Below, in pieces: positions 1-64,000 of a DNA stretch of 64,000 nucleotides. Origin of the DNA: Rhodobacter sp. (lineage in GTDB: Bacteria; Pseudomonadota; Alphaproteobacteria; Rhodobacterales; Rhodobacteraceae). The notes under the pieces were generated by a model. It made no database searches, had not been told where the DNA came from, and was given only the letters and a program-made list of their open reading frames with translations. The translations under genes and the position numbers were made by a program. Each line of letters begins with the position of its first letter. Position 1 is the stretch's first letter. The stretch spans positions 1 through 64,000 of the forward strand of contig JADCEL010000061.1 in the NCBI GenBank assembly GCA_020250125.1, given 5' to 3'.

Positions 1-541
1 CGTGGCGGATGGCAATCGCACCGGGGGGCACAGCCTGGCTTTGCTGCAGCGCCTCGCACGCCGCCGTCGCGCCGCCATCGAGGCCGATATCGCGCGGATC
101 GAGGCGGCCATCGCCGCCCTGATCGCCGCCGATCCCGCGCCTGGCCGGACAAGGCCCGCCTCCTGCAAAGCCTGCCCGGCGTCGCTGCGACTTGCCGCCG
201 CAACACTCCTCGCTGAAGCCCCGGAGCCTGGCCAGCTCGAGGCCCGTCAGATCGCCGCCCTGGCAGGGCTTGCACCCGTCACCCGCGAGAGCGGCACCTG
301 GCGGGGAAAAGCCACAATACAGGGCGGCAGGCGCCATCTGCGCCGCGCACTCACCATGCCGACCCTGACCGCCATCCGCAGGAACCGTGACCTGGCCGCC
401 CTCTTCACCCGCCTGCGCACCGCCGGAAAACCCCCCAAGCTTGCCCTTGTCGCGGCGATGCGCAAACTCCTCATCCTCGCCAACACACTCCTGCGCGAAG
501 GACGGGAATGGCAGGAAACAAGGCCAGTACGAAACCCTTGA
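1..541 (+). pseudogene. IS110-family transposase, C-terminal part, frameshifted
   Basis: The reading frame enters from the window edge and carries the C-terminal transposase_20 (IS116/IS110/IS902) region: IAALAGLAPVTRESGTW, then GGRRHLRRAL and KLLILANTLLREGREW. Between about 141 and 190 the expected residues PDKARLLQSLPGV are read in a different frame, after which the original frame resumes. The gene has therefore taken at least two compensating indels. The expected tail after REWQ also appears only in another frame. It is probably a dead copy; the N-terminal DEDD catalytic half lies outside the window. Confidence 0.8.
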
Positions 542-599
542 CGAACACGGATACTGGCCTCTCGCGGTGCGGGTTGCACCGGTCCTGGTGCCAGCGTCG

Positions 600-718
600 C
601 GCAGGCGGGGGAGACGCGGGTCGCGTTTCCCCCGCCCAAAGGGGCAATCCCCTTCACCGGACCGGGAAGAGTCTCCCTGCAGGCAGGCGATCAGATTGTT
701 TTTTCAGCACCCTGTCAG
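600..718. repeat. Partial copy (C) of a TIR-bounded repeat element
   Basis: The segment ends in TTTTTTCAGCACCCTGTCAG (699-718). Its reverse complement matches the left end of element A (2903) with few mismatches. The segment also carries the GGTCGCGTTTCCCCCGCCCA hairpin and the CCCAAAGGGG block, which occur in reverse orientation near 3175 in element A. Only one end is recognisable. It lies between the IS110 relic and the 3' end of trcR. No gene is seen from 542 to 781. Confidence 0.55.
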
Positions 719-781
719 GGGCCATCAGCGACGCGCGTCATCGGGCAGTGTGCCGCCCGGTGACGCAGTCAAGACCGCGGA

Positions 782-1531
782 TCAGTGCTTGTCGTCTTCG
801 TCCTGATCCTCGTCGTCATCCCCCTGGGGAAGATTGAAGAAGCTTTCGGCATCGCTGAAATCCGCCGGGCTTTCCTCGGGCTCGGGTGCAAAGGCCTCCA
901 GGCCCGCCACCGCCGACGGCATCTTCGGCGTGGGTGCCATGCCAAGCGACTGCTCGGTCGAGACCAGCTTGCGCCGTTCGTCATCGCTCATCACCGCACC
1001 GTCGGCGGCTTTCTTCTTCACGGCCTGCTGGACGGCGGCGTCAAGCTCGGTCTGGCGGCACAGGCCCAGCGCCACCGGATCAACCGGGGTGATGCTGGAG
1101 ATGTTCCAGTGCGTGCGATCCCGGATCGACTGGATGGTGGGTTTCGTCGTGCCCACCAGCTTGCCGATCTGACCGTCGCTGAGTTCGGGGTGAAACCTGA
1201 CCAGCCATAGGATCGCCGCCGGGCGGTCCTGCCGTTTTGACAGCGGGGTATAGCGCGGTCCGCGCCGCTTTTCCTCGCCAACGGCGGCGGCGTTGAACTT
1301 CAGCCGCAGACGGTACTCCGGGTCTTTCTGGCCCCTTTCGATCTCGATCGGGTCCAGCTGGTTGTTGGCGACGGGATCAAAGCCCTTCACCCCGGTGGCG
1401 ACATCGCCATCGGCAATGCCCTGCACCTCCAGCTCGTGCATGCCGCAGAAGTCGGCCACCTGCCGGAAGGTCAGGGTCGTATTGTCCACCAGCCAGACAG
1501 CGGTTGCCTTGGCCATGAGCGGCTTGTTCAT
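782..1531 (-). CDS. trcR: TrcR-type cell-cycle transcriptional regulator (DUF1013)
   Basis: The 249-residue protein opens with MNKPLMAKATAVWLVDNTTL, the hallmark of the alphaproteobacterial DUF1013/TrcR family. A middle region resembles a helix-turn-helix (LSDGQIGKLVGTTKPTIQSI), and the tail is very acidic (DDDEDQDEDD). Homologues are known as cell-cycle transcription factors acting in the cytoplasm. I chose the ATG at 1531 over an upstream in-frame GTG at 1540 because an AAGGAG ribosome-binding site lies about 8 nt upstream. It is a single gene, divergent from the RNase T2 gene. Confidence 0.85.
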   Translation of the reverse strand: MNKPLMAKATAVWLVDNTTLTFRQVADFCGMHELEVQGIADGDVATGVKGFDPVANNQLDPIEIERGQKDPEYRLRLKFNAAAVGEEKRRGPRYTPLSKRQDRPAAILWLVRFHPELSDGQIGKLVGTTKPTIQSIRDRTHWNISSITPVDPVALGLCRQTELDAAVQQAVKKKAADGAVMSDDERRKLVSTEQSLGMAPTPKMPSAVAGLEAFAPEPEESPADFSDAESFFNLPQGDDDEDQDEDDKH

Positions 1532-1653
1532 CGGGAACACTCCTTTACAAATCTCTCCCGCGCCGGGAAAACGGCTGCGACCGTGGCCGCGTCACCTCGT
1601 TTTCGGGAAGTTGCCCGTCATATAGTCGTGTTGGCCACGGGAGAAAAGCGAAA

Positions 1654-2286
1654 ATGAAGGCGCTGCTGCTGTTGCTGCTGGCACTGGCGCTTCCGGCCCA
1701 TGCGGAAGGCGACGCGCCAGGCGATTTCGGCTATTATGTCGTGGCCCTCAGCTGGTCGCCCACCTGGTGCGCGCTGACGGGCGATGCCCGCAGGCATGAC
1801 CAGTGCGATGCCCGGCACGCCCATGGATTCATTCTGCACGGCCTGTGGCCACAATTCGAGACCGGCTATCCCAGCGACTGCCGCAGCCCGCAGCGCGACC
1901 CGTCGCGCGCCGAAACCGCGGCAATGGCCGACATCATGGGATCGGGCGGGCTTGCCTGGCATCAGTGGAAAAAGCACGGGCGCTGCACGGGCCTGACCGC
2001 CGATGCCTACTTCGCCACGGCCCGGCGCGCCTATGGCGCGATCCGCCTGCCCGGGGTGCTGCAATCGCTGAACCGCAGGCTGACCCTGCCCGCCCGCGCG
2101 GTCGAAGACGCCTTCATCGCAGCCAATCCGGCCCTGCCGCGTGATGCGGTCACGGTCACCTGCAAGGCAGGCATGATCCAGGAGGTGCGTGTCTGCCTGA
2201 CCAAAGACCTGTCACCGCGCCGCTGCGGCAAGGACGTGATCCGCGACTGCCGGTTGACCGGCGCGGTGATGGAGCCGGTGCGGTAG
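1654..2286 (+). CDS. Secreted ribonuclease T2 family protein
   Basis: The 210-residue protein has an N-terminal signal peptide (leucine run ending ALPAHA). Both catalytic blocks of the RNase T2 family are present: ILHGLWP at about residues 60-66 and WHQWKKHGRC at about 102-111, each with its histidine. Several cysteines could form disulfides. The predicted role is periplasmic or extracellular cleavage of RNA to 3'-phosphate products, probably nutrient scavenging. It is transcribed divergently from trcR and has no operon partner. Confidence 0.9.
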   Translation: MKALLLLLLALALPAHAEGDAPGDFGYYVVALSWSPTWCALTGDARRHDQCDARHAHGFILHGLWPQFETGYPSDCRSPQRDPSRAETAAMADIMGSGGLAWHQWKKHGRCTGLTADAYFATARRAYGAIRLPGVLQSLNRRLTLPARAVEDAFIAANPALPRDAVTVTCKAGMIQEVRVCLTKDLSPRRCGKDVIRDCRLTGAVMEPVR

Positions 2287-2410
2287 GCTTTCATGTCCGG
2301 CACATACTCCGGGAAGGGCTGCCACATCCGCCACAGACAGACGAACTGTCAGCCTGCCAGCCGGACATGCCGCCTGCACCCAATCCCGTGGTGCTGATGG
2401 CACCTGTGCC

Positions 2411-2605
2411 TTGGCAAGCGAAGTCGTCCGCGCGGGGGTGCGGGCGCTTCAGGAACGCGGTGCAGCCATCAAGCGGTGGCGTCATGAAGAGGTTGGCGGA
2501 CCCCGTGATGCGGCACCGGCACAGCCGGACCCTGCGGGCCCGCTGGATGATGTCATGGACCGCCGCCGCGCAGGGCATGCCCGGAAGATCAGGGATGTTG
2601 CCTGA
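2411..2605 (+). pseudogene. ParD-like antitoxin relic (C-terminal half)
   Basis: A TTG-initiated frame of 64 residues reads ASEVVRAGVRALQERGAAIK and ends LDDVMDRRRAGHARKIRDVA. This matches the second half of ParD/CopG-type antitoxins (the SASEVVRAG helix and a charged tail). In-frame sequence upstream does not resemble the ribbon-helix-helix start, and no ParE-like toxin follows. It therefore looks like a decayed toxin-antitoxin remnant. The rest of 2287-2902 shows nothing recognisable. Confidence 0.5.
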
Positions 2606-2902
2606 AGGAACAGACAGTCATTCTGACCGGTCAAGCGCACACTGACATGCTGCTTCTGTCCGGGTGTGGTGCCGGTCAAGCTTCGCCGCTTGTCTGCCCA
2701 AGCGATGTCGGGCGGCTGAAATCGTTCCCCGACCATCCCGGTCCCGCATCGGACCCTGGCCGCCAAAGCAATGAGGTCAGGCCCGGATTGCGGAACATCG
2801 GGTTCGGACGGCGGGCCACAATCGCATGCACCGTTGAACCGGACCGGGCAGGTTTCCTGCGGCTTTCCCGCGCGGGCCGGAACCGGAACGGGCCGGTCTG
2901 AC

Positions 2903-3472
2903 CTGACAGGCTGCTGAAAAAGCATGTCCCTTACCTGACGGGCGGGAAATCTTCCCGATCCGGGAAAAGGGGTTTCCTTTCCGGGCGGACAAGCGAACAC
3001 ACCGCGTTTCCCCCCACCCGGTCAGGGACCGCCGCCGCATGAGGACCCGTCTTGCAAGCGCAACGCAGGCCAGCGCCCGCCGGGGCTGGCCTCGGTTCAG
3101 CATGGCGCTGTGGCAGGGGCGATGGCCCCGGACAGAGAGAGCGGGCATCCCGGAACGCACAGGACCACCCCTTTGGGCGGGATCAGGAAACGCGACCCGC
3201 GTTTCCCCGCCCGCGCGGGACGGTGCCCTGTGGACCGGCAGGTCCGGGAACAGCAGAAGGCCAGCGCCCGACCCGGCGGGCGAGAAGCGCCCGCCGTGGG
3301 CGGGTCGGGCGCTGACCGGGGGCTTTGGCCCCCGGCTGGGCAAGGGGCAGCGCAGCACTGTGGCAAGGGCGATGGCCCCTGCCCGGAGGCTCAAGACGCA
3401 CGCAGGCGCACGTCTTTCCCGCAGTCCGGTCAGGCAGGCCCTGTGACCGGCACTTTCTCAGCACCCCGTCAG
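2903..3472. repeat. TIR-bounded, non-coding repeat element A (MITE-like)
   Basis: The left end (2903) CTGACAGGCTGCTGAAAAAG and the reverse complement of the right end, CTGACGGGGTGCTGAGAAAG, form imperfect terminal inverted repeats about 570 bp apart. The interior has no credible gene. It contains a GC-rich unit with nested hairpins: GGAAACGCG/CGCGTTTCC, paired GGTCGGGCGCT blocks, and GGGGGCTTTGGCCCCC. The same unit recurs twice inside element B at 35.5-35.9 kb in the opposite orientation. The right terminal repeat contains the stop codon of ftsB. No transposase is encoded, so mobility would need help in trans. Confidence 0.65.
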
Positions 3473-3765
3473 CGGATCACGATTTCGTCGGCGCGGATCA
3501 GGCCCAGCACCTCGCGCGCCTGCTCGTCCAACAGGTCGATGTCAAGAAAATCGTCGGACAGGCGGCGCGTCTTGTTCGTCAGGGTTTTCAGTTCCAGCGC
3601 CAGCTTGTCCCGCTCTGCGGCAAGCGCCCCGGCTTCGGCATCGATCTGCACCCGGCGGAACACGCCATAGTCCCCCTGCACGGCGGCAAAGGTAAAGTAT
3701 GACCCCAGCGTGAAGATGATCATGAAATACACTGCCGCGCCCAAGGCCGGTCTTTGCGTGCCCAT
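3469..3765 (-). CDS. ftsB: Septum formation initiator FtsB/DivIC-like protein
   Basis: This is a small 98-residue protein: a short N-terminus, one membrane helix (about residues 8-27, AVYFMIIFTLGSYF), then a coiled-coil-like segment (AERDKLALELKTLTNKTRRL). That is the FtsB/DivIC layout, a divisome scaffold partner of FtsL and FtsQ. I chose the ATG at 3765 because residues before it look non-native. The gene follows fba on the minus strand after 135 bp. Its TGA stop lies inside the right terminal repeat of element A, so the last codons may have been shaped by that insertion. Confidence 0.8.
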   Translation of the reverse strand: MGTQRPALGAAVYFMIIFTLGSYFTFAAVQGDYGVFRRVQIDAEAGALAAERDKLALELKTLTNKTRRLSDDFLDIDLLDEQAREVLGLIRADEIVIR

Positions 3766-3900
3766 TGTCTTGCCCCGATCATGCCGCCCCTCGTTCATCG
3801 GAGGCGGTCGCGGGGAATCATGTCACAAAGTCAGGGCGTTGTGAATCCTCAATCGGCAGCGGCCTGTCCGAAACAGGGCTTCGGACAGGCCCTTGTCCGG

Positions 3901-4830
3901 TCAGGCGCGGCCCTTGTAGATCTCCACCAGCCTGGTCAGCATTGCCAAAGCCTCGGGGCGGCTGCGCTGGAAGCTGTTGCGCCCGATGATCGAGCCGTGG
4001 CCACCACCGTCGCGGATCGCGCGGGCATCGTCATAGACGCCGTCTTCGCCCTTGATCGCCCCGCCCGAGAACACGACGATCCGTCTGCCGGCAAAGCTGG
4101 CCTCCATGCAGTGACGCACACGTGCCGTCTGGGTCGCCACATCGATCTTCTGCGCCTCGTAAACCTTCTTCGCCTCGGGCTGCATCAGGTGATCGGTGCT
4201 GAGCTTGATCTTGATGATATGCGCGCCCAGCAGGGCGGCAATCTGCGCGCCATAGGCGCAAACGTCGATTGCAGTTTCGCCGTCTTTCGTCACGGCTTCG
4301 CCGCGCGGGTAAGACCAGATCACGGTGGCAATGCCGCGCGCCGCCGCCTCGGCCCGCATGGCCGAGATTTCCTCGTACATCTCCAGCGCCGCGTCACTGC
4401 CCGGATAGATGGTGAACCCGATGGCCGCACAGCCCAGCCGCAGGGCATCATCCACCGATCCGGTGATCGCCTGGTTCTTGCCTGCCGTTCCGGACATCAG
4501 CGAATTGGCGCTGTTCACCTTCAGGATTGTCGGGATCTGCCCGGCAAAGGTATCCGCACCGGCCTCCAGCATACCCAGGGGGGCCGCATAGGCGTTCAGA
4601 CCGGCATCGATGGCAAGCTGATAATGATAGTGCGGATCATAACTTGCCGGATTGGGCGCATAGGTGCGCGCCGGGCCGTGTTCAAACCCCTGATCAACGG
4701 GCAGGATGATCATCCGGCCGGTGCCGCCCAGACGCCCCTCCATCAGCATCCGGCACAGGTTGGCTTTGACGCCGGGGGTCTCCCCCTCGTAATGGGACAG
4801 GATCTTCTGAACTGCCTTGGTCGCGCGCAT
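3901..4830 (-). CDS. fbaB: Fructose-bisphosphate aldolase, class I (DhnA/FbaB type)
   Basis: The 309-residue protein starts MRATKAVQKILSHYEG and contains IILPVDQGFEHGPARTY, ATVIWSYPRGE, AHIIKIKLSTD (Schiff-base lysine region) and VVFSGGAIKGED, all typical of archaeal/bacterial class I aldolases. It cleaves fructose-1,6-bisphosphate into two triose phosphates. The ORF track extends it to 5094, but that extra N-terminus is out-of-frame pgk sequence; the ATG at 4830 fits the family. It lies 112 bp downstream of pgk, so the two glycolytic genes may be co-transcribed. Confidence 0.9.
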   Translation of the reverse strand: MRATKAVQKILSHYEGETPGVKANLCRMLMEGRLGGTGRMIILPVDQGFEHGPARTYAPNPASYDPHYHYQLAIDAGLNAYAAPLGMLEAGADTFAGQIPTILKVNSANSLMSGTAGKNQAITGSVDDALRLGCAAIGFTIYPGSDAALEMYEEISAMRAEAAARGIATVIWSYPRGEAVTKDGETAIDVCAYGAQIAALLGAHIIKIKLSTDHLMQPEAKKVYEAQKIDVATQTARVRHCMEASFAGRRIVVFSGGAIKGEDGVYDDARAIRDGGGHGSIIGRNSFQRSRPEALAMLTRLVEIYKGRA

Positions 4831-4942
4831 GGTAAGCGGTCCTTTCGCGTTAAATCGCCCCTGCCATGGCTTTAGAAGCCCGGGGCCTTCGGTGCAATGA
4901 CCTTGGCGCGGGCATGCTGCGCCAGCGCCATGTTTTGTGCCA

Positions 4943-6136
4943 TCACTGCAGAAGGGCGGCGACGCCCGGCAGGTCCTTGCCTTCCATCCATTCCAGAAAC
5001 GCCCCGCCCGCCGTCGAGATGAAGGTGAAATCCCCGGCCACGCCCGCCTGATGCAGGGCCGCCACCGTGTCGCCGCCGCCTGCGACGGACACAAGTTGTC
5101 CCGCCCGTGTCAGGTCGGCCACCGCGCGTGCCGCCGCAACGGTACCGGCATCGAAGGGCGCGATTTCGAAGGCGCCCAGCGGCCCGTTCCAGATCAGCGT
5201 CCGGGCGGTGGCAAACAGCGCCCGCAGGGCCGCGACGGTTTTGGGCCCGGCATCCAGGATCATCGCGTCTGCGGGGCAGGCGGTGACGTCCAGGACCTCG
5301 CTTGCGGCCCCGGCCTTGAACGCGCGCGCCACCACGATGTCCAGCGGCAGGTGGATGGTGCAACCCGCCGCCTTTGCCTTGGCGACAATCTCCAGCGCCG
5401 TGGTGGCCATGTCGCGTTCCGCCAGTGACGTCCCAACCTCGATGCCCTGGGCCACCAGAAAGGTATTTGCCATGCCCCCCCCGATCACCAGATGGTCAAC
5501 CTTCGTCACCAGATTGCCCAGAAGCTCCAGTTTGGTTGAAACCTTTGCCCCGCCCACCACGGCGACAACCGGGCGCCGGGGTGACCCCAGGGCTGCGTCA
5601 AGCGCCCGCAGTTCCTCGCCCATCAGCCGGCCTGCGGCATGGGGCAGCAGCCGGGCCAGCCCCTCGGTCGAGGCATGGGCGCGGTGCGCGGCCGAAAAGG
5701 CATCGTTCACATAGACATCGCCCAGCGCGGCCATGGCGGCGGCCAGTATTGCGTCGTTCGTTTCCTCTCCGGGATGAAAGCGGGTGTTTTCCAGCAGCAG
5801 AACCTCGCCGGGGCGCAGCGCCGAAACGGCCGCCTTGGCCACAGGACCGATGCAATCACCGGCGAAAAGAACCTTGTGGGCGGGCAGGGCGGCCTGCAGC
5901 GCGGGCAGGATGTGGCGCAGGCTCATGTCATCGACGACCTGGCCCTTGGGGCGGCCGAAATGCGCCAGCAGCACCGGCTTGCCGCCCCTGGCCAGGATGT
6001 CGGTCACCGTCGGCACGATCTTTTCGATCCGCGTCGCATCGGTCACGCGCCCGTTTTCCATCGGCACGTTCACATCCACCCGCACCAGCACAACCTTGCC
6101 GGCCAGATCGATATCATCGAGTGTCTTCCAGGCCAT
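4943..6136 (-). CDS. pgk: Phosphoglycerate kinase
   Basis: The 397-residue protein has family landmarks throughout: VRVDVNVPM near the N-terminus, [36 protein letters not shown] and the C-terminal nucleotide site [12 protein letters not shown]. It interconverts 1,3-bisphosphoglycerate and 3-phosphoglycerate with ATP formation in the cytoplasm. The start is placed at [10 protein letters not shown] (6136), downstream of the track's start, because the family begins there. It is divergent from the cyclophilin pair and upstream of fbaB and ftsB. Confidence 0.95.
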
Positions 6137-6267
6137 CTGCCGCCCCCCTTTGCCTTTGGTCTGTTCCACCCCATCGGGGGTGCCGCGTCAACCGATCACG
6201 GCGCTTTGCGCTTTCCCTTGGCCGATCCGGCCATTAAGTTGCCCCCGATTGCAAGAAGGAGAGGCTT

Positions 6268-6766
<499 letters not shown>

Positions 6767-6774
<8 letters not shown>

Positions 6775-7378
6775 AACCCGCCTTCTGACTGCCAGCCTGT
6801 TCGGGCTGGGCCTTGCCGTTCTGGGCGGCTGGGCGATATCCGGTGCCTCCTCGCCCGCCATCGCGGCGGAAGACGGACCGGGACCGAACCTGGTGATCGA
6901 GGTCGCCGGATCGACCACCGGGACAATCGTGATCGATCTTTTGCCGGATGTGGCGCCCAAACATGTCGAACAGATCACGGCGCTTGCGGCGGAAGGCGCT
7001 TATGACGGCGTCGTCTTTCACCGGGTTATCGACGGGTTCATGGCGCAGTCCGGCGATGTCGCCAGCGGCAAGCTGGGGGGCGATCTGTCCCTGGCGGGAA
7101 CGGGCGGGTCGGCGCGCCCCGATCTGGCTGCCGAATTCTCGTCGCTTGCCTTTGATCGCGGCACGGTTGGCATGGCCCGGTCGGCTTCGCCCGATTCGGC
7201 CAACAGCCAGTTCTTCATCATGTTTGCCCCCGCACCGCATCTGGACGGCCAGTATACCGTGGTCGGACAGGTCATTCAGGGCATGGATGTGGTCGATGCG
7301 ATCAAGAAGGGCGATGCCGCCAGCAACGGGGCGGTGGCCGAGCCCGATTACATGGCCAAGGTCACGGTTCAGCAGTGA
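6767..7378 (+). CDS. ppiA: Exported peptidyl-prolyl cis-trans isomerase (cyclophilin)
   Basis: The 203-residue protein has a hydrophobic N-terminus (about residues 5-25) with a likely signal cleavage after SSPAIAA. The cyclophilin domain follows, with VVFHRVIDGFMAQSGD and NSQFFIMFAPAPHLDGQY. It is clearly paralogous to the preceding gene and should act in the periplasm or anchored to the inner membrane. Its ATG lies inside the end of the upstream gene, suggesting translational coupling. Confidence 0.88.
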
Positions 7379-7388
7379 CCCCGCTGCA

Positions 7389-7414
7389 CGGCGGTCCGTT
7401 TTCACGGGCCGCCG
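7389..7414. terminator. Bidirectional hairpin between ppiA and tyrS
   Basis: CGGCGGTCCG and CGGGCCGCCG pair around a T-rich loop in the 52-bp gap between convergent ppiA and tyrS. One G-T wobble interrupts an otherwise complete 10-bp stem. The position suits termination from both sides. Confidence 0.55.
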
Positions 7415-7430
7415 CTGTCCACAACCGGGG

Positions 7431-8681
7431 TCAGCCCAGCGTGACCAGGGCGTGCCGCTTGCGCCCCGCCGTCAGCTTCACCGGCTCTGCCAGTTCCCCC
7501 GCGCCGATCATCTGACCGGCATCCCGCACGATCTCGTCGTTCAGCCGCGCCCCGCCTTCGGCGATCAGGCGCTTTGCCTCCTTGCCGGATTTCGCAAGGC
7601 CGGCCCGCACGAACAATTGCCCCACCGAAATGCCATCGGCCACATCGGCAGGCGTCAGCGCCAGTGTCGGCAGATCATCGCCCACCCCGCCGCGTTCAAA
7701 CACCTCGCGCGCCGTGGCTTCGGCCGCCTGCGCTGCCTCATCGCCATGCAGCAGGCCGGTTACGGCATTGGCCAGCACGATCTTCGCCCCGTTGATCTCG
7801 GCCCCGCCCAGCGCGCCCAGACGGTTGCATTCCTCCAGCGGCAAATCGGTATAAAGCTTCAGGAACCGCCCCACATCGGCATCGGTGGTGTTGCGCCAGA
7901 ACTGCCAGAATTCGTAAGCTGACAGCATCTCGGCGCTCAGCCAGACAGCGCCGCCCTGCGATTTGCCCATCTTGCGCCCGTCGCTGGTTGTCAGCAGGGG
8001 CGAGGTCAGGCCATAAAGCTCGCAGTCCAGCACCCGGCGCGTCAGGTCGATGCCGTTGATGATGTTGCCCCACTGGTCGGACCCGCCCATCTGCAACAGG
8101 CAGCCGTGGCGGCGGTACAGTTCCAGAAAATCGTAAGCCTGCAGGATCATGTAGTTGAATTCAAGAAAGCTCAGGCTTTGCTCGCGGTCCAGCCGCGACT
8201 TGACGCTTTCAAAGGACAGCATCCGGTTGACGCTGAAATGCCGTCCGATGTCCCGCAGGAAATCAAGGTAGTTCAGGCTGTCCAGCCATTCGGCGTTGTT
8301 CAGCATCAGCGCATCGCCCGCTGCCGCCCCATAGGACAGATAGCGCGAAAACACCCGGTTCATGCCGGCGATGTTCGCGTCGATCTGCGCCGGGGTCAGC
8401 AGCGGGCGCTCTTCGGCGCGAAACGATGGATCGCCCACCTTCGTCGTGCCGCCGCCCATCAGCGTGATCGGCTTGCCGCCGGTTTTCTGCAGCCAGCGCA
8501 GCATCATGATGTTCAGAAGATGCCCGACATGCAGCGAGGCCGCCGTCGCGTCATATCCGATATAGGCCGGGACCACGCCCTTGATCAGGGCCTCGTCCAG
8601 CCCCTGATAATCCGTGCAATCCGCCAGATAGCCACGGCTCATCATGATGTGCATGAAATCGGATTTCGGATGGTAGGTCAT
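7431..8681 (-). CDS. tyrS: Tyrosyl-tRNA synthetase
   Basis: The 416-residue class I synthetase contains [14 protein letters not shown] (HIGH-type motif), the insert [11 protein letters not shown], tyrosine-binding [10 protein letters not shown], and a KMSKS-type loop read as [14 protein letters not shown]-terminal S4 RNA-binding region follows ([20 protein letters not shown]). It charges tRNA-Tyr. The start is the ATG at 8681 ([13 protein letters not shown]), since residues upstream in the ORF track are not family-like. It is divergent from anmK with 62 bp between them. Confidence 0.95.
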
Positions 8682-8743
8682 CGGGGTCTCATGCTTTACT
8701 GGGCAGGGCGGATATACCGGGGCAGCCGGCCAAGGGGAAGGGC

Positions 8744-9844
8744 ATGTTGAACACGGGCACGGTCTGGGCGCTTGGCGCCATGTCGGGCACCTCGCTGGAT
8801 GGCGTGGATGCCGCAATGGTGCTGACGGACGGGGAACGAATTGTCGAGTTCGGCACTACCGCCTATCGTCCCTATTCCGGCGCGGAACGGGCGATCCTGC
8901 GCGCCGCCCTTGGCTGCTGGCCCGGTGACCCGCAGGTCAAGGCCGCGGCAGAGGTTGTGGAAACCGCCCATGCCGAAGTGCTGGCGCAGTTTTCCGGTGC
9001 CGCCGTTGTCGGGTTTCACGGCCAGACGCTGGCCCATGATCCGCGCGGGCGCGGTACGCATCAGGCCGGGTCGGGGGCGGCCCTGGCCGGGGTGCTGGGC
9101 TGTCCCGTGGTCTGGGATTTCCGCAGCACCGACGTGCGGCTGGGCGGGCAGGGTGCCCCTTTGGCCCCCTTCTACCACTTTGCCTGTGCGCGCTGGATGG
9201 GGGCAGAGATGCCGCTGGCCTTTCTCAACATGGGTGGGGTCGGCAATGTCACCTGGGTTGATCCGCGCCATGCCGCGCCCGATCATCCGGGTGCCTGCCT
9301 TGCCTTCGATACCGGTCCCGCCAATGCGCCGGTCAATGACCTCGTCCAGCGGCGTCTTGGACTTGCGCAGGACGAATCGGGCCAACTGGCCGCACAGGGC
9401 ACACCCGACCCGGCGGTGCTGGCCCGCTTTCTGGACCATGAATTCTTCGCAAGAATGCCGCCGAAGTCCCTGGACAGGAACCAGTTTCACGACCTGCTCG
9501 GGGCCGTTGCCCATCTGTCGGATGCCGATGCGGCCGCCACGCTGACGGCGGCGGCCGCGCTTGCGGTGGCGCGCGGCGCGGACCATTTTCCGACACCGGT
9601 CCAGCGCCTGCTGGTCACGGGGGGCGGACGCCACAACGCGCAGCTGATGGAGCTGCTGGCCCGCCACATGACGGCCGAGGTGCAGCCGGTCGAGGCCGCC
9701 GGTCTGAACGGCGACATGCTGGAAGCCCAGGCTTTTGCCTTTCTGGCGGTGCGCGTCCTGCGCGGGTTGCCGACATCCTGTCCTTCGACAACCGGGGTCG
9801 GGGCGCTGGTGGCGGGTGGTCAGGTCAGCCGGCCCGGTCGCTGA
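8744..9844 (+). CDS. anmK: Anhydro-N-acetylmuramic acid kinase
   Basis: The 366-residue protein contains [17 protein letters not shown] at the N-terminus, [27 protein letters not shown] and [10 protein letters not shown], which define AnmK. It phosphorylates and hydrates 1,6-anhydro-MurNAc to MurNAc-6-phosphate in cell-wall recycling. Its 3' end overlaps the convergent rarD gene by 20 bp. Confidence 0.93.
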
Positions 9845-10748
9845 CGCTGCGGGCCTGACGCACCATCGACCAGGTGAAAATCGCCAGCGCCGCCCAGATC
9901 ATCGGAAAGGCGATCATCCGCGCGGTCCCGAAGGGTTCGCGGAACAGGAACACCGCCGTCAGAAAGATCATCGTCGGCGCGATGTATTGCATCATCGCGA
10001 TGGTCGAAAGCCGCAGCAGCTTTGCCCCGTTGGCATAGACCATCAGCGGCACCGCCGTGACCACGCCGCAGCCCAGCAGCAGCGCGGTATCGCTGGCGCT
10101 CGCCCTGGCGAAATGGCTGGTCCCCCGCAGTTCCAGCCATCCCAGATACAGCACGGCGGGCAGGACCAGCAGCAGCACCTCAAGAAAGAAGCCCTGGTTC
10201 GGCCCGATCGGCAGGGATTTCTTCAGATAGGCGTAAACCCCCCAGGTCAGCGTCAGGCCCAGCGCCACGGCCGGCAGCCGCCCTGCGTCATAGGTCAGAA
10301 TCGCCACGGCCAGCGCGGCCAGACCGATGGCAACAAGCTGCGTCCGGCTCAGCCGTTCGCCCAGCAGGACGGCCCCCAGAAAGACGCTGAACAGCGGGTT
10401 GATGTAATACCCCAGGGCGGCGTCAAGCGCATGTCCCGATCCGATGGCCCAGACATAGATGCCCCAGTTCACCGCGATCAGGGTCGCCGTTGCGGCCCCC
10501 ATCGCCAGCATCCGCGGGCTGCGCAGGGCCGAGCCGATGTCGCCCGTCCGCCCCAGCGCCCACAGCACCGCACCGGCGATGGGCAGCGACCAGATCACGC
10601 GGTGCGCAATCACTTCGGCGGGCGGGATATGCCCCAGCGCCTTCATGTAGATCGGCAGAAACCCCCACATCAGATAGGCCGCCAGCGCAAAGCCAAAGCC
10701 GCGCAGGCTGTCTTCGGTCTTCGCGGCAGGCGTTTGCGGGGCAGACAT
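9825..10748 (-). CDS. rarD: EamA/RarD-type permease
   Basis: The 307-residue protein has about ten hydrophobic segments and RarD landmarks: [27 protein letters not shown]-like, [21 protein letters not shown] and LQYIAPT-like ([12 protein letters not shown]). The fold is that of the drug/metabolite transporter superfamily. The RarD substrate is not settled, although chloramphenicol sensitivity has been linked to some members. The gene is convergent with anmK. Confidence 0.87.
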
Positions 10749-10923
10749 ACAGACCTCGGCTTCACACGGCCCGGACCTATCCGAGTCCGCAGGAAGGCAC
10801 CAATGCTATCTTGCACAAAGCGCCAGACCGGGGCCGCGCCGGATTGCGCCCCTGCTTGCGAATGGCAAAGACCGGACCATCCGATGATCCGGTCCGCGCC
10901 GCCCCTGCCGCTTTGGGTCTGGC

Positions 10924-10955
10924 GGGCCGGCGGAACCGCCCTGGTCCGCCGGCCC
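10924..10955 (-). terminator. Hairpin downstream of eno
   Basis: GGGCCGGCGGA and TCCGCCGGCCC form a perfect 11-bp stem with a 10-nt loop, ending 8 bp beyond the eno stop codon. There is no clear T-tract, which is common for GC-rich alphaproteobacterial terminators. Confidence 0.6.
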
Positions 10956-10962
10956 CTGCCGC

Positions 10963-12330
<1,368 letters not shown>

Positions 12331-12490
12331 CTAAATCGGAGGTTTGCTTCGTGCCTGCAAAACCCCTGAGGATGGGGCAAAGCTCCGGCAGGTCGAAAAC
12401 GCATCTGTGCAGCGCAATGGCCCAAGAACAGGACACGCTTAAAGTCATACCGTAGCGGCTGGGACAGGGCAAATCCACAAAGTGTCCGAA

Positions 12491-13687
12491 CTATGACTGT
12501 ATGAACTTTTCATACATGCTCATGAAACGCTTTTTCAATACAGGATCAGACAACTCAGGTTTTTCTAATTCTGGTAACCAATCTTCAAGACGCTGAACCG
12601 CTTCTGGGTTGGCACCTGACATCTCTGCGCTCCTTGTCAAATGATCGATAACTTCAAGAGCATGGCCAATTATCATCATCCTGTCAGTCGACCGCGTGGC
12701 GAATTTGAGAGAATTCAGATGCGTGTCGAGAAGGCGAAGGCGCTCGACCACATCCGTTACCGAAGCGGCTTCCGCCTCTGCTTCACTTTGGCGGTGGATG
12801 CGTTGCAGTTGGCGAGCGTAACGGGCGGAGCGTACCTTCTCACGCAACCGCCGGAAACCAGCAAATCCTGCGGCACCCAGTACGGTGGCAGAGAATGTAA
12901 GACCGGACAAAACTACGGCACCAAACACCGCAAACCCAAATAAGACATGTTGATCAGCATCAACTTGCTGCAAAGGTTGCCAATTCCAAGGTATCCAAAC
13001 AAGTCTAATCACCGCAAAAAAAATAAGAATAGGTAAAGAGACTAACGCCAATGCCACTAGAAACAGTACTGAATAACCTGTTGCAAATATCATCCCTGTG
13101 GTAATCCAGCCGATCAAAATTGAAAGAAAAAATCTTCCAATTTTCAGACTGGTTTCATTGCGAGAGCCGTCAGGAAGATCAAAGTTTATATTCGTCACAT
13201 GGAATTGATAGAAATATAGGCTCAAAAGAAAATATATGATAACAAAGGCTAGTATAAAAATCGAAATGAGCCTGTCCTGCTCTGATATGTCGACATGATA
13301 ATTGTCACCACCGATAAGCTTCAATCTTATGTCAGCGCCAATGACAAAAACAATAGCAATGAGAAAATACATCATGGTCAATCCAAAAGAGATCGGGCTG
13401 AAGATGCGCGGCGTAACAACCGGTTGCATCATGACATCAGTTTTTCCGCCTTCTGGTTGAGTTTCAGCGAGTTGCCAGCGAATAGTCACGCTGGGTGCGA
13501 GTCGATCCAAGTAGAAGCGAGGCATGATCGCATTATATCGAGAATCAATGTAGGACTGTGCAGTAGACCGCATTTGAGAAATTTCGTCTTCAGTCGGCTG
13601 GTTTACGATTAGCCGAGCTTTGCATCCTTGCAGAGATAGAATCAAAAACAACATTAAAAGAAGATGGCGAGAGACCTTAATAATCAT
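12491..13687 (-). CDS. Unknown lipoprotein-signal polytopic membrane protein
   Basis: I do not recognise this 398-residue protein. The N-terminus is a lipoprotein-type signal (LILSLQGC, Cys22) followed by a soluble stretch with aromatic residues. About four or five membrane helices come next: near residues 98-118, 143-164, 190-235 (probably two) and 248-275. The remainder (about 280-398) is a charged, coiled-coil-prone domain rich in Arg, Glu and Ala. Its ATG overlaps the end of the upstream gene by 11 bp, so the two are translationally linked. It sits in the AT-rich island. It may be a signalling or defence-like membrane protein, but nothing proves a function. Confidence 0.7.
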   Translation of the reverse strand: MIIKVSRHLLLMLFLILSLQGCKARLIVNQPTEDEISQMRSTAQSYIDSRYNAIMPRFYLDRLAPSVTIRWQLAETQPEGGKTDVMMQPVVTPRIFSPISFGLTMMYFLIAIVFVIGADIRLKLIGGDNYHVDISEQDRLISIFILAFVIIYFLLSLYFYQFHVTNINFDLPDGSRNETSLKIGRFFLSILIGWITTGMIFATGYSVLFLVALALVSLPILIFFAVIRLVWIPWNWQPLQQVDADQHVLFGFAVFGAVVLSGLTFSATVLGAAGFAGFRRLREKVRSARYARQLQRIHRQSEAEAEAASVTDVVERLRLLDTHLNSLKFATRSTDRMMIIGHALEVIDHLTRSAEMSGANPEAVQRLEDWLPELEKPELSDPVLKKRFMSMYEKFIQS

Positions 13688-14237
13688 AGCGTTTAGCCGC
13701 TTTAGCGATGGCGACTAACGATTTGTTTGTTTGAGATAAGTCAGAGCTGATTGTCTTAAGGGCAATGGTAAATGACCCAGACAAGACAGATACAAGCCGG
13801 AGTATCTCAGATCTCTCTGATTTTATTGAAAATGTCCGATGGTTGATATAGCTCCATTGGCCCGGCGATAGATTAGCTTCCTTGAGAACCGAGTCGTCGA
13901 GCTTAACCTGCTGGTCATTTAGATGGTCAACAATACCGCGAAGGAAGTCGCAGACCTGCATGAAATGTGACTGAATTAGCTCCCGTCGTCCGCGTTCGAC
14001 AGACACCGCCAACTCCCCGATTGACTCATAAAAACTGTAGTAGCTTTGTATCCTCTGGCGTTCAGTCTCCTCTGCTTCAAGGCGTAACTTCGCGTCGAGT
14101 ATGGACGCCAGTCGAATGGTGTCCTGCCGGTATTTTACGAGATCTGCCAAGGTCCCCAGAGCGGGTTCCGCCAACGCCCGGGCGAGTGCCTCAAACGCTT
14201 CCCTCGCAAGAACGAGTTCACCACCACCTGCGATCAT
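13677..14237 (-). CDS. Unknown helical protein upstream of the island membrane protein
   Basis: This 186-residue protein is predicted to be almost entirely alpha-helical, with an amphipathic middle (ILDAKLRLEAEETERQRIQS) that could form a coiled coil. It has no signal peptide or membrane helix and no recognised motif. It is the first gene of the two-gene island operon and overlaps the next start. The C-terminal part is AT-rich, while its first 60 codons are closer to the host composition. Confidence 0.65.
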   Translation of the reverse strand: MIAGGGELVLAREAFEALARALAEPALGTLADLVKYRQDTIRLASILDAKLRLEAEETERQRIQSYYSFYESIGELAVSVERGRRELIQSHFMQVCDFLRGIVDHLNDQQVKLDDSVLKEANLSPGQWSYINHRTFSIKSERSEILRLVSVLSGSFTIALKTISSDLSQTNKSLVAIAKAAKRYDY

Positions 14238-14489
14238 TGACCCCTCGTTGGCCCGACAGCATCAACTGTTCAATTTTTCAGATCTTCGGAGCTATGGATA
14301 TCCGAACTGATCGCTACGCGCAATACACGCTGGTTTGAATCACGTTGCCTTGACGGCTCGCTGCTCGGGGATATGGATCACTGGACCGTGATAATGCCCG
14401 CCTTCCTTTACAGAATCTTAACACAGCTCCACAACCCATTGAAAACAATAATGCCGTTATCTGTCCCACGGTGGGCGGCCCTCTTTTTC

Positions 14490-15374
14490 CTAACTGCGAG
14501 GCTCCGTTTTCTGCCGCGCCCGCGCGCGTTCGCGGGCAAAGGTGTAAAGCCCCGACCCGATGATCAGCGCGGCCCCGGTCAGCGTCCAGGCATCGGGACG
14601 CTCGCCGAAGACCGCTACCCCGATGATCAGCGCGAAGATCAGACGCGAATAGCGGAAGGGCGTTGTCACCGAAACCTCGCCCCGCCGCATCGCCGCCGTG
14701 ATCGCCCAGTAGGAGGCAATGCTGAACCCCAGCGCACCGGCAAGATAGCCGACATGCGCCCCCGTCACCGGAACCGGCCCGCCCGTGGCGGCCAGCATGG
14801 CTGCGGCCAGCGGGATCAGCGACAGAAACCCCCAGGCCGAAAGCTGCATCGAGGTGATCGTCGGGGCGACCCGCCGCGTTGCCAGGTCGCGCACCGCAAG
14901 CCCGGCCACCGCCAGCAACGCCCAGAGCGAGGCCGGATCAAACCCGCTCAGGCCCGGGCGGATGATCACCAGCACCCCCAGAAAACCCACCGAAATCGCG
15001 GTCCAGCGCCGCCAGCCCACAGTCTCGCCCAGAAAGACCGCCGCGCCAAAGGTGACGGCCAGCGGCATGGCCTGAAAAATGGCCGCGACCAGCGACAGGG
15101 GTGCCAGCGCCAGCGCGGTGATAAAGCCCAAAGTGCCGATCACCTCGCCCGCATTGCGCCAGATCACCGGGGCTGTCAGCGCCTCGGCAGACCAGATGCG
15201 CTTGCCCTGACGGCGCGCCAGAAGGATGAACACCGGCGCACCACCGGCGGCCAGCGCCAGCAGGATCTGCCCGGTGGGCAGGTCGGCCGCCGCCCATTTC
15301 ACGAACATGTCCTCGATGGCAAAGCCCGCCATCGCGGCGACCATCAGAATGATGCCGCGCAGATTGTCCCGCAT
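14490..15374 (-). CDS. EamA-family (drug/metabolite) transporter
   Basis: The 294-residue protein has ten hydrophobic segments arranged as two EamA repeats, opening with MRDNLRGIILMVAAMAGFAI. Motifs such as FLGETVGWRRWTAISVGFLGV are typical of the family. It is probably an inner-membrane exporter of small metabolites; the substrate is unknown. It begins 11 bp after the fur stop, so it is probably co-transcribed with fur. Confidence 0.85.
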   Translation of the reverse strand: MRDNLRGIILMVAAMAGFAIEDMFVKWAAADLPTGQILLALAAGGAPVFILLARRQGKRIWSAEALTAPVIWRNAGEVIGTLGFITALALAPLSLVAAIFQAMPLAVTFGAAVFLGETVGWRRWTAISVGFLGVLVIIRPGLSGFDPASLWALLAVAGLAVRDLATRRVAPTITSMQLSAWGFLSLIPLAAAMLAATGGPVPVTGAHVGYLAGALGFSIASYWAITAAMRRGEVSVTTPFRYSRLIFALIIGVAVFGERPDAWTLTGAALIIGSGLYTFARERARARQKTEPRS

Positions 15375-15385
15375 GTCGGCGACCG

Positions 15386-15799
15386 TCAGCCTTTCTTTGC
15401 GGGAACGCCGTACAGTTCCAGCCTGTGTCCGATCAGCCTGTAGCCCAGACGTGCCGCGATCCTCTCTTGCAGCGCTTCGATCTCGGGGTCGACAAATTCC
15501 GTGACCTTGCCTGAATTCATGTCGATCAGGTGATCATGGTGGTCGCGCTCGGCATCCTCATAGCGGGCGCGCCCGTCGCCGAATTCCAGCCGGTCCAGGA
15601 TGCCGGCCTCTTCGAACAGCTTCACCGTGCGATAGACGGTGGCGATCGAGATGCGCGGGTCAATGGCGCTGGCACGGTTGTACAGGGCTTCGACATCCGG
15701 GTGGTCTTCAGCGGCCCCGATGACACGCGCCACGATGCGGCGCTGGTCTGTCATGCGCAGGCCCTTGGCCTCGCAGCGCGCGATGATGGTTTCGGCCAT
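15386..15799 (-). CDS. fur: Fur/Mur-family metal-responsive regulator
   Basis: The 137-residue protein begins MAETIIARCEAKGLRMTDQR. It has the winged-helix segment ISIATVYRTVKLFEEAGI and the histidine-rich metal site ERDHHDHLID. The CxxC pair that binds structural zinc in enterobacterial Fur is absent, as in many alphaproteobacterial Fur/Mur proteins, which respond to manganese or iron. The ATG at 15799 is chosen because upstream residues in the track are not family-like. It is divergent from an EamA gene. Confidence 0.88.
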   Translation of the reverse strand: MAETIIARCEAKGLRMTDQRRIVARVIGAAEDHPDVEALYNRASAIDPRISIATVYRTVKLFEEAGILDRLEFGDGRARYEDAERDHHDHLIDMNSGKVTEFVDPEIEALQERIAARLGYRLIGHRLELYGVPAKKG

Positions 15800-15938
15800 G
15801 GGCGTCTCCGCAGGCGGGTCGGTCGCGGCAGGCTTTATGTCATTCGCCCCGTCATCGCCAGCCAATTTGTCCCTGTGGCGGTGCCTTGACAGCCTGCGGA
15901 CACCGACGCATGGCTTGCCTCCGGGAAAAGGGAACGCA

Positions 15939-16844
15939 ATGCCACGCAAGGACAGGATCGATGCGCTTGGTGCGGCGGCCCTGGTCGGCATGGCCCTGCT
16001 CTTTGCGGTCAACCAGGTCTCGATCAAGCTGTTGAACACCGGGTTCCAGCCGGTGTTTCTGGCCGGGCTGCGGTCCTGCCTTGCCTTGGTCTGCCTATAC
16101 GGCTGGATGCGGTTTCGGGGGTACGGTCTGCAATTCTCTGCCAGCACGGCACCGGCCGGGGCGCTGATGGGCAGCCTTTTTGCGGCGGAATTCCTGCTTT
16201 TGTTCCTTGCGCTGGATCTGACGACGGTCGTGCGCACCTCGATCCTGTTTTATTCCATGCCGGTCTGGATGGCGCTGATGGCCCATGTCGGTCTGCCGGG
16301 CGAACGGATCACGGTGCAAAAGGGGGTCGGGCTGGCCCTGGCCTTTGCCGGAACGGCCTGGGCGATCCTGGATCGGGGGGGTGCGGACGGCACAGCCAGT
16401 CTGGCGGGGGACCTGTGCGCGCTTGGCGGTGCGCTGGGATGGGCCGGTACCGCCTATATGGCACGGGGGTCGGCCATGGTGCGCGAACGGCCCGAGATGC
16501 AGCTGTTCTGGATGCTTCTGGTCTCTGGCCCGCTGCTTGTGCTGCTTGCCCCCGCCTTTGGCCCGCTGATCCGTGACCTTCAGCCCCTGCACTTTGCCGG
16601 GCTGTTCTTTCAGGTGGTGATCGTCGTGACGGCCGGTTTCATCATCTGGCTTTGGCTCTTGTCGGTCTATCCGGCGTCCGGGGTTGCCAGCTTTTCCTTC
16701 CTGACCCCGGTCTTCGGGCTGACCCTGGGGTGGCTTCTGCTGGACGAGCCTGTGGGGCCGGGGATTCTGGGGGCGGCTGCGCTGGTGTCGGCGGGAATCG
16801 TGCTGATCAACCGCCGACCCGCCGCGCCGCCTGTGCGCGACTGA
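15939..16844 (+). CDS. EamA-family (drug/metabolite) transporter
   Basis: The 301-residue protein has ten hydrophobic segments in two EamA halves (for example FLTPVFGLTLGWLLLDEPVG near the C-terminus). It starts MPRKDRIDALGAAALVG at the ATG at 15939; the longer ORF overlaps fur and is not credible. A TTGACA lies at 15886, but its -10 partner is weak. Divergence from fur could mean metal-linked control, but no clear Fur box was seen. The substrate is unknown. Confidence 0.85.
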   Translation: MPRKDRIDALGAAALVGMALLFAVNQVSIKLLNTGFQPVFLAGLRSCLALVCLYGWMRFRGYGLQFSASTAPAGALMGSLFAAEFLLLFLALDLTTVVRTSILFYSMPVWMALMAHVGLPGERITVQKGVGLALAFAGTAWAILDRGGADGTASLAGDLCALGGALGWAGTAYMARGSAMVRERPEMQLFWMLLVSGPLLVLLAPAFGPLIRDLQPLHFAGLFFQVVIVVTAGFIIWLWLLSVYPASGVASFSFLTPVFGLTLGWLLLDEPVGPGILGAAALVSAGIVLINRRPAAPPVRD

Positions 16845-16887
16845 ATTTCAGGCAAGCCTGGCCGTCGGCGGCGGATCGGGGGCGCGG

Positions 16888-16898
16888 CCCCCCCCCCC
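16888..16898. repeat. Homopolymer tract of 11 C
   Basis: An unbroken run of 11 C lies 43 bp after the EamA stop, inside GC-rich DNA. Such tracts are prone to slippage and to sequencing error. It is outside any coding region here. The surrounding 16845-17150 region shows no gene. Confidence 0.9.
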
Positions 16899-17150
16899 GC
16901 CGCGCGGTGCCGGTGCCCGCAACCTGTCGGCCTTTTGCTGCGCCGCATCACGCAGGCGGGCAGACCACAGCGATATTTCTTGCGCCCCTCTGTGGTGCCG
17001 GGCGTGGTGCCCGGCGGGTTTGCCGATTTGGATCGCCCCAGATTCGTCCACAGCCTGCGCGGCGGCCTGTGGCATCCTTGCCCGGTCAAGAGGGATTATC
17101 ACGCGCTGCGCCAAATTTCGGGATTGCGAGCTTCGGGCAAATACGACAGT

Positions 17151-17187
17151 TTGACGAAGCTGCGCAAAACCACACCATATCTGGTGG
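17151..17187 (+). promoter_or_regulatory. Candidate nrdJ promoter with overlapping NrdR box
   Basis: TTGACG at 17151-17156 is followed after 17-18 bp by a weak -10 (ACCATA/CCATAT). Overlapping that -10 is the 16-nt sequence ACACCATATCTGGTGG (17172-17187). It has 5-bp inverted arms (CACCA/TGGTG) and resembles the NrdR-box pattern acaCwAtATaTwGtgt. NrdR represses ribonucleotide reductase genes in many bacteria. Only one box is evident, whereas tandem boxes are usual. Confidence 0.5.
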
Positions 17188-17203
17188 CAAGCGAAGCGGC
17201 CTT

Positions 17204-17297
17204 AAAGCATCGGAACCGCGCGCCCCTTCCGGGGCGTGAAAGCGCCGGCAACATCCGCAGCCGGTGCGGCGATGCTTTTGGTCCGCAGGACACCGGC
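17204..17297 (+). promoter_or_regulatory. Structured nrdJ leader
   Basis: Three pairings are visible in the long leader: AAAGCATCG (17204) with CGATGCTTT (17270), the tight hairpin CGCCCC-TTCC-GGGGCG (17221-17236), and GCCGGTG (17260) with CACCGGC (17291). The first and third interlock, as in a pseudoknot or mutually exclusive folds. NrdJ needs adenosylcobalamin, so a B12 switch would make sense. However, the conserved B12-box sequences were not found, so the ligand, if any, is unknown. Confidence 0.4.
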
Positions 17298-17356
17298 AGC
17301 ACGACATTGGCAGACGGACGCGGCAGCAAGCCGCGCCGGAACAGGAGTTGGGGCAG

Positions 17357-20300
17357 ATGAAGATCGAGCGCAAGTTCACCACGGCCGAGAGCGGTGCCTA
17401 CGGCACCATCGGGTTTTTCACCACCACGTCCGAAATCCGCAATCCTGACGGAACGGTCGTGTTCCGCAACGACGCCGTGGAAGTTCCCGAAGGCTGGAGC
17501 CAGGTCGCCTCTGACGTGCTGGCGCAGAAGTATTTCCGCAAGGCGGGCGTTCCGGCGCTGCGCAAGCGCGTGAAGGAAAAGGGCGTGCCCGAATTCCTGT
17601 GGCGTTCGGTGCCCGATCACGACGCGCTGGCAGCCCTGCCCGAGGCAGAGCGGTTCGTCGGCGAAACCAGCGCCCGCCAGGTGTTTGACCGTATGGCCGG
17701 GGCCTGGGCCTATTGGGGCTGGAAGGGCGGCTATTTCACCACCGAGGCCGATGCCCGCGCCTATCACGACGAGATGCGCTTCATGCTGGCCCGCCAGATG
17801 GCAGCCCCCAACAGCCCGCAATGGTTCAACACCGGCCTGCATTGGGCTTACGGCGTCGACGGCCCGGCACAGGGCCATTTCTATGTCGATTACAGGACCG
17901 GCACCCTGACCAAATCCGACAGTGCCTATGAACACCCCCAGCCCCATGCCTGCTTCATCCAGTCGGTCAGCGATGATCTGGTGAACGATGGCGGCATCAT
18001 GGATCTGTGGGTCCGCGAGGCGCGCCTGTTCAAATACGGCTCGGGCACCGGCACCAATTTCTCATCGCTGCGCGGCGAGGGCGAAAAGCTGTCGGGCGGC
18101 GGCAGGTCTTCGGGTCTGATGGGCTTTCTCAAGATCGGTGACCGGGCGGCGGGTGCCATCAAATCGGGCGGGACCACGCGCCGCGCCGCCAAGATGGTGA
18201 TCTGCGACATGGATCACCCCGATATCGAAGCCTTCATCAACTGGAAGGTCATCGAAGAACAGAAAGTGGCCTCGCTGGTTGCCGGATCGAAGGCGCATGA
18301 AACCAGGCTGAACGACATTTTCGCCGCGATCAAGGCCTGGGATGGCGCGGAAGCCGACGCCACCGATCCGGCCAGGAACGCCGGCCTGAAGGCCGCGATC
18401 CGGTCGGCGAAAAAGGCGATGATCCCGGAAACCTATGTGGGCCGCATCCTGCAATATGCGCGCCAGGGCTATTCCGGCATCGAGTTTCCCACCTATGACA
18501 CCGACTGGGATTCCGAAGCCTATGTCACCGTTTCCGGCCAGAATTCGAACAACTCTGTCCGCGTCACCGATGCCTTCCTGCAGGCGGTAAGAAATGACAC
18601 GGACTGGGGCCTGATCCGGCGCACCGACGGCAAGGTGGCAAGAACCGTCAAGGCCCGCGATCTGTGGGATCAGGTCGGTCATGCCGCCTGGGCCTGCGCC
18701 GACCCCGGCATCCAGTTCCACGACACGGTCAACGCCTGGCACACCTGCCCGGCGGACGGGCCGATCCGCGGATCGAACCCCTGTTCGGAATACATGTTCC
18801 TGGATGACACGGCCTGCAACCTGGCCTCGATGAACCTGCTGACCTTCCGCAACGGCACGGCCTTTGACGCCGGAGGCTATATCCACGCAACGCGCCTTTG
18901 GACCGTGACGCTGGAAATCTCGGTGCTGATGGCGCAGTTCCCGTCACGGGAAATTGCGCAGCGGTCCTACGACTTCCGCACGCTGGGCCTGGGCTATGCC
19001 AATATCGGCGGCCTGTTGATGACGATGGGCCTCGGCTATGATTCGGCGCAAGGGCGGGCGCTGTGTGGCGCGCTGTCTGCGATCATGACCGGTGTCGCCT
19101 ATGCCACCTCGGCCGAAATGGCGGGCGAGTTGGGGGCGTTTCCGGGCTATGCCCGCAATGCCGACCATATGCTGCGCGTCATCCGCAACCACCGCCGCGC
19201 CGCGATGGGCGATACCACCGGCTATGTCGGTGTCAACGTGGTGCCTGTGGCGCTGGATGCCGGCAACTGCCCGGACCCGCGCCTGATCGCCCTGGCGCGC
19301 GAGGCCTGGGACACCGCCCTGACGCTGGGCGAAAGGCACGGCTACCGCAACGCCCAGACCACCGTCGTCGCCCCGACCGGCACCATCGGGCTGGTCATGG
19401 ATTGCGACACCACCGGAATCGAGCCGGACTTCGCGCTGGTCAAGTTCAAGAAGCTTGCGGGGGGCGGTTACTTCAAGATCATCAACCGGTCGGTCCCGGC
19501 GGCGCTTGAAACGCTGGGCTATGGCCCGGCCCAGATTGCCGAAATCATCGCCTGTGCGGTGGGTCACGGCAGCCTTGGCAACTGCCCCGGCATCAACCAC
19601 ACCGCGCTGATCGGCCACGGTTTCGGCCCGCGCGAGATCGAAAAGATCGAAGCCGCCCTGCCATCGGCCTTTGACATCCGCTTTGTCTTCAACCAGTGGA
19701 CCCTGGGCGAGGAGTTCTGCAAAGGCACGCTGGGCATTCCGGCAGAGAAGCTGAACGATCCGACCTTCGATCTGCTGGCCCATCTTGGCTTTACCCGCGC
19801 CCAGGTGGCGGCTGCCAACGACCATGTCTGCGGCATGATGACACTGGAAAACGCGCCCTTCCTGAAGCCGGAACACTATGCCGTCTTCGATTGTGCCAAT
19901 CCCTGCGGCAAGACCGGCAAGCGCTTTCTGTCGGTCGAAAGCCACATCCACATGATGGCGGCGGCCCAAAGCTTTATCTCCGGGGCCATTTCCAAAACCA
20001 TCAACATGCCCAATTCCGCCACGATTGCAGAGGCGCTGGCGGCCTATGAACTCAGCTGGTCGCTGGGCATCAAGGCCAATGCGCTCTACCGCGACGGATC
20101 GAAGCTGTCGCAGCCGCTGGCCTCGGCGCTGGTCGGGGATGATGAAGAGGCGGAAGAAAGCCTGGCCACCGGCAATCCGGCGTCCAAGGCGCAGGTTCTG
20201 GCCGAGAAGATCATCGAAAAGGTGATCATCAAGGAAATCGTCCGCTCGAACCGCGAAAAACTGCCCGAGCGCCGCAAGGGCTATACGCAAAAGGCCATCG

Positions 20301-21028
20301 TCGGCGGCCACAAGGTGTATCTGCGCACCGGCGAGTATCAGGACGGCAGCTTGGGCGAGATCTTCATCGACATGCACAAGGAAGGGGCCGGCTTTCGCGC
20401 GATGATGAACAACTTCGCAATCGCGGTCAGCGTCGGCCTGCAATATGGTGTTCCGCTTGAGGAATTTGTAGAGGCATTTACCTTTACCCGCTTCGAGCCT
20501 GCGGGGATGGTGCAGGGCAATGACAGCATCAAGAACGCCACCTCGATCCTGGATTACATCTTCCGCGAACTGGCGGTCAGCTATCTGGACCGCACCGATC
20601 TGGCCCATGTCAAGCCGCAGGGGGCGTCGTTCGACGACCTGGGCCGGGGCGAGGAAGAAGGCAAGCGCAACATCTCGGAAGTCTCTGACCAGGCCGCGAC
20701 CCGCGGGCTGGAGGTGCTGAAGCAGATCAGCTCCACCGGCTATCTGCGCAAGCGCCTGCCGCAGGAACTGGTGGTGCTGCAGGGCGGAATGAGTACGGCG
20801 GGTCTGGGCAGCGATGCCATGGGGTCACTCAGCCTGATGATGACCGAAACCACGACCTTCGGCGCAACCGCACTGTCGTCGGGCACCGTGGTGCTGGACG
20901 AACGGGCGAAGGCGAAGCTGCAGGGCTACACCGGCGACAGCTGCGGCGAATGCGGCCACTTTATGATGGTGCGGAACGGGTCCTGCCTGAAGTGCCAGTC
21001 ATGTGGCGCGACGACGGGGTGCAGTTAA
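17357..21028 (+). CDS. nrdJ: Adenosylcobalamin-dependent ribonucleotide reductase (class II)
   Basis: The 1223-residue protein makes deoxyribonucleotides with a B12 radical. It carries [39 protein letters not shown] and CNLASMNLL, then [14 protein letters not shown] and the C-terminal cysteine-rich zinc tail [18 protein letters not shown] ending GCS. The start at 17357 ([16 protein letters not shown]) has an AGGAG about 10 nt upstream; the track's start lies in the leader. Its tail differs from the orphan tail at 21729, which looks closer to the family consensus. Confidence 0.95.
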
Positions 21029-21046
21029 GGCATGAGGAGCAGGCAA

Positions 21047-21709
21047 ATGGGTAGCAAGTTGCCCCGGAATAAGGGGAAAGTGCCGTCTTTGTCCGTTGTA
21101 CGGTATGCGGAGATTTACCGCACGATGATCCTCTATCGCGGTCAGTATTGCGATGATGAAGAACTGCGGTACTTCAAGATGCCGGACTTTTGGCAGTGGC
21201 TTTGTGGTGATGGGAAGGAAGGCTGGCAAGTAAAGACCTTCCGATCAGACCTACCTGACGATTATCTGCGGAAAGCGGCCATTATTGCTTTCGACGGTCG
21301 AATGACACTTACGGTGGATGAAATTCTATGGGAAAAAGCAAAGCTCGGCTCAAAAGTTCCAAACTTCATTCTGGGCCACGAGTTCGCGCATTTGGCCCTT
21401 GACCATCACCTTGGTAATGCGACGAAGAAGAATTTTTTGTTGAAGCAGAGAAATACGGACTTTGCGATCATTCCCCCAACCCCGGAAGAACTCGAGGCAA
21501 ACTTTGGTGGAGTCGTATTTCAGTGTGGTCCTGTACTGGAGGATGTGCGTTGGGGCGCGATAGACATTGCAAACCGGGCATTTTCAGATGTAGCGCAAGT
21601 CGAGAAGGCTATGAGGATCGTTCGTCTCGAAGCGTTCAAGCAGGAACTTAATCGACAATTGGAGGCCGAATTGCGACGGCGGTCTTCGCTTCGAAGAATT
21701 GTACTTTGA
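21047..21709 (+). CDS. ImmA/IrrE-like zinc metallopeptidase domain protein
   Basis: The 220-residue protein has the gluzincin signature LGHEFAHLALDHH (HEFAH at about residues 111-115), followed by EELEANFGGVVF (about 147-158). That spacing matches ImmA/IrrE (DUF955) proteases, which cleave repressors in phages, conjugative elements and stress systems. An AGGAG 7 nt upstream supports ATG 21047 over 21032. The gene is less GC-rich than its neighbours. It lies between the nrdJ stop and a second NrdJ tail, so it appears inserted. No XRE repressor partner is adjacent. Confidence 0.7.
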   Translation: MGSKLPRNKGKVPSLSVVRYAEIYRTMILYRGQYCDDEELRYFKMPDFWQWLCGDGKEGWQVKTFRSDLPDDYLRKAAIIAFDGRMTLTVDEILWEKAKLGSKVPNFILGHEFAHLALDHHLGNATKKNFLLKQRNTDFAIIPPTPEELEANFGGVVFQCGPVLEDVRWGAIDIANRAFSDVAQVEKAMRIVRLEAFKQELNRQLEAELRRRSSLRRIVL

Positions 21710-21728
21710 ACCAATCGCGGACCACACA

Positions 21729-21815
21729 TTCGGCGATTGTGGCAACTGCACGCTGCCGCGCAACGGGACCTGCATGAAGTGCATTACCTGTGGCGGGACG
21801 AGCGGGTGCAGTTGA
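21729..21815 (+). pseudogene. Orphan duplicate of the NrdJ C-terminal zinc tail
   Basis: A 28-codon frame without its own start reads FGDCGNCTLPRNGTC, then MKCITCGGTSGCS and a stop. It aligns over its whole length with the last 28 residues of NrdJ ([15 protein letters not shown]...GCS) while differing at many positions. It is most simply the original nrdJ 3' end, displaced when the metallopeptidase gene arrived with a replacement tail. Confidence 0.8.
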
Positions 21816-21827
21816 AGCGTCTTCTTG

Positions 21828-21914
21828 CCTGATTTGTCCGTCGACAAATCAGGCCGCGCCTGCCTGCCCCTGGCAGGCGCGTTCGCGCCCGCCCAGGCAG
21901 GCGCGGCCTGATTT
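21828..21914 (+). terminator. Nested alternative hairpins after the displaced nrdJ end
   Basis: Two stems share one arm. CCTGATTTGTC/GACAAATCAGG (21828-21853) is a perfect 11-bp stem with a 4-nt loop. The sequence from 21846-21866 is perfectly complementary to 21894-21914 (21 bp), with a 27-nt loop. The right arm ends in TTTT, so terminator function is likely. The shared AAATCAGG arm means the two folds compete, as in an attenuator. The remaining DNA to 22070 has no gene. Confidence 0.6.
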
Positions 21915-22070
21915 TCAGGTCGTAGCCCCAAGACCTGCCCCCCTTGCCCTGCGGCTTGCGCCTTCGGGCAACGGACCGGGCCACGCTCCACTGGAGCGTG
22001 ACCTTCTCGGTCCGGGCGCAAAGATCGATAGCGGTACGCTCTCTTGGAAGACAGCTGAACATGGCGGCGT

Positions 22071-23315
22071 TCAGTCTTTTCCCTCACGCGCGCCGCTGGA
22101 AACCTCATCCGCCCCCGGTTCCAGCCCATAGGGTTTCACCAGCCGCCAGACATGATCCGGCACCATGTTCTTGATCCGCGCCGGAAAGGCGCGGCGCAGG
22201 TGCAGCACGGTTTCCACCGCCTTCATCTCCACCCGCGCGCGGGCAAACTCCAGGCCGCGCGGGCCAAGGCGGGGCTGCAGGAACGACACCACCGGGCGCA
22301 GCCAGCCCGGCATCCGGCGCAGCGGCAGGCCCCCCGCCGCGCGTTCGGTGTTGCGCAGAAATCCCCTTACGGCCCCCTTGCGCCTGCCCCTGTCGGTCAG
22401 CGGGCGCAGCGACAGGTGCGATCCCGCCAGGGAAAGCAGCTCTGCACCCCGCTGATTGCGCACGATAATCCATTGGTCGCCGTCGCCGCCCATATAGCCC
22501 ACGGTGATATCGGCCAGCCGGTTGGTGTAATCGACGCAGGTCTTGCAGGTCATGGGGAAGAAATCGGGCGGCAACTGCGAGATCGGCAGGTGCAGAAAAG
22601 GGATGGTCCGGTCCGCCCGCCCGTCGTCATAGCGCAGCTCCACCCGGAAATCGGCGCGGAACTCCAGATAACTGACCGTCTCAGGTTTCGGGTCCAACAG
22701 ATTGAGAAAGATATGGAAATTCTCGGTGGTGGTGTTGTCCGAACAGGGGGTTCCAATCACATAAAGCCGCTCCAGCCCCAGTTCCGCCTCCAGCGCGCGC
22801 AGGGCATAGACCTGGCAGGGGATGCCGATCATCGCGATGCGGCGGTGGCCGGCGGCGCGGGCCGGCTCCAGCAGGGCCAGGGTCGGGGCGTAGCCCATGC
22901 GCATGCCCCGGCACCTGGCCAGGTCGGCGGGATCGGTGACAATGACCGGCACCGGCTTCCACCGGTCGGCCGCGTCCGGCATCACGGTCAGCACGGCATC
23001 AACCGCGCCTGTTTCCAGAAGCCGCGCGGCAAGTGCTGTGGTGATCCCCGTCCACTGCGCGCCGGGCGATGCCGGAACCAGCCGGGCGCGGTGCATCGAC
23101 AGAATCGGACCAAAGAAGAATTCGTCGGGATGGGAAGGGTTTGCGGGGCGGCCATGAACCGCTGTCTCAAGCCGGGGATAGTCCGGCCTGATGAACTGGC
23201 AGGCCCGCCCGCAGGCCCTGGCGTCTGCCATCCGCGAGACGCCGCAATCGGTACAAAGACCGGGGCGGGCTGCACCGGCCAGGCGTGGCGCGTCAAGTCC
23301 AGGGGCCGCAGTCAT
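22071..23315 (-). CDS. Coenzyme F420 hydrogenase/dehydrogenase beta-subunit-like Fe-S reductase
   Basis: The 414-residue protein has an N-terminal cysteine cluster (CTDCGVSRMADARACGRAC), the FrhB landmark GIPCQVYALRALE, and a second cysteine site CKTCVDYTNRLADITVGYMG. This is the FrhB N/C architecture, a ferredoxin-dependent flavin reductase that in phototrophs includes divinyl-chlorophyllide reductase BciB and hydroxymethyl-chlorophyll reductase. No pigment genes are nearby, so the substrate stays open. The ATG at 23315 is chosen; longer frames are not family-like. Confidence 0.75.
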   Translation of the reverse strand: MTAAPGLDAPRLAGAARPGLCTDCGVSRMADARACGRACQFIRPDYPRLETAVHGRPANPSHPDEFFFGPILSMHRARLVPASPGAQWTGITTALAARLLETGAVDAVLTVMPDAADRWKPVPVIVTDPADLARCRGMRMGYAPTLALLEPARAAGHRRIAMIGIPCQVYALRALEAELGLERLYVIGTPCSDNTTTENFHIFLNLLDPKPETVSYLEFRADFRVELRYDDGRADRTIPFLHLPISQLPPDFFPMTCKTCVDYTNRLADITVGYMGGDGDQWIIVRNQRGAELLSLAGSHLSLRPLTDRGRRKGAVRGFLRNTERAAGGLPLRRMPGWLRPVVSFLQPRLGPRGLEFARARVEMKAVETVLHLRRAFPARIKNMVPDHVWRLVKPYGLEPGADEVSSGAREGKD

Positions 23316-23641
23316 AAGGGCATCCGGCCCGTGACTGTTGCGGCGGTGGCATGGGCCCGCGCCGATAAAGTCCTGTATCGCGCCTGGCACGATCCTGGCA
23401 GGGTCCGTCGAACGGGGTGGGTCAGGGTGGCCTCCGGTGGCTGCGCGGCACGGCTGCTGCTGGGTCCGGTATACTGCTGAAGACGGCCGCCCCGGAAGCG
23501 GTTTTCTGTGAAGAGACGCTTGCCCAGTACGGTTGATGCGTGTTTGCTTCGAACAGACAGAACGGCACCCCCGGTCTGAATGCGGGCTTCCGGAAGGGTG
23601 CATCCTGGATTGGCAGGCTTTAGCATAGTGGGGGTATTGAT
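23316..23641. other. Intergenic region between divergent FrhB-like and HAD genes
   Basis: This 326-bp stretch should carry both promoters. I see no convincing -35/-10 pair and no small gene. A GGGGGT ribosome-binding-like stretch precedes the HAD ATG. Confidence 0.5.
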
Positions 23642-24655
23642 ATGAAAAGACGTGGTTTTCTTATGGCGTCCGTCGCCGGTGCGGGGCTTGTTCTGGCCGA
23701 AGAGGCCGGGGTCGGGGGCATTGCCTTTGCGCAGGCAGACCCGCTGCCGTCGTGGAATGACACTGCCCCAAAGCAGGCGATTCTGTCCTTTGTCCAGGCA
23801 GTCACCACCGAAGGCTCGCCCGATTTCGTTCCCCCGTCCGAACGGGTGGCGGTGTTCGACAATGACGGCACGCTTTGGGTGGAAAGCCCGATCTACACGC
23901 AGCTTGCCTTTGTCATCGACCGGGTCCGCGCGCTGGCCCCCGGTCATCCCGAATGGGCATCGACACAGCCGTTTCAGGCCGTGCTCGACCATGATCTTGC
24001 CGCGCTGTCAGCCGCAGGGGAAAAAGGGGTGATCGAACTTCTGATGGCCACCCATGCCGGGATGAGTACAGAGGCGTTTGATGCCGTCGTGACCGGGTGG
24101 ATCGCAACCGCCCGCGACGGGCGCTTCAAGCGGCCCTATACCGGGCTTGTCTATCAGCCGATGCTGGAGCTTCTGGCCTATCTGCGTGCCAACGGGTTTG
24201 AAACCTTCATCGTCTCGGGGGGTGGCGTCGAATTCATGCGCCCCTGGACAGAGGCCGTCTATGGCATTCCTCCGCAGAACGTCATCGGTTCCTCCATCAG
24301 GACGGAATTGCGCATGGTGGAAGGAAAGCCGGTGCTGATGCGCCTGCCGCAGGTGGATTTCATCGACGACAAGGCGGGCAAGCCCGTGGGGATCAACGCC
24401 CATATCGGGCGCAGGCCGATCGCGGCCTTCGGCAATTCCGATGGCGATTATGAAATGCTGGAATGGGTCACAAAGGCCGAAGGGCGCAGCCTGGGCATGA
24501 TCGTCCATCACACCGATGCCGCGCGCGAATACGCCTATGACCGCAACAGCCCTGTCGGCCGGCTGGTCCGGGGGCTGGACGATGCTGCGGCCCAGGGCTG
24601 GACCGTGATCGACATGAAAGCGGACTGGGGCAGGGTGTTCGGGTTCGACGGCTAG
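23642..24655 (+). CDS. Exported HAD-superfamily phosphatase
   Basis: The 337-residue protein starts MKRRGFLMASVAGAGLV, a twin-arginine-like signal. The HAD motif I VFDNDGTLW lies at about residues 71-79, followed by motif II FIVSGGGVEF and motif III/IV AAFGNSDGDYEM. It should hydrolyse phosphate esters in the periplasm. It lies one gene away from the arylsulfatase and may share control through the AraC regulator between them. Its stop overlaps the convergent regulator by 4 bp. Confidence 0.82.
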   Translation: MKRRGFLMASVAGAGLVLAEEAGVGGIAFAQADPLPSWNDTAPKQAILSFVQAVTTEGSPDFVPPSERVAVFDNDGTLWVESPIYTQLAFVIDRVRALAPGHPEWASTQPFQAVLDHDLAALSAAGEKGVIELLMATHAGMSTEAFDAVVTGWIATARDGRFKRPYTGLVYQPMLELLAYLRANGFETFIVSGGGVEFMRPWTEAVYGIPPQNVIGSSIRTELRMVEGKPVLMRLPQVDFIDDKAGKPVGINAHIGRRPIAAFGNSDGDYEMLEWVTKAEGRSLGMIVHHTDAAREYAYDRNSPVGRLVRGLDDAAAQGWTVIDMKADWGRVFGFDG

Positions 24656-25668
24656 TCTGCGGAACCTTCCCGGCGGGCGCGCACGTCAACCGGCGGGGCC
24701 CCTGTCCAGCGGCGCACGGCGCGGGTCAGGCTGGACTGGCGCGAATAGCCCACATTCGCGGCCACATCGCCAATGGCCGCGTCCGACCGGCCAAGCGCCT
24801 CCATCGCGGCGGCGCGGCGAACCTCTTCGACCAGATCGGAAAAGCTGGTCTTTTCCTCGGCAAAGCGCCGCTGCAGGGTGCGCACGCTCATGTCCGTGCA
24901 GTCGGACAGGTATTCGATAGTGGGCACCCTGTCATGCAGCATGGCTTTCAGCAGAAGGCGGGTCGGACCGGCAATTGTTCCGTCGCGCAGCCGTTGCCAG
25001 GGGAAGCTCTGCATCTGCGGCAGCCGGTTGCGCGCCACCTGCCGGTAGGGGGTGTCCAGATGCGCTGTCCTGATCGTCACCTCGAGGACAGGGCCTTGCG
25101 CCGCAATGATGCTGCCCGGAAACCAGGCCCTGAGATGATCGAGCCCATGTTCCGGATGCGGAACGATGGACATTCGCTGGATCACCGGCTCGTTTGGGAC
25201 CGCGTTGCGCACCAGCACCTGAAAGATACCGGCGACGAATTGCTGGATCACATGCATCACCTCGGGCTGGATCGGCAGCATCCAGGCGTCTTGCACGACC
25301 GATTGCGCATCGCCCGGCCGCAAAGAGATCAACTCGTGCGAACAGTGGAACGGCATCGCCGCGGACACCCGCTGCAGGGCCTCGCGCGGGCTGCGCGCGC
25401 CAAGCGCAATCGCCCCCAGGGCCGCAATGTCGCGCAGACTGTTCTCCGTCACCGCCCGGCAGCCAACATCCGGGCCTTCCAGATGCGCAGCCCGGGTGAC
25501 CACCTTCTCCAGCGCCTTGATGGGGATCGGCGCATACGGGTCTTCGATCCAGACATGGCCGATGCCAGCATCCTTCAGAATCCGTTCCACAGGATGCCGC
25601 CGCATGATCAGGAACTTCAGCAGCGGAAAAAGTGCCGCCACCCGGATGACTGGGATGGTCTTTCTCAT
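24652..25668 (-). CDS. AraC-family transcriptional regulator
   Basis: This 338-residue protein has an N-terminal arabinose-binding-like region of the Arabinose_bd (OruR/ToxT-like) type. It also has a C-terminal AraC double helix-turn-helix: SVRTLQRRFAEEKTSFSDLV followed by IGDVAANVGYSRQSSLTRAV. The ATG at 25668 fits; upstream residues in the track belong to the intergenic region. Divergent placement from the arylsulfatase suggests that it controls the sulfatase and probably itself. Confidence 0.88.
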   Translation of the reverse strand: MRKTIPVIRVAALFPLLKFLIMRRHPVERILKDAGIGHVWIEDPYAPIPIKALEKVVTRAAHLEGPDVGCRAVTENSLRDIAALGAIALGARSPREALQRVSAAMPFHCSHELISLRPGDAQSVVQDAWMLPIQPEVMHVIQQFVAGIFQVLVRNAVPNEPVIQRMSIVPHPEHGLDHLRAWFPGSIIAAQGPVLEVTIRTAHLDTPYRQVARNRLPQMQSFPWQRLRDGTIAGPTRLLLKAMLHDRVPTIEYLSDCTDMSVRTLQRRFAEEKTSFSDLVEEVRRAAAMEALGRSDAAIGDVAANVGYSRQSSLTRAVRRWTGAPPVDVRARREGSAD

Positions 25669-26082
25669 GCCACATCTCTCCTGCAGGCAATCCCACTGGC
25701 TGCGGTTCAGCGGCGACAAACCGAAAGTACCGGTACTTCTGTCCACTTTCGATGCATCTGCCGTCACCCTGTCACAACAAGGGGACCTCCTTCCCTTTGG
25801 CTGACGGTCGCTGCTTGCCTGATGGCCGCTGCGCGCGCGTACCGGATTGGCGCGGAAAGTGAAACACCCGGCAAGCTTGCACTGTACGCTGGCTTCGGAT
25901 GGACTGTTGGCGAACCGCATTGGCGAACCGCATCTGCAGCTTGAAGGGGCGTGATTGCTCCGGGGTCCGTCCGTCCAGGTCCGGGGGTGCCATCTGCAGA
26001 CGGAAAGGCCCCGGCGTTGACGACAGCGGAGTGCCAAGGTCCCGAACCAAGACTGACTCTTCAGTAACAAGGGAGGACGTGC
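25669..26082. promoter_or_regulatory. Divergent regulatory region of the araC-type gene and arylsulfatase
   Basis: The 414-bp gap contains a perfect 14-bp palindrome AAGTACCGGTACTT (25725-25738), 57 bp upstream of the regulator start, and a perfect 13-bp tandem repeat TTGGCGAACCGCA twice (25907-25932). Tandem direct repeats are the usual AraC-family operator form. A GGGAGG ribosome-binding site precedes the sulfatase ATG. No gene is seen. Confidence 0.5.
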
Positions 26083-28605
26083 ATGATTATCTTCGACAGG
26101 TTCAGACAGGCCTTGATCCGACCGGGCCTGCTTGCGGCGGGCCTTGTCCTTGCCGCAGCAGGTGCCGCCGCCGCCCAGCAGTCACCGGCACCCCTCGGCT
26201 CTCCGGCGGCGACGCGCGTCATCGACGGCCTGCAATTGCCGGCCCCGGGTGTGCCCTTTGGCGGCAAGATCGAGCGTAACGCGCTGCAATCGACGCCGTT
26301 CTGGCAGCCGCGCACAGTTCCGCCCGAAGGGGCACCGAACGTGTTGCTGATTCTCACCGATGACGTGGGTTTCGGCGCGCCGTCGACCTTTGGCGGGGTC
26401 GTTCCCACCCCGGCGCTGGACCGCATCGCAGAGATGGGGCTGCGCTATACCAACATGCATTCCACCGCGCTTTGCTCGCCCACCCGCGCCGCGCTGCTGA
26501 CCGGGCGCAACCACCATTCGGCAGGCTTTGGCGTGATTTCCGAACAGGCCACAGGCTTTCCGGGCTACGATTCCATCATCACAAAAGACAAGGCCACCAT
26601 CGGCCGGGTTCTGTCCGACAACGGCTATAACACCTCGTGGTTCGGCAAGAACCACAACACGCCGGGCTTTCAGATCAGCATGATGGGGCCGTTTGACCAA
26701 TGGCCCACCGGGATGGGGTTTGACTATTTCTACGGTTTCATGGGCGGCGATACCAGCCAGTGGACCCCGGGCAACCTGTTCCGCAACACCACGCAGATCT
26801 ATCCCTCGCAGACGCAGAAGGGCTTCAACCTGATCACCGCGATGGCGGATGAGGCGATCGATTATCTGGCGCAGCTGAACACGCTGGGCCCCGATCAGCC
26901 GTGGTTCGTCTATTACGCGCCGGGCGGCACCCATGCGCCGCACCATCCGACGCCAGAGTGGATCAAGAAGATCACGGACATGAAGCTGTTCGATGAAGGC
27001 TGGAACAAGCTGCGCGACACGATCTTTGCCAACCAGAAGCGCCTTGGCGTCATTCCGGACACGGCAGAGCTGACCGCCTGGCCTTCGGACCTGCTGAAGG
27101 ACTGGGACAAGCTGACAGCGGATGAACAGAAGATGTTCATCCGCCAGGCCAACGTCTATGCCGCCTATCTGGCCTATACCGATGCGGAAATCGGCCGGGT
27201 GATCGACGCGGTCGAGGCGAACGGCGATCTGGACAATACGCTGATCATCTACATCTCGGGCGACAACGGATCCTCTGCCGAAGGCACGCTGCAGGGCACG
27301 CCGAACGAGGTGGCGATGTTCAACGGGGTCGAGGTGCCAGTGGAGGTCCAGTTGAAGGACTTCTATGATCTGTGGGGGTCGGAATACACCTATAACCACA
27401 TGGCTGTCGCCTGGTCCTGGGCCTTTGACACGCCGTTCAAATGGACCAAGCAGATTTCGTCCCATTTCGGGGGCACCCGGCAGGGCATGGCGATTGCCTG
27501 GCCAAAGGTGATCACCGACAAGGGCGGCATCCGCAACCAGTTCGCCCATGTCATCGACATCGTCCCGACGATTCTGGAGGTGTCGGACATCCGCCAGCCT
27601 TCGGTTGTGGATGGCATTGCGCAAAGCCCGATCGAAGGCACGAGCCTTGCCTATACCTTCGACAAGGCAAATGCCGGCGAACCCTCGCACCACCGCACCC
27701 AGTATTTCGAGATGTTCGGCAACTATGCCCTGTATCACGAAGGCTGGTCGCTGGTGGACAAGGTCAAGCGGCCGTCCTGGGTCACCTTCGGCCCGGCACA
27801 GCCCGATCCGGCGACGCCCGACTGGGAACTTTATGACCTGACCAAGGACTGGACGCAGAACACCGATGTGGCTGCGGCAAACCCCGAAAAGGTCAAGGAA
27901 CTGGAGGCGATCTGGTGGCGCGAGGCGGAAAAGTATCAGGTACTGCCGCTTGATGCGTCCGTTACCGGCCGGATCGTGACACCGCGCCCCTCGGTCACCG
28001 CCGGCCGCAGGGAGTTTTCCTTCCCGCCGAGGATGACCGGCATCTCGAACGGTGTCGCCCCGACGATCCTCAGCGCTTCTTACACCTTCACCGCAGAGGT
28101 GACGGTGCCGGAAGACGGCGGCAACGGCATGATCATCACGCAGGGCGGCCGCTTTGCCGGATATGGCCTTTACATCGACAAGGGCAAGCCAACCTTTGAC
28201 TGGAACCTTGTCGGCCTGAAGAACCAGACCTGGCAGGCGAAAGACGCCCTGACACCCGGCAAACACACCATCGTTTTTGACTTCAAATATGATGGTCTGG
28301 GCATTGCCACGCTGGCGTTCAACAACCTCAGCGGTATCGGCCAGTCCGGCACCGGCACGCTTTCGGTCGATGGCAAAGTGGTCGATACCCAGAAGATGGA
28401 ACAGACGATCCCCATCATCCTTGCCTGGGACGAGAATATGGACATCGGTTCGGATACCGGCACCCCGGTGAACGACAAGGTCTATCAGGTGCCCTTTGAC
28501 TTTACCGGCACCATCGACAGCCTGAAACTGGTGGTGGATCACCCGCAGCTTTCCGATGCCGACAAGGCAAAGCTGGAAGCGGCGATGAAGAAGGCTGCTG
28601 ACTGA
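26083..28605 (+). CDS. Periplasmic arylsulfatase
   Basis: The 840-residue protein has a signal peptide (cleavage near AAAAQQ). The alkaline-phosphatase-fold sulfatase domain has metal residues in LLILTDDVGFG and the formylglycine motif CSPTRAALLTGR (Cys131). YISGDNGSSAEG carries the second metal site. The last ~170 residues form a beta-rich C-terminal domain seen in long arylsulfatases. It should release sulfate from organic sulfate esters. Maturation needs a formylglycine-generating enzyme, which is not in the window. Confidence 0.93.
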   Translation: MIIFDRFRQALIRPGLLAAGLVLAAAGAAAAQQSPAPLGSPAATRVIDGLQLPAPGVPFGGKIERNALQSTPFWQPRTVPPEGAPNVLLILTDDVGFGAPSTFGGVVPTPALDRIAEMGLRYTNMHSTALCSPTRAALLTGRNHHSAGFGVISEQATGFPGYDSIITKDKATIGRVLSDNGYNTSWFGKNHNTPGFQISMMGPFDQWPTGMGFDYFYGFMGGDTSQWTPGNLFRNTTQIYPSQTQKGFNLITAMADEAIDYLAQLNTLGPDQPWFVYYAPGGTHAPHHPTPEWIKKITDMKLFDEGWNKLRDTIFANQKRLGVIPDTAELTAWPSDLLKDWDKLTADEQKMFIRQANVYAAYLAYTDAEIGRVIDAVEANGDLDNTLIIYISGDNGSSAEGTLQGTPNEVAMFNGVEVPVEVQLKDFYDLWGSEYTYNHMAVAWSWAFDTPFKWTKQISSHFGGTRQGMAIAWPKVITDKGGIRNQFAHVIDIVPTILEVSDIRQPSVVDGIAQSPIEGTSLAYTFDKANAGEPSHHRTQYFEMFGNYALYHEGWSLVDKVKRPSWVTFGPAQPDPATPDWELYDLTKDWTQNTDVAAANPEKVKELEAIWWREAEKYQVLPLDASVTGRIVTPRPSVTAGRREFSFPPRMTGISNGVAPTILSASYTFTAEVTVPEDGGNGMIITQGGRFAGYGLYIDKGKPTFDWNLVGLKNQTWQAKDALTPGKHTIVFDFKYDGLGIATLAFNNLSGIGQSGTGTLSVDGKVVDTQKMEQTIPIILAWDENMDIGSDTGTPVNDKVYQVPFDFTGTIDSLKLVVDHPQLSDADKAKLEAAMKKAAD

Positions 28606-28619
28606 ACATCACGGGCAGG

Positions 28620-28646
28620 GGGCCGGTCCGGCAGGGCCGGCCCTTT
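28620..28646 (+). terminator. Hairpin terminator after arylsulfatase
   Basis: GGGCCGG and CCGGCCC form a 7-bp stem followed by TTT, starting 15 bp after the sulfatase stop codon. Confidence 0.6.
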
Positions 28647-28701
28647 GCATGGCAGGCGGGCGCGCGGCAGCTTCGGCGCAGACGGGCAGGCCCGCGCGCC
28701 C

Positions 28702-28872
28702 TCAGGCACCGCCCGCGCGCGGTGCCCCCGCCTTGCCTGCCTTTCTGCACCGGTCAGAGCAATGGCTGACATGCGCCCAGTCCCGCCCCCATTTCCTGCG
28801 CCAGGTGAAGGGCAGTTTGCAGACGACGCAGATCTTTGTGGGCAGGTCGGATTTCTTGCGCATCTTCGGCAT
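28702..28872 (-). CDS. DUF2256 domain protein (small zinc-finger-like)
   Basis: This 56-residue gene is absent from the ORF track. It reads [20 protein letters not shown] followed by [12 protein letters not shown] and CSDRCRK. That is the DUF2256 pattern: KKSDLPTK, CxxC, PFTWRKKW, and a second CxxxC pair. Four cysteines probably bind zinc. The function of DUF2256 proteins is unknown. The frame ends at a TGA at 28702-28704. It is convergent with the sulfatase gene. Confidence 0.85.
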
Positions 28873-29132
28873 GGGTCAACCCTGCGGTGGTGGCCGGTTT
28901 CGGTCTGCCGTCAGACCCCGCCCCGCAGCGCCTGCGGCACGGGCAGGCCCAGGACGCAAGATGTCAGCGGCACCACCCGGCGGCAAGTCCCCGCTGCCCC
29001 CGGCGTCTGTGGCTTTCGGCGGGCGCCCTGCCCAAAGGCGGGGTCGGCAGCAGCCTGTGCCCCAAGCTTCGCCCGCATTTCCGATGGCCTGCGTTGCGGG
29101 CGCTTCGGCATTTCCGGTGCAAAACCCTGATC

Positions 29133-29207
29133 TGGCTGGGGCGCTAGGATTCGAACCTAGGTATGTCGGTACCAAAAACCGATGCCTTACCACTTGGCGA
29201 CGCCCCA
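29133..29207 (-). tRNA. tRNA-Gln (anticodon TTG)
   Basis: On the minus strand, acceptor arms TGGGGCG/CGCCCCA pair, followed by discriminator G and an encoded CCA. The anticodon stem TCGGT/ACCGA holds loop TTTTGGT (anticodon TTG, glutamine). The T arm is CTAGG-TTCGAAT-CCTAG. The gene is 75 nt including GCCA. The 28873-29132 stretch upstream has no gene. Confidence 0.95.
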
Positions 29208-29308
29208 ACTGCGGCGGTGTTTAGCGAAGCCGTTCCATCGCCGCAAGAGGCATTTCACCGGGACGGCAGACTGTTGCGGTGCCGGAATGCAGCGGGTAGC
29301 AGGGGGGC

Positions 29309-30739
29309 ATGGACCGGGCAGATGTCATCATTCTGGGGGCAGGGGCGGCGGGCATGATGTGCGCGGTCGAGGCCGGTCGGCGCGGGCGGCGGGTGCTGCT
29401 GATCGACCATGCCAAGGCGGCGGGCGAAAAGATCCGCATCTCGGGCGGGGGGCGGTGCAATTTCACCAATCTGGGGATCGCGCCAGAGCGGTTTCTGTCG
29501 CGCAATCCCCGGTTCGCGCTGTCGGCGCTTAGCCGCTTTACCCAGTGGGATTTCATTGCGCGGGTCGACGCCGCCGGAATCGCCTGGCATGAAAAGACGC
29601 TGGGGCAGCTGTTCTGCGATGGCTCTGCCACCCAGATCGTCACCATGCTGCGCCGCGACATGGAACAGGCCGGGGTCATGCTTTGGCTGGGTTGCACGCC
29701 CGGCGCGGTCCGGCGCGAGGCGGCGGGATTTGCCGTGGAAACGCCGCAGGGGCCGGTGCGGGCACCGTCGCTTGTCGTGGCGACGGGGGGCAAGTCCATT
29801 CCCAGGATGGGGGCCAGTGCCTTTGGCTACCGCCTGGCCGAAGAGTTCGGCCTGCGCGTGACCGAAACCCGGCCCGGACTGGTGCCGCTGACCTTCGCCG
29901 AACAGGACCTGGCGCGGATGACGGCGCTGGCGGGCGTTGCGGTCAGGGGGCGGGTCACCGCCGGGCGCACCGGTTTTGACGAGGGCCTGCTCTTTACCCA
30001 TCGCGGCCTGTCGGGGCCGGCGGTGTTGCAGGCCTCCAGCTACTGGCGCGAGGGCGAGGCGGTGACGGTCGATCTGGCGCGCGGGGCTGATGCCGGGGCA
30101 AACTTGCGCGCCGCGCGCGCCACCGAAGGCCGTATTGCCCCCCGCACGGCCCTGGCCCGCCTGCTGCCAGAGCGTCTGGCCCGCTTTGTCGAGGCCGAGG
30201 CGGGTCTGAGCGGCGTGATGGCCGACCAGTCCAACGCGATGATCGCCCGCGCCGAAGCGCTGGTGCATGGCTGGACGCTGCGCCCGGTGGGCACCGAAGG
30301 CTACCGCACCGCCGAGGTGACGCTGGGCGGGGTCGAGACCGATGATCTGGACGCGCGGACGATGCAGGCCAAGGGCGTTCCGGGGCTGTTCTTCATCGGT
30401 GAGGTGGTGGATGTGACCGGCTGGCTGGGCGGCTACAATTTTCAATGGGCCTGGTCATCAGGCTGGGCGGCAGGGCAGGTGGTGTTAGGGGGCGCGTCCC
30501 ACGGTGGCACGCGGGGCCAGGTGTTTGAAAACAAGGCGTTGCGCGGCACTGTCCGGAATTCTTTCACACATTCCGGTGCAGGGCTGGCACCTGTCAGCGC
30601 CCCCCAGACGGCAGGTCAGACATGCAACGGGTCGGCCTTGGCCAGCCGGTCAAAGGCCATCAGGCTGGCAATCAGCGCGGGCATGCGGTGCAGCGGGATC
30701 ATGTTCGGCCCGTCGGAGGGGGCCGTGTCCGGGTCCTGA
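29309..30739 (+). CDS. HI0933-family flavoprotein with aberrant C-terminal extension
   Basis: The family core spans about residues 1-390: dinucleotide motif VIILGAGAAGMMCAVEAGRR, KIRISGGGRCNFTNL, ATGGKSIPRMGASAFGY and the C-terminal FAD block FIGEVVDVTGWLGGYNFQWA. Relatives stop shortly after SSGWAAGQ. Here the frame runs on for about 85 low-complexity residues, 124 bp of them antisense to kdsA. A TAG lies one base out of frame at 30486, so a single-base insertion probably removed the stop. The enzyme's reaction is unknown; related proteins are annotated as NAD(P)/FAD-dependent oxidoreductases. Confidence 0.82.
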   Translation: MDRADVIILGAGAAGMMCAVEAGRRGRRVLLIDHAKAAGEKIRISGGGRCNFTNLGIAPERFLSRNPRFALSALSRFTQWDFIARVDAAGIAWHEKTLGQLFCDGSATQIVTMLRRDMEQAGVMLWLGCTPGAVRREAAGFAVETPQGPVRAPSLVVATGGKSIPRMGASAFGYRLAEEFGLRVTETRPGLVPLTFAEQDLARMTALAGVAVRGRVTAGRTGFDEGLLFTHRGLSGPAVLQASSYWREGEAVTVDLARGADAGANLRAARATEGRIAPRTALARLLPERLARFVEAEAGLSGVMADQSNAMIARAEALVHGWTLRPVGTEGYRTAEVTLGGVETDDLDARTMQAKGVPGLFFIGEVVDVTGWLGGYNFQWAWSSGWAAGQVVLGGASHGGTRGQVFENKALRGTVRNSFTHSGAGLAPVSAPQTAGQTCNGSALASRSKAIRLAISAGMRCSGIMFGPSEGAVSGS

Positions 30740-31452
30740 TGCGTTTCGATGAAGACCCCGGCAATGCCCAGCGACACGGCGGCCCGCGCCATGACAGGCG
30801 CAAATTCGCGCTGCCCGCCGCTGGCATCGCCCTGCCCGCCGGGCTGCTGCACCGAATGGGTGGCGTCCATGATCACCGGCCAGCCGGTGCGCGCCATGAC
30901 CGGCAGGGCGCGCATATCCGCCACCAGCGCATTGTAGCCAAAGCTGACGCCGCGTTCGGTCAGCAGGATGCGCCCGTTGCCGGTCGAGGCGACCTTTTCG
31001 GCGACATTCGCCATGTCCCAGGGGGCCAGGAACTGCCCCTTCTTGATGTTCACCGCCGCCCCGGTCTCGCCTGCGGCCAGCAGCAGGTCGGTCTGGCGGC
31101 ACAGAAAGGCCGGAATCTGGATGACATCCACGACCGTTGCCGCCAGCCGCGCCTGACCGGCATCATGCACATCGGTCAGCACGGGAACGCCCGTGGCGCG
31201 CACCGCCGCCAGCACCTTCAGCCCGGCCTCGATCCCCAGACCCCGGCGGCCCTTCAGCGAGGTGCGGTTGGCCTTGTCGTAGCTCGCCTTGAACACGAAC
31301 TGCGCCCCGGCGGCCGCGCAAGCCTCGCGCAGGGTTCCGGCGATCATCTGGGCATGGTCCAGGCTTTCCAGCTGACACGGCCCGGCGATCACCAGCAGGG
31401 GCCGGGTGTTGCCGATTGTCAGTCCGCCGATGGTCACGTCTTTCATCATCAT
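30616..31452 (-). CDS. kdsA: 3-deoxy-8-phosphooctulonate synthase
   Basis: The 278-residue protein contains LLVIAGPCQLES, FVFKASYDKANRTS, VNIKKGQFLAPWDM, MDATHSVQQPGG and FIETHQDPDTAPSDGPNM, all KdsA signatures. It condenses arabinose-5-phosphate with phosphoenolpyruvate to make Kdo-8-phosphate for lipid A-core synthesis. Three adjacent ATG codons (31446-31452) make the exact start uncertain. The 3' end overlaps the extended flavoprotein frame on the other strand. Confidence 0.95.
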   Translation of the reverse strand: MMMKDVTIGGLTIGNTRPLLVIAGPCQLESLDHAQMIAGTLREACAAAGAQFVFKASYDKANRTSLKGRRGLGIEAGLKVLAAVRATGVPVLTDVHDAGQARLAATVVDVIQIPAFLCRQTDLLLAAGETGAAVNIKKGQFLAPWDMANVAEKVASTGNGRILLTERGVSFGYNALVADMRALPVMARTGWPVIMDATHSVQQPGGQGDASGGQREFAPVMARAAVSLGIAGVFIETHQDPDTAPSDGPNMIPLHRMPALIASLMAFDRLAKADPLHV

Positions 31453-31569
31453 GTCGGTGCGGCCCGGATGTCTGCTGCGGTATGCGCCCCTATATGATCT
31501 CTGGTCACGCAAAAGGCCACCGCGAACGGCATCGCCGCACCGGGGCGGCCCGGCAGGAAGGATCGCATC

Positions 31570-31790
31570 ATGACCGCTGGCGAAAGACCTGCGCAGAAGA
31601 TCGGGGTCTGCACCCGGTGCGCGGGGCAACCTGCGGCCACGGCCACGGGCCATGCGCCGCGCGCCTTTGTCCGGTTCCGGCCAAAGGCGCGGGTCCTGAT
31701 TGCGGGGCAGACGCCGGGCGCGCGGTTCCGCAATGCGGGCGGCCACCGCCAGGGTCGGCAGACCGGGCTGCCGGGGGCCGGGGTCTGTGA
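31570..31790 (+). pseudogene. Uracil-DNA glycosylase family relic
   Basis: The frame MTAGERPAQKIGVCTRC...ARVLIAGQTPGAR resembles the start of small UDG-superfamily proteins (a CxxC, then the RILIAGQAPG substrate loop). The expected GRPFDDPSGDRLR segment appears only in a shifted frame as GRPPPGSADR, and the rest of the enzyme is missing. It is therefore a truncated, frameshifted remnant between kdsA and sseB. Confidence 0.5.
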
Positions 31791-31868
31791 CCGGGACCGG
31801 GCGGCAGTGGCCCCGATGGCGGCACGGGCCCGGCAACAGGCGGCCCGCGCCGCAGGGGAGAGGCGGTG

Positions 31869-32651
31869 ATGACGCCTTTGGATATCGCCCATGCCGGCAT
31901 GGAAGCCGCGCCGGACGATGACGCGGCCCGGCTTCGCTTCTACGGGCGGGTGGCGGAGGATGAGTTGTTCCTGCTGCTGGAGACAGAGGTTGCGGGGCAG
32001 GCCGTCACCCCCCGCGTCTTTGCGCTGGAAGACGGGCCGGTTGTGCTGGTCTTTGACCGGGAAGACCGGCTGTCTGCCTTTACCGGTGCCCCTGCACCCT
32101 ATGCCGCCCTGCCGGGACGGGTGATTGCCGCCCAGCTGGCGGGGCAGGGGATCGGGATCGGGATCAACCTTGGGATCGCGCCCTCGTCCTTCCTGATGTC
32201 CGCCGGGGCGGTGGACTGGCTTGCCGTAACGCTCGGTCACGCGCCCGCCGTGGTGGAGGCTGCGCCCCGGTCGTTCCACGCCCCCGGCGGTCTGCCGGAG
32301 CGGCTGATCGAAGCCCTGGAGGCAAAGCTGGCCCGTGCCGGCGGCGTGGCGATGGCCGCGCTGCTGGCGGGCGTCAGCTATGACGGCGGGCGGCGCAGCC
32401 ATATGCTGGCCTTTGTCGGCGCGGCACCGGGGGCCGAAGCCGCGCTGGCCCGCGCCGCCGCAGAGGCGCTGACCTTTTCGGGCGTCGATGCCGCAGAGAT
32501 GGATGTTACTTTCCTGGCACCTGAAGAGCCTGCCCTGGCGCTGCTGGCACGGGTGGCCCTGCGCCTTGACCTGCCGATGCCTGCGCTGCCTGACCCCGTG
32601 TCCCCTGCCGCACCGGGCATGGACCCCGACCGTCCGCCCCGGCTGAAATGA
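31869..32651 (+). CDS. SseB-family protein
   Basis: The 260-residue protein has an SseB N-terminal domain-like pattern: RFYGRVAEDELFLLLE, then VFALEDGPVVLVFDREDRLSAFTG. The C-terminal half carries a second alpha/beta region. The function in alphaproteobacteria is unknown. The ATG at 31869 follows a GGGGAGAGG ribosome-binding site; the track starts one codon earlier at a GTG. It ends upstream of the ribosomal protein operon. Confidence 0.7.
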   Translation: MTPLDIAHAGMEAAPDDDAARLRFYGRVAEDELFLLLETEVAGQAVTPRVFALEDGPVVLVFDREDRLSAFTGAPAPYAALPGRVIAAQLAGQGIGIGINLGIAPSSFLMSAGAVDWLAVTLGHAPAVVEAAPRSFHAPGGLPERLIEALEAKLARAGGVAMAALLAGVSYDGGRRSHMLAFVGAAPGAEAALARAAAEALTFSGVDAAEMDVTFLAPEEPALALLARVALRLDLPMPALPDPVSPAAPGMDPDRPPRLK

Positions 32652-32750
32652 GGGCGGTTCTTCTGCGAAAAACCGGCGCGGATTGTGGGGTATCTGATTA
32701 CCTTTTTTTCAAGATATTGTTTTTGAACATCAATTACAGGGTTATGGCGC

Positions 32751-32779
32751 TTGACGCTGTGCCGTGCTTCGGCGATACA
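32751..32779 (+). promoter_or_regulatory. Sigma-70-like promoter of rplM-rpsI
   Basis: TTGACG (32751-32756) and GATACA (32774-32779) are separated by exactly 17 bp and lie 53 bp upstream of the rplM start. A T-rich upstream tract (CTTTTTTTC near 32702) could act as an UP-like element. Confidence 0.65.
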
Positions 32780-32831
32780 CCCTTGTCCCGGATTTCGGGG
32801 TCCCCGACCCTGTCCTTACGAAAGACCGACC

Positions 32832-33296
32832 ATGAAAACCTTTACCGCAACGCCTGCGGATATCCAGAAGAAGTGGGTCCTGATCGACGCCGAAGGCATC
32901 GTTCTGGGCCGGCTTGCGACGCTGGTCGCCAGTATCCTGCGCGGCAAGACCAAGCCGACCTTCACGCCGCATATGGACATGGGTGACAATGTGATCGTCA
33001 TCAATGCCGGCAAGATCCAGATGACCGGCAACAAGCGGGCCGACAAGCGCTACTACTGGCACACCGGCCACCCCGGCGGGATCAAGTTCCGCACCGCAGC
33101 CCAGGTGCTGGACGGCGCCCACCCCGAGCGTGTGGTCGAAAAGGCGGTGGAACGGATGATCACCCGCAACCGCCTTGGCCGCCAGCAGATGACCAACCTG
33201 CTCATCTATGCCGGTGCCGAGCATCCGCATCAGGCGCAGCAGCCTGTCGTTCTCGACCTTAAGTCGATGAACCCGAAGAACACCCGGAGCGCGTGA
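32832..33296 (+). CDS. rplM: 50S ribosomal protein L13
   Basis: The 154-residue protein begins [20 protein letters not shown] and contains [27 protein letters not shown] and [16 protein letters not shown], as expected for L13. The ATG at 32832 follows GACC. Its stop lies 2 bp before the rpsI ATG. Confidence 0.97.
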
Positions 33297-33298
33297 CC

Positions 33299-33784
33299 AT
33301 GGCTGACATCAAATCCCTTGACGATCTGAAATCGGCCGTCGCCGACGCGGCCCCTGTTGCAGCGGTTGTGGCACCGCGCGTTCCGGTGCGTGACGCGCTG
33401 GGTCGTTCCTATGCGACCGGCAAGCGCAAGAACGCCGTCGCGCGGGTGTGGATCAAGCCGGGTTCGGGCAAGGTGCTGGTGAACGGCAAGACGATGCCGG
33501 AATACTTCGCCCGCCCCGTTCTGCAGATGATCCTGCGCCAGCCCTTCACGGTTGCCGGGGTCGAGGGGCAGTTTGACGTGAACGCCACCGTGACCGGCGG
33601 CGGGCTTTCGGGCCAGGCCGGTGCGGTCAAGCACGGCATCTCCAAGGCGCTGCAGCTCTACGAGCCGGGCCTGCGCACCGCGCTGAAGGCCGCAGGCTTT
33701 CTGACCCGCGACAGCCGTGTGGTGGAACGCAAGAAGTATGGCAAGGCGAAGGCCCGCAAGAGCTTCCAGTTCTCCAAACGCTGA
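33299..33784 (+). CDS. rpsI: 30S ribosomal protein S9
   Basis: The 161-residue protein has an alphaproteobacterial N-terminal extension, then [39 protein letters not shown] and the C-terminal [17 protein letters not shown] that reaches the decoding site tRNA. The ATG at 33299 is preferred over the upstream GTG at 33293. It is co-transcribed with rplM. Confidence 0.97.
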
Positions 33785-33866
33785 CCGGTTGAAGGATGGC
33801 TCTTGTCCCGGGGTGGGTTGCCCGGCGCTTTCGGTCCGTCCGGACTTGCCCGTTTTGAGGTAAGCG

Positions 33867-34733
33867 ATGTCCACTGCCGGGTGGTGCCTTGTGATGGCGC
33901 TCTGGGGCGAGAAATACTCGTCCAAGCATGTGAATGAGCTGACCCGCGAAGCGCTTCGGCTGTCCGCCGGATGCGTGTCTGTGGTTCTGCTGTCAGACCG
34001 CTTTCGCGACGATATCGATCCAAGGGTGCAGCAAAAGGCGTTCCCTTCGTTTTTCGACAGGGAAGATTTTTTTGCCGGCGGCTATGTGGTGAAGCTGTCG
34101 ATGTTTGACCGCAGCGTGTTGCCCGCAGACTGCCGCTGCGTCTATGTTGACCTTGATACGCTGGTGACCGGCGACCTTGGAAAGGTTGCCGCGCTGATCC
34201 GGGACCGCAACGATGTTGCGATGCTGCCGCCCGGAAATCTGATATCCTTCGGTGTGATCCGCCGGCTGATCTGGCGGGTCAGCCGTGGCAGGCGCTTTGC
34301 TGTCGGCAACAGTTCCATCGTGGCCTACCACTCGGGCGCGCAGCCGAACACCGCAGAGCTGTTTCGTGAGATGTACCTGCGCGGCGACGGCGCGCTGGTG
34401 CACATGCGCATTGATGATCTTTTTGTCTCCTGGGCCAATCAGGCGCATTTGCGCGCTGTACCGCGGAGTCTTGTGGCCATGTTTCGCCGCGAATTTCTGT
34501 TCCGGTCGCATCTTCTGTTCTGGCTGGCGCAGAAAAGCGGGATCACCGGGCGTCGGCGCGCCCGTTTGGTTGCGATCACACTGAACGGCGAAGAATGCAA
34601 ACCTGCGGCCCTTGCCCGACTTGCCGAAGGTGCGGTGATCCGGGATGCCCGCGGGCGGATCGGCTATTGGAGCGAAGCAAGCCTTGGACCGGTCAAGGCC
34701 AGGATTGAACGTTTGGCAGCAAGGTTGCAGTGA
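33867..34733 (+). CDS. Putative GT-A-type glycosyltransferase
   Basis: This 288-residue protein has no clear family match by eye, but it carries CVYVDLDTLVTGDL at about residues 91-104. That resembles the DxD metal/nucleotide-sugar site of GT-A transferases such as GT8. It is preceded by a plausible Rossmann-like start (CLVMALWGEKYSSKHVNEL) and the basic stretch FRREFLFRSHLLFW. No membrane anchor is evident. It stands alone after rpsI; the sugar and acceptor are unknown. Confidence 0.5.
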   Translation: MSTAGWCLVMALWGEKYSSKHVNELTREALRLSAGCVSVVLLSDRFRDDIDPRVQQKAFPSFFDREDFFAGGYVVKLSMFDRSVLPADCRCVYVDLDTLVTGDLGKVAALIRDRNDVAMLPPGNLISFGVIRRLIWRVSRGRRFAVGNSSIVAYHSGAQPNTAELFREMYLRGDGALVHMRIDDLFVSWANQAHLRAVPRSLVAMFRREFLFRSHLLFWLAQKSGITGRRRARLVAITLNGEECKPAALARLAEGAVIRDARGRIGYWSEASLGPVKARIERLAARLQ

Positions 34734-34844
34734 GGTGGATCGGCCGGCACAGCTTCTTGCCGGGCAATTCAAAAGAGTGCCAGAGTTGAAGTTACAGAAA
34801 GGATGTTGATAATGGCTGTCATGCCTCTTCCTGGCAGTCGTTAA

Positions 34845-34985
34845 ATGCAGGAGCTTGTCAGCATCATCGGCAGGGTGGTGCTGGCGCTGATTGCGGGGGC
34901 TTTGAATAATTTGGCGCGGCTGATGTCGCAGATTCACGTGGTTCCCATAGTTGTATTTTTTTGTACTGCATTATACTTGGGGTGA
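34845..34985 (+). CDS. Candidate 46-residue hydrophobic peptide
   Basis: The ATG-to-TGA frame reads MQELVSIIGRVVLALIAGAL and ends HVVPIVVFFCTALYLG, with two hydrophobic stretches that could span or lie in the membrane. It is not in the ORF track. A strong ribosome-binding site is lacking and no homologue is recalled, so it may be chance. The rest of 34734-35120 shows only a CGCGCTCTT/AAGAGCGCG hairpin near 35041. Confidence 0.25.
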   Translation: MQELVSIIGRVVLALIAGALNNLARLMSQIHVVPIVVFFCTALYLG

Positions 34986-35120
34986 GCAGTTGCGCAGACG
35001 CCAGGAATAGCCTGGAAAGAATGCAAGGGAATCCCTCCTGGCGCGCTCTTGAAGAAAGAGCGCGATAAGTGAAGGATTGCAGTTCTTCGACAGATCAGGG
35101 TCAGGACTGGTGCTTGCTTC

Positions 35121-35219
35121 ATGGCCATGACTGAAATCCCGGAATGGGACAGACCGCCTTTGATGCCCCTTGCGGGGGCACAGTTTTTCCTTGCTTGCGC
35201 AAGAACCGGGCCGGCATGA
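35121..35219 (+). CDS. Candidate 32-residue ORF overlapping the next start
   Basis: MAMTEIPEWDRPPLMPLAGA is followed by a short tail and a TGA that overlaps the next ATG (ATGA, 35216-35219). The arrangement is typical of coupled translation, but neither product is recognised and the frame could be accidental. Confidence 0.25.
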   Translation: MAMTEIPEWDRPPLMPLAGAQFFLACARTGPA

Positions 35220-35401
35220 CCGAAATCGTCCATGTCGACGGGGTTGCGCGCAGGATGGTGTGGCGGGTGACGCAGGCACTGGCGGACGACGGGCGGCTGT
35301 CCGATGCGCTGTCGCGCGCGGTTGCGCAAACCCGCGTCGTTCCCGCCCTGTATGCCGAATTGAAGAAGCGCGCGATCCTGATCAAGGCTGTCTCCCGGTA
35401 A
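35216..35401 (+). CDS. Unknown 61-residue protein ending at repeat element B
   Basis: The frame MTEIVHVDGVARRMVWRVTQ continues through ALADDGRLSDALSRAVAQTR to AVSR and TAA. Composition and helical periodicity look coding, but no family is recognised. It could be intact, or the tail of a gene cut by element B, because its TAA lies at the element's left end. The track starts it at 35144; ATG 35216 is my choice. Confidence 0.4.
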   Translation: MTEIVHVDGVARRMVWRVTQALADDGRLSDALSRAVAQTRVVPALYAELKKRAILIKAVSR

Positions 35402-36030
35402 CAGGCTGCTGAAAAAGCACCAACCGCAAGGACCGCCGGCTGGAAGACCGGAAACGGCTCCGCTCGCGCGCCCCACGCGTTCTGGCCAGGGCCATCGCCC
35501 CGGCTCTGCGGTGCGCCTATTGCCCGCCCACCGGGGGCCACAGCCCCCGGCCAGCGCCCGACCCGCCCGTGGCGGGCGCTTCTCGCCCGCCGGGTCGGGC
35601 GCTTCTCGCCCGCCGGGTCGGGCGCTGGCCTTTCGTGGTGCCTGGACCGACCGATCTACAGGGCACCGTCGCGCGCGGGCGGGGAAACGCGGTGCGTTTC
35701 CTGTCCCCGCCCAGACTGACGAAAGCAGTTTCACCGCTCAAATGGCCGGGGCCATAGCCCATGCCACAGCGCCACGCTGAACCCACACCAGCCGGGGGCC
35801 ACAGCCCCCGGCCAGCGCCCGACCCGCCCCCGGCGGGCGCTTTGCACCCGCCGGGCCGGGCGCTGGCCTGCCGTGGTCCCGGACCTGCCGGTCTGCAGGG
35901 CACCGTCGCGCGCGGGCGGGGAAACGCGCTGCCTTTCGACGTCCGCCCGGAATGGCAAGCCCATATCCCACGGATCACGATGATGGTCCCGCCCGGCAGG
36001 CGGCGGGGTTGCTCTGACAGCACCCCGTCA
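35400..36030. repeat. TIR-bounded, non-coding repeat element B (MITE-like)
   Basis: The left end ACAGGCTGCTGAAAAAGC matches element A's left end exactly over 18 bases. The right end (36011-36030) reverse-complements to TGACGGGGTGCTGTCAGAGC. Inside are two same-direction copies (about 35528-35705 and 35790-35935) of the unit found once, inverted, in element A: GGGGGCCACAGCCCCC, CCAGCGCCCGACCCGCC, CAGGGCACCGTCGCGCGCGG, GGGGAAACGCG. Copy one also holds a perfect 23-bp tandem duplication (35574-35619). No transposase frame is present. To 36188 nothing else is seen. Confidence 0.65.
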
Positions 36031-36188
36031 AGGCAGGGGCATCTGCCCGTGCCTGCCCCTTTGGCAGGCGGTTGTCCCGCAGCACGGTTTGTCCCGGCCG
36101 GTCCCTTGGTTTGATCAAACGCCGATCGCCCCTCTTTTCACGCGATGCGTCCTGTGCAACAAACCATCAGGCCAAGCCGACAGGGGGC

Positions 36189-37082
36189 ATGATGACATCA
36201 GGGGGGGTGCTGCGCCGGATGGGCCGGTCAGAGGCGGCAAGCGGCCTTGCCATGATCAGCCCGACGGCGAGCTATGCCATTCTGCTGCTGGCGGCCCCGC
36301 TGGCGCTGATCTTCATCTACAGCTTTCTGACCGACGGCTATCTGGAGATCATCCGCACCTTCACCTTCGCCAATTACCTTGAGGCCTGGACCAACGAACT
36401 GTACCGGGTGGTCATGCTGCGGTCGCTGATGGTGGCGCTGACCGTCACGGCGGTGACCGTGCTTCTGGCCTTTCCGGTGGCCTATTTCGTGTCCTTTCAT
36501 GTTGATCCGTCGCGCAAATCGCTGTGGCTGTTTCTGATCACCATCCCGTTCTGGACCAGCTATCTGATCCGCGTGTTTCTGTGGAAGGTGATCCTGGGCT
36601 ACAACGGCGTGGTCAATTCCGGCCTTCTGGGGTTGGGGATCATCAGCGAGCCCTTGCAGTGGATCAACTACAACGTGGGTGCGGTGGTGGTGACGCTGGC
36701 CCATGCCTATGCGCCCTTTGCGATCCTGCCGATCTTCGTGGCCCTGGAAAAGATCGACCGGTCGCTGCTGGAGGCGGGGCAGGACCTGGGTGAATCCCGT
36801 TTCATGACCTTCCTGCGCGTTACCCTGCCGCTGGCGATGCCCGGGGTGATTGCTGCGGTGCTGATCGTGTTCATCCCGACCATCGGCGATTTCGTGACGC
36901 CGCAGCTTGTCGGCGGGCCCGAGGGGCGCATGGTGGCCAACCTGATCCAGCTGCAATACCTCAAGCTGGACAATTACCCGCTGGGGTCGGCCATCGCGGT
37001 ATCGGCAATGGTGATCGTGACGGTTGTCAGCCTGTTCTTTCTGTACCTGAACCGGCGCTACCTGCGGGGTCCGGAATCATGA
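36189..37082 (+). CDS. potB: ABC transporter permease, spermidine/putrescine type (PotB-like)
   Basis: The 297-residue protein has six membrane segments and the permease EAA-type loop EAGQDLGESRFMTFLRVTLPLAMPGV, cytoplasmic contact for the ATPase. The sequence FWTSYLIRVFLWKVILGYNG is typical of PotB/PotH. It starts at one of two adjacent ATG codons (36189/36192). It overlaps potC by ATGA. Polyamine import is the usual role, but related compounds are possible. Confidence 0.85.
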   Translation: MMTSGGVLRRMGRSEAASGLAMISPTASYAILLLAAPLALIFIYSFLTDGYLEIIRTFTFANYLEAWTNELYRVVMLRSLMVALTVTAVTVLLAFPVAYFVSFHVDPSRKSLWLFLITIPFWTSYLIRVFLWKVILGYNGVVNSGLLGLGIISEPLQWINYNVGAVVVTLAHAYAPFAILPIFVALEKIDRSLLEAGQDLGESRFMTFLRVTLPLAMPGVIAAVLIVFIPTIGDFVTPQLVGGPEGRMVANLIQLQYLKLDNYPLGSAIAVSAMVIVTVVSLFFLYLNRRYLRGPES

Positions 37083-37885
37083 GGGGCGGGTGGTTCAAGG
37101 TCTATGCGCTGGTCTATCTGGTGTTTCTTTATGCGCCGATCATTCTGCTGCCGATGTTTGCCTTCAACGATGCGACGGTCATCGCCTTTCCGCTGAGCGG
37201 CTTTTCGACAAAGTGGTTCGCGGCCCTTGCCGATGATCCGCCGCTGCATGACGCGGTCAGGAACAGTCTGATCATTGCCGTCACCACCGCGATCCTGTCG
37301 ACCACGCTTGCCGTCTTTGCCGCCCGCGCCTCTACCCGCTACCGCTTTCCGGGCAAGGCGGGGCTGATGGGGCTGATCATGCTGCCGCTGGTTCTGCCAG
37401 AAATCATCGTGGCGGTGTCGCTGCTGTCGATCCTGCTGATGGTCGGGATCGAACTGTCGATCCTGACGGTGATCCTGGGCCATGTGCTGATCTGCACGCC
37501 ATTCTGCATCGCGATCCTGAGTTCCGCCTTCCAGTCGCTGGACCGGTCGCTGGAAGAGGCGGCCTATGATCTGGGTGAAACATCGTTCTCGACCTTCCGG
37601 CTGATCATCCTGCCGCTGGTGATGCCCGGCATCATCTCGTCTTTGCTGATTTCGTTCACCATCAGTCTGGACGAATTCATCATCGCCTTCTTTCTGGCCG
37701 GAACCCAGGCGACGCTGCCGGTCTATATCTTTTCGCAGTTCCGATTTCCGCAGGCTGTTCCCGTGATCATGGCGCTTGGCACGATCCTGGTCTGCCTGTC
37801 GGTCCTGCTGCTGAGCATTGCTGAGTTTTTCCGCCGCCGCGGGCTTGCCCGGTCTGGCACAAAGGATACCGGAGGCTTCCTGTGA
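37079..37885 (+). CDS. potC: ABC transporter permease, spermidine/putrescine type (PotC-like)
   Basis: The 268-residue protein has six membrane helices and the loop EEAAYDLGETSFSTFRLIILPLVMPGI that docks on the ATPase. The sequence FAPIILLPMFAFNDA-like start and SISLDEFIIAFF-like end match PotC/PotI. It shares 4-bp overlaps with both neighbours, indicating one tightly coupled operon. Confidence 0.87.
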   Translation: MRGGWFKVYALVYLVFLYAPIILLPMFAFNDATVIAFPLSGFSTKWFAALADDPPLHDAVRNSLIIAVTTAILSTTLAVFAARASTRYRFPGKAGLMGLIMLPLVLPEIIVAVSLLSILLMVGIELSILTVILGHVLICTPFCIAILSSAFQSLDRSLEEAAYDLGETSFSTFRLIILPLVMPGIISSLLISFTISLDEFIIAFFLAGTQATLPVYIFSQFRFPQAVPVIMALGTILVCLSVLLLSIAEFFRRRGLARSGTKDTGGFL

Positions 37886-38976
37886 CTGCGAAACCCACCA
37901 TGATCGAGTTCCGGGATGTACAGAAATACTATGGCGATTACCACGCATTGCGCGGCATCAACGCCAGTATCCGGGCGGGAGAGTTCTTCTCATTGCTGGG
38001 GCCTTCGGGCTGCGGCAAGACCACGCTGTTGCGCACCATCGCCGGGTTTGAGGAGATTTCTTCGGGTGTGATCCTGATTGACGGCAAGGATGCGTCAACC
38101 ATCCCTGCCAACAAGCGCCCGACCAATATGGTGTTTCAGTCCTATGCGATCTTCCCGCATCTGACGGTCGAGGAAAATGTGGGCTTCGGTCTGCGTCGGG
38201 CGGGGCTGGACAAGGCCGAGATGGCCCGCCGCGTGGGGGATGCGCTGGCGATGGTGGGTCTGACGGGCTTCGGCAAGCGGGCGGCGCATGCGCTGTCGGG
38301 CGGCCAGCGCCAGCGCGTGGCGCTGGCGCGTGCGCTGATCCTGAAGCCGAAAGTGCTGCTGCTGGACGAGCCGCTGTCGGCACTGGACAAGAAGATGCGC
38401 GAACAGATGCAGATGGAACTGATCAAGCTGCAACGCCAGGTTGGCATCACCTTCATCCTGGTCACCCATGACCAGGAAGAGGCGCTGGTGATGAGTGATC
38501 GCATCGCGGTGATGTTCGAAGGCCGGATCGTGCAGCTGGACGACCCCGAAACGCTGTACCGCCGCCCGAAGACGCGGCAGGTCGCGGATTTCATCGGCAC
38601 GATGAACTTCCTGCCGGCAACAGTCCTGTCCGATACGCCGGAGGGCTGCGAGGTCGAGGTTGCCGGTCTGGGCCGCTGCCGGATCGCGGCGGATCAGGCA
38701 CCGCCGGGGGGCAACGGACAGGAGACGACCGTTGGCTTCCGCCCCGAGACGCTGACGATCCTGTACGATGGTCAGGCAGCGACGGTGCGCGAAACGCCCG
38801 GCACGGTGGAAGAGGTCGTCTATTACGGCGACATGACCTATTACGATGTCAAGCTGGATGGGGTCAGCGCTGCGGTGCGCCTGTCGATGCGCAACGTGCC
38901 CGGTCGCCCGGTTCTGGACATTGGCACCCGCGCCCGCGTAGCCTGGAGCCCGGACGCGCTGGTGCTGTTCCGCTGA
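37882..38976 (+). CDS. potA: ABC transporter ATP-binding protein (PotA-like)
   Basis: The 364-residue protein has Walker A GPSGCGKTTLL (about residues 40-50), signature LSGGQRQRVALARAL, Walker B LLLDEPLSALD, and H-loop VTHDQEEAL. A C-terminal TOBE domain follows (VGFRPETLTI). The GTG start overlaps the potC stop (GTGA). It energises the PotBC channel. No periplasmic binding protein gene is present next to this operon, which is unusual. Confidence 0.9.
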   Translation: MTAKPTMIEFRDVQKYYGDYHALRGINASIRAGEFFSLLGPSGCGKTTLLRTIAGFEEISSGVILIDGKDASTIPANKRPTNMVFQSYAIFPHLTVEENVGFGLRRAGLDKAEMARRVGDALAMVGLTGFGKRAAHALSGGQRQRVALARALILKPKVLLLDEPLSALDKKMREQMQMELIKLQRQVGITFILVTHDQEEALVMSDRIAVMFEGRIVQLDDPETLYRRPKTRQVADFIGTMNFLPATVLSDTPEGCEVEVAGLGRCRIAADQAPPGGNGQETTVGFRPETLTILYDGQAATVRETPGTVEEVVYYGDMTYYDVKLDGVSAAVRLSMRNVPGRPVLDIGTRARVAWSPDALVLFR

Positions 38977-39057
38977 TCCGGCGGCGCGCGCCGGCGCGCG
39001 CAAGGTCCCCGGCGTGAATAGTCTTGAACAGGAAATGACGGCGGCGGCTTCAACCCG

Positions 39058-39675
39058 TCAGTGATCCTGCGGCAGCAGGCCAAGGCCGCGCAGATAGATG
39101 CCGATGCCGGCTTCCAGCAGGTCTTCCGCCGCGAAGGGGCTGCGGGCGCCGGGGGTGCCGCGGGTGAAAAGCTCCACGACCCCGTGGCTCATCGCCCAGA
39201 TATGGGCGGCGAACATGGCCGGGGGGGGACGCTTTTCGGGGGGGATGTTCGCCGAAAGGGCCCTGGCGGCTTCTTCCAGAACGGCGGTTGCCCGCGCGGC
39301 GACCAGGGCAAGGTCGGGATTGGAGGTCATCGGGATGCCGCTTTCGAACATGGCCTGATAATAGCCCGGATACTTGCGGGCAAAGGCAAGATAGGCGCGC
39401 CCCGTCGCCTCGAAAGCGGCCAGTGCGGTGGGCTTGCCATTGTCATAGGCGAAATCCATCAGCGCCGTGAAAATCTCGTACCCCTGGCGGGCGACTTCGG
39501 CGATCAGCTCTTCGCGGCCCGAGAAGTGGCGGTAGACGGCGGCAGGCGTGACATCAACCGCCTTTGCCGCTTCGGACAGGGTGAAGCCCTGCGGACCCTT
39601 TTCCTCGATCAGGGTCAGCGTGGCCTCGACCAGAGCCTGACGCAGGTTGCCGTGGTGATAGCCGCGCTTAGACAT
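39058..39675 (-). CDS. TetR-family transcriptional regulator
   Basis: The 205-residue protein begins [20 protein letters not shown], has the Tet[32 protein letters not shown] at about residues 35-62, and carries a WHG/TetR_C-type ligand domain. Start ATG 39675 overlaps the end of ppk2 by 8 bp, so it may be translated with ppk2. Its ligand is unknown. Confidence 0.88.
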
Positions 39676-40537
39676 CGAGCATGTCAAGACCGCCGCAGAT
39701 CAGCGGATCGGGTTTGCCGATGATCTTTTCGTCTTTGCCCTGATAGTCGAGGGCAAGCAGGATCGACTGGATCGCGGCGATGCGGGCGCGCGGTTTGTCA
39801 TCGGACCGGATCACGGTCCAGGGGGTGCGGGGGGAATGGGTGCGCCCCAGCGTCTCGTGGATGGCGCTTGTATAGGCATCCCATTTCTGCAGCCCGTCGA
39901 CATCGATCTGGCTGAGCTTCCACTGCTTCAGCGGATCGGATTCGCGGTCAAGCATGCGCTTGAGCTGTTCCGCCCGGCCGACGCTGAACCACAGTTTCAG
40001 AAAGACGATGCCCTCATCCACCAGAACCCCTTCAAAATAGGGCTGCTGGCGGAAGAAATGCTCGCGCTGTCCGGGCGTGCAAAAGCCGAACACAGGTTCG
40101 ACAATGCCGCGATTGTACCAGCTGCGGTCAAACAGCACGATCTCGCCCGAGGCGGGCAGCCAATCGGCGTAGCGTTGAAAGTACCATTGCGCCGCCTCGC
40201 GTTCGGTGGGCTTGGACAGGGCCACCACCGTGGCAAAGCGCGGGTTCAGGTTCTGGCAAACCACGCCGATGGTGCCGCCCTTGCCGGCGCCATCGCGGCC
40301 TTCGAACACGACGACAAGGCGCTTGCCGGTGGCGCGCAGGTCGTTCTGCATCCGCACAAGCTGAATCTGCAGCGCCGCAAGGTGATCTTCATAGTCCTGC
40401 TTGTGCAGCTTCTCGCGGTAGGGGTACCCCCTGGACAGGACATCGTCCTTGTCCGCCTTCTCGATCGCGCGCCGGATGTCCTCGGGGGCGTCGTTCCTGA
40501 AGTAGCGGCTGATGGCACCGTCAAAAGGCAGGTTCAT
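39668..40537 (-). CDS. ppk2: Polyphosphate kinase 2
   Basis: The 289-residue protein contains Walker A-like [11 protein letters not shown], the lid region, Walker [18 protein letters not shown], and [17 protein letters not shown], all marks of PPK2. It phosphorylates nucleoside diphosphates from polyphosphate, or the reverse. The ATG at 40537 is chosen ([13 protein letters not shown]). It lies 52 bp after the hydrolase gene in a five-gene minus-strand string. Confidence 0.93.
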
Positions 40538-40589
40538 CTGGCGTCTCTTTTCCCGGATGTGGTTGGGGGCAGTATGGCGATCAGGGCTG

Positions 40590-41540
40590 TCAGCGCAATC
40601 GGGCACGCGCCGCCGCCCGGTCGATTGCCGCCAGCACCGCGTCCGGATCCGCATGATGCGGCATGTGACCGATGCCGGGCAACAGGGTCAGCGCCGCATC
40701 GGGCAGCAGCGTGCTGAGCGGGATGGCATGGATGCCGGCGGGCACGATGGTATCGGCGGTGCCGTGCACAATCTCGACCGGCACCGCCAGCCGCGCATAG
40801 GCCTGCGACATCTCGACGATAAACGGGCGCAATCCGTTGACCTGCCGCGCATTGGTGCCAAGGCTTGCCGGGCGCAAGGTAAGCCCGGCCCCCACATATT
40901 CCGCATAGCCCGCAGGCACCGGATCGGGCGCAAAGATGCTGGCGATTGTGCCCCGTGTCTGCGACAGGGGCGCAAAAGCCGATACCAGGGGCACCGCCAC
41001 GGCGCGGCCCAGACGGCCGGATGTCAGGCTGTACCAGCCGCCAAGCCCGCCTGGCCACGGCATGGTCGCCCCGCCAAGAAGCACCAGCGCGCCGGTGCCA
41101 TCCGCGTCCTGCAAGGCCCAGGCCAAGGCAACGGCCCCGCCATAGCTGTGCCCCAGGATCACGGGCCGCTCTGCGCCCAATTGGCGCGCGGCATCGCGCA
41201 GGATGCGGGCCTGTCCCTGCGGGCTGATGCCGGCCTGTCCGGCATCATCCGACCAGCCAAGGCCGGGCCGGTCAAAGACGATGACGCGGCAGCGCACGGC
41301 AAGCCGCCGTGCCAGATCGAAGGTGAAGTCGCGGGTGTTGCCGCTGGCACCGTGGATCAGGACAACATCAGGCCCGGTGCCTGACACATCGGCATGAACG
41401 GCCCGTCCGTTTACCCGCAGGATCGTGCCCGTCGGCGGATAGGCCGCTTCCGCCGCCGCCCTGCGGGCAGAGACACGGCGGCCCACCACGGCGGCACTTC
41501 CCCCGATCAGGGCGGCGGCGATGAAAACACTAGCGGCCAA
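40590..41540 (-). CDS. Alpha/beta hydrolase
   Basis: The 316-residue protein has a hydrophobic N-terminal anchor ([15 protein letters not shown]), the oxyanion region [13 protein letters not shown], the nucleophile elbow GHSYGG, and later Asp and His candidates in HGTADTIVP and GIGHMPHH. It is probably a membrane-anchored esterase or lipase-like enzyme. The only fitting start is TTG at 41540, which overlaps the metA stop by 11 bp. The substrate is unknown. Confidence 0.82.
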
Positions 41541-42447
41541 TGTCCGTGATTTCGTAGGGCGTTGACTGATAGATCTCGTTGATCCAGTTGCCGTAGAGAA
41601 GATGGGCGTGGCTTCTCCAGCGGTTCAGCGGCGGTTTTGCGGGATCGTCATCGGGATAATAGTTCTGCGGCACATTGATCGGGGTGCCATTGGCAATGTC
41701 GCGGTCGTATTCCTGCTTCAGCGTGTCGCTGTCGTATTCGAAGTGATTGAAGATATACAGCGCGCGATGCGCCGCATCCTCGATCAGGCAGGGGCCGGCC
41801 TGATCCGATGCCAGCAGCGTGACAAGGCCGGGGCGTGCATCGACCTCGGCCTGGCGCACCTCGGTCCAGCGGCTGACGGGGATGACGAAATCGTCTGAAA
41901 ACCCGCGCAGCAACGGTGATCCCTGCACCAGGGTCCGGTGACGGAAACAGCCAAAGGCCTTGGCGGGCAGCCTGTGTTTGGCGATGCCGTGAAAATGCCA
42001 CAGCATCGCCATGCCGCCCCAGCAGACAGCGAATGTGGAATGGATGTTCGTCTGGGTCCAGGCCATCACCTGCCGCAATTCGTCCCAATAGGTGACCTCT
42101 TCAAACGGCAGATGTTCAATCGGGGCACCGGTGATGATGAGGCCGTCGAATTTTTCATCGCGGACCGCCTGAAACGGCCGGTAGAATTCCTCCATATGCG
42201 CGGCGGCGGTGTTGCGCGACTGGTGGTCGGACATGCGGATCAGCTGCAGGTCGATCTGCAGCGGCGTGGCCCCGATCAGCCGCGCGAACTGGGTTTCGGT
42301 CTGGATCTTCTTCGGCATCAGGTTGAGCAGGGCGATTTTCAGCGGTCTTATGTCCTGCCGCGCCGCCCGTTCGGGCGACATCACCATGACGCCTTCGTTC
42401 CGCAGAACGTCAAAGGCGGGCAGGGTGGCGGGCAGGGTGATGGGCAT
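41530..42447 (-). CDS. metA: Homoserine O-acyltransferase MetA
   Basis: The 305-residue protein contains [20 protein letters not shown]-type N-terminus, the nucleophile region [12 protein letters not shown] and [21 protein letters not shown] with catalytic His/Glu. It acylates homoserine, the first step of methionine synthesis. Whether it uses succinyl- or acetyl-CoA cannot be told by eye; many MetA proteins outside enterobacteria use acetyl-CoA. It lies 29 bp after a P-loop protein gene. Confidence 0.93.
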
Positions 42448-42476
42448 GGGCGTCTTTCCTGTGGCAAGGGCGTTAC

Positions 42477-43346
42477 TTAGGCGTCTTCGCCGCGCCGCTC
42501 AAGGGCGCGGGCGACCAGCGCGGTGAAACCGGTGGCATCGCGGACCTGTGCCACCCCGTCTGCGGTAACGGTGATCCCCCAGCGCGCCATGGCGGCATAA
42601 AGGGGCTGGCGGTGGTCCAGCAGGCGGGCATAGGCGAAGCGCAGGAAGGCATCGGGGTTGACCCGGTCTTCCGCAATGCCTTCCCGGTTCAGGTAATCTG
42701 CCCAGACCGTCTTCAGGAAATCGGGCCGGTAATAGATCGGCTTCGGCGCACGGTCGAAGCGGCGGATCAGCTCGGCGCGGTGCGCATCGGTTCCCTTGAT
42801 CCAGACCGGCAGCACCGTGTCTGCCAGCGTGGTCATGACCGGATCGGCGGGATCGTATGGATCGACCACCTCGCAGATCGATCCACCCGAATCGCAGACG
42901 AAATTGCGGTATCCGTAGAGGTCCAGCGCGCGCTGCACAAAACGCGGCGTGTCAAGCAGGGCCGAGATTTCCGCCTCGCGGTGCTGGGCCTGACGGCGCA
43001 GATATTCATCAAAAGGCACGCCCCCCCGTGCAGGATCGCCCGGTTTGCCCAGATAGGTCGACAGCGGTGCCAGATTGTTGAAGGTGATGTTGGACGCGAT
43101 ACAGACCGAGTCCGTCATCAGCAGTTCGCGCAACAGCGGAACCTTCATCGCCTCGCGCTTGAAATTGTCGGCGATGTGCTCGCCCATGTAGCGGGTGCCG
43201 ATGCGGTAATCGATGGAATAGTGAAACCAGTGATCCTGATCGCGCAGCAAGCTCGCCAGATGCGTCTTGCCAAGGCCGGACATGCCGAACAGCAGCACGC
43301 GCTTGTGATCTGCCGCCTGCCAGTCCTTCGCCGAATGATAGATCAT
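42477..43346 (-). CDS. P-loop ATPase-like protein of unknown function
   Basis: The 289-residue protein has a Walker A motif [17 protein letters not shown] at about residues 18-34, like shikimate or adenylate kinase-type P-loop NTPases. [17 protein letters not shown] follows, and a possible [16 protein letters not shown] segment around the middle may serve in Walker B. It is not a recognised enzyme. It is the first gene of the metA string, with ATG at 43346. It could be a small-molecule kinase or regulator. Confidence 0.65.
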
Positions 43347-43674
43347 GTGCCTGTCTCTTTGCCTGACGGCGGCTTGGTAGCGAAGGGGGCGGGGAAACTC
43401 ACGCGGAATCTTTGCGGGGCAGCAGGCACCCGTCGATGACCGGCAGGCCAGGGGCATCAGGGCGAAGCCCTGCCGCCGCGCGCCTGTGCGGGCCTTGCCC
43501 TGATGCCGGTGCCGTCCATGGACCCGGCGAAGCGGGCAGGCGCAGGTTGACGCCCCGCCATATGGTCCGGCACGGCTGCCTCAGCGTGACCGGTTGCGCA
43601 ACCGGCACGGCTTCCGGCACCGGCGCGCGATGCACCTTCGGGCCGCAGAAGCCGCGCGGTTGCACCCGGCCATT
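43347..43674. other. Intergenic region between the P-loop gene and alcohol dehydrogenase
   Basis: There is no credible gene in 328 bp. A perfect 16-bp palindrome CCGGTTGCGCAACCGG (43590-43605) lies about 70 bp beyond the dehydrogenase stop and could act as its terminator. Confidence 0.45.
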
Positions 43675-44703
43675 CTACCCGGGCGCGGCGGCTGACCCGG
43701 CGTCATGATGGCCCGGAACGACAAGAACCTTGACCTCGCCCGGACGGGCGGGGGCGCGCACGGCATCCGGCAGTTCGGCCAGCGGGATGCAGCGCGAAAT
43801 CAGCGCATCAACCTTGATGCGGCCCGCGCCGATCAGGGCCACGGCGCGGGCCTGGGTGAAGGGGTTCAGAAAGGCGGAATGAAGGGCAACTTCGCGCAGC
43901 AGCAGGTCAAGCGGTTCGATCGCAACCGTGGTACCGGCGGGCAGCACGCCCAGCAACACCGCACGGCCGCCGCGCCGGGTCAGCCGGGGGGCCGCAGCGA
44001 CGGTTTCGGGAACGCCTGCGCATTCCATGACAAGTTCGGCCCCGCCGGGCCATATCTCCAGCGCCGCCTGCGGGGTGGCGGCCACTGCGGTGGCCCCCAG
44101 CGACAGCGCAAGATCGCGCTTTGATGCCTGCCGGGTCACCAGCAGCGTCTCCGCCCCGGCGGCGCGGGCCAGCTGCAGGGTCAGCAGGCCGATCACGCCC
44201 CCGCCCAGGATGATCACCCGCTCGCCCGGTTTGGGGCTGCCGATGTCGATGCCATGCAGGCAGCAGGCCAGCGGTTCGCAGAACGCCCCATGGCGCGGAT
44301 CAAGACCGTCCGGAAGAACAAGGGCGCGGTGGGCGGGAAACACCGCGAATTCGGCAAAGCCACCGTCGCGGTGTACGCCCACGGCCTGAAGGGCGGTGCA
44401 AAGATTGACGCGCCCCTCAAGACAGGGCGGACAGCGCCCGCAGGCAATGTTGGGGTCGCAGGTGACGGTGCGCCCCAACAGACCGGGGTCTGTGCCGTCG
44501 CCCAGGGCGGTGACGGTGCCGGTGAACTCGTGGCCCAGGGTGACAGGGGGGGTGCAGGGAAACTCTCCCAGGAAAAGATGGCGGTCGGTGCCGCAGATGC
44601 CTGCGGCCAGAACCCGGACAAGCACCTCGCCGGGCCCGGGCACGGGCACCGGCACCTCGATCAACCGGATGTCGCCTGTGCGCATCAGTCTGGTTGCAAA
44701 CAT
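43675..44703 (-). CDS. Zinc-dependent medium-chain alcohol dehydrogenase
   Basis: The 342-residue protein has the catalytic zinc site AAGICGTDRHLF and TLGHEFTGTV, the structural zinc cluster CGRCPPCLEGRVNLC, and the NAD-binding turn ILGGGVIGLLTL. This is the sorbitol/threonine dehydrogenase branch; the sugar or alcohol substrate is not clear. The ATG at 44703 fits the domain start. It has no obvious operon partner. Confidence 0.88.
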   Translation of the reverse strand: MFATRLMRTGDIRLIEVPVPVPGPGEVLVRVLAAGICGTDRHLFLGEFPCTPPVTLGHEFTGTVTALGDGTDPGLLGRTVTCDPNIACGRCPPCLEGRVNLCTALQAVGVHRDGGFAEFAVFPAHRALVLPDGLDPRHGAFCEPLACCLHGIDIGSPKPGERVIILGGGVIGLLTLQLARAAGAETLLVTRQASKRDLALSLGATAVAATPQAALEIWPGGAELVMECAGVPETVAAAPRLTRRGGRAVLLGVLPAGTTVAIEPLDLLLREVALHSAFLNPFTQARAVALIGAGRIKVDALISRCIPLAELPDAVRAPARPGEVKVLVVPGHHDAGSAAAPG

Positions 44704-45567
44704 GCTGTCCCCCCTGTTGCCTGCAAGGGCAGACTGGCACAGGCCCCCCGCGTCAGGCAATGGCGGGAATTGGCGGCGCGGCCTGCGGCAGGCCCTCCTT
44801 GCTGAAGATTGCGACGTCTGTGGCGATCTGTGCCGCTGCACGTCCCCGGACGGATCGCGCCCCAGGCACCGGATACCCAAGGCAGGCGGCCCGGTCACGG
44901 AACCGCTTTTGCCCGGCCCGGCCAGGGCTGCCCGGCAGGGCGGTGACATGGCCCCAAGGCGGCCCGCTTCGGTTTGCATGCGGCGGAGATACCCGGTCAG
45001 AAGCCGCGCGACCGGCGCGGCATCCTGTGAGGTGGCACAGCACAGCCTGCCGGTCAGACAGATCGGCCCTATCCCGGTCGTCAATACCGCCAAAGTCCCG
45101 CACTGGCTTCGGTGCGGAAAAGAACGAATGATAACAGATCGTTATTGACACCTTCCAAGGTCAATCGGCCCAAGGACCCGGTTTCTGGCTGCCAGCCCCG
45201 CAAGGGCCGTCAGATGTCGTCGGCGGGCGTCACGCTGTGGATCGGCAGGCTTGGGAAACCGCGCGGTTCCATCACCCATTCGTGCCCGGGCACCCTCACG
45301 CGGTCTGGACAAACCGTGGTCCGGGTGTTACGGATGACGACAACCCGCAGTGCAAAGGCGGCACATGCCTGTTTTTCATACCCCGTCTGCTGTCCTGCGC
45401 CGCGTCCTGCGGACGCGCGGTGCCTTGGCGTCTTCTGCCGGGCTGGCAGCCTTTGGCCCGTTCTGCGCCCCCGTCCCGGACATCCGGGGGTGGCGGCCTG
45501 TGCAGTGCGCCCGACGTCACACTGTGGGCAGCGACAGCCGTGCCATTCGAACGGTCGCGGCAAGGCC
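44704..45567. other. Long intergenic region with no recognisable gene
   Basis: Several open frames cross this 864-bp region but none resembles a family or shows a ribosome-binding site. A short inverted repeat ATAAC-AGATC-GTTAT (45131-45145) next to TTGACA sits in a locally AT-rich patch and could be an operator. I see nothing else. Confidence 0.4.
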
Positions 45568-46803
45568 ATGAAGCCACTTCTTGCAGTCATCACTCTGTGC
45601 GGGTTTTTCCTTGGCGCATCCCAATCCGAGGGCTTGGGGGCGGCCGAGGCAGAACCTGCGCATTACCCGGTGGTCGGCACGGGACAGGACAGATGTTACA
45701 GCGAACGCGGCGATGCCATCGACTGCCCGGCGGCGGGGATGTTTCTGTCGGGGCAGGACGCGCAGCATCGCGGCAAGCGGCCCTGGTATCATGATAACGG
45801 CGACGGCACCGTTACGGATCAGGTGACGGGACTGGTCTGGGCAAAGGTGCCAGGCAGTCCGGTGGCGGTCGCCGATCTTGACGGTTTCGCCCATGCCAGC
45901 CGTCTTGGCGGCTACGATGACTGGCGCGTGCCGACGATCCGCGAGCTTTATTCGCTGATCGACTATCGCGGCAGCTATACGGGCGATCCGCGAACCTCGC
46001 GGCCCTATATCGACACTGCCGTCTTCGGTTTCGCCTATGGCACCGGCACGGGCCTCGGCGACGCCGCGCACGGCCCAAGGCCGATCGACGTGCAGGAATG
46101 GAGCGCGACATCCTATGTCCGCCGCACCATGAACGGCGACGAAACCGTCTTCGGCGTCAACTTCGCAGACGGCCGGATCAAGGGCTATCCGGTGATGGAC
46201 CCGGCCAACCGCATGAAAACGCCGAACCGGCTTGAGGTGCGGCTGGTTCGCGGCCCGGCCTATGGCCAGAACGATTTCAAGGCGGACAGCGAAACGGTGA
46301 CCGATCACGCGACGGGCCTTGTCTGGCAGCGGCGCGACGCGGCAGGGGCGCTGGGCTGGGCGGATGCCCTGGCCTATTGCGACGCACTTTCGCTGGGCGG
46401 ACGCGGCGACTGGCGGCTGCCGGATGCAAAGGAACTGCATTCGATCGTCGACTATTCCCGCGTTCCGGCCATCGATCCGCTGTTCGGTTTGGGCGACGGT
46501 CAGGTCTATCTCTGGTCATCAACCACGCATCTTGAGGGGCCGCCCCCGGCGTCAGAGCGCAACCGCGCCTTCTCGCACAGCGGCGAGCTTGCGGTCTATG
46601 CGGCAATCGGGCCGGCGATGGGTTACATGGAAATCCCGCCCGGATCGGGGCAGCGCCGCTGGCTTGACGTTCATGGCGCGGGGGCGATGCGCAGCGACCC
46701 CAAGACGGCAAGTCCCGGTGCCTTCCCCGGGGGTTTCGGCCCGCAGGGCGATGATGTCCGCGGACATCATCACGTCCTTTGCGTCAGCGATCTGGCCGGG
46801 TGA
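45568..46803 (+). CDS. Exported protein with two DUF1566 (Lcl C-terminal) domains
   Basis: The 411-residue protein has a signal peptide (MKPLLAVITLCGFFLGAS). Two copies of the DUF1566 pattern follow: DNGDGTVTDQVTGLVWAK with YDDWRVPTIRELYSLIDY (about residues 75-135), and VTDHATGLVWQR with GDWRLPDAKELHSIVDY (about 235-290). The fold is related to C-type-lectin/FGE-like surface domains. Its role is unknown. The ATG at 45568 follows AAGG; the track's 150-residue extension is intergenic. Confidence 0.78.
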   Translation: MKPLLAVITLCGFFLGASQSEGLGAAEAEPAHYPVVGTGQDRCYSERGDAIDCPAAGMFLSGQDAQHRGKRPWYHDNGDGTVTDQVTGLVWAKVPGSPVAVADLDGFAHASRLGGYDDWRVPTIRELYSLIDYRGSYTGDPRTSRPYIDTAVFGFAYGTGTGLGDAAHGPRPIDVQEWSATSYVRRTMNGDETVFGVNFADGRIKGYPVMDPANRMKTPNRLEVRLVRGPAYGQNDFKADSETVTDHATGLVWQRRDAAGALGWADALAYCDALSLGGRGDWRLPDAKELHSIVDYSRVPAIDPLFGLGDGQVYLWSSTTHLEGPPPASERNRAFSHSGELAVYAAIGPAMGYMEIPPGSGQRRWLDVHGAGAMRSDPKTASPGAFPGGFGPQGDDVRGHHHVLCVSDLAG

Positions 46804-47125
46804 GGGTGGCCGACCGCACCCGGCACGTCGAGCACTGCGCCTGTTGCGTTTCGTGCCGTGGCCTGCGCGCCCCCCGAATTGCCGCCATGGTCTGTTCGGG
46901 TCTGTCCGGTTCATCGCCGACCTTTCGTAACCGTCAAGGCCCAGCCACCGGTGCGGCCGCAGGCCGGAACGGCAAAGCGCCGGATCGCCGATCTGCCCGG
47001 CCCGCGATGCCAAGGCGGCGCTGACCGCCATCATCCCCCAGCAGTTGCCGTTGCATGTGTTGATGCCGTTCAGGCGGGTATGGTGCAGTCCGGCACAGGC
47101 CAGGACAGGCACAAAGGGAAAAGGA
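46804..47125. other. Intergenic region between convergent DUF1566 gene and guaA
   Basis: No gene is seen. CCGGGTG/CACCCGG (46796-46823) forms a 7-bp hairpin around the DUF1566 stop codon and may be a weak terminator. Confidence 0.4.
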
Positions 47126-48682
47126 TCATTCCCACTCGATGGTGCCGGGCGGTTTTGAGGTGATGTCATAGGTCACCCGGTTGATGCCGCGCACCTCGTT
47201 GATGATCCGCGTTGCGGTTTCCCCCAGAAAGTCATGGGTGAAGGGATAGTAATCCGCCGTCATCCCGTCCACCGACGTCACCGCCCGCAGCGCGCAGGCA
47301 TGGTCATAGGTGCGCCCGTCGCCCATCACGCCCACGGTCTTGACCGGCAGCAGGGCCACGAAGGCCTGCCAGATCTCGTCATACAGACCATGCCTGCGGA
47401 TCTGGTCGATGAAAACGGCGTCGGCCTGGCGCAGGATCGCCAGCTTTTCGCGGGTGACCTCGCCGGGGCAGCGGATGGCAAGGCCGGGGCCGGGAAAGGG
47501 ATGACGCCCGATGAAGCCCGGCGGCAGGCCAAGTTCGCGGCCAAGGGCGCGCACCTCGTCCTTGAACAGTTCGCGCAGCGGTTCCACCAGGGTCATGCCC
47601 ATCTTTTCGGGCAGGCCGCCGACATTGTGGTGCGATTTGATGGTGACAGAGGGGCCGCCGGAAAAGCTGACCGATTCGATCACATCCGGATAGAGCGTGC
47701 CCTGCGCCAGAAACCGCGCGCCGCCCACCGATCTGGCATGTTTTTCGAACACCTCGATGAACAGCCGCCCGATGGTCCTGCGCTTGACCTCGGGGTCGCT
47801 GACGCCGTCAAGCGCGGCAAGGAACAGGTCGGACTCGTCGGCATGGATCAGCGGCATGTTGTAATGGTCGCGGAACATGGTCACGACCTGCCCGGCCTCG
47901 TCCTGGCGCAGCAGGCCATGATCGACGAAGACGCAAGTCAGCTGATCGCCGATGGCCTCGTGGATCAGCACGGCGGCCACCGAACTGTCGACCCCGCCCG
48001 ACAGCCCGCAGATCACCTTTTCGCCGCCCACCTGGGCGCGAATCCTGGCAATTGCGTCGTCGCGGTAGGCACCCATCGTCCAGTCACCGCGAAAGCCGGC
48101 AAGGCGGACGAAATTGCCGTAAAGTTTCGCGCCCTTGGGGGTGTGGTGTACTTCGGGGTGGAACTGCACGGCAAAGAACCGGCGCGCGGGATCGGCGGTG
48201 ATGGCGAAAGGCGCATTGGGCGAGGTGCCGTAAACCTGAAATCCGGGCGCGATTTCAGACACATGGTCGCCGTGGCTCATCCAGACCTGTTCGCGGCCCT
48301 GGTCAAACCATCCCTCCAGCAGCGCAAGCCGGTCTGCCGTTGGGGTCACAAAGGCGCGGCCGAACTCTGCGGTGCCCTGCCCGCGTTCCACCTTGCCGCC
48401 CAGGCAGTGCATCATCACCTGCTGGCCATAGCAGATGCCCAGGATCGGCACGCCAAGGTCAAAGACCGACCTCGGGGGCATCGGCGCGCCATCGGCAAAG
48501 ACCGAGGCAGGCCCGCCCGAGAAGATAACCGCCTTTGGCGCAAAGTCTGCCAGGAAGGTGTCCGTCACCTTCTGGAACGGATGAATCTCGCAATACACGC
48601 CCAACTCGCGCAGGCGGCGCGCGATCAGCTGCGTCACCTGGCTGCCGAAATCGATGATCAGAAGGCGCTCATGCTGGATCAT
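47126..48682 (-). CDS. guaA: GMP synthase (glutamine-hydrolysing)
   Basis: The 518-residue protein combines a class I glutamine amidotransferase domain (catalytic [16 protein letters not shown]) with an ATP pyrophosphatase domain ([16 protein letters not shown]) and the GMP synthetase C-terminal dimer domain ending KPPGTIEWE. It converts XMP to GMP. The ATG at 48682 ([13 protein letters not shown]) is used. It is divergent from the MttB-family gene. Confidence 0.96.
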
Positions 48683-48881
48683 CTGCGCGGGATAGCGGCA
48701 GGGGGGGCACTTCGCAAGGGGGCGCGGCGCGGGCGGGGGTCTTGCACCACCGGCCCTGACCGGAAGCGACATGGGGCAATGTCGGTTTTGCCCCGCAGGT
48801 GACGATTCCGCAGGGCGGGACGGCCGGGATTGCGGGCATAACCGGCGCAGTTCCCGAAAGACCGGGCACGGAGGATTCCTG

Positions 48882-50429
48882 ATGAACGATGCGGCAGTGG
48901 CGGGGCGGCGGGCACGGGGCGGCGGCGGATCGGCACGGCGGGCAGAGCGGACTGCGGTCAGCTTTGACGTGGCAGGCTATATCCGGCGCAACATCCCGAA
49001 TTTCGAGATCCTGAACGAAGAAGCCCTTCAGATCATCGAATGGAATGCCGAAACCGTGCTGGAAGAGATCGGCGTCAACTTTGTTGACAACCCGCAGGCG
49101 CTTGACCGGTGGCGGGCCGCCGGGGCCACGGTGACGGCAGAGCGCGTTCATATTCCGCGTGGACTTGCCCGCAGGCTGTGCGCCACCGCCCCGTTGGGCT
49201 TTACCCAGCACGCGCGCAACCCGGCGCGGTCGGTCGAGGTGGGCGGGCGCAACCTTGTCCTGGCCCCGGTATACGGCCCGCCCTTTGTGCGCGACCGCGA
49301 CGGCGGGCGGCGCTATGCCACCATCGCCGATTTCCGCAATTTCGTGAAGCTGGGCTATATGTCGAAATGGCTGCACCATTCGGGCGGCACGGTGTGCGAG
49401 CCTACGGATGTGCCGGTGAACAAGCGCCACCTCGACATGCTGCTGGCGCATATGGAACTGTCGGACAAACCCTTTATGGGATCGGTGACCGAACCCGTCC
49501 GGGCGCAGGATTCCATCGAGATGTGCGAGATCCTGTTCGGCAAGGACTTTGTTGCGCAGAACACGGTGATGACCTCGCTCATCAACATCAATTCGCCGCT
49601 GACCTTTGATTCGACGATGATGGGCGCGCTGGAGGTTTATGCCCGCGCCGGGCAGGCCGCGATCATCAGCCCCTTCATCGTCGGCGGGGCCATGGCCCCC
49701 GTGACCGTGGCGGGTACGCTGACCCAGGTTCTGGCCGAAGTTCTGGCCGGCGTGGCCTATTCGCAGCTGGTCCGGCCCGGTGCCCCGGTGATCTTCGGGG
49801 CCTTTGTGACCAGCATCGACATGAATTCTGGCGCGCCGACCTTCGGTACGCCAGAGGCGTCGCATATCACCTATGGCGCGGGTCAACTGGCGCGCCGGCT
49901 GGGTCTGCCCTACCGCTCGGGCGGGGCCTTCTGCGGATCGAAACTTCCCGATGCGCAGGCGGCCTATGAAAGCGCCAATTCGCTGAACATGGCGCTCTTG
50001 TCGGGTGTCAATTTCATGCTGCATGCCTGCGGCTGGCTGGAAGGCGGCCTGGTGTCGTCTTACGAGAAGTTCGTCATGGACGCCGATCAACTTGGCACGC
50101 TGCACCATCTGGCCAAAGGCATCATCATGGATGAGAACGGCCAGGGCATGGACGCCATCCGCGAAGTCGGTCCGGGCGGTCATTACCTGGGCTGCAGCCA
50201 TACGCAGGCGAATTTCAAAAGTGCCTTCTGGCGGTCGGACCTGTTCGACTACAAGCCGTTCGAGACCTGGGACGAGGAAGGCGCGCGCGACACCGAAGCG
50301 CTGGCGGCAGAGCGTGTCGCCAGGATGCTGGGCGATTACCAGCCGCCCGCCCTGGACCAGGGTACGGCCGAGGCGCTGCGGGACTATGTGGCGCGCAAGA
50401 AGGCTTCGGTCCCCGACGCCTTCATCTGA
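48882..50429 (+). CDS. MttB-family trimethylamine methyltransferase-like protein
   Basis: The 515-residue protein has the MttB fold pattern ([59 protein letters not shown]). The frame is open throughout, so it lacks an in-frame amber pyrrolysine codon. It belongs to the non-Pyl branch, some members of which demethylate glycine betaine or other quaternary amines with a corrinoid protein. No corrinoid protein gene is adjacent. A GGAGGATT ribosome-binding site precedes the ATG at 48882. Confidence 0.88.
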
Positions 50430-50452
50430 TCTTTCCCGCCCATCTGCCGAAC

Positions 50453-50484
50453 GCGCCGCCGGTCCTGCCGGCGGCGCCTTTCCT
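50453..50484 (+). terminator. Hairpin terminator after the MttB-family gene
   Basis: GCGCCGCCGG and CCGGCGGCGC form a perfect 10-bp stem with a 5-nt loop, followed by CTTTCCT, 24 bp after the stop codon. Confidence 0.75.
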
Positions 50485-50493
50485 GTTGCGGGG

Positions 50494-50784
50494 TTAGCGC
50501 AGCGGGTCGCGCGGCAGCAGGCGTGCCTCGGCCATCAGGGCAATCAGCAGATCGACATGGCGGACCGGATTGTACCCGGTGGCCCCGGTCTTGCGGACCT
50601 CTTCGACCTCATCTTCCGCCTCCAGAAGCCGGGCGACCGAGATCGGCGGCGGCGGGGCGGCACCCATGCCGATCAGGCGGCGCAAGTCGCGGTCGCGCCG
50701 GTAATCCGGCAGACCAAGGCGTGCCGCCTGAATCAAAAGCCGGGGACGCTGTAACCTGGCGATGTGGCTGCGCAGTTCCGTCAT
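50494..50784 (-). CDS. DUF6477 family protein
   Basis: The 96-residue protein reads MTELRSHIARLQRPRLLIQA then LGLPDYRRDRDLRRLIG and ends with LIALMAEARLLPRD, a pattern common in Rhodobacteraceae DUF6477 proteins. It has no membrane or signal segment. Its function is unknown. The ATG at 50784 replaces the track's longer start. It is divergent from the DUF6456 gene. Confidence 0.75.
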   Translation of the reverse strand: MTELRSHIARLQRPRLLIQAARLGLPDYRRDRDLRRLIGMGAAPPPPISVARLLEAEDEVEEVRKTGATGYNPVRHVDLLIALMAEARLLPRDPLR

Positions 50785-50932
50785 GAGAGGCCTCCAGATG
50801 GGGAAGGTCCACTCTGCCCTGCCGCAACCGGGCGTTGCGCAAACTGGCGCGCGGCGCACGCGGGGTTACGGATTGCTTTAGAAATTGTAAAGAATTATCG
50901 GCAAAAGGCCAGCGTTAACAATCGGGTAGGAA

Positions 50933-52075
50933 ATGCGTGCCAAGGATGTGTCAGCCCTAGCGTCCGCCACAATGCGCCCCGGCCCCGGCCAGTCGGGGCA
51001 AGTCGGTTCAAACATCGGGCCGGTCGGATCCCTGCCGGCCTGGCTGCCGGACGCGGTGCGGCTTTATCTTGATCACATCGAAGACGGGCATTCCCTGCGG
51101 TCGCTGGCGCGCCGCGAAGGCTGTGCTGCCTCGACGGTGCTGCGCCAGGTCCGCCGCTGCGAGAACCGCCGCGACGACCCGTTGATTGACGAAGCTCTGG
51201 CGGCGCTTGGAAAAGCACATGCCGGGCGCTGCCGTGTTCCAGTGAAGGAGAGTGACCCCGCCATGACCGCCCCGATCCGTGCTGACCACATCATGCTGGA
51301 TGACGCCACAATCGCCCGCGAGGCCCGCCGCATTCTGCGCCGTCTTTCCGAACCGGGTGCGGTGCTTGCAATTGCACAGGACATGGAAAAGGCGGCGGTG
51401 CTGCGGGCGCTGCCCGATGGCCGGACCGCGCATCTTGGGGTGGTGGACCGCCCCGTCGCGCAGGTCTTTGCCCTGAAAGGCTGGATTTCCTGCCGCAAGC
51501 CGGGCCGCGTTGCCAGCTATGAGCTGACCGGCCCCGGGCGTGCGGCGCTGCGCCGGTTTGCCGAACAGCTGGCAGCGCGGCCGGGCGATCTGTCTGGCGG
51601 ACAGCAGGCAGAGGAAACCGGGCCGCGCGTGCGCTACGGTGCCGTTGAAAGCCCGATTGCCGTTCTGGGACGGCGGCGCGACAAGGATGGCAAGCCTTTT
51701 CTGGAGACTGCCCTTGTCGATGCCGCCGAACGGCTGCGCGAGGATTTCGAACTGGCGCAGATGGGCCCGCGCGTGGCCCAGAACTGGGACCGCTTCCTGA
51801 CCGGGGGGGATCGGGGCAGCTTCCGGCCTGACGGCGGGCCATCGGATGGTCCGCGTGCCGCGCGGGAGCGCGTGGCAGCAGCGCTGGCCGATCTTGGTCC
51901 GGGTCTGGGCGATATGGTGCTGCGCTGCGGCTGCTATCTTGAAGGGCTCGAGGCCGCCGAAAGGCGGATGGGCTGGTCGGCGCGATCGGGAAAGATCGTG
52001 CTGCGCATCGCCCTGCAGCGGCTGAAACGCCATTATGAAGAACGCTATGGCAAGACCGGGCCGCTGATCGGCTGA
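50933..52075 (+). CDS. DUF6456 domain protein with helix-turn-helix
   Basis: The 380-residue protein has an N-terminal HTH-like stretch (HSLRSLARREGCAASTVLRQ, about residues 53-72). A middle region follows with RRILRRLSEPGAVLAIAQDM. The C-terminal DUF6456 block runs VRYGAVESPIAVLGRRRD, DAAERLREDFELAQMGPRVAQNWDRF and LEAAERRMGWSARSGKIVLRIAL. It is probably a DNA-binding regulator conserved in this order of bacteria; targets are unknown. Confidence 0.8.
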   Translation: MRAKDVSALASATMRPGPGQSGQVGSNIGPVGSLPAWLPDAVRLYLDHIEDGHSLRSLARREGCAASTVLRQVRRCENRRDDPLIDEALAALGKAHAGRCRVPVKESDPAMTAPIRADHIMLDDATIAREARRILRRLSEPGAVLAIAQDMEKAAVLRALPDGRTAHLGVVDRPVAQVFALKGWISCRKPGRVASYELTGPGRAALRRFAEQLAARPGDLSGGQQAEETGPRVRYGAVESPIAVLGRRRDKDGKPFLETALVDAAERLREDFELAQMGPRVAQNWDRFLTGGDRGSFRPDGGPSDGPRAARERVAAALADLGPGLGDMVLRCGCYLEGLEAAERRMGWSARSGKIVLRIALQRLKRHYEERYGKTGPLIG

Positions 52076-52085
52076 GTCCGGCACA

Positions 52086-52661
52086 TCAGGCAAGGACGGC
52101 GCGCAAGGCCAGCGCCGCCGACAGCAGCCCAAGCCAAAGCGCGGCACTGCGGCGCAGCAGCGGTGGCAGGCCGGTCACCGCCGCATCGCCGCGGCGCACC
52201 AGCAGCGCACCCAGACCGATCCATGCGGTGGCGGCACCGCAGACAAGCCCCGCAAAGACGGCAATCCGTACGGGCAGGTCAGGTCCGGGCATCAGCACAA
52301 GGCCGATGACCAGCGCCTTGGGATTGAGCAGGGTCGTCAGAAAAACGCGCCGGGGCGTGACCGTGGCCGAAGCGTCCTGCGCCGCAAGCGGGCTGCGCCA
52401 CATGCGGATCGCCAGCCACAGCACCCAGGCCGCCGCCGCCGCCGTGACCGCTGGCAACAGACCGGGCACGGCGGCCAAAACCGCAGACCCGGCCAGCGCC
52501 AAAGGCACCACCACACACAGATAGGCGCAGGTTTCAACCGCAATCAGTCCCGACGCGCCCCGAACCCCGCGTTCGGCCCCGGCCAGCGCCATCAGCGTGT
52601 TGGTTGGCCCCGGTGTCAGCAGCAGCACCATCAGGGCGATAATCAGGTCGGGCAAGGGCAT
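52086..52661 (-). CDS. LysE-family translocator
   Basis: The 191-residue protein has about five or six membrane helices with LLTPGPTNTLMALAGAERG at the N-terminus and LTTLLNPKALVIGL centrally, typical of LysE/RhtB amino-acid exporters. The ATG at 52661 is preferred to an upstream TTG at 52673. The exported substrate is not predictable. Confidence 0.8.
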   Translation of the reverse strand: MPLPDLIIALMVLLLTPGPTNTLMALAGAERGVRGASGLIAVETCAYLCVVVPLALAGSAVLAAVPGLLPAVTAAAAAWVLWLAIRMWRSPLAAQDASATVTPRRVFLTTLLNPKALVIGLVLMPGPDLPVRIAVFAGLVCGAATAWIGLGALLVRRGDAAVTGLPPLLRRSAALWLGLLSAALALRAVLA

Positions 52662-52739
52662 GACGGCCTGCAAAGCATGACATCAGTCACTTTGGCAGGG
52701 CCTGTTGCCTGCCTGCCTTGATCAAGGTCAAGATGACAG

Positions 52740-52765
52740 GGCGCGCGGCCAAAAGGCCGCGCGCC
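52740..52765 (-). terminator. Hairpin terminator downstream of aqpZ
   Basis: GGCGCGCGGCC-AAAA-GGCCGCGCGCC is a perfect 11-bp stem with a 4-base loop, 23 bp beyond the aqpZ stop. Confidence 0.75.
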
Positions 52766-52788
52766 GCATCGCATCACACAAGGTCAGA

Positions 52789-53493
52789 TCAGTCCCGGGC
52801 GCGGGTCAGACCGGCGGCATAGACAAGGCCCGCCACCGCGCCGCCTGCCAGAGGGGCGACAATGAACAGCCACAGTTGCGACAGGGCCCGCCCTCCCTCG
52901 AACAGGGCCGGGCCGATCGACCGGGCCGGGTTCACCGACACGCCGGTGACATGGATGCCGACCAGATGGATCGCCGCCAGCGTCAGCCCGATCGCGAGGC
53001 CGGCAAATCCCGCAGCCGCGCCCGGCCCGGTCGCGCCCAGGATCACGGTGACGAAGATGAAGGTCATCACGAATTCAAAGACCAGCGCTGCGGTCATGCT
53101 GTAGCCGCCGCCATAGCCTTCGCCCCAGCCGTTTGTGCCCATCCCGCCACCCCAACCGGGGGCTCCGCTGGCGATGATGTAAAGGATCGCCGCGCCGATG
53201 ATCGCCCCGGCGATCTGTGCTGCGGCATAGCCCAGGAAGTCGCCGATGCCCATTCGGCCGGCCGTCACCATCCCAAGCGACACCGCCGGGTTCAGATGCG
53301 CACCCGAAATCGCGCCCAGACCATAGGCCGCAGCCACGATCGACAGGCCGAAGGCAAGCGAGATGCCCGCATAGCCGATGCCGACCATGACGCCGTCCGC
53401 ACCGATAACCTTCTGCCCGATCACCGCCGCGCCGCAGCCGAACAGCACAAGGATCAAGGTTCCCAGCGCCTCGGCAATCAATTTCTTTGACAT
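52789..53493 (-). CDS. aqpZ: Aquaporin Z
   Basis: The 234-residue MIP-family protein has six membrane helices and the two half-helix pore motifs, GAHLNPAVSLGM and GVSVNPARSIGPALF. The MSKKLIAEALGTLILVLFGCG start is AqpZ-like. It conducts water across the inner membrane. A long glycine-rich periplasmic or cytoplasmic loop (GAPGWGGGMGTNGWGEGYGG) is an unusual insertion. Confidence 0.92.
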   Translation of the reverse strand: MSKKLIAEALGTLILVLFGCGAAVIGQKVIGADGVMVGIGYAGISLAFGLSIVAAAYGLGAISGAHLNPAVSLGMVTAGRMGIGDFLGYAAAQIAGAIIGAAILYIIASGAPGWGGGMGTNGWGEGYGGGYSMTAALVFEFVMTFIFVTVILGATGPGAAAGFAGLAIGLTLAAIHLVGIHVTGVSVNPARSIGPALFEGGRALSQLWLFIVAPLAGGAVAGLVYAAGLTRARD

Positions 53494-53633
53494 GTTCCCT
53501 CCTTGGTCGGTGCCCGGTCACGTCGTGACTGCACCGGTTTTCTTCTTCGTTCCCGGTTGCCTCACGCCCCCGGTTGCCTTGCGGCTGCAAGAAGCATATC
53601 TGTGCATCATGCGCGCGTCAGGGGAAAAAAGCA

Positions 53634-54584
53634 GTGCGTGATCTTTCTGTGCCCGAACAGCGCCATCCCGAAAAGGCGCATCGCGCCGATGCCGCGCAGC
53701 CGAAGAAACCGGACTGGATCCGGGTCAAGGCCCCGGTCAGCCAGGGGTACAAGGCCACGCGCGACATCATCCGCGCGCAAAAGCTGGTGACGGTCTGCGA
53801 AGAGGCGGGCTGCCCCAATGTCGGCGAATGCTGGAGCCAGGGTCACGCCACCATGATGATCATGGGCGAGATCTGCACGCGCGGCTGCACCTTCTGCAAC
53901 GTGGCCACCGGCAGGCCGCAGGCGCTGGATGCGTTTGAACCGGGCCGGGTCGCCCATGCGGTGGCCGAGCTTGGGTTGAACCATGTGGTGGTGACCTCGG
54001 TTGACCGGGACGATCTGGACGATGGCGGGGCCGGGCATTTCGCCCGGACCATCCGCGCAATCCGCCACCGCGCGCCGGAAACGACCATCGAGGTTCTGGT
54101 GCCCGACTTTCTGAAATGCGCGCACGGCGTGCTGGAAACGGTGGTTGCGGCGCGGCCCGATGTGTTCAACCACAATCTGGAAACCGTGCCGGGCCTGTAT
54201 CCGGAGGTGCGCCCCGGCGCGCGCTATTTCCATTCGCTGCGCCTGTTGCAGCGGGTGAAGGAACTTGACCCTGCGATGTTCACCAAATCAGGCATCATGG
54301 TGGGCCTGGGCGAGGACCGCCAGTCGGTTCTGCAGGTGATGGATGACATGCGCGCGGCGGATGTCGATTTTCTGACCATCGGTCAGTATCTGCAACCCAC
54401 GCCCAAGCACCACCGCGTCGACCGTTTCGTGACGCCCGACGAATTCAGGGGTTATGAGATGGCGGCCTATGGCAAGGGGTTCCTGATGGTGTCGGCCACG
54501 CCGCTGACACGGTCGTCTTACCATGCCGGTGCGGATTTCGTGCGGCTGCGGGCGGCGCGGCTGGCGAAACTGGGGCGGGCCTGA
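53634..54584 (+). CDS. lipA: Lipoyl synthase
   Basis: The 316-residue radical-SAM enzyme has the auxiliary cluster [13 protein letters not shown], the radical-SAM motif [10 protein letters not shown], and the C-terminal RSSYHA serine ligand. It inserts sulfur into protein-bound octanoate to make lipoate. The GTG start at 53634 follows GGGGAAAAAAGCA; the track's longer start is upstream. It is divergent from aqpZ. Confidence 0.95.
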
Positions 54585-54632
54585 CCCGGTACGGCGCTTG
54601 CCGCCCGGCTTCCCGGATTGAGTTCCTGAAGG

Positions 54633-55829
54633 TCAGTGCTTCACATCGGGAAGGAAGATGGCAAGCACACCGATCAGCGGCAGGAAAGAGATCAGCCCGA
54701 ACACATGGGTGATCGAGGTGGCGTCCGCAATCATGCCGATGGCTGCCGCCCCCAGCGCGCCCATGCCAAAGGCAAGGCCAAAGAACAGCCCGGCCACCAT
54801 GCCGACCTTTTCCGGCATCAGGTCCTGGGCAAAGACGATGATCGCCGGAAAGGCGGAGGCAAGGATCAGTCCGGCCAGGGCGCTGAGCGTCACCGTGCCC
54901 GCCAGCCCGACATGGGGAATCAGCAGGGCAATCGGGGCAACGCCAAGGATCGACACCCAGATCACCCGCTTGCGCCCGATCCGGTCGCCGATGGGGCCGC
55001 CGATGATGGTGCCAAAGGCGACAGCGGCGAGGAAGATGAACAGGCTGATCTGGGCCCCGGCCACCGACAGGCCGAAATGTTCGATCAGGTAGAAGGTAAA
55101 ATAGCTGGAATAGGCGCCCATGTAGACGAATTTGGAAAACGTCAGCGCAATCAGCACCAGCAGGGCGCGCCGCACCACCGGCCGGGGAAAGCCCGGTCCG
55201 CGCGGGCGGTTGCGCGCAGCCGTCATGCGTGCCCGGCCTTCGGAGCCATACCAGCGGCCCACGCAGAACAGCACCGCCATTCCGGCCAGCGCGACCAGGG
55301 CGAACCATTGCACGCTGATCTGGCCGAACGGCACCACGATAAAGGCCGCAAGCAGTGGCCCCAGCGCCGATCCCGCATTGCCGCCGACCTGAAAGAAGGA
55401 CTGGGCAAAGCCCGGCCTGCGCCCGGCGGCAAGGCGGGCGATGCGGCTGGAATCGGGGTGAAATACGGAACTGCCGCAGCCAACCAGCGCCACCGCGACA
55501 AGCAGCATCACAAAACTGTGCGCATGTGCCAGCACGACCAGACCCGACAGCGTCAGACCCATGCCGAAAACCAGGGAAAAGGGCAGGGGCCGGCGGTCGG
55601 TGTACAGGCCGACCAGGGGTTGCAGCACCGAGGCCGTGCCCTGAAACACGAAGGTGACAAGCCCGATCTGCCCGAAGCTGAGCGCAAGTTCGCCTTTCAG
55701 CAGCGGATAGATCGCCGGGATCAGCGATTGCATCAGGTCATTGAGCAGGTGGCACAGCGCCACAGCCGCGATGATGGGCAGAACCGTGGTGTCATGTGCC
55801 GGCGCGGCCGGGGTGGTCTGATCTGACAT
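54633..55829 (-). CDS. MFS transporter, fosmidomycin-resistance (Fsr) type
   Basis: The 398-residue protein has twelve hydrophobic segments, with IIAAVALCHLLNDLMQSLIPAIYPLL at the start and GGPIGDRIGRKRVIW between helices, a conserved MFS loop. The sequence matches Fsr-like antibiotic efflux pumps. It lies convergent to lipA. The ATG at 55829 is used. Confidence 0.85.
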   Translation of the reverse strand: MSDQTTPAAPAHDTTVLPIIAAVALCHLLNDLMQSLIPAIYPLLKGELALSFGQIGLVTFVFQGTASVLQPLVGLYTDRRPLPFSLVFGMGLTLSGLVVLAHAHSFVMLLVAVALVGCGSSVFHPDSSRIARLAAGRRPGFAQSFFQVGGNAGSALGPLLAAFIVVPFGQISVQWFALVALAGMAVLFCVGRWYGSEGRARMTAARNRPRGPGFPRPVVRRALLVLIALTFSKFVYMGAYSSYFTFYLIEHFGLSVAGAQISLFIFLAAVAFGTIIGGPIGDRIGRKRVIWVSILGVAPIALLIPHVGLAGTVTLSALAGLILASAFPAIIVFAQDLMPEKVGMVAGLFFGLAFGMGALGAAAIGMIADATSITHVFGLISFLPLIGVLAIFLPDVKH

Positions 55830-55931
55830 GGGAAACAATCTGCCTCGATTGCGCAGCAAGCGCGCGAAATCCATGGCGAGTCAACCGCGAAAGGCACCGG
55901 CAAGGCGCGCCTGCCGCGCCCTGTGCCGCCC

Positions 55932-56822
55932 TCAGGGAAGCGGCGGGACACGGGCCAGATAGGCCGCAATCGCCTGCCGGTCGGTATCGGGCAGGTGCGA
56001 CAGGTTGGTCACCACCGCAGCCATTGATCCGCCGGCGGAATCATAGTCTGGCGTGAAGCCGCTTTTCAGATATTCGGCGATTTCGGACGCGGTCCAGGTC
56101 AGATGCGCCGGGGTGATGTTGGGGATATTGCCCTGACCTTCCGGGTTCGGCGCGCCCGCCAGCCAGCGCGACAGGTCGCGCCCCCCCAGCACGCCGCGCG
56201 GCGTGTGGCATTCGCTGCAATGCCCCAGCCCTTCGACAAGGTAGCGCCCGCGCGTTTCCTCTGCCGTCAGATCGCCGGTCACTACCCATCCGGCCCCCGC
56301 ATTCAGCAGCTTCCATCCCCCAAGCAGCAGGCGCTGGTTGAAGGGAAAGCCGATCTCATGGGGTTCGCTGGCGCGGTCCGAGGCGGGCAGGGTCATCAGG
56401 AAAGCGTGCAGGTCCGCCACGTCCTGCGGTGTTGCATGGACATAAGAGGTATAGGGGAAGGCCGGAAAATAATGCCGCCCCCGTGGCGAGGTGCCGTGGC
56501 GCATTGCGCTGTCAAGGTTTTCGACTGTCCACGCCCCGATCCCCTGCGCCGTGTGGGGGGAAATGTTGGGTGCAATGAAGGTGCCGAACGCGGTCGAAAG
56601 CCGCAGGCCCCCCGCCAGCACAAGGCGCGCCTCACCTTCGGCACCGGGGGCCGCGTGGCAGGAGGCGCAGCCCCCGGCCCAGAACACCATCGCGCCATGA
56701 ACCGGATCGCCGGTCAGACCCGCAAGGGTGGCAGGATCAGAGCCTTGCGGCCGGGTGATGACATAGGCCGCCCCAAGGCCGAGCAGCGCCACCAGACCCA
56801 GCCCCGACAGTATATGGCGCAT
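55932..56822 (-). CDS. Dihaem cytochrome c
   Basis: The 296-residue protein has an N-terminal membrane anchor or signal (ILSGLGLVALLGLGAAYVI) and two haem sites, GCASCH and CSECH, each within a cytochrome c domain with later methionine candidates. It resembles the small dihaem cytochromes of alcohol or aldehyde dehydrogenase chains. The ATG at 56822 (MRHILSGLG) is chosen. The ORF continues upstream into a cytochrome c' remnant. Confidence 0.88.
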   Translation of the reverse strand: MRHILSGLGLVALLGLGAAYVITRPQGSDPATLAGLTGDPVHGAMVFWAGGCASCHAAPGAEGEARLVLAGGLRLSTAFGTFIAPNISPHTAQGIGAWTVENLDSAMRHGTSPRGRHYFPAFPYTSYVHATPQDVADLHAFLMTLPASDRASEPHEIGFPFNQRLLLGGWKLLNAGAGWVVTGDLTAEETRGRYLVEGLGHCSECHTPRGVLGGRDLSRWLAGAPNPEGQGNIPNITPAHLTWTASEIAEYLKSGFTPDYDSAGGSMAAVVTNLSHLPDTDRQAIAAYLARVPPLP

Positions 56823-56825
56823 GGC

Positions 56826-57008
56826 TGCCCCTTTCTTGCTCCCGCCGGCGATGGCGGGCCTGCCTTTACCTTGGGCTTGACGATAGGCCCTGTGGCAGGC
56901 GGCGCAAGCCCCGCGCGCGCCCTGTACGGCCCTGCCGCCTGGCCGGCCCTGCGCCGCCTGCGGCGGTATCCCGGGCAGGGCGCCCGCCACCTTTCGGGTA
57001 AATCCTGC
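56826..57008 (-). pseudogene. Cytochrome c' C-terminal relic in frame with the dihaem cytochrome
   Basis: Upstream of the dihaem gene and in its frame, residues AGFTRKVAGALPG are followed by ACAACHRAYRQ, the class II (cytochrome c') haem motif CxxCHxxYR with the preceding helix. The N-terminal three helices are missing and no stop separates it from the next ATG. It looks like the decayed end of a cytochrome c' gene that once preceded the dihaem cytochrome. Confidence 0.6.
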
Positions 57009-57052
57009 GGAGCTTCGGCGACGGGCCGGGCAAGGGCAGGGGCACCTTGCGG

Positions 57053-57589
57053 TCAGGTGAACCTGACCTTGCCGATGAAGGGCAGGTTCCGGTTGCGCTG
57101 GGCAAAATCAATGCCGTAGCCGACAACGAATTCGTCCGGAATCACAAAGCCGGTCCAGGTGGCGCGGATGTCAACCTCGCGGCGCGTCGGCTTGTCCAGA
57201 AGCGCGCAAACCTCCAGCCGTTTGGGTTCGCGGCTTTGCAGCAGCCGGACGACATGGCCCAGCGTGAAGCCCGTATCGACGATGTCTTCGACCACCAGCA
57301 CATCGCGCCCCGCGATTTCGCCGCGCAGGTCCTTGAGGATGCGCACCTCGCGGGAGCTTTCCATGCCATCGCCATAAGACGAGGCTTCCAGAAAATCGAC
57401 CTCGACCGGAAGATCGATCTCGCGCACCAGATCGGCGATGAACACGAAGGACCCGCGCAGCAGACCCACCACAATCAGCTTGTCGGTACCGCTGAAGTGC
57501 TGTGTTATGTCGCGGGCCAGCGTCTTGACGCGGGCCGCAATCGACTTGGCCGAGATCAGTTCATCGATCACGTAAGTGGGTTGCGGCAT
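57053..57589 (-). CDS. hpt: Hypoxanthine phosphoribosyltransferase
   Basis: The 178-residue protein has the PRPP-binding loop [14 protein letters not shown], the flexible loop region [14 protein letters not shown], and the C-terminal [14 protein letters not shown]. It salvages hypoxanthine (and often guanine) to nucleotides. The ATG at 57589 is family-like. It is divergent from ratA. Confidence 0.94.
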
Positions 57590-57659
57590 GGCGGCCCCTT
57601 GATTTCCCCAGCCCGTTTAACGAAAAGCCAGCATCGAGTCACGCCCGCGGAGGGGGCCT

Positions 57660-58109
57660 TTGCCAACCCATCACGAGACAAAGGCGCTGCCCTACAGCGC
57701 GCAGCAGATGTATGATCTGGTGGCGGATGTCGCCCGCTATCCCGAATTTCTGCCCTGGAATTCTGCCGCCCGCATCACCGCCCGCCGCCCCGTGCCGGAG
57801 GGCGAGGTGATGGAGGCGGACCTGGTGATTTCCTTCAAAGTGTTCCGCGAGACATTCACAAGCCGCGTCACGCTGTGGCCGGACAGGAAGAGGATCGATA
57901 CCGAATATCTGGACGGCCCCTTCCGCAGGATGAAATCGTTCTGGACCTTCCGCGACCGGCCCGAAGGCGGCTGCGAGGTGGAGTTTTTTGTTGATTTCGA
58001 GTTTCGCAACGCGATCCTGCAGGGGATCATCGGCGTGGTGTTCAACGACGCGATGCAGCGCGTTGTCCGCGCGTTCGAGCGGCGCGCGGCGGCGCTTTAC
58101 GGCGGCTGA
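57660..58109 (+). CDS. RatA/Coq10-type SRPBCC protein
   Basis: The 149-residue START-like protein begins at a TTG (PTHHETKALPYSAQQMYDLV) and contains VARYPEFLPWNSAARI and YLDGPFRRMKSFWTF, typical of Coq10/RatA. In bacteria this family is thought to bind quinones or affect ribosome association. It is a single gene convergent with the barrel gene. The TTG is preferred because the N-terminus matches relatives. Confidence 0.87.
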   Translation: MPTHHETKALPYSAQQMYDLVADVARYPEFLPWNSAARITARRPVPEGEVMEADLVISFKVFRETFTSRVTLWPDRKRIDTEYLDGPFRRMKSFWTFRDRPEGGCEVEFFVDFEFRNAILQGIIGVVFNDAMQRVVRAFERRAAALYGG

Positions 58110-58114
58110 GCGGA

Positions 58115-59179
58115 TCAGAACTGAAGACTGAGAACGTTCAGATCGAGGCTGAACGTGACACCTTCAAACAGATCGATGCTGGACTGGCGGTTTTCCACCG
58201 AAAAGGTGGCGCTGAGGTTCGGGTTGATCTGGCCGGTCAGATCAAGGGTTATGACGTTATCGTTCCGGTCCTTTCCAAAAAACACATCCCCGCCTTCGCG
58301 TTCATAGGACAGGCCGATATTGGTTCCGACCCCAAGCACAAGCTGCCCGTAAGACAGATAGCCGCCGTACAGCAGGGTGTTTTCACCCTTGATCTCTTCG
58401 CCCAGGGCGACGCGCGCTGTTATGACACCGCGCCCGTCAAAGTAGCGCTCGACGCCGGCCGAAAGGGATGTCTTCTGGTAATTCTGCTGGAATTCGCGGC
58501 TGATCAAGGCATTGGCCAGCCCGGTTCCGTTTCGCGCCGGGAAAAGCCGGGCAAAGTTCGCGCTGATATAAGTGCTGTCGGCCTCGCTCAGATCGGTCTT
58601 TTCATAGGATGCGCCGCCGCAAAGGTCCAGAAAGCGCCACTCTTGCAGGTAAGACCGGAAACAGGCCTGACCGTTCGCCTTGGTTCTGCTGATGTCATGG
58701 TCCGGGGAATAGACAACTTCGACATTTCCGGCAACCGACAGGGTCTGCCCGGTGCCGATGCTCCACCCGATGGATCGCGAAAACGCGCCGCCGACAACGG
58801 GGCCCGCAACGGCGCGGTATTCGGGATCGATCTTGAAGACAAGCCCGCCGATGGTGAAGGTTTCCCCGGCAAGCCCGCCATTGATATTGGGGCTGTAGGT
58901 CAGAACCGGCTGAACGCTTGTGACGTTCCAGGCGCGCTGTAGGCCCTGGCCTGTCTGGTGCAGAAAGCCAAAGCCCTGTGCCAGGGCGACCACCGCGCCT
59001 TCGGTTCCGGGCACCGCCCGTTGAATCAGGGTATAGAACACCAGCCGCGGCGAAACGGAAAAGAACGATCCCTGCCAGTCCCGTGCAAAATTGCCCGCCG
59101 TCTGGGCAAGCGACAGCCCCGCCGAACAGAAGACAACAAAGATGGCGCAAAAAAGCCGGACAAGGTGCATGATCTTCAT
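58115..59179 (-). CDS. Outer-membrane beta-barrel, Slam (DUF560)-like without TPR domain
   Basis: The 354-residue protein has a signal peptide (about residues 1-25, ending SLAQ) and then alternating-polarity strands ending in phenylalanine (LNVLSLQF), as in outer-membrane barrels. The segment SPNINGGLAGETFTIGGLVF followed by PEYRAVAGP resembles the conserved SNIN..T..LFGLPF..DxxA block of Slam barrels. Slam moves surface lipoproteins to the cell surface. The N-terminal TPR half of known Slams is absent. It lies just downstream of a TbpB-like lipoprotein. Confidence 0.55.
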   Translation of the reverse strand: MKIMHLVRLFCAIFVVFCSAGLSLAQTAGNFARDWQGSFFSVSPRLVFYTLIQRAVPGTEGAVVALAQGFGFLHQTGQGLQRAWNVTSVQPVLTYSPNINGGLAGETFTIGGLVFKIDPEYRAVAGPVVGGAFSRSIGWSIGTGQTLSVAGNVEVVYSPDHDISRTKANGQACFRSYLQEWRFLDLCGGASYEKTDLSEADSTYISANFARLFPARNGTGLANALISREFQQNYQKTSLSAGVERYFDGRGVITARVALGEEIKGENTLLYGGYLSYGQLVLGVGTNIGLSYEREGGDVFFGKDRNDNVITLDLTGQINPNLSATFSVENRQSSIDLFEGVTFSLDLNVLSLQF

Positions 59180-59196
59180 GCTGTCCGTGATCGGCT

Positions 59197-59853
59197 TCAG
59201 GGCTGTTCTGCCGTGAACACCCCGACTATTGGGCTACCCTTACCGGTGAACCCATCGTTAAAGCCAACAGAGCCAAGTATCATATCGCCCCTTGCCCCAA
59301 GGAACTGACCCGCAATATTACCGGTGAAGTTTAAAGTTTCCCCCCCCACGATATTCGTCCCGCTTAGCGTGCCCCCGAACACAGCATCATTGCCAAAGTC
59401 ACTCGTTCCTATTGTTCCGCCTTCTAGTTTGATATCTATTCGACGGGACCCGTTTCCTGAATCACGAAAACTGTCCAAATCGCCACTAACAGAATCGCTG
59501 GCAAAGTCAGCCACCAACCTAACCCTTGAAACGTATTCAGGGTCACTTATAATGATTTGCTCGTATTCCGGGTATTTCTTGTCGACAAGCCTTTCCGAAC
59601 TGGTCACGTAAGAGGCTGCCCCCAAGTAGGTCGCGGTTCCAACATCAGGAAGCCTTGCGAATTGCGTCTTTTCAACGCCTGTTTGTTTCTGGAACAGCGA
59701 TTGGCTAAGTTCATTGGTTGCCGCGAAGGACGGGATCGGCCGGATCACGAAATTGTCCTTGGACTCGCTTGATCCCGAACACCCCCCGACCAGCAGCGCC
59801 ATTGCGCCCAAGGCAACCACAGTCCGACGTCTGCTATGCACAAGTTTACTCAT
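59197..59853 (-). CDS. TbpB/FHbp-like beta-barrel surface lipoprotein
   Basis: The 218-residue protein has a lipobox LLVGGC (Cys25). It ends with a beta-rich domain, GGTLSGTNIVGGETLNF and GQFLGARGD, then GKGSPIVGVFTAEQ. This pattern resembles the C-terminal barrel of TbpB, factor H-binding protein and other Slam clients. The ATG at 59853 is chosen. It is the first gene of a pair with the barrel (17 bp gap). The coding DNA is less GC-rich than its neighbours. The ligand is unknown. Confidence 0.55.
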   Translation of the reverse strand: MSKLVHSRRRTVVALGAMALLVGGCSGSSESKDNFVIRPIPSFAATNELSQSLFQKQTGVEKTQFARLPDVGTATYLGAASYVTSSERLVDKKYPEYEQIIISDPEYVSRVRLVADFASDSVSGDLDSFRDSGNGSRRIDIKLEGGTIGTSDFGNDAVFGGTLSGTNIVGGETLNFTGNIAGQFLGARGDMILGSVGFNDGFTGKGSPIVGVFTAEQP

Positions 59854-60050
59854 GGGCCGCACACTCCTGATCCCTACCAACAACATCGTCACCTGCGGAC
59901 AGATCGCAAGGTGCCGCAGCCTTCAACACACCCAAAGCAATAGTCACGAATTCAGCACGCGCAAGCAAAACCTTTGTGTTTCGTTCACAGATGCGCCGGT
60001 CGATCACCCGCGCGTGTTGACAGGACGCTGTCTGCGCGACATGGCGCAGA

Positions 60051-60536
60051 TCACGCCGGGTCGGCCCCGCGCAGAGCGCGCTGCAACATCTCAAGCGCAT
60101 GGTCCACCGTTGCCCGGCGCACCTCTGCGCGTCCCAGCGGGCCAAAGTCCACCGTTTCGGTCCGCGTTTCCGCGCCGGTTGCGGCAAGACCAAAGCACAC
60201 CCGGCCTTCCGGCTTGTGGTCTGACCCGCCGGGGCCGGCGATGCCGGTGACCGACACCGCAAGGTCTGCGGCAGACCGCGCAAGGGCGCCTTCGGCCATG
60301 TCCCGCGCCACCTCTTCAGACACCGCGCCAAACCGGCGCAGCCTGGCTGCGGGCACCCCCAGCATGTCGGACTTGGCCGCGTTGGAATAGGTGACAAACC
60401 CCCGGTCGAAAATGTCGGACGATCCGGCAACACCGGTGATGGCCCCGGCGATCAGCCCGCCGGTGCAGCTTTCGGCGGTGGCGATTTTCGCGCCCCTGCG
60501 GCGCGCCAGGGCCAAAAGCGCCTCGGCCCCGGTCAC
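60051..60536 (-). CDS. pncC: CinA-family nicotinamide-nucleotide amidohydrolase
   Basis: The 161-residue protein contains [37 protein letters not shown] and [22 protein letters not shown], the CinA C-terminal (PncC) domain. It deamidates NMN to NaMN in pyridine nucleotide recycling. The GTG start at 60536 overlaps the pgpA stop (GTGA), so the two are translationally coupled. Confidence 0.9.
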
Positions 60537-61021
60537 ATCAGCACCCCGTGGGCAATTCCGGCGGCGGCCAGCGTGGCGATCCCCGCAAACAGCCCCGCCC
60601 ACAGATCATCCAGCATGACACCCTGCCAGCCGGGCTTTGCATCCGCGCGCCCGACCAGCCAGGGCTTCCAGATGTCGAACAGGCGGAAGAACAGAAATGC
60701 GGCAACCGGCGCGGGCCAGGGCAGCCAGCCTTCGAACCCGCGCGCCCAGAAAGCGGCGGCGGGAAACAGCAGCGTCAGCCATTGGCCCGCCACTTCGTCG
60801 ATGACAATCTCGGACGGATCGGCATCGGGGGTTGCCGCCAGTTCGCGGCTGACGGCCCAGAACCCCAGGGCGGTGACGGCGGCAGTGGCCAGCACCAGAA
60901 CCGGAAAACCCAGATAACGCAAGATCACCAGGCCCAGTGCGATGGCCAGGGCTGATCCCCAGGTGCCCGGCGCCGGGCGCAGCAGGCCCGTGCCGAAGAC
61001 GATGCAGATCAGCCGCATCAT
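60533..61021 (-). CDS. pgpA: Phosphatidylglycerophosphatase A
   Basis: The 162-residue protein contains [41 protein letters not shown] and [14 protein letters not shown], the PgpA active-site and membrane helices. It dephosphorylates PGP to phosphatidylglycerol in the inner membrane. Start overlaps ispDF by 4 bp and the stop overlaps cinA. Confidence 0.92.
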
Positions 61022-62142
61022 GCCGCCACCAGCGTGGCCGTGGCCAGGGCTGCGATCCCCTCTTCACGGCCGGTGAATCCCAGCCGCTCTGACGTGGTGG
61101 CCTTGACGCTGATCCTGTCGGGGGCAAGTCCCAGAATCGCCGCCAGCGCCTCGCGCATCGCCGCCGCATGGGGGCCGATCTTCGGCGCCTCGCAGATCAG
61201 GGTGACATCGGCATGCGATATGGCAAAGCCGCGCGCGGCGGCGCGGGCGGCGGCGTGGCGCAGGAAGACATCGCTTTGCGCCCCCTTCCACTGCGGGTCG
61301 GACGGCGGAAAATGCTGCCCGATATCGCCCTCTGCCAGGGCACCGTAAATGGCATCGGTCAGGGCATGCATGCCGACATCCGCATCCGAATGCCCCACCA
61401 GCCCCTTGCCATGCGGCACCCTTGTTCCGCACAGCCAGACATGATCGCCCGGCCCGAAGGCATGCACGTCAAAGCCGTTGCCCACCCGTATGTCCATGCC
61501 GCGTTCCTTCAGGATACGCTCGGCCCTTGCGAAATCGGCGGCAAAGGTCAGCTTCAGGTTATCCTCGTCGCCCTCGACGATCGCCACGTCAAGACCTGCC
61601 GCGCGGGCGACTTCCACATCGTCGGCGGCACCGCCCGGATGGGCGCGGTGGGCGGCCAGGATGGCGTCACAGTGAAAGGCCTGCGGCGTCTGCGCCCGCC
61701 ACAGCCCGGTCCGGTCCTGCGTGCCGACAACGTGCAGGTCACGCCCGCGCCACAGGGCGTCGGTGACCGGCACCGCAGGGGCAGCCGCAACCGACCGGTC
61801 AAGGGCCCCGATCAGCCGCGCGATCAGCGCGCGCGACACCAGCGGACGCGCCCCGTCATGGATCAGCACGCGGGTGACGCCGGTTCCCGGCAGATGTTCC
61901 AGCGCGTTGCGCACCGAGGCATCGCGCGTCGCGCCGCCTTCGACCAGCCGCACGCCCAAGGATGCCGCAAAGGCCCTGTCATCGGGGTGAATCACCAGGA
62001 TCACCAGGTCTGCGATGCCGGCGAAGGCCAGGATGCTGTGCGCGACCACGGGTTTGCCTGCCAGCTGCTGCCACTGCTTTGGAACCGCGCCGCCCGCCCG
62101 CGTGCCGCGCCCGGCCGCAACGATGATGGCCGCGACTGTCAT
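61018..62142 (-). CDS. ispDF: Bifunctional IspD/IspF isoprenoid enzyme
   Basis: The 374-residue fusion has an N-terminal IspD cytidylyltransferase domain ([26 protein letters not shown]). Its C-terminal IspF cyclodiphosphate synthase domain starts near [15 protein letters not shown], with [15 protein letters not shown]. The two act at steps three and five of the MEP pathway. Fused IspDF is common in alphaproteobacteria. It heads the ispDF-pgpA-cinA operon. Confidence 0.95.
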
Positions 62143-62326
62143 GGTGCCTCCGTCTTGCCGTGGTCTGTTCTACGGGAACAGCGAAAGCCTGACAATGCAG
62201 CGTTGGGTCCGGGCGGATTGCCCAAAAAACAGGCATATGCGCCCGACCTGCCCATCGGGCCTGCGCTTTTGTTGTATTTGCGGGCGGCGCGGGGTAGCTC
62301 AACGGCATCGCACAAGGATTAAGCAT

Positions 62327-63319
62327 TTGTCCATTCTGCTGGCATCCGGGACTGCGGGGGTTTTCATTGACCCCCCGGTGCTGCTGGCCCCGCTGGCCGG
62401 GATCACCGATCTGCCGTTCCGCAGGCTGGTCGCCTCTTTCGGGGCCGGTCTGGTGGTCAGCGAGATGGTGGCCAGCCAGGAGGTGGTCCAGGCCCGCCCG
62501 CTGGCGCGCGCCCGGGCCGGGCTTGGCTTTGATCAGGCGGCAACCTCGGTGCAGATTGCCGGGCGCGACCCCTATTGGATGGCAGAGGCCGCGAAATACC
62601 TGCAAGGGCAGGGGGCGCGGGTGATCGACATCAACATGGGCTGCCCGGCAAAGAAGGTGACGAACGGCTATGCCGGATCGGCGCTGATGAAGGACCTGGA
62701 CCATGCGCTGACCCTGATCGATGCCGTGGTCGGCGCGGTTTCGGTGCCCGTCACCCTGAAGACCCGGCTTGGCTGGGATGACGGGCGACGGAACGCGCCC
62801 CTTCTGGCACAACGCGCGGAAGCTTCCGGCATCAGGATGGTGACGATCCACGGGCGGACGCGCTGCCAGTTCTATGGCGGTGCCGCCGACTGGGCGGCGA
62901 TCCGGGCCGTGACCGGGGCGGTGCAAATCCCCGTCATCGCCAATGGCGACATCACCGATGCGCCCGGTGCCGCGCGGGCGCTGGCGCTTTCCGGCGCGGC
63001 GGGCGTCATGATCGGGCGCGGCGCGCAGGGGGCACCCTGGCGTCTGGCACAAGTATCAGCCGCTCTGTTCGGCACGCCGGCACCGGTGGTACCAAAGGGC
63101 GATGCGCTGGCCGATCTGGTGATCGGCCACTATCAGGCGATGCTGGCCTTTTACGGCCAGGAACTGGGCGTCAAGGTCGCCCGCAAGCATCTGGGCTGGT
63201 ACCTGCAGGAGGCGGGCCTGACGGCCCTGCGCGGCCCGGTCCTGACGGCGGACAGCCCGGCGCAGGTGATCCGCGCCCTGCGTGCCGCCTTCGGCGAACA
63301 GGATCGGGCGGCGGCATGA
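62327..63319 (+). CDS. dusB: tRNA-dihydrouridine synthase (NifR3-like)
   Basis: The 330-residue flavoprotein contains VLLAPLAGITDLPFRRL, the catalytic cysteine region INMGCPAKKV, VTIHGRTRCQFY and GVMIGRGAQGAPW. It reduces uridines in the D-loop of tRNA. A TTG at 62327 is the best start (SILLASGTAG). It lies immediately upstream of ntrB with a 4-bp overlap (ATGA), the classic nifR3-ntrB arrangement of Rhodobacter. Confidence 0.93.
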   Translation: MSILLASGTAGVFIDPPVLLAPLAGITDLPFRRLVASFGAGLVVSEMVASQEVVQARPLARARAGLGFDQAATSVQIAGRDPYWMAEAAKYLQGQGARVIDINMGCPAKKVTNGYAGSALMKDLDHALTLIDAVVGAVSVPVTLKTRLGWDDGRRNAPLLAQRAEASGIRMVTIHGRTRCQFYGGAADWAAIRAVTGAVQIPVIANGDITDAPGAARALALSGAAGVMIGRGAQGAPWRLAQVSAALFGTPAPVVPKGDALADLVIGHYQAMLAFYGQELGVKVARKHLGWYLQEAGLTALRGPVLTADSPAQVIRALRAAFGEQDRAAA

Positions 63320-64000
63320 CAGACGACCGGCCCCCCCATCCTGTCCCCGGCGTCATCTGGGCCTCGTTGCCGGTTCCGGCCTTTCTGATCGACCGTGCCG
63401 GCAGGATCGCTGCGGTCAACCCGGCGGCAGAGACCTTTTTGAACGCGTCGTCCAGATCCCTGTCCGGCGTGCCCGCCTTTGACCGCTTGCACATCGATGC
63501 CCCGATGGACGAAGCCCTGGCGCGGGCACGGGCCAACCAGTCTGCACTGTTCATCAACGATGTCGATGTGACGACGGGCGAACGCCCGCCGGTGCAGTGC
63601 AACATCCAGATCGCCCCGATGCACGACACCCCCGACATCGTGCTGCTGCTGATCTCTCCGCGCGAAATCGCCGACCGTCTGGGGCGGTCGATGAACGTGA
63701 CCACGGCCGCCAGATCGGCCATCGGCATGGCCGAAATGCTGGCCCATGAAATCAAGAATCCGCTGGCCGGGATTGCCGGGGCGGCACAGCTTTTGTCGAT
63801 GGGGCTTGGGGCCGCTGACCGCGAACTGACCGATCTGATCGTAGAGGAAACGCGCCGGATCGTGAAGCTGCTGGAACAGGTGGAACAGTTCGGCAACCTG
63901 CGCCCGCCCGACCGCCGCCCGGTCAACATCCATGATGCGCTGGACCGCGCCCGCAAATCGGCCGTCGTCGGTTTTGCCGCCAACATGACCATCGTCGAGG
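63316..64000 (+). CDS. ntrB: Nitrogen regulation sensor kinase NtrB (5' part)
   Basis: The 228 codons present give a PAS domain (about residues 12-110, FLIDRAGRIAAVNPAAE) and the dimerisation/phosphoacceptor helix EMLAHEIKNPLAGIAGAAQL with His144. The ATPase domain lies past the window end, so it is cut, not broken. The absence from the ORF track reflects the missing stop. NtrB phosphorylates NtrC under nitrogen limitation. Confidence 0.93.
   Translation, partial: MTDDRPPHPVPGVIWASLPVPAFLIDRAGRIAAVNPAAETFLNASSRSLSGVPAFDRLHIDAPMDEALARARANQSALFINDVDVTTGERPPVQCNIQIAPMHDTPDIVLLLISPREIADRLGRSMNVTTAARSAIGMAEMLAHEIKNPLAGIAGAAQLLSMGLGAADRELTDLIVEETRRIVKLLEQVEQFGNLRPPDRRPVNIHDALDRARKSAVVGFAANMTIVE

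Follow-up and report, generated by a model that had tools for sequence, protein, structure and literature searches.

Two adjoining genes in a Rhodobacter genome raise the question of whether an outer-membrane barrel of the Slam type could export a lipoprotein without the TPR domain that described Slams carry. The window analysed here is a stretch of 64,000 nucleotides from Rhodobacter sp. (assembly GCA_020250125.1, contig JADCEL010000061.1). A preliminary description of it, made from the DNA letters, had proposed that a lipoprotein with a TbpB/FHbp-like barrel and a Slam (DUF560)-like barrel lacking the TPR half form a shortened surface-export pair, perhaps for metal or haem capture.

Gene pair and genomic setting

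Both genes are real open reading frames on the minus strand, encoding a lipoprotein of 218 aa and a barrel of 354 aa, and the coordinates in Table 1 confirm the proposed arrangement, including the 17 bp between them. The pair is flanked by ordinary housekeeping genes, as judged from Pfam matches (at 60051, 57660-58109 and 57053), which we take to be cinA, a coq10-like gene and hpt, respectively. The order cinA, lipoprotein, 17-bp gap, barrel, coq10-like gene, hpt is kept in three near relatives, the Rhodobacter MAGs L015, L016 and L017. Within the wider barrel family, a lipoprotein neighbours the barrel at 21 of the 27 loci with enough flank (none is adjacent at the other six), and these pairs look like operons, some with overlapping start and stop codons. 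Chance pairing is excluded, because the three near relatives keep the gene order and 21 of 27 loci have a neighbouring lipoprotein. The preliminary description had staked its proposal on synteny and on co-occurrence in related genomes, and both were found. A promoter and terminator scan gave nothing usable.

Table 1. Features of the gene pair, in window coordinates
Feature	Coordinates	Strand	Basis
Lipoprotein gene, predicted cargo, 218 aa	59197..59853	-	PF01298, NF041636, AF2, Foldseek
Lipoprotein signal peptide and lipobox LVGG-C25	59779..59853	-	Sequence; C25 invariant in alignments A3 and A4
Predicted eight-stranded C-terminal barrel of lipoprotein, residues 73-217	59203..59637	-	AF2
Intergenic gap, 17 bp	59180..59196	-	Same length in L015, L016/L048 and L017
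TPR-less Slam-like outer-membrane barrel gene, 354 aa	58115..59179	-	hhalign, Slam HMM, AF2
Two predicted short helices in place of the Slam TPRs, residues 44-69	58973..59050	-	AF2; very weak TPR-half match, E 0.07
Predicted 14-stranded barrel domain, residues 83-349	58133..58933	-	AF2 secondary structure
NINGG...F-IGGLVF-DP motif, common to TPR-Slams	58823..58888	-	Alignment of 64 barrels
Cys173, first Cys of clade-specific C-x13-C	58661..58663	-	28/28 TPR-less, 0/36 TPR-Slams
Cys187, second Cys, on neighbouring strand	58619..58621	-	28/28 TPR-less, 0/36 TPR-Slams

Lipoprotein

The lipoprotein starts with an SPII signal and lipobox (MSKLVHSRRRTVVALGAMALLVGG-C), in which Cys25 is invariant across aligned relatives, and its C-terminus reads ...GVFTAEQP; an alternative GTG start is possible at 59892. 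Its score against PF01298 (TbpB_B_D) is 25.3 bits (E 2.4e-5; curated cut-off 26), and the lipoproteins of relatives L071 (32.2) and L051 (29.9) pass this cut-off. The NCBI model of Slam-dependent lipoproteins, NF041636 (slam_lipo), matches the window lipoprotein weakly (E 1e-3, 19.4 bits, cut-off 80).

The AlphaFold2 (AF2) model of the lipoprotein (pLDDT 84.5) comprises a long and a short helix together with eight strands (residues 73-84, 107-116, 121-131, 139-150, 156-169, 172-185, 191-198 and 209-216). Its best Foldseek matches in the PDB are fHbp (E about 1e-6; TMt 0.76 to the isolated C-terminal barrel, 4ayn), TbpB, HpuA, NHBA and the hemophilin of A. baumannii, and almost all of the top 50 matches are Slam/type 11 secretion system (T11SS) cargo or belong to the same structural class. 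NHBA is counted among Slam/T11SS cargo. T11SS cargo also include fHbp, TbpB and hemophilins (PMC12282271), and HpuA is a Slam2-specific cargo (PMC7857515). Judging from the predicted model, the window lipoprotein has the fold of an exported cargo, with a C-terminal eight-strand barrel like that of these proteins, as had been proposed from the letters. In contrast to cargo of the fHbp/TbpB type, this short protein consists of one barrel and a small helix at its N-terminus and has no handle or effector domain.

The suggestion of metal or haem capture fared less well. No TonB receptor or haem gene adjoining the pair was noticed in the flanking stretches read, and Gly, Pro, Tyr and Phe make up most of the invariant residues in the lipoprotein alignments, which include no invariant ligand residues. 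A metal or haem role is thus unsupported, and the lipoprotein shows no sign of host-factor, metal or haem binding as in fHbp/TbpB-type cargo.

Homology of the barrel to Slam

The barrel gene encodes a signal peptide at its start and ...SLQF, with a terminal Phe, at its end; the NINGG...TFTIGGLVF block occupies residues 98-115. These features, like the signal peptide and lipobox of the lipoprotein, are present as first read. Searched against Pfam and NCBIfam, the window barrel matched no family, and PF04575 (DUF560, cut-off 22 bits) gave nothing for it even at E 10. In its own genome, which is 87% complete, PF04575 had no match and a profile of Rhodobacteraceae TPR-Slams found no TPR-Slam. A sequence search of the PDB with the barrel returned nothing at E 10, and searching the PDB brought up no solved structure of a Slam. 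Foldseek with the barrel model gave only generic porins and autotransporters in the PDB (TM by query length no higher than 0.43) and nothing useful among viral models.

Profile comparisons were more informative. The hhalign alignment of the TPR-less family profile with a Slam profile, built from 23 PF04575 Slams of alphaproteobacteria, scored 125 (E 3.9e-16, 309 columns), against control scores of 35.5 for Porin_4, 31.2 for OMP_b-brl and 41.6 for the autotransporter profile; a porin or autotransporter match, which had been named as fatal to the proposal, was thus far weaker than the match to Slam. Used on its own, the Slam HMM picks up the window barrel (E 7.4e-6 with Z=100000; best decoy barrel E 0.18). 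In the reciprocal search of 240 alphaproteobacterial genomes, the TPR-less profile matched only three proteins outside its own family, all of them known TPR-Slams, and each match begins at the NIN motif. The AF2 model of the barrel (pLDDT 84.6, pTM 0.77) has 14 barrel strands, the number anticipated by the preliminary description and that of Slam barrels (PMC5449769, PMC7857515).

By these profile tests, the window barrel is homologous to the barrel of Slam (SlipAM; PF04575), the outer-membrane protein of type 11 secretion. The proposed likeness to Slam therefore held as homology by three profile tests, and failed as membership of PF04575. The family is a sister clade of Slams rather than a standard Slam, because PF04575 does not match the window barrel at all; we do not file it as a Slam since both a PF04575 match and a TPR domain were tested for and absent. 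It is a homologous clade that probably works in a like manner. The two groups share the block D/S-x-N-x-N...F-GG-x-F...A-x-x-G, a conserved Arg near the end (26 of 28 TPR-less barrels and 35 of 36 TPR-Slams) and the adjoining cargo lipoprotein. The TPR-less family differs in the missing TPR domain and in a C-x13-C pair of its own, found in all 28 members examined and in none of the 36 TPR-Slams. The spacing of the pair is exactly 14 residues, and in the model the two Cys lie on adjacent strands (163-177 and 182-194).

About 30 homologues of the TPR-less barrel were found, all in Rhodobacteraceae, where some 26 of the 397 genomes have the barrel family; the class search of 240 alphaproteobacterial genomes gave none outside it. 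In an unrooted maximum-likelihood tree of 64 barrels, one branch parts the TPR-less from the TPR-bearing sequences, with support of 100/95 and in all bootstrap trees.

Absence of the TPR domain

No TPR domain was matched in the window barrel by domain search, and the model has only two short helices after the signal peptide, so that the missing TPR half noted earlier is borne out. Some 43-88 residues precede the barrel in the TPR-less family, compared with 120-265 in TPR-Slams. The N-terminal segment of the TPR-less profile aligned with the last part of the Slam TPR half at E 0.07, too weak to call, and TPR_4 matched one family member at E 0.085. A 589-aa frame of L004/L052 was considered as a TPR fusion and rejected; in its upstream part it reads the lipoprotein gene in the wrong frame. 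That the pair is a shortened version, as the preliminary description put it, is likely, and a single loss of the TPR domain would be the simplest reading of the tree; being unrooted, its single split fits loss or gain.

Relative to described Slams in the open-licence PMC literature, the TPR-less branch is new: Hooda et al. 2017 reported both domains in 832 of 832 Slam sequences and found no DUF560-only sequence (PMC5449769). This universality is also a reason to consider that a Slam-like translocon here might receive the TPR function in trans, from a separate periplasmic TPR protein or a chaperone. T11SS cargo do use Skp (PMC12282271, PMC9090332), and unrelated TPR-like frames occur in these genomes as weak matches. 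However, no TPR gene was paired with a TPR-less locus in the flanks read, and in NilB, the lipoprotein translocon of a Xenorhabdus T11SS, deleting the whole N-terminal domain was stated to relieve the defects that small deletions within the TPRs bring about (PMC8406197). We regard supply in trans as unlikely. NilB naturally has a TPR domain, which the window barrel lacks, and its greater tolerance of whole-domain removal than of partial deletion suggests, by analogy, that the TPR domain may not be strictly needed.

Twelve genomes that are at least 93% complete have a TPR-less barrel and no strong TPR-Slam. The TPR-less barrel can thus be the sole Slam-type protein found in a genome, and does not appear to depend on a TPR-Slam. 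A genome of the same genus as the window (G563:C110) has a Slam-like frame with TPR and barrel, L220, whose start is unclear and which may represent an additional Slam or one in decay; given this frame, another Slam may have a helper role in the genus. Genome G108 has two TPR-less barrels, L053 and L014, in addition to a TPR-Slam, L203; the lipoprotein of L053 lies downstream of the barrel instead of upstream, and L014 has no lipoprotein of this type.

Proposed mechanism and cargo diversity

We consider it likely that the two genes are a cargo-translocon pair, in which a TPR-less barrel of the Slam/T11SS type passes the neighbouring lipoprotein through the outer membrane. From the signal peptides, both proteins would be exported by Sec and the lipoprotein acylated. 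Each later step is modelled on Slam biology: the unfolded lipoprotein would pass the outer membrane via the 14-strand barrel, and its C-terminal eight-strand barrel would fold outside, held by the lipid tether. The barrel would do so without a TPR domain, the two-helix N-terminal segment and the cross-strand Cys pair being its own features. Counting against the pair as a translocon are the lack of a PF04575 match, the 6 of 27 loci without a lipoprotein, the neighbouring lipoproteins at some other loci in which a TbpB-type barrel is not recognisable by sequence, the incompleteness of the genome (87%) and the presence of L220 in G563.

The lipoprotein seems to evolve faster than the barrel. Between the window and L015, identity is 90% for the barrel and 53% for the lipoprotein. 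Barrel identities among the window, L015 and L016 are 90-95%, and lipoprotein identities are 82% for the window and L016 and 70% for L015 and L017. The groupings also disagree, the lipoproteins pairing the window with L016 and L015 with L017, and the barrels pairing L015 with L016. Such discordance and fast divergence would fit surface exposure and allele exchange, and the lipoprotein alleles suggest either that cargo alleles are exchanged or that the cargo diversifies fast.

Tight gene pairing, with one barrel per lipoprotein, could also be expected if the lipoprotein faced the periplasm as a partner or plug for the barrel, in the way that LptE serves LptD, instead of being exported. We find this improbable, since its fold is that of exported cargo such as fHbp and TbpB, and its far faster divergence would be expected if it is an exposed cargo but not if it is a subunit fitted to the barrel. 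The chances are slimmer still that we are dealing with an ordinary porin or a channel for small molecules, beside which the lipoprotein lies by chance. Porin_4 (PF13609) does match three family members weakly (best E 7.1e-5), and porins appear among the Foldseek matches of the model, but those matches are generic, the porin profile scores far below that of Slam and is not the strongest family, and pairing and synteny recur across genera; porin identity as such was rejected on the hhalign controls. Decay to a non-functional Slam fragment, which the shortness of the barrel relative to described Slams might suggest, is hardly credible and is refuted by about 30 homologues that keep open frames, signal peptides and invariant Cys, N, G and P across deep divergence within one clade.

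Returning to the cargo-translocon pair, about ten of the 21 neighbouring lipoproteins are recognisable by sequence as TbpB/Slam cargo. The remaining ones, chiefly a group of ~290 aa, are not cargo-like by sequence, and no TbpB-type barrel was recognisable by sequence in the lipoproteins of the L049 group and of L063/L069. The ~290-aa lipoproteins lie directly upstream of TPR-less barrels (L049, L050, L052, L055, L058-L061 and L064), often with a stop codon that overlaps the barrel start codon, and have no significant Pfam or NCBIfam match; they are possibly a new cargo type. A profile link joins the ~290-aa lipoproteins to the small ones, but over the signal-peptide half only, and it was not accepted as evidence that their barrels are homologous. 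Lipoproteins of ~200 aa that resemble that of the window occur in many Rhodobacteraceae, some in tandem arrays (L171-L196; e.g., G197:C30, G529:C20 and G018:C2); none of these has a Slam-type barrel less than 1.5 kb away.

Less firmly than for the pair itself, we lean towards a broader conclusion: a monophyletic, naturally TPR-less branch of Slam/T11SS, in which a barrel of ~350 residues with its own disulfide would be the entire translocon, serving several fast-diverging types of lipoprotein cargo, some without a TbpB-type barrel.

Relation to known systems

The TPR-less clade bears on the part of the TPR half in translocation, client choice or chaperone docking. Found in free-living bacteria with cultured relatives, it provides a naturally minimal candidate translocon on which to base reconstitution and structural work. 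The PF04575 model misses a branch of Slam-type barrels, and therefore surveys of surface lipoproteins in Rhodobacteraceae undercount.

A 2025 survey of T11SS described a cluster 3 of Roseobacteraceae/Rhodobacteraceae, the bacterial family of the window, with predicted cargo lipoproteins, some loci having a lipoprotein of 282-375 aa with a predicted eight-strand barrel (PMC12282271); a term search of its main text gave no mention of TPR. The cluster 3-like barrels found here (L199-L206, L044 and L075) bear TPRs and belong to another clade than the TPR-less barrels. The ThyX, glyoxalase or DUF1194 setting of cluster 3 was not noticed at the TPR-less loci read. L075 has a glyoxalase neighbour, as in the survey, and the TPR-bearing Rhodobacteraceae clade that it exemplifies fits cluster 3, the TPR-less clade being separate. 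Outside the cluster 3-like clade, a further TPR-bearing Slam, L074 (G561:C659), has a TbpB-like lipoprotein directly upstream.
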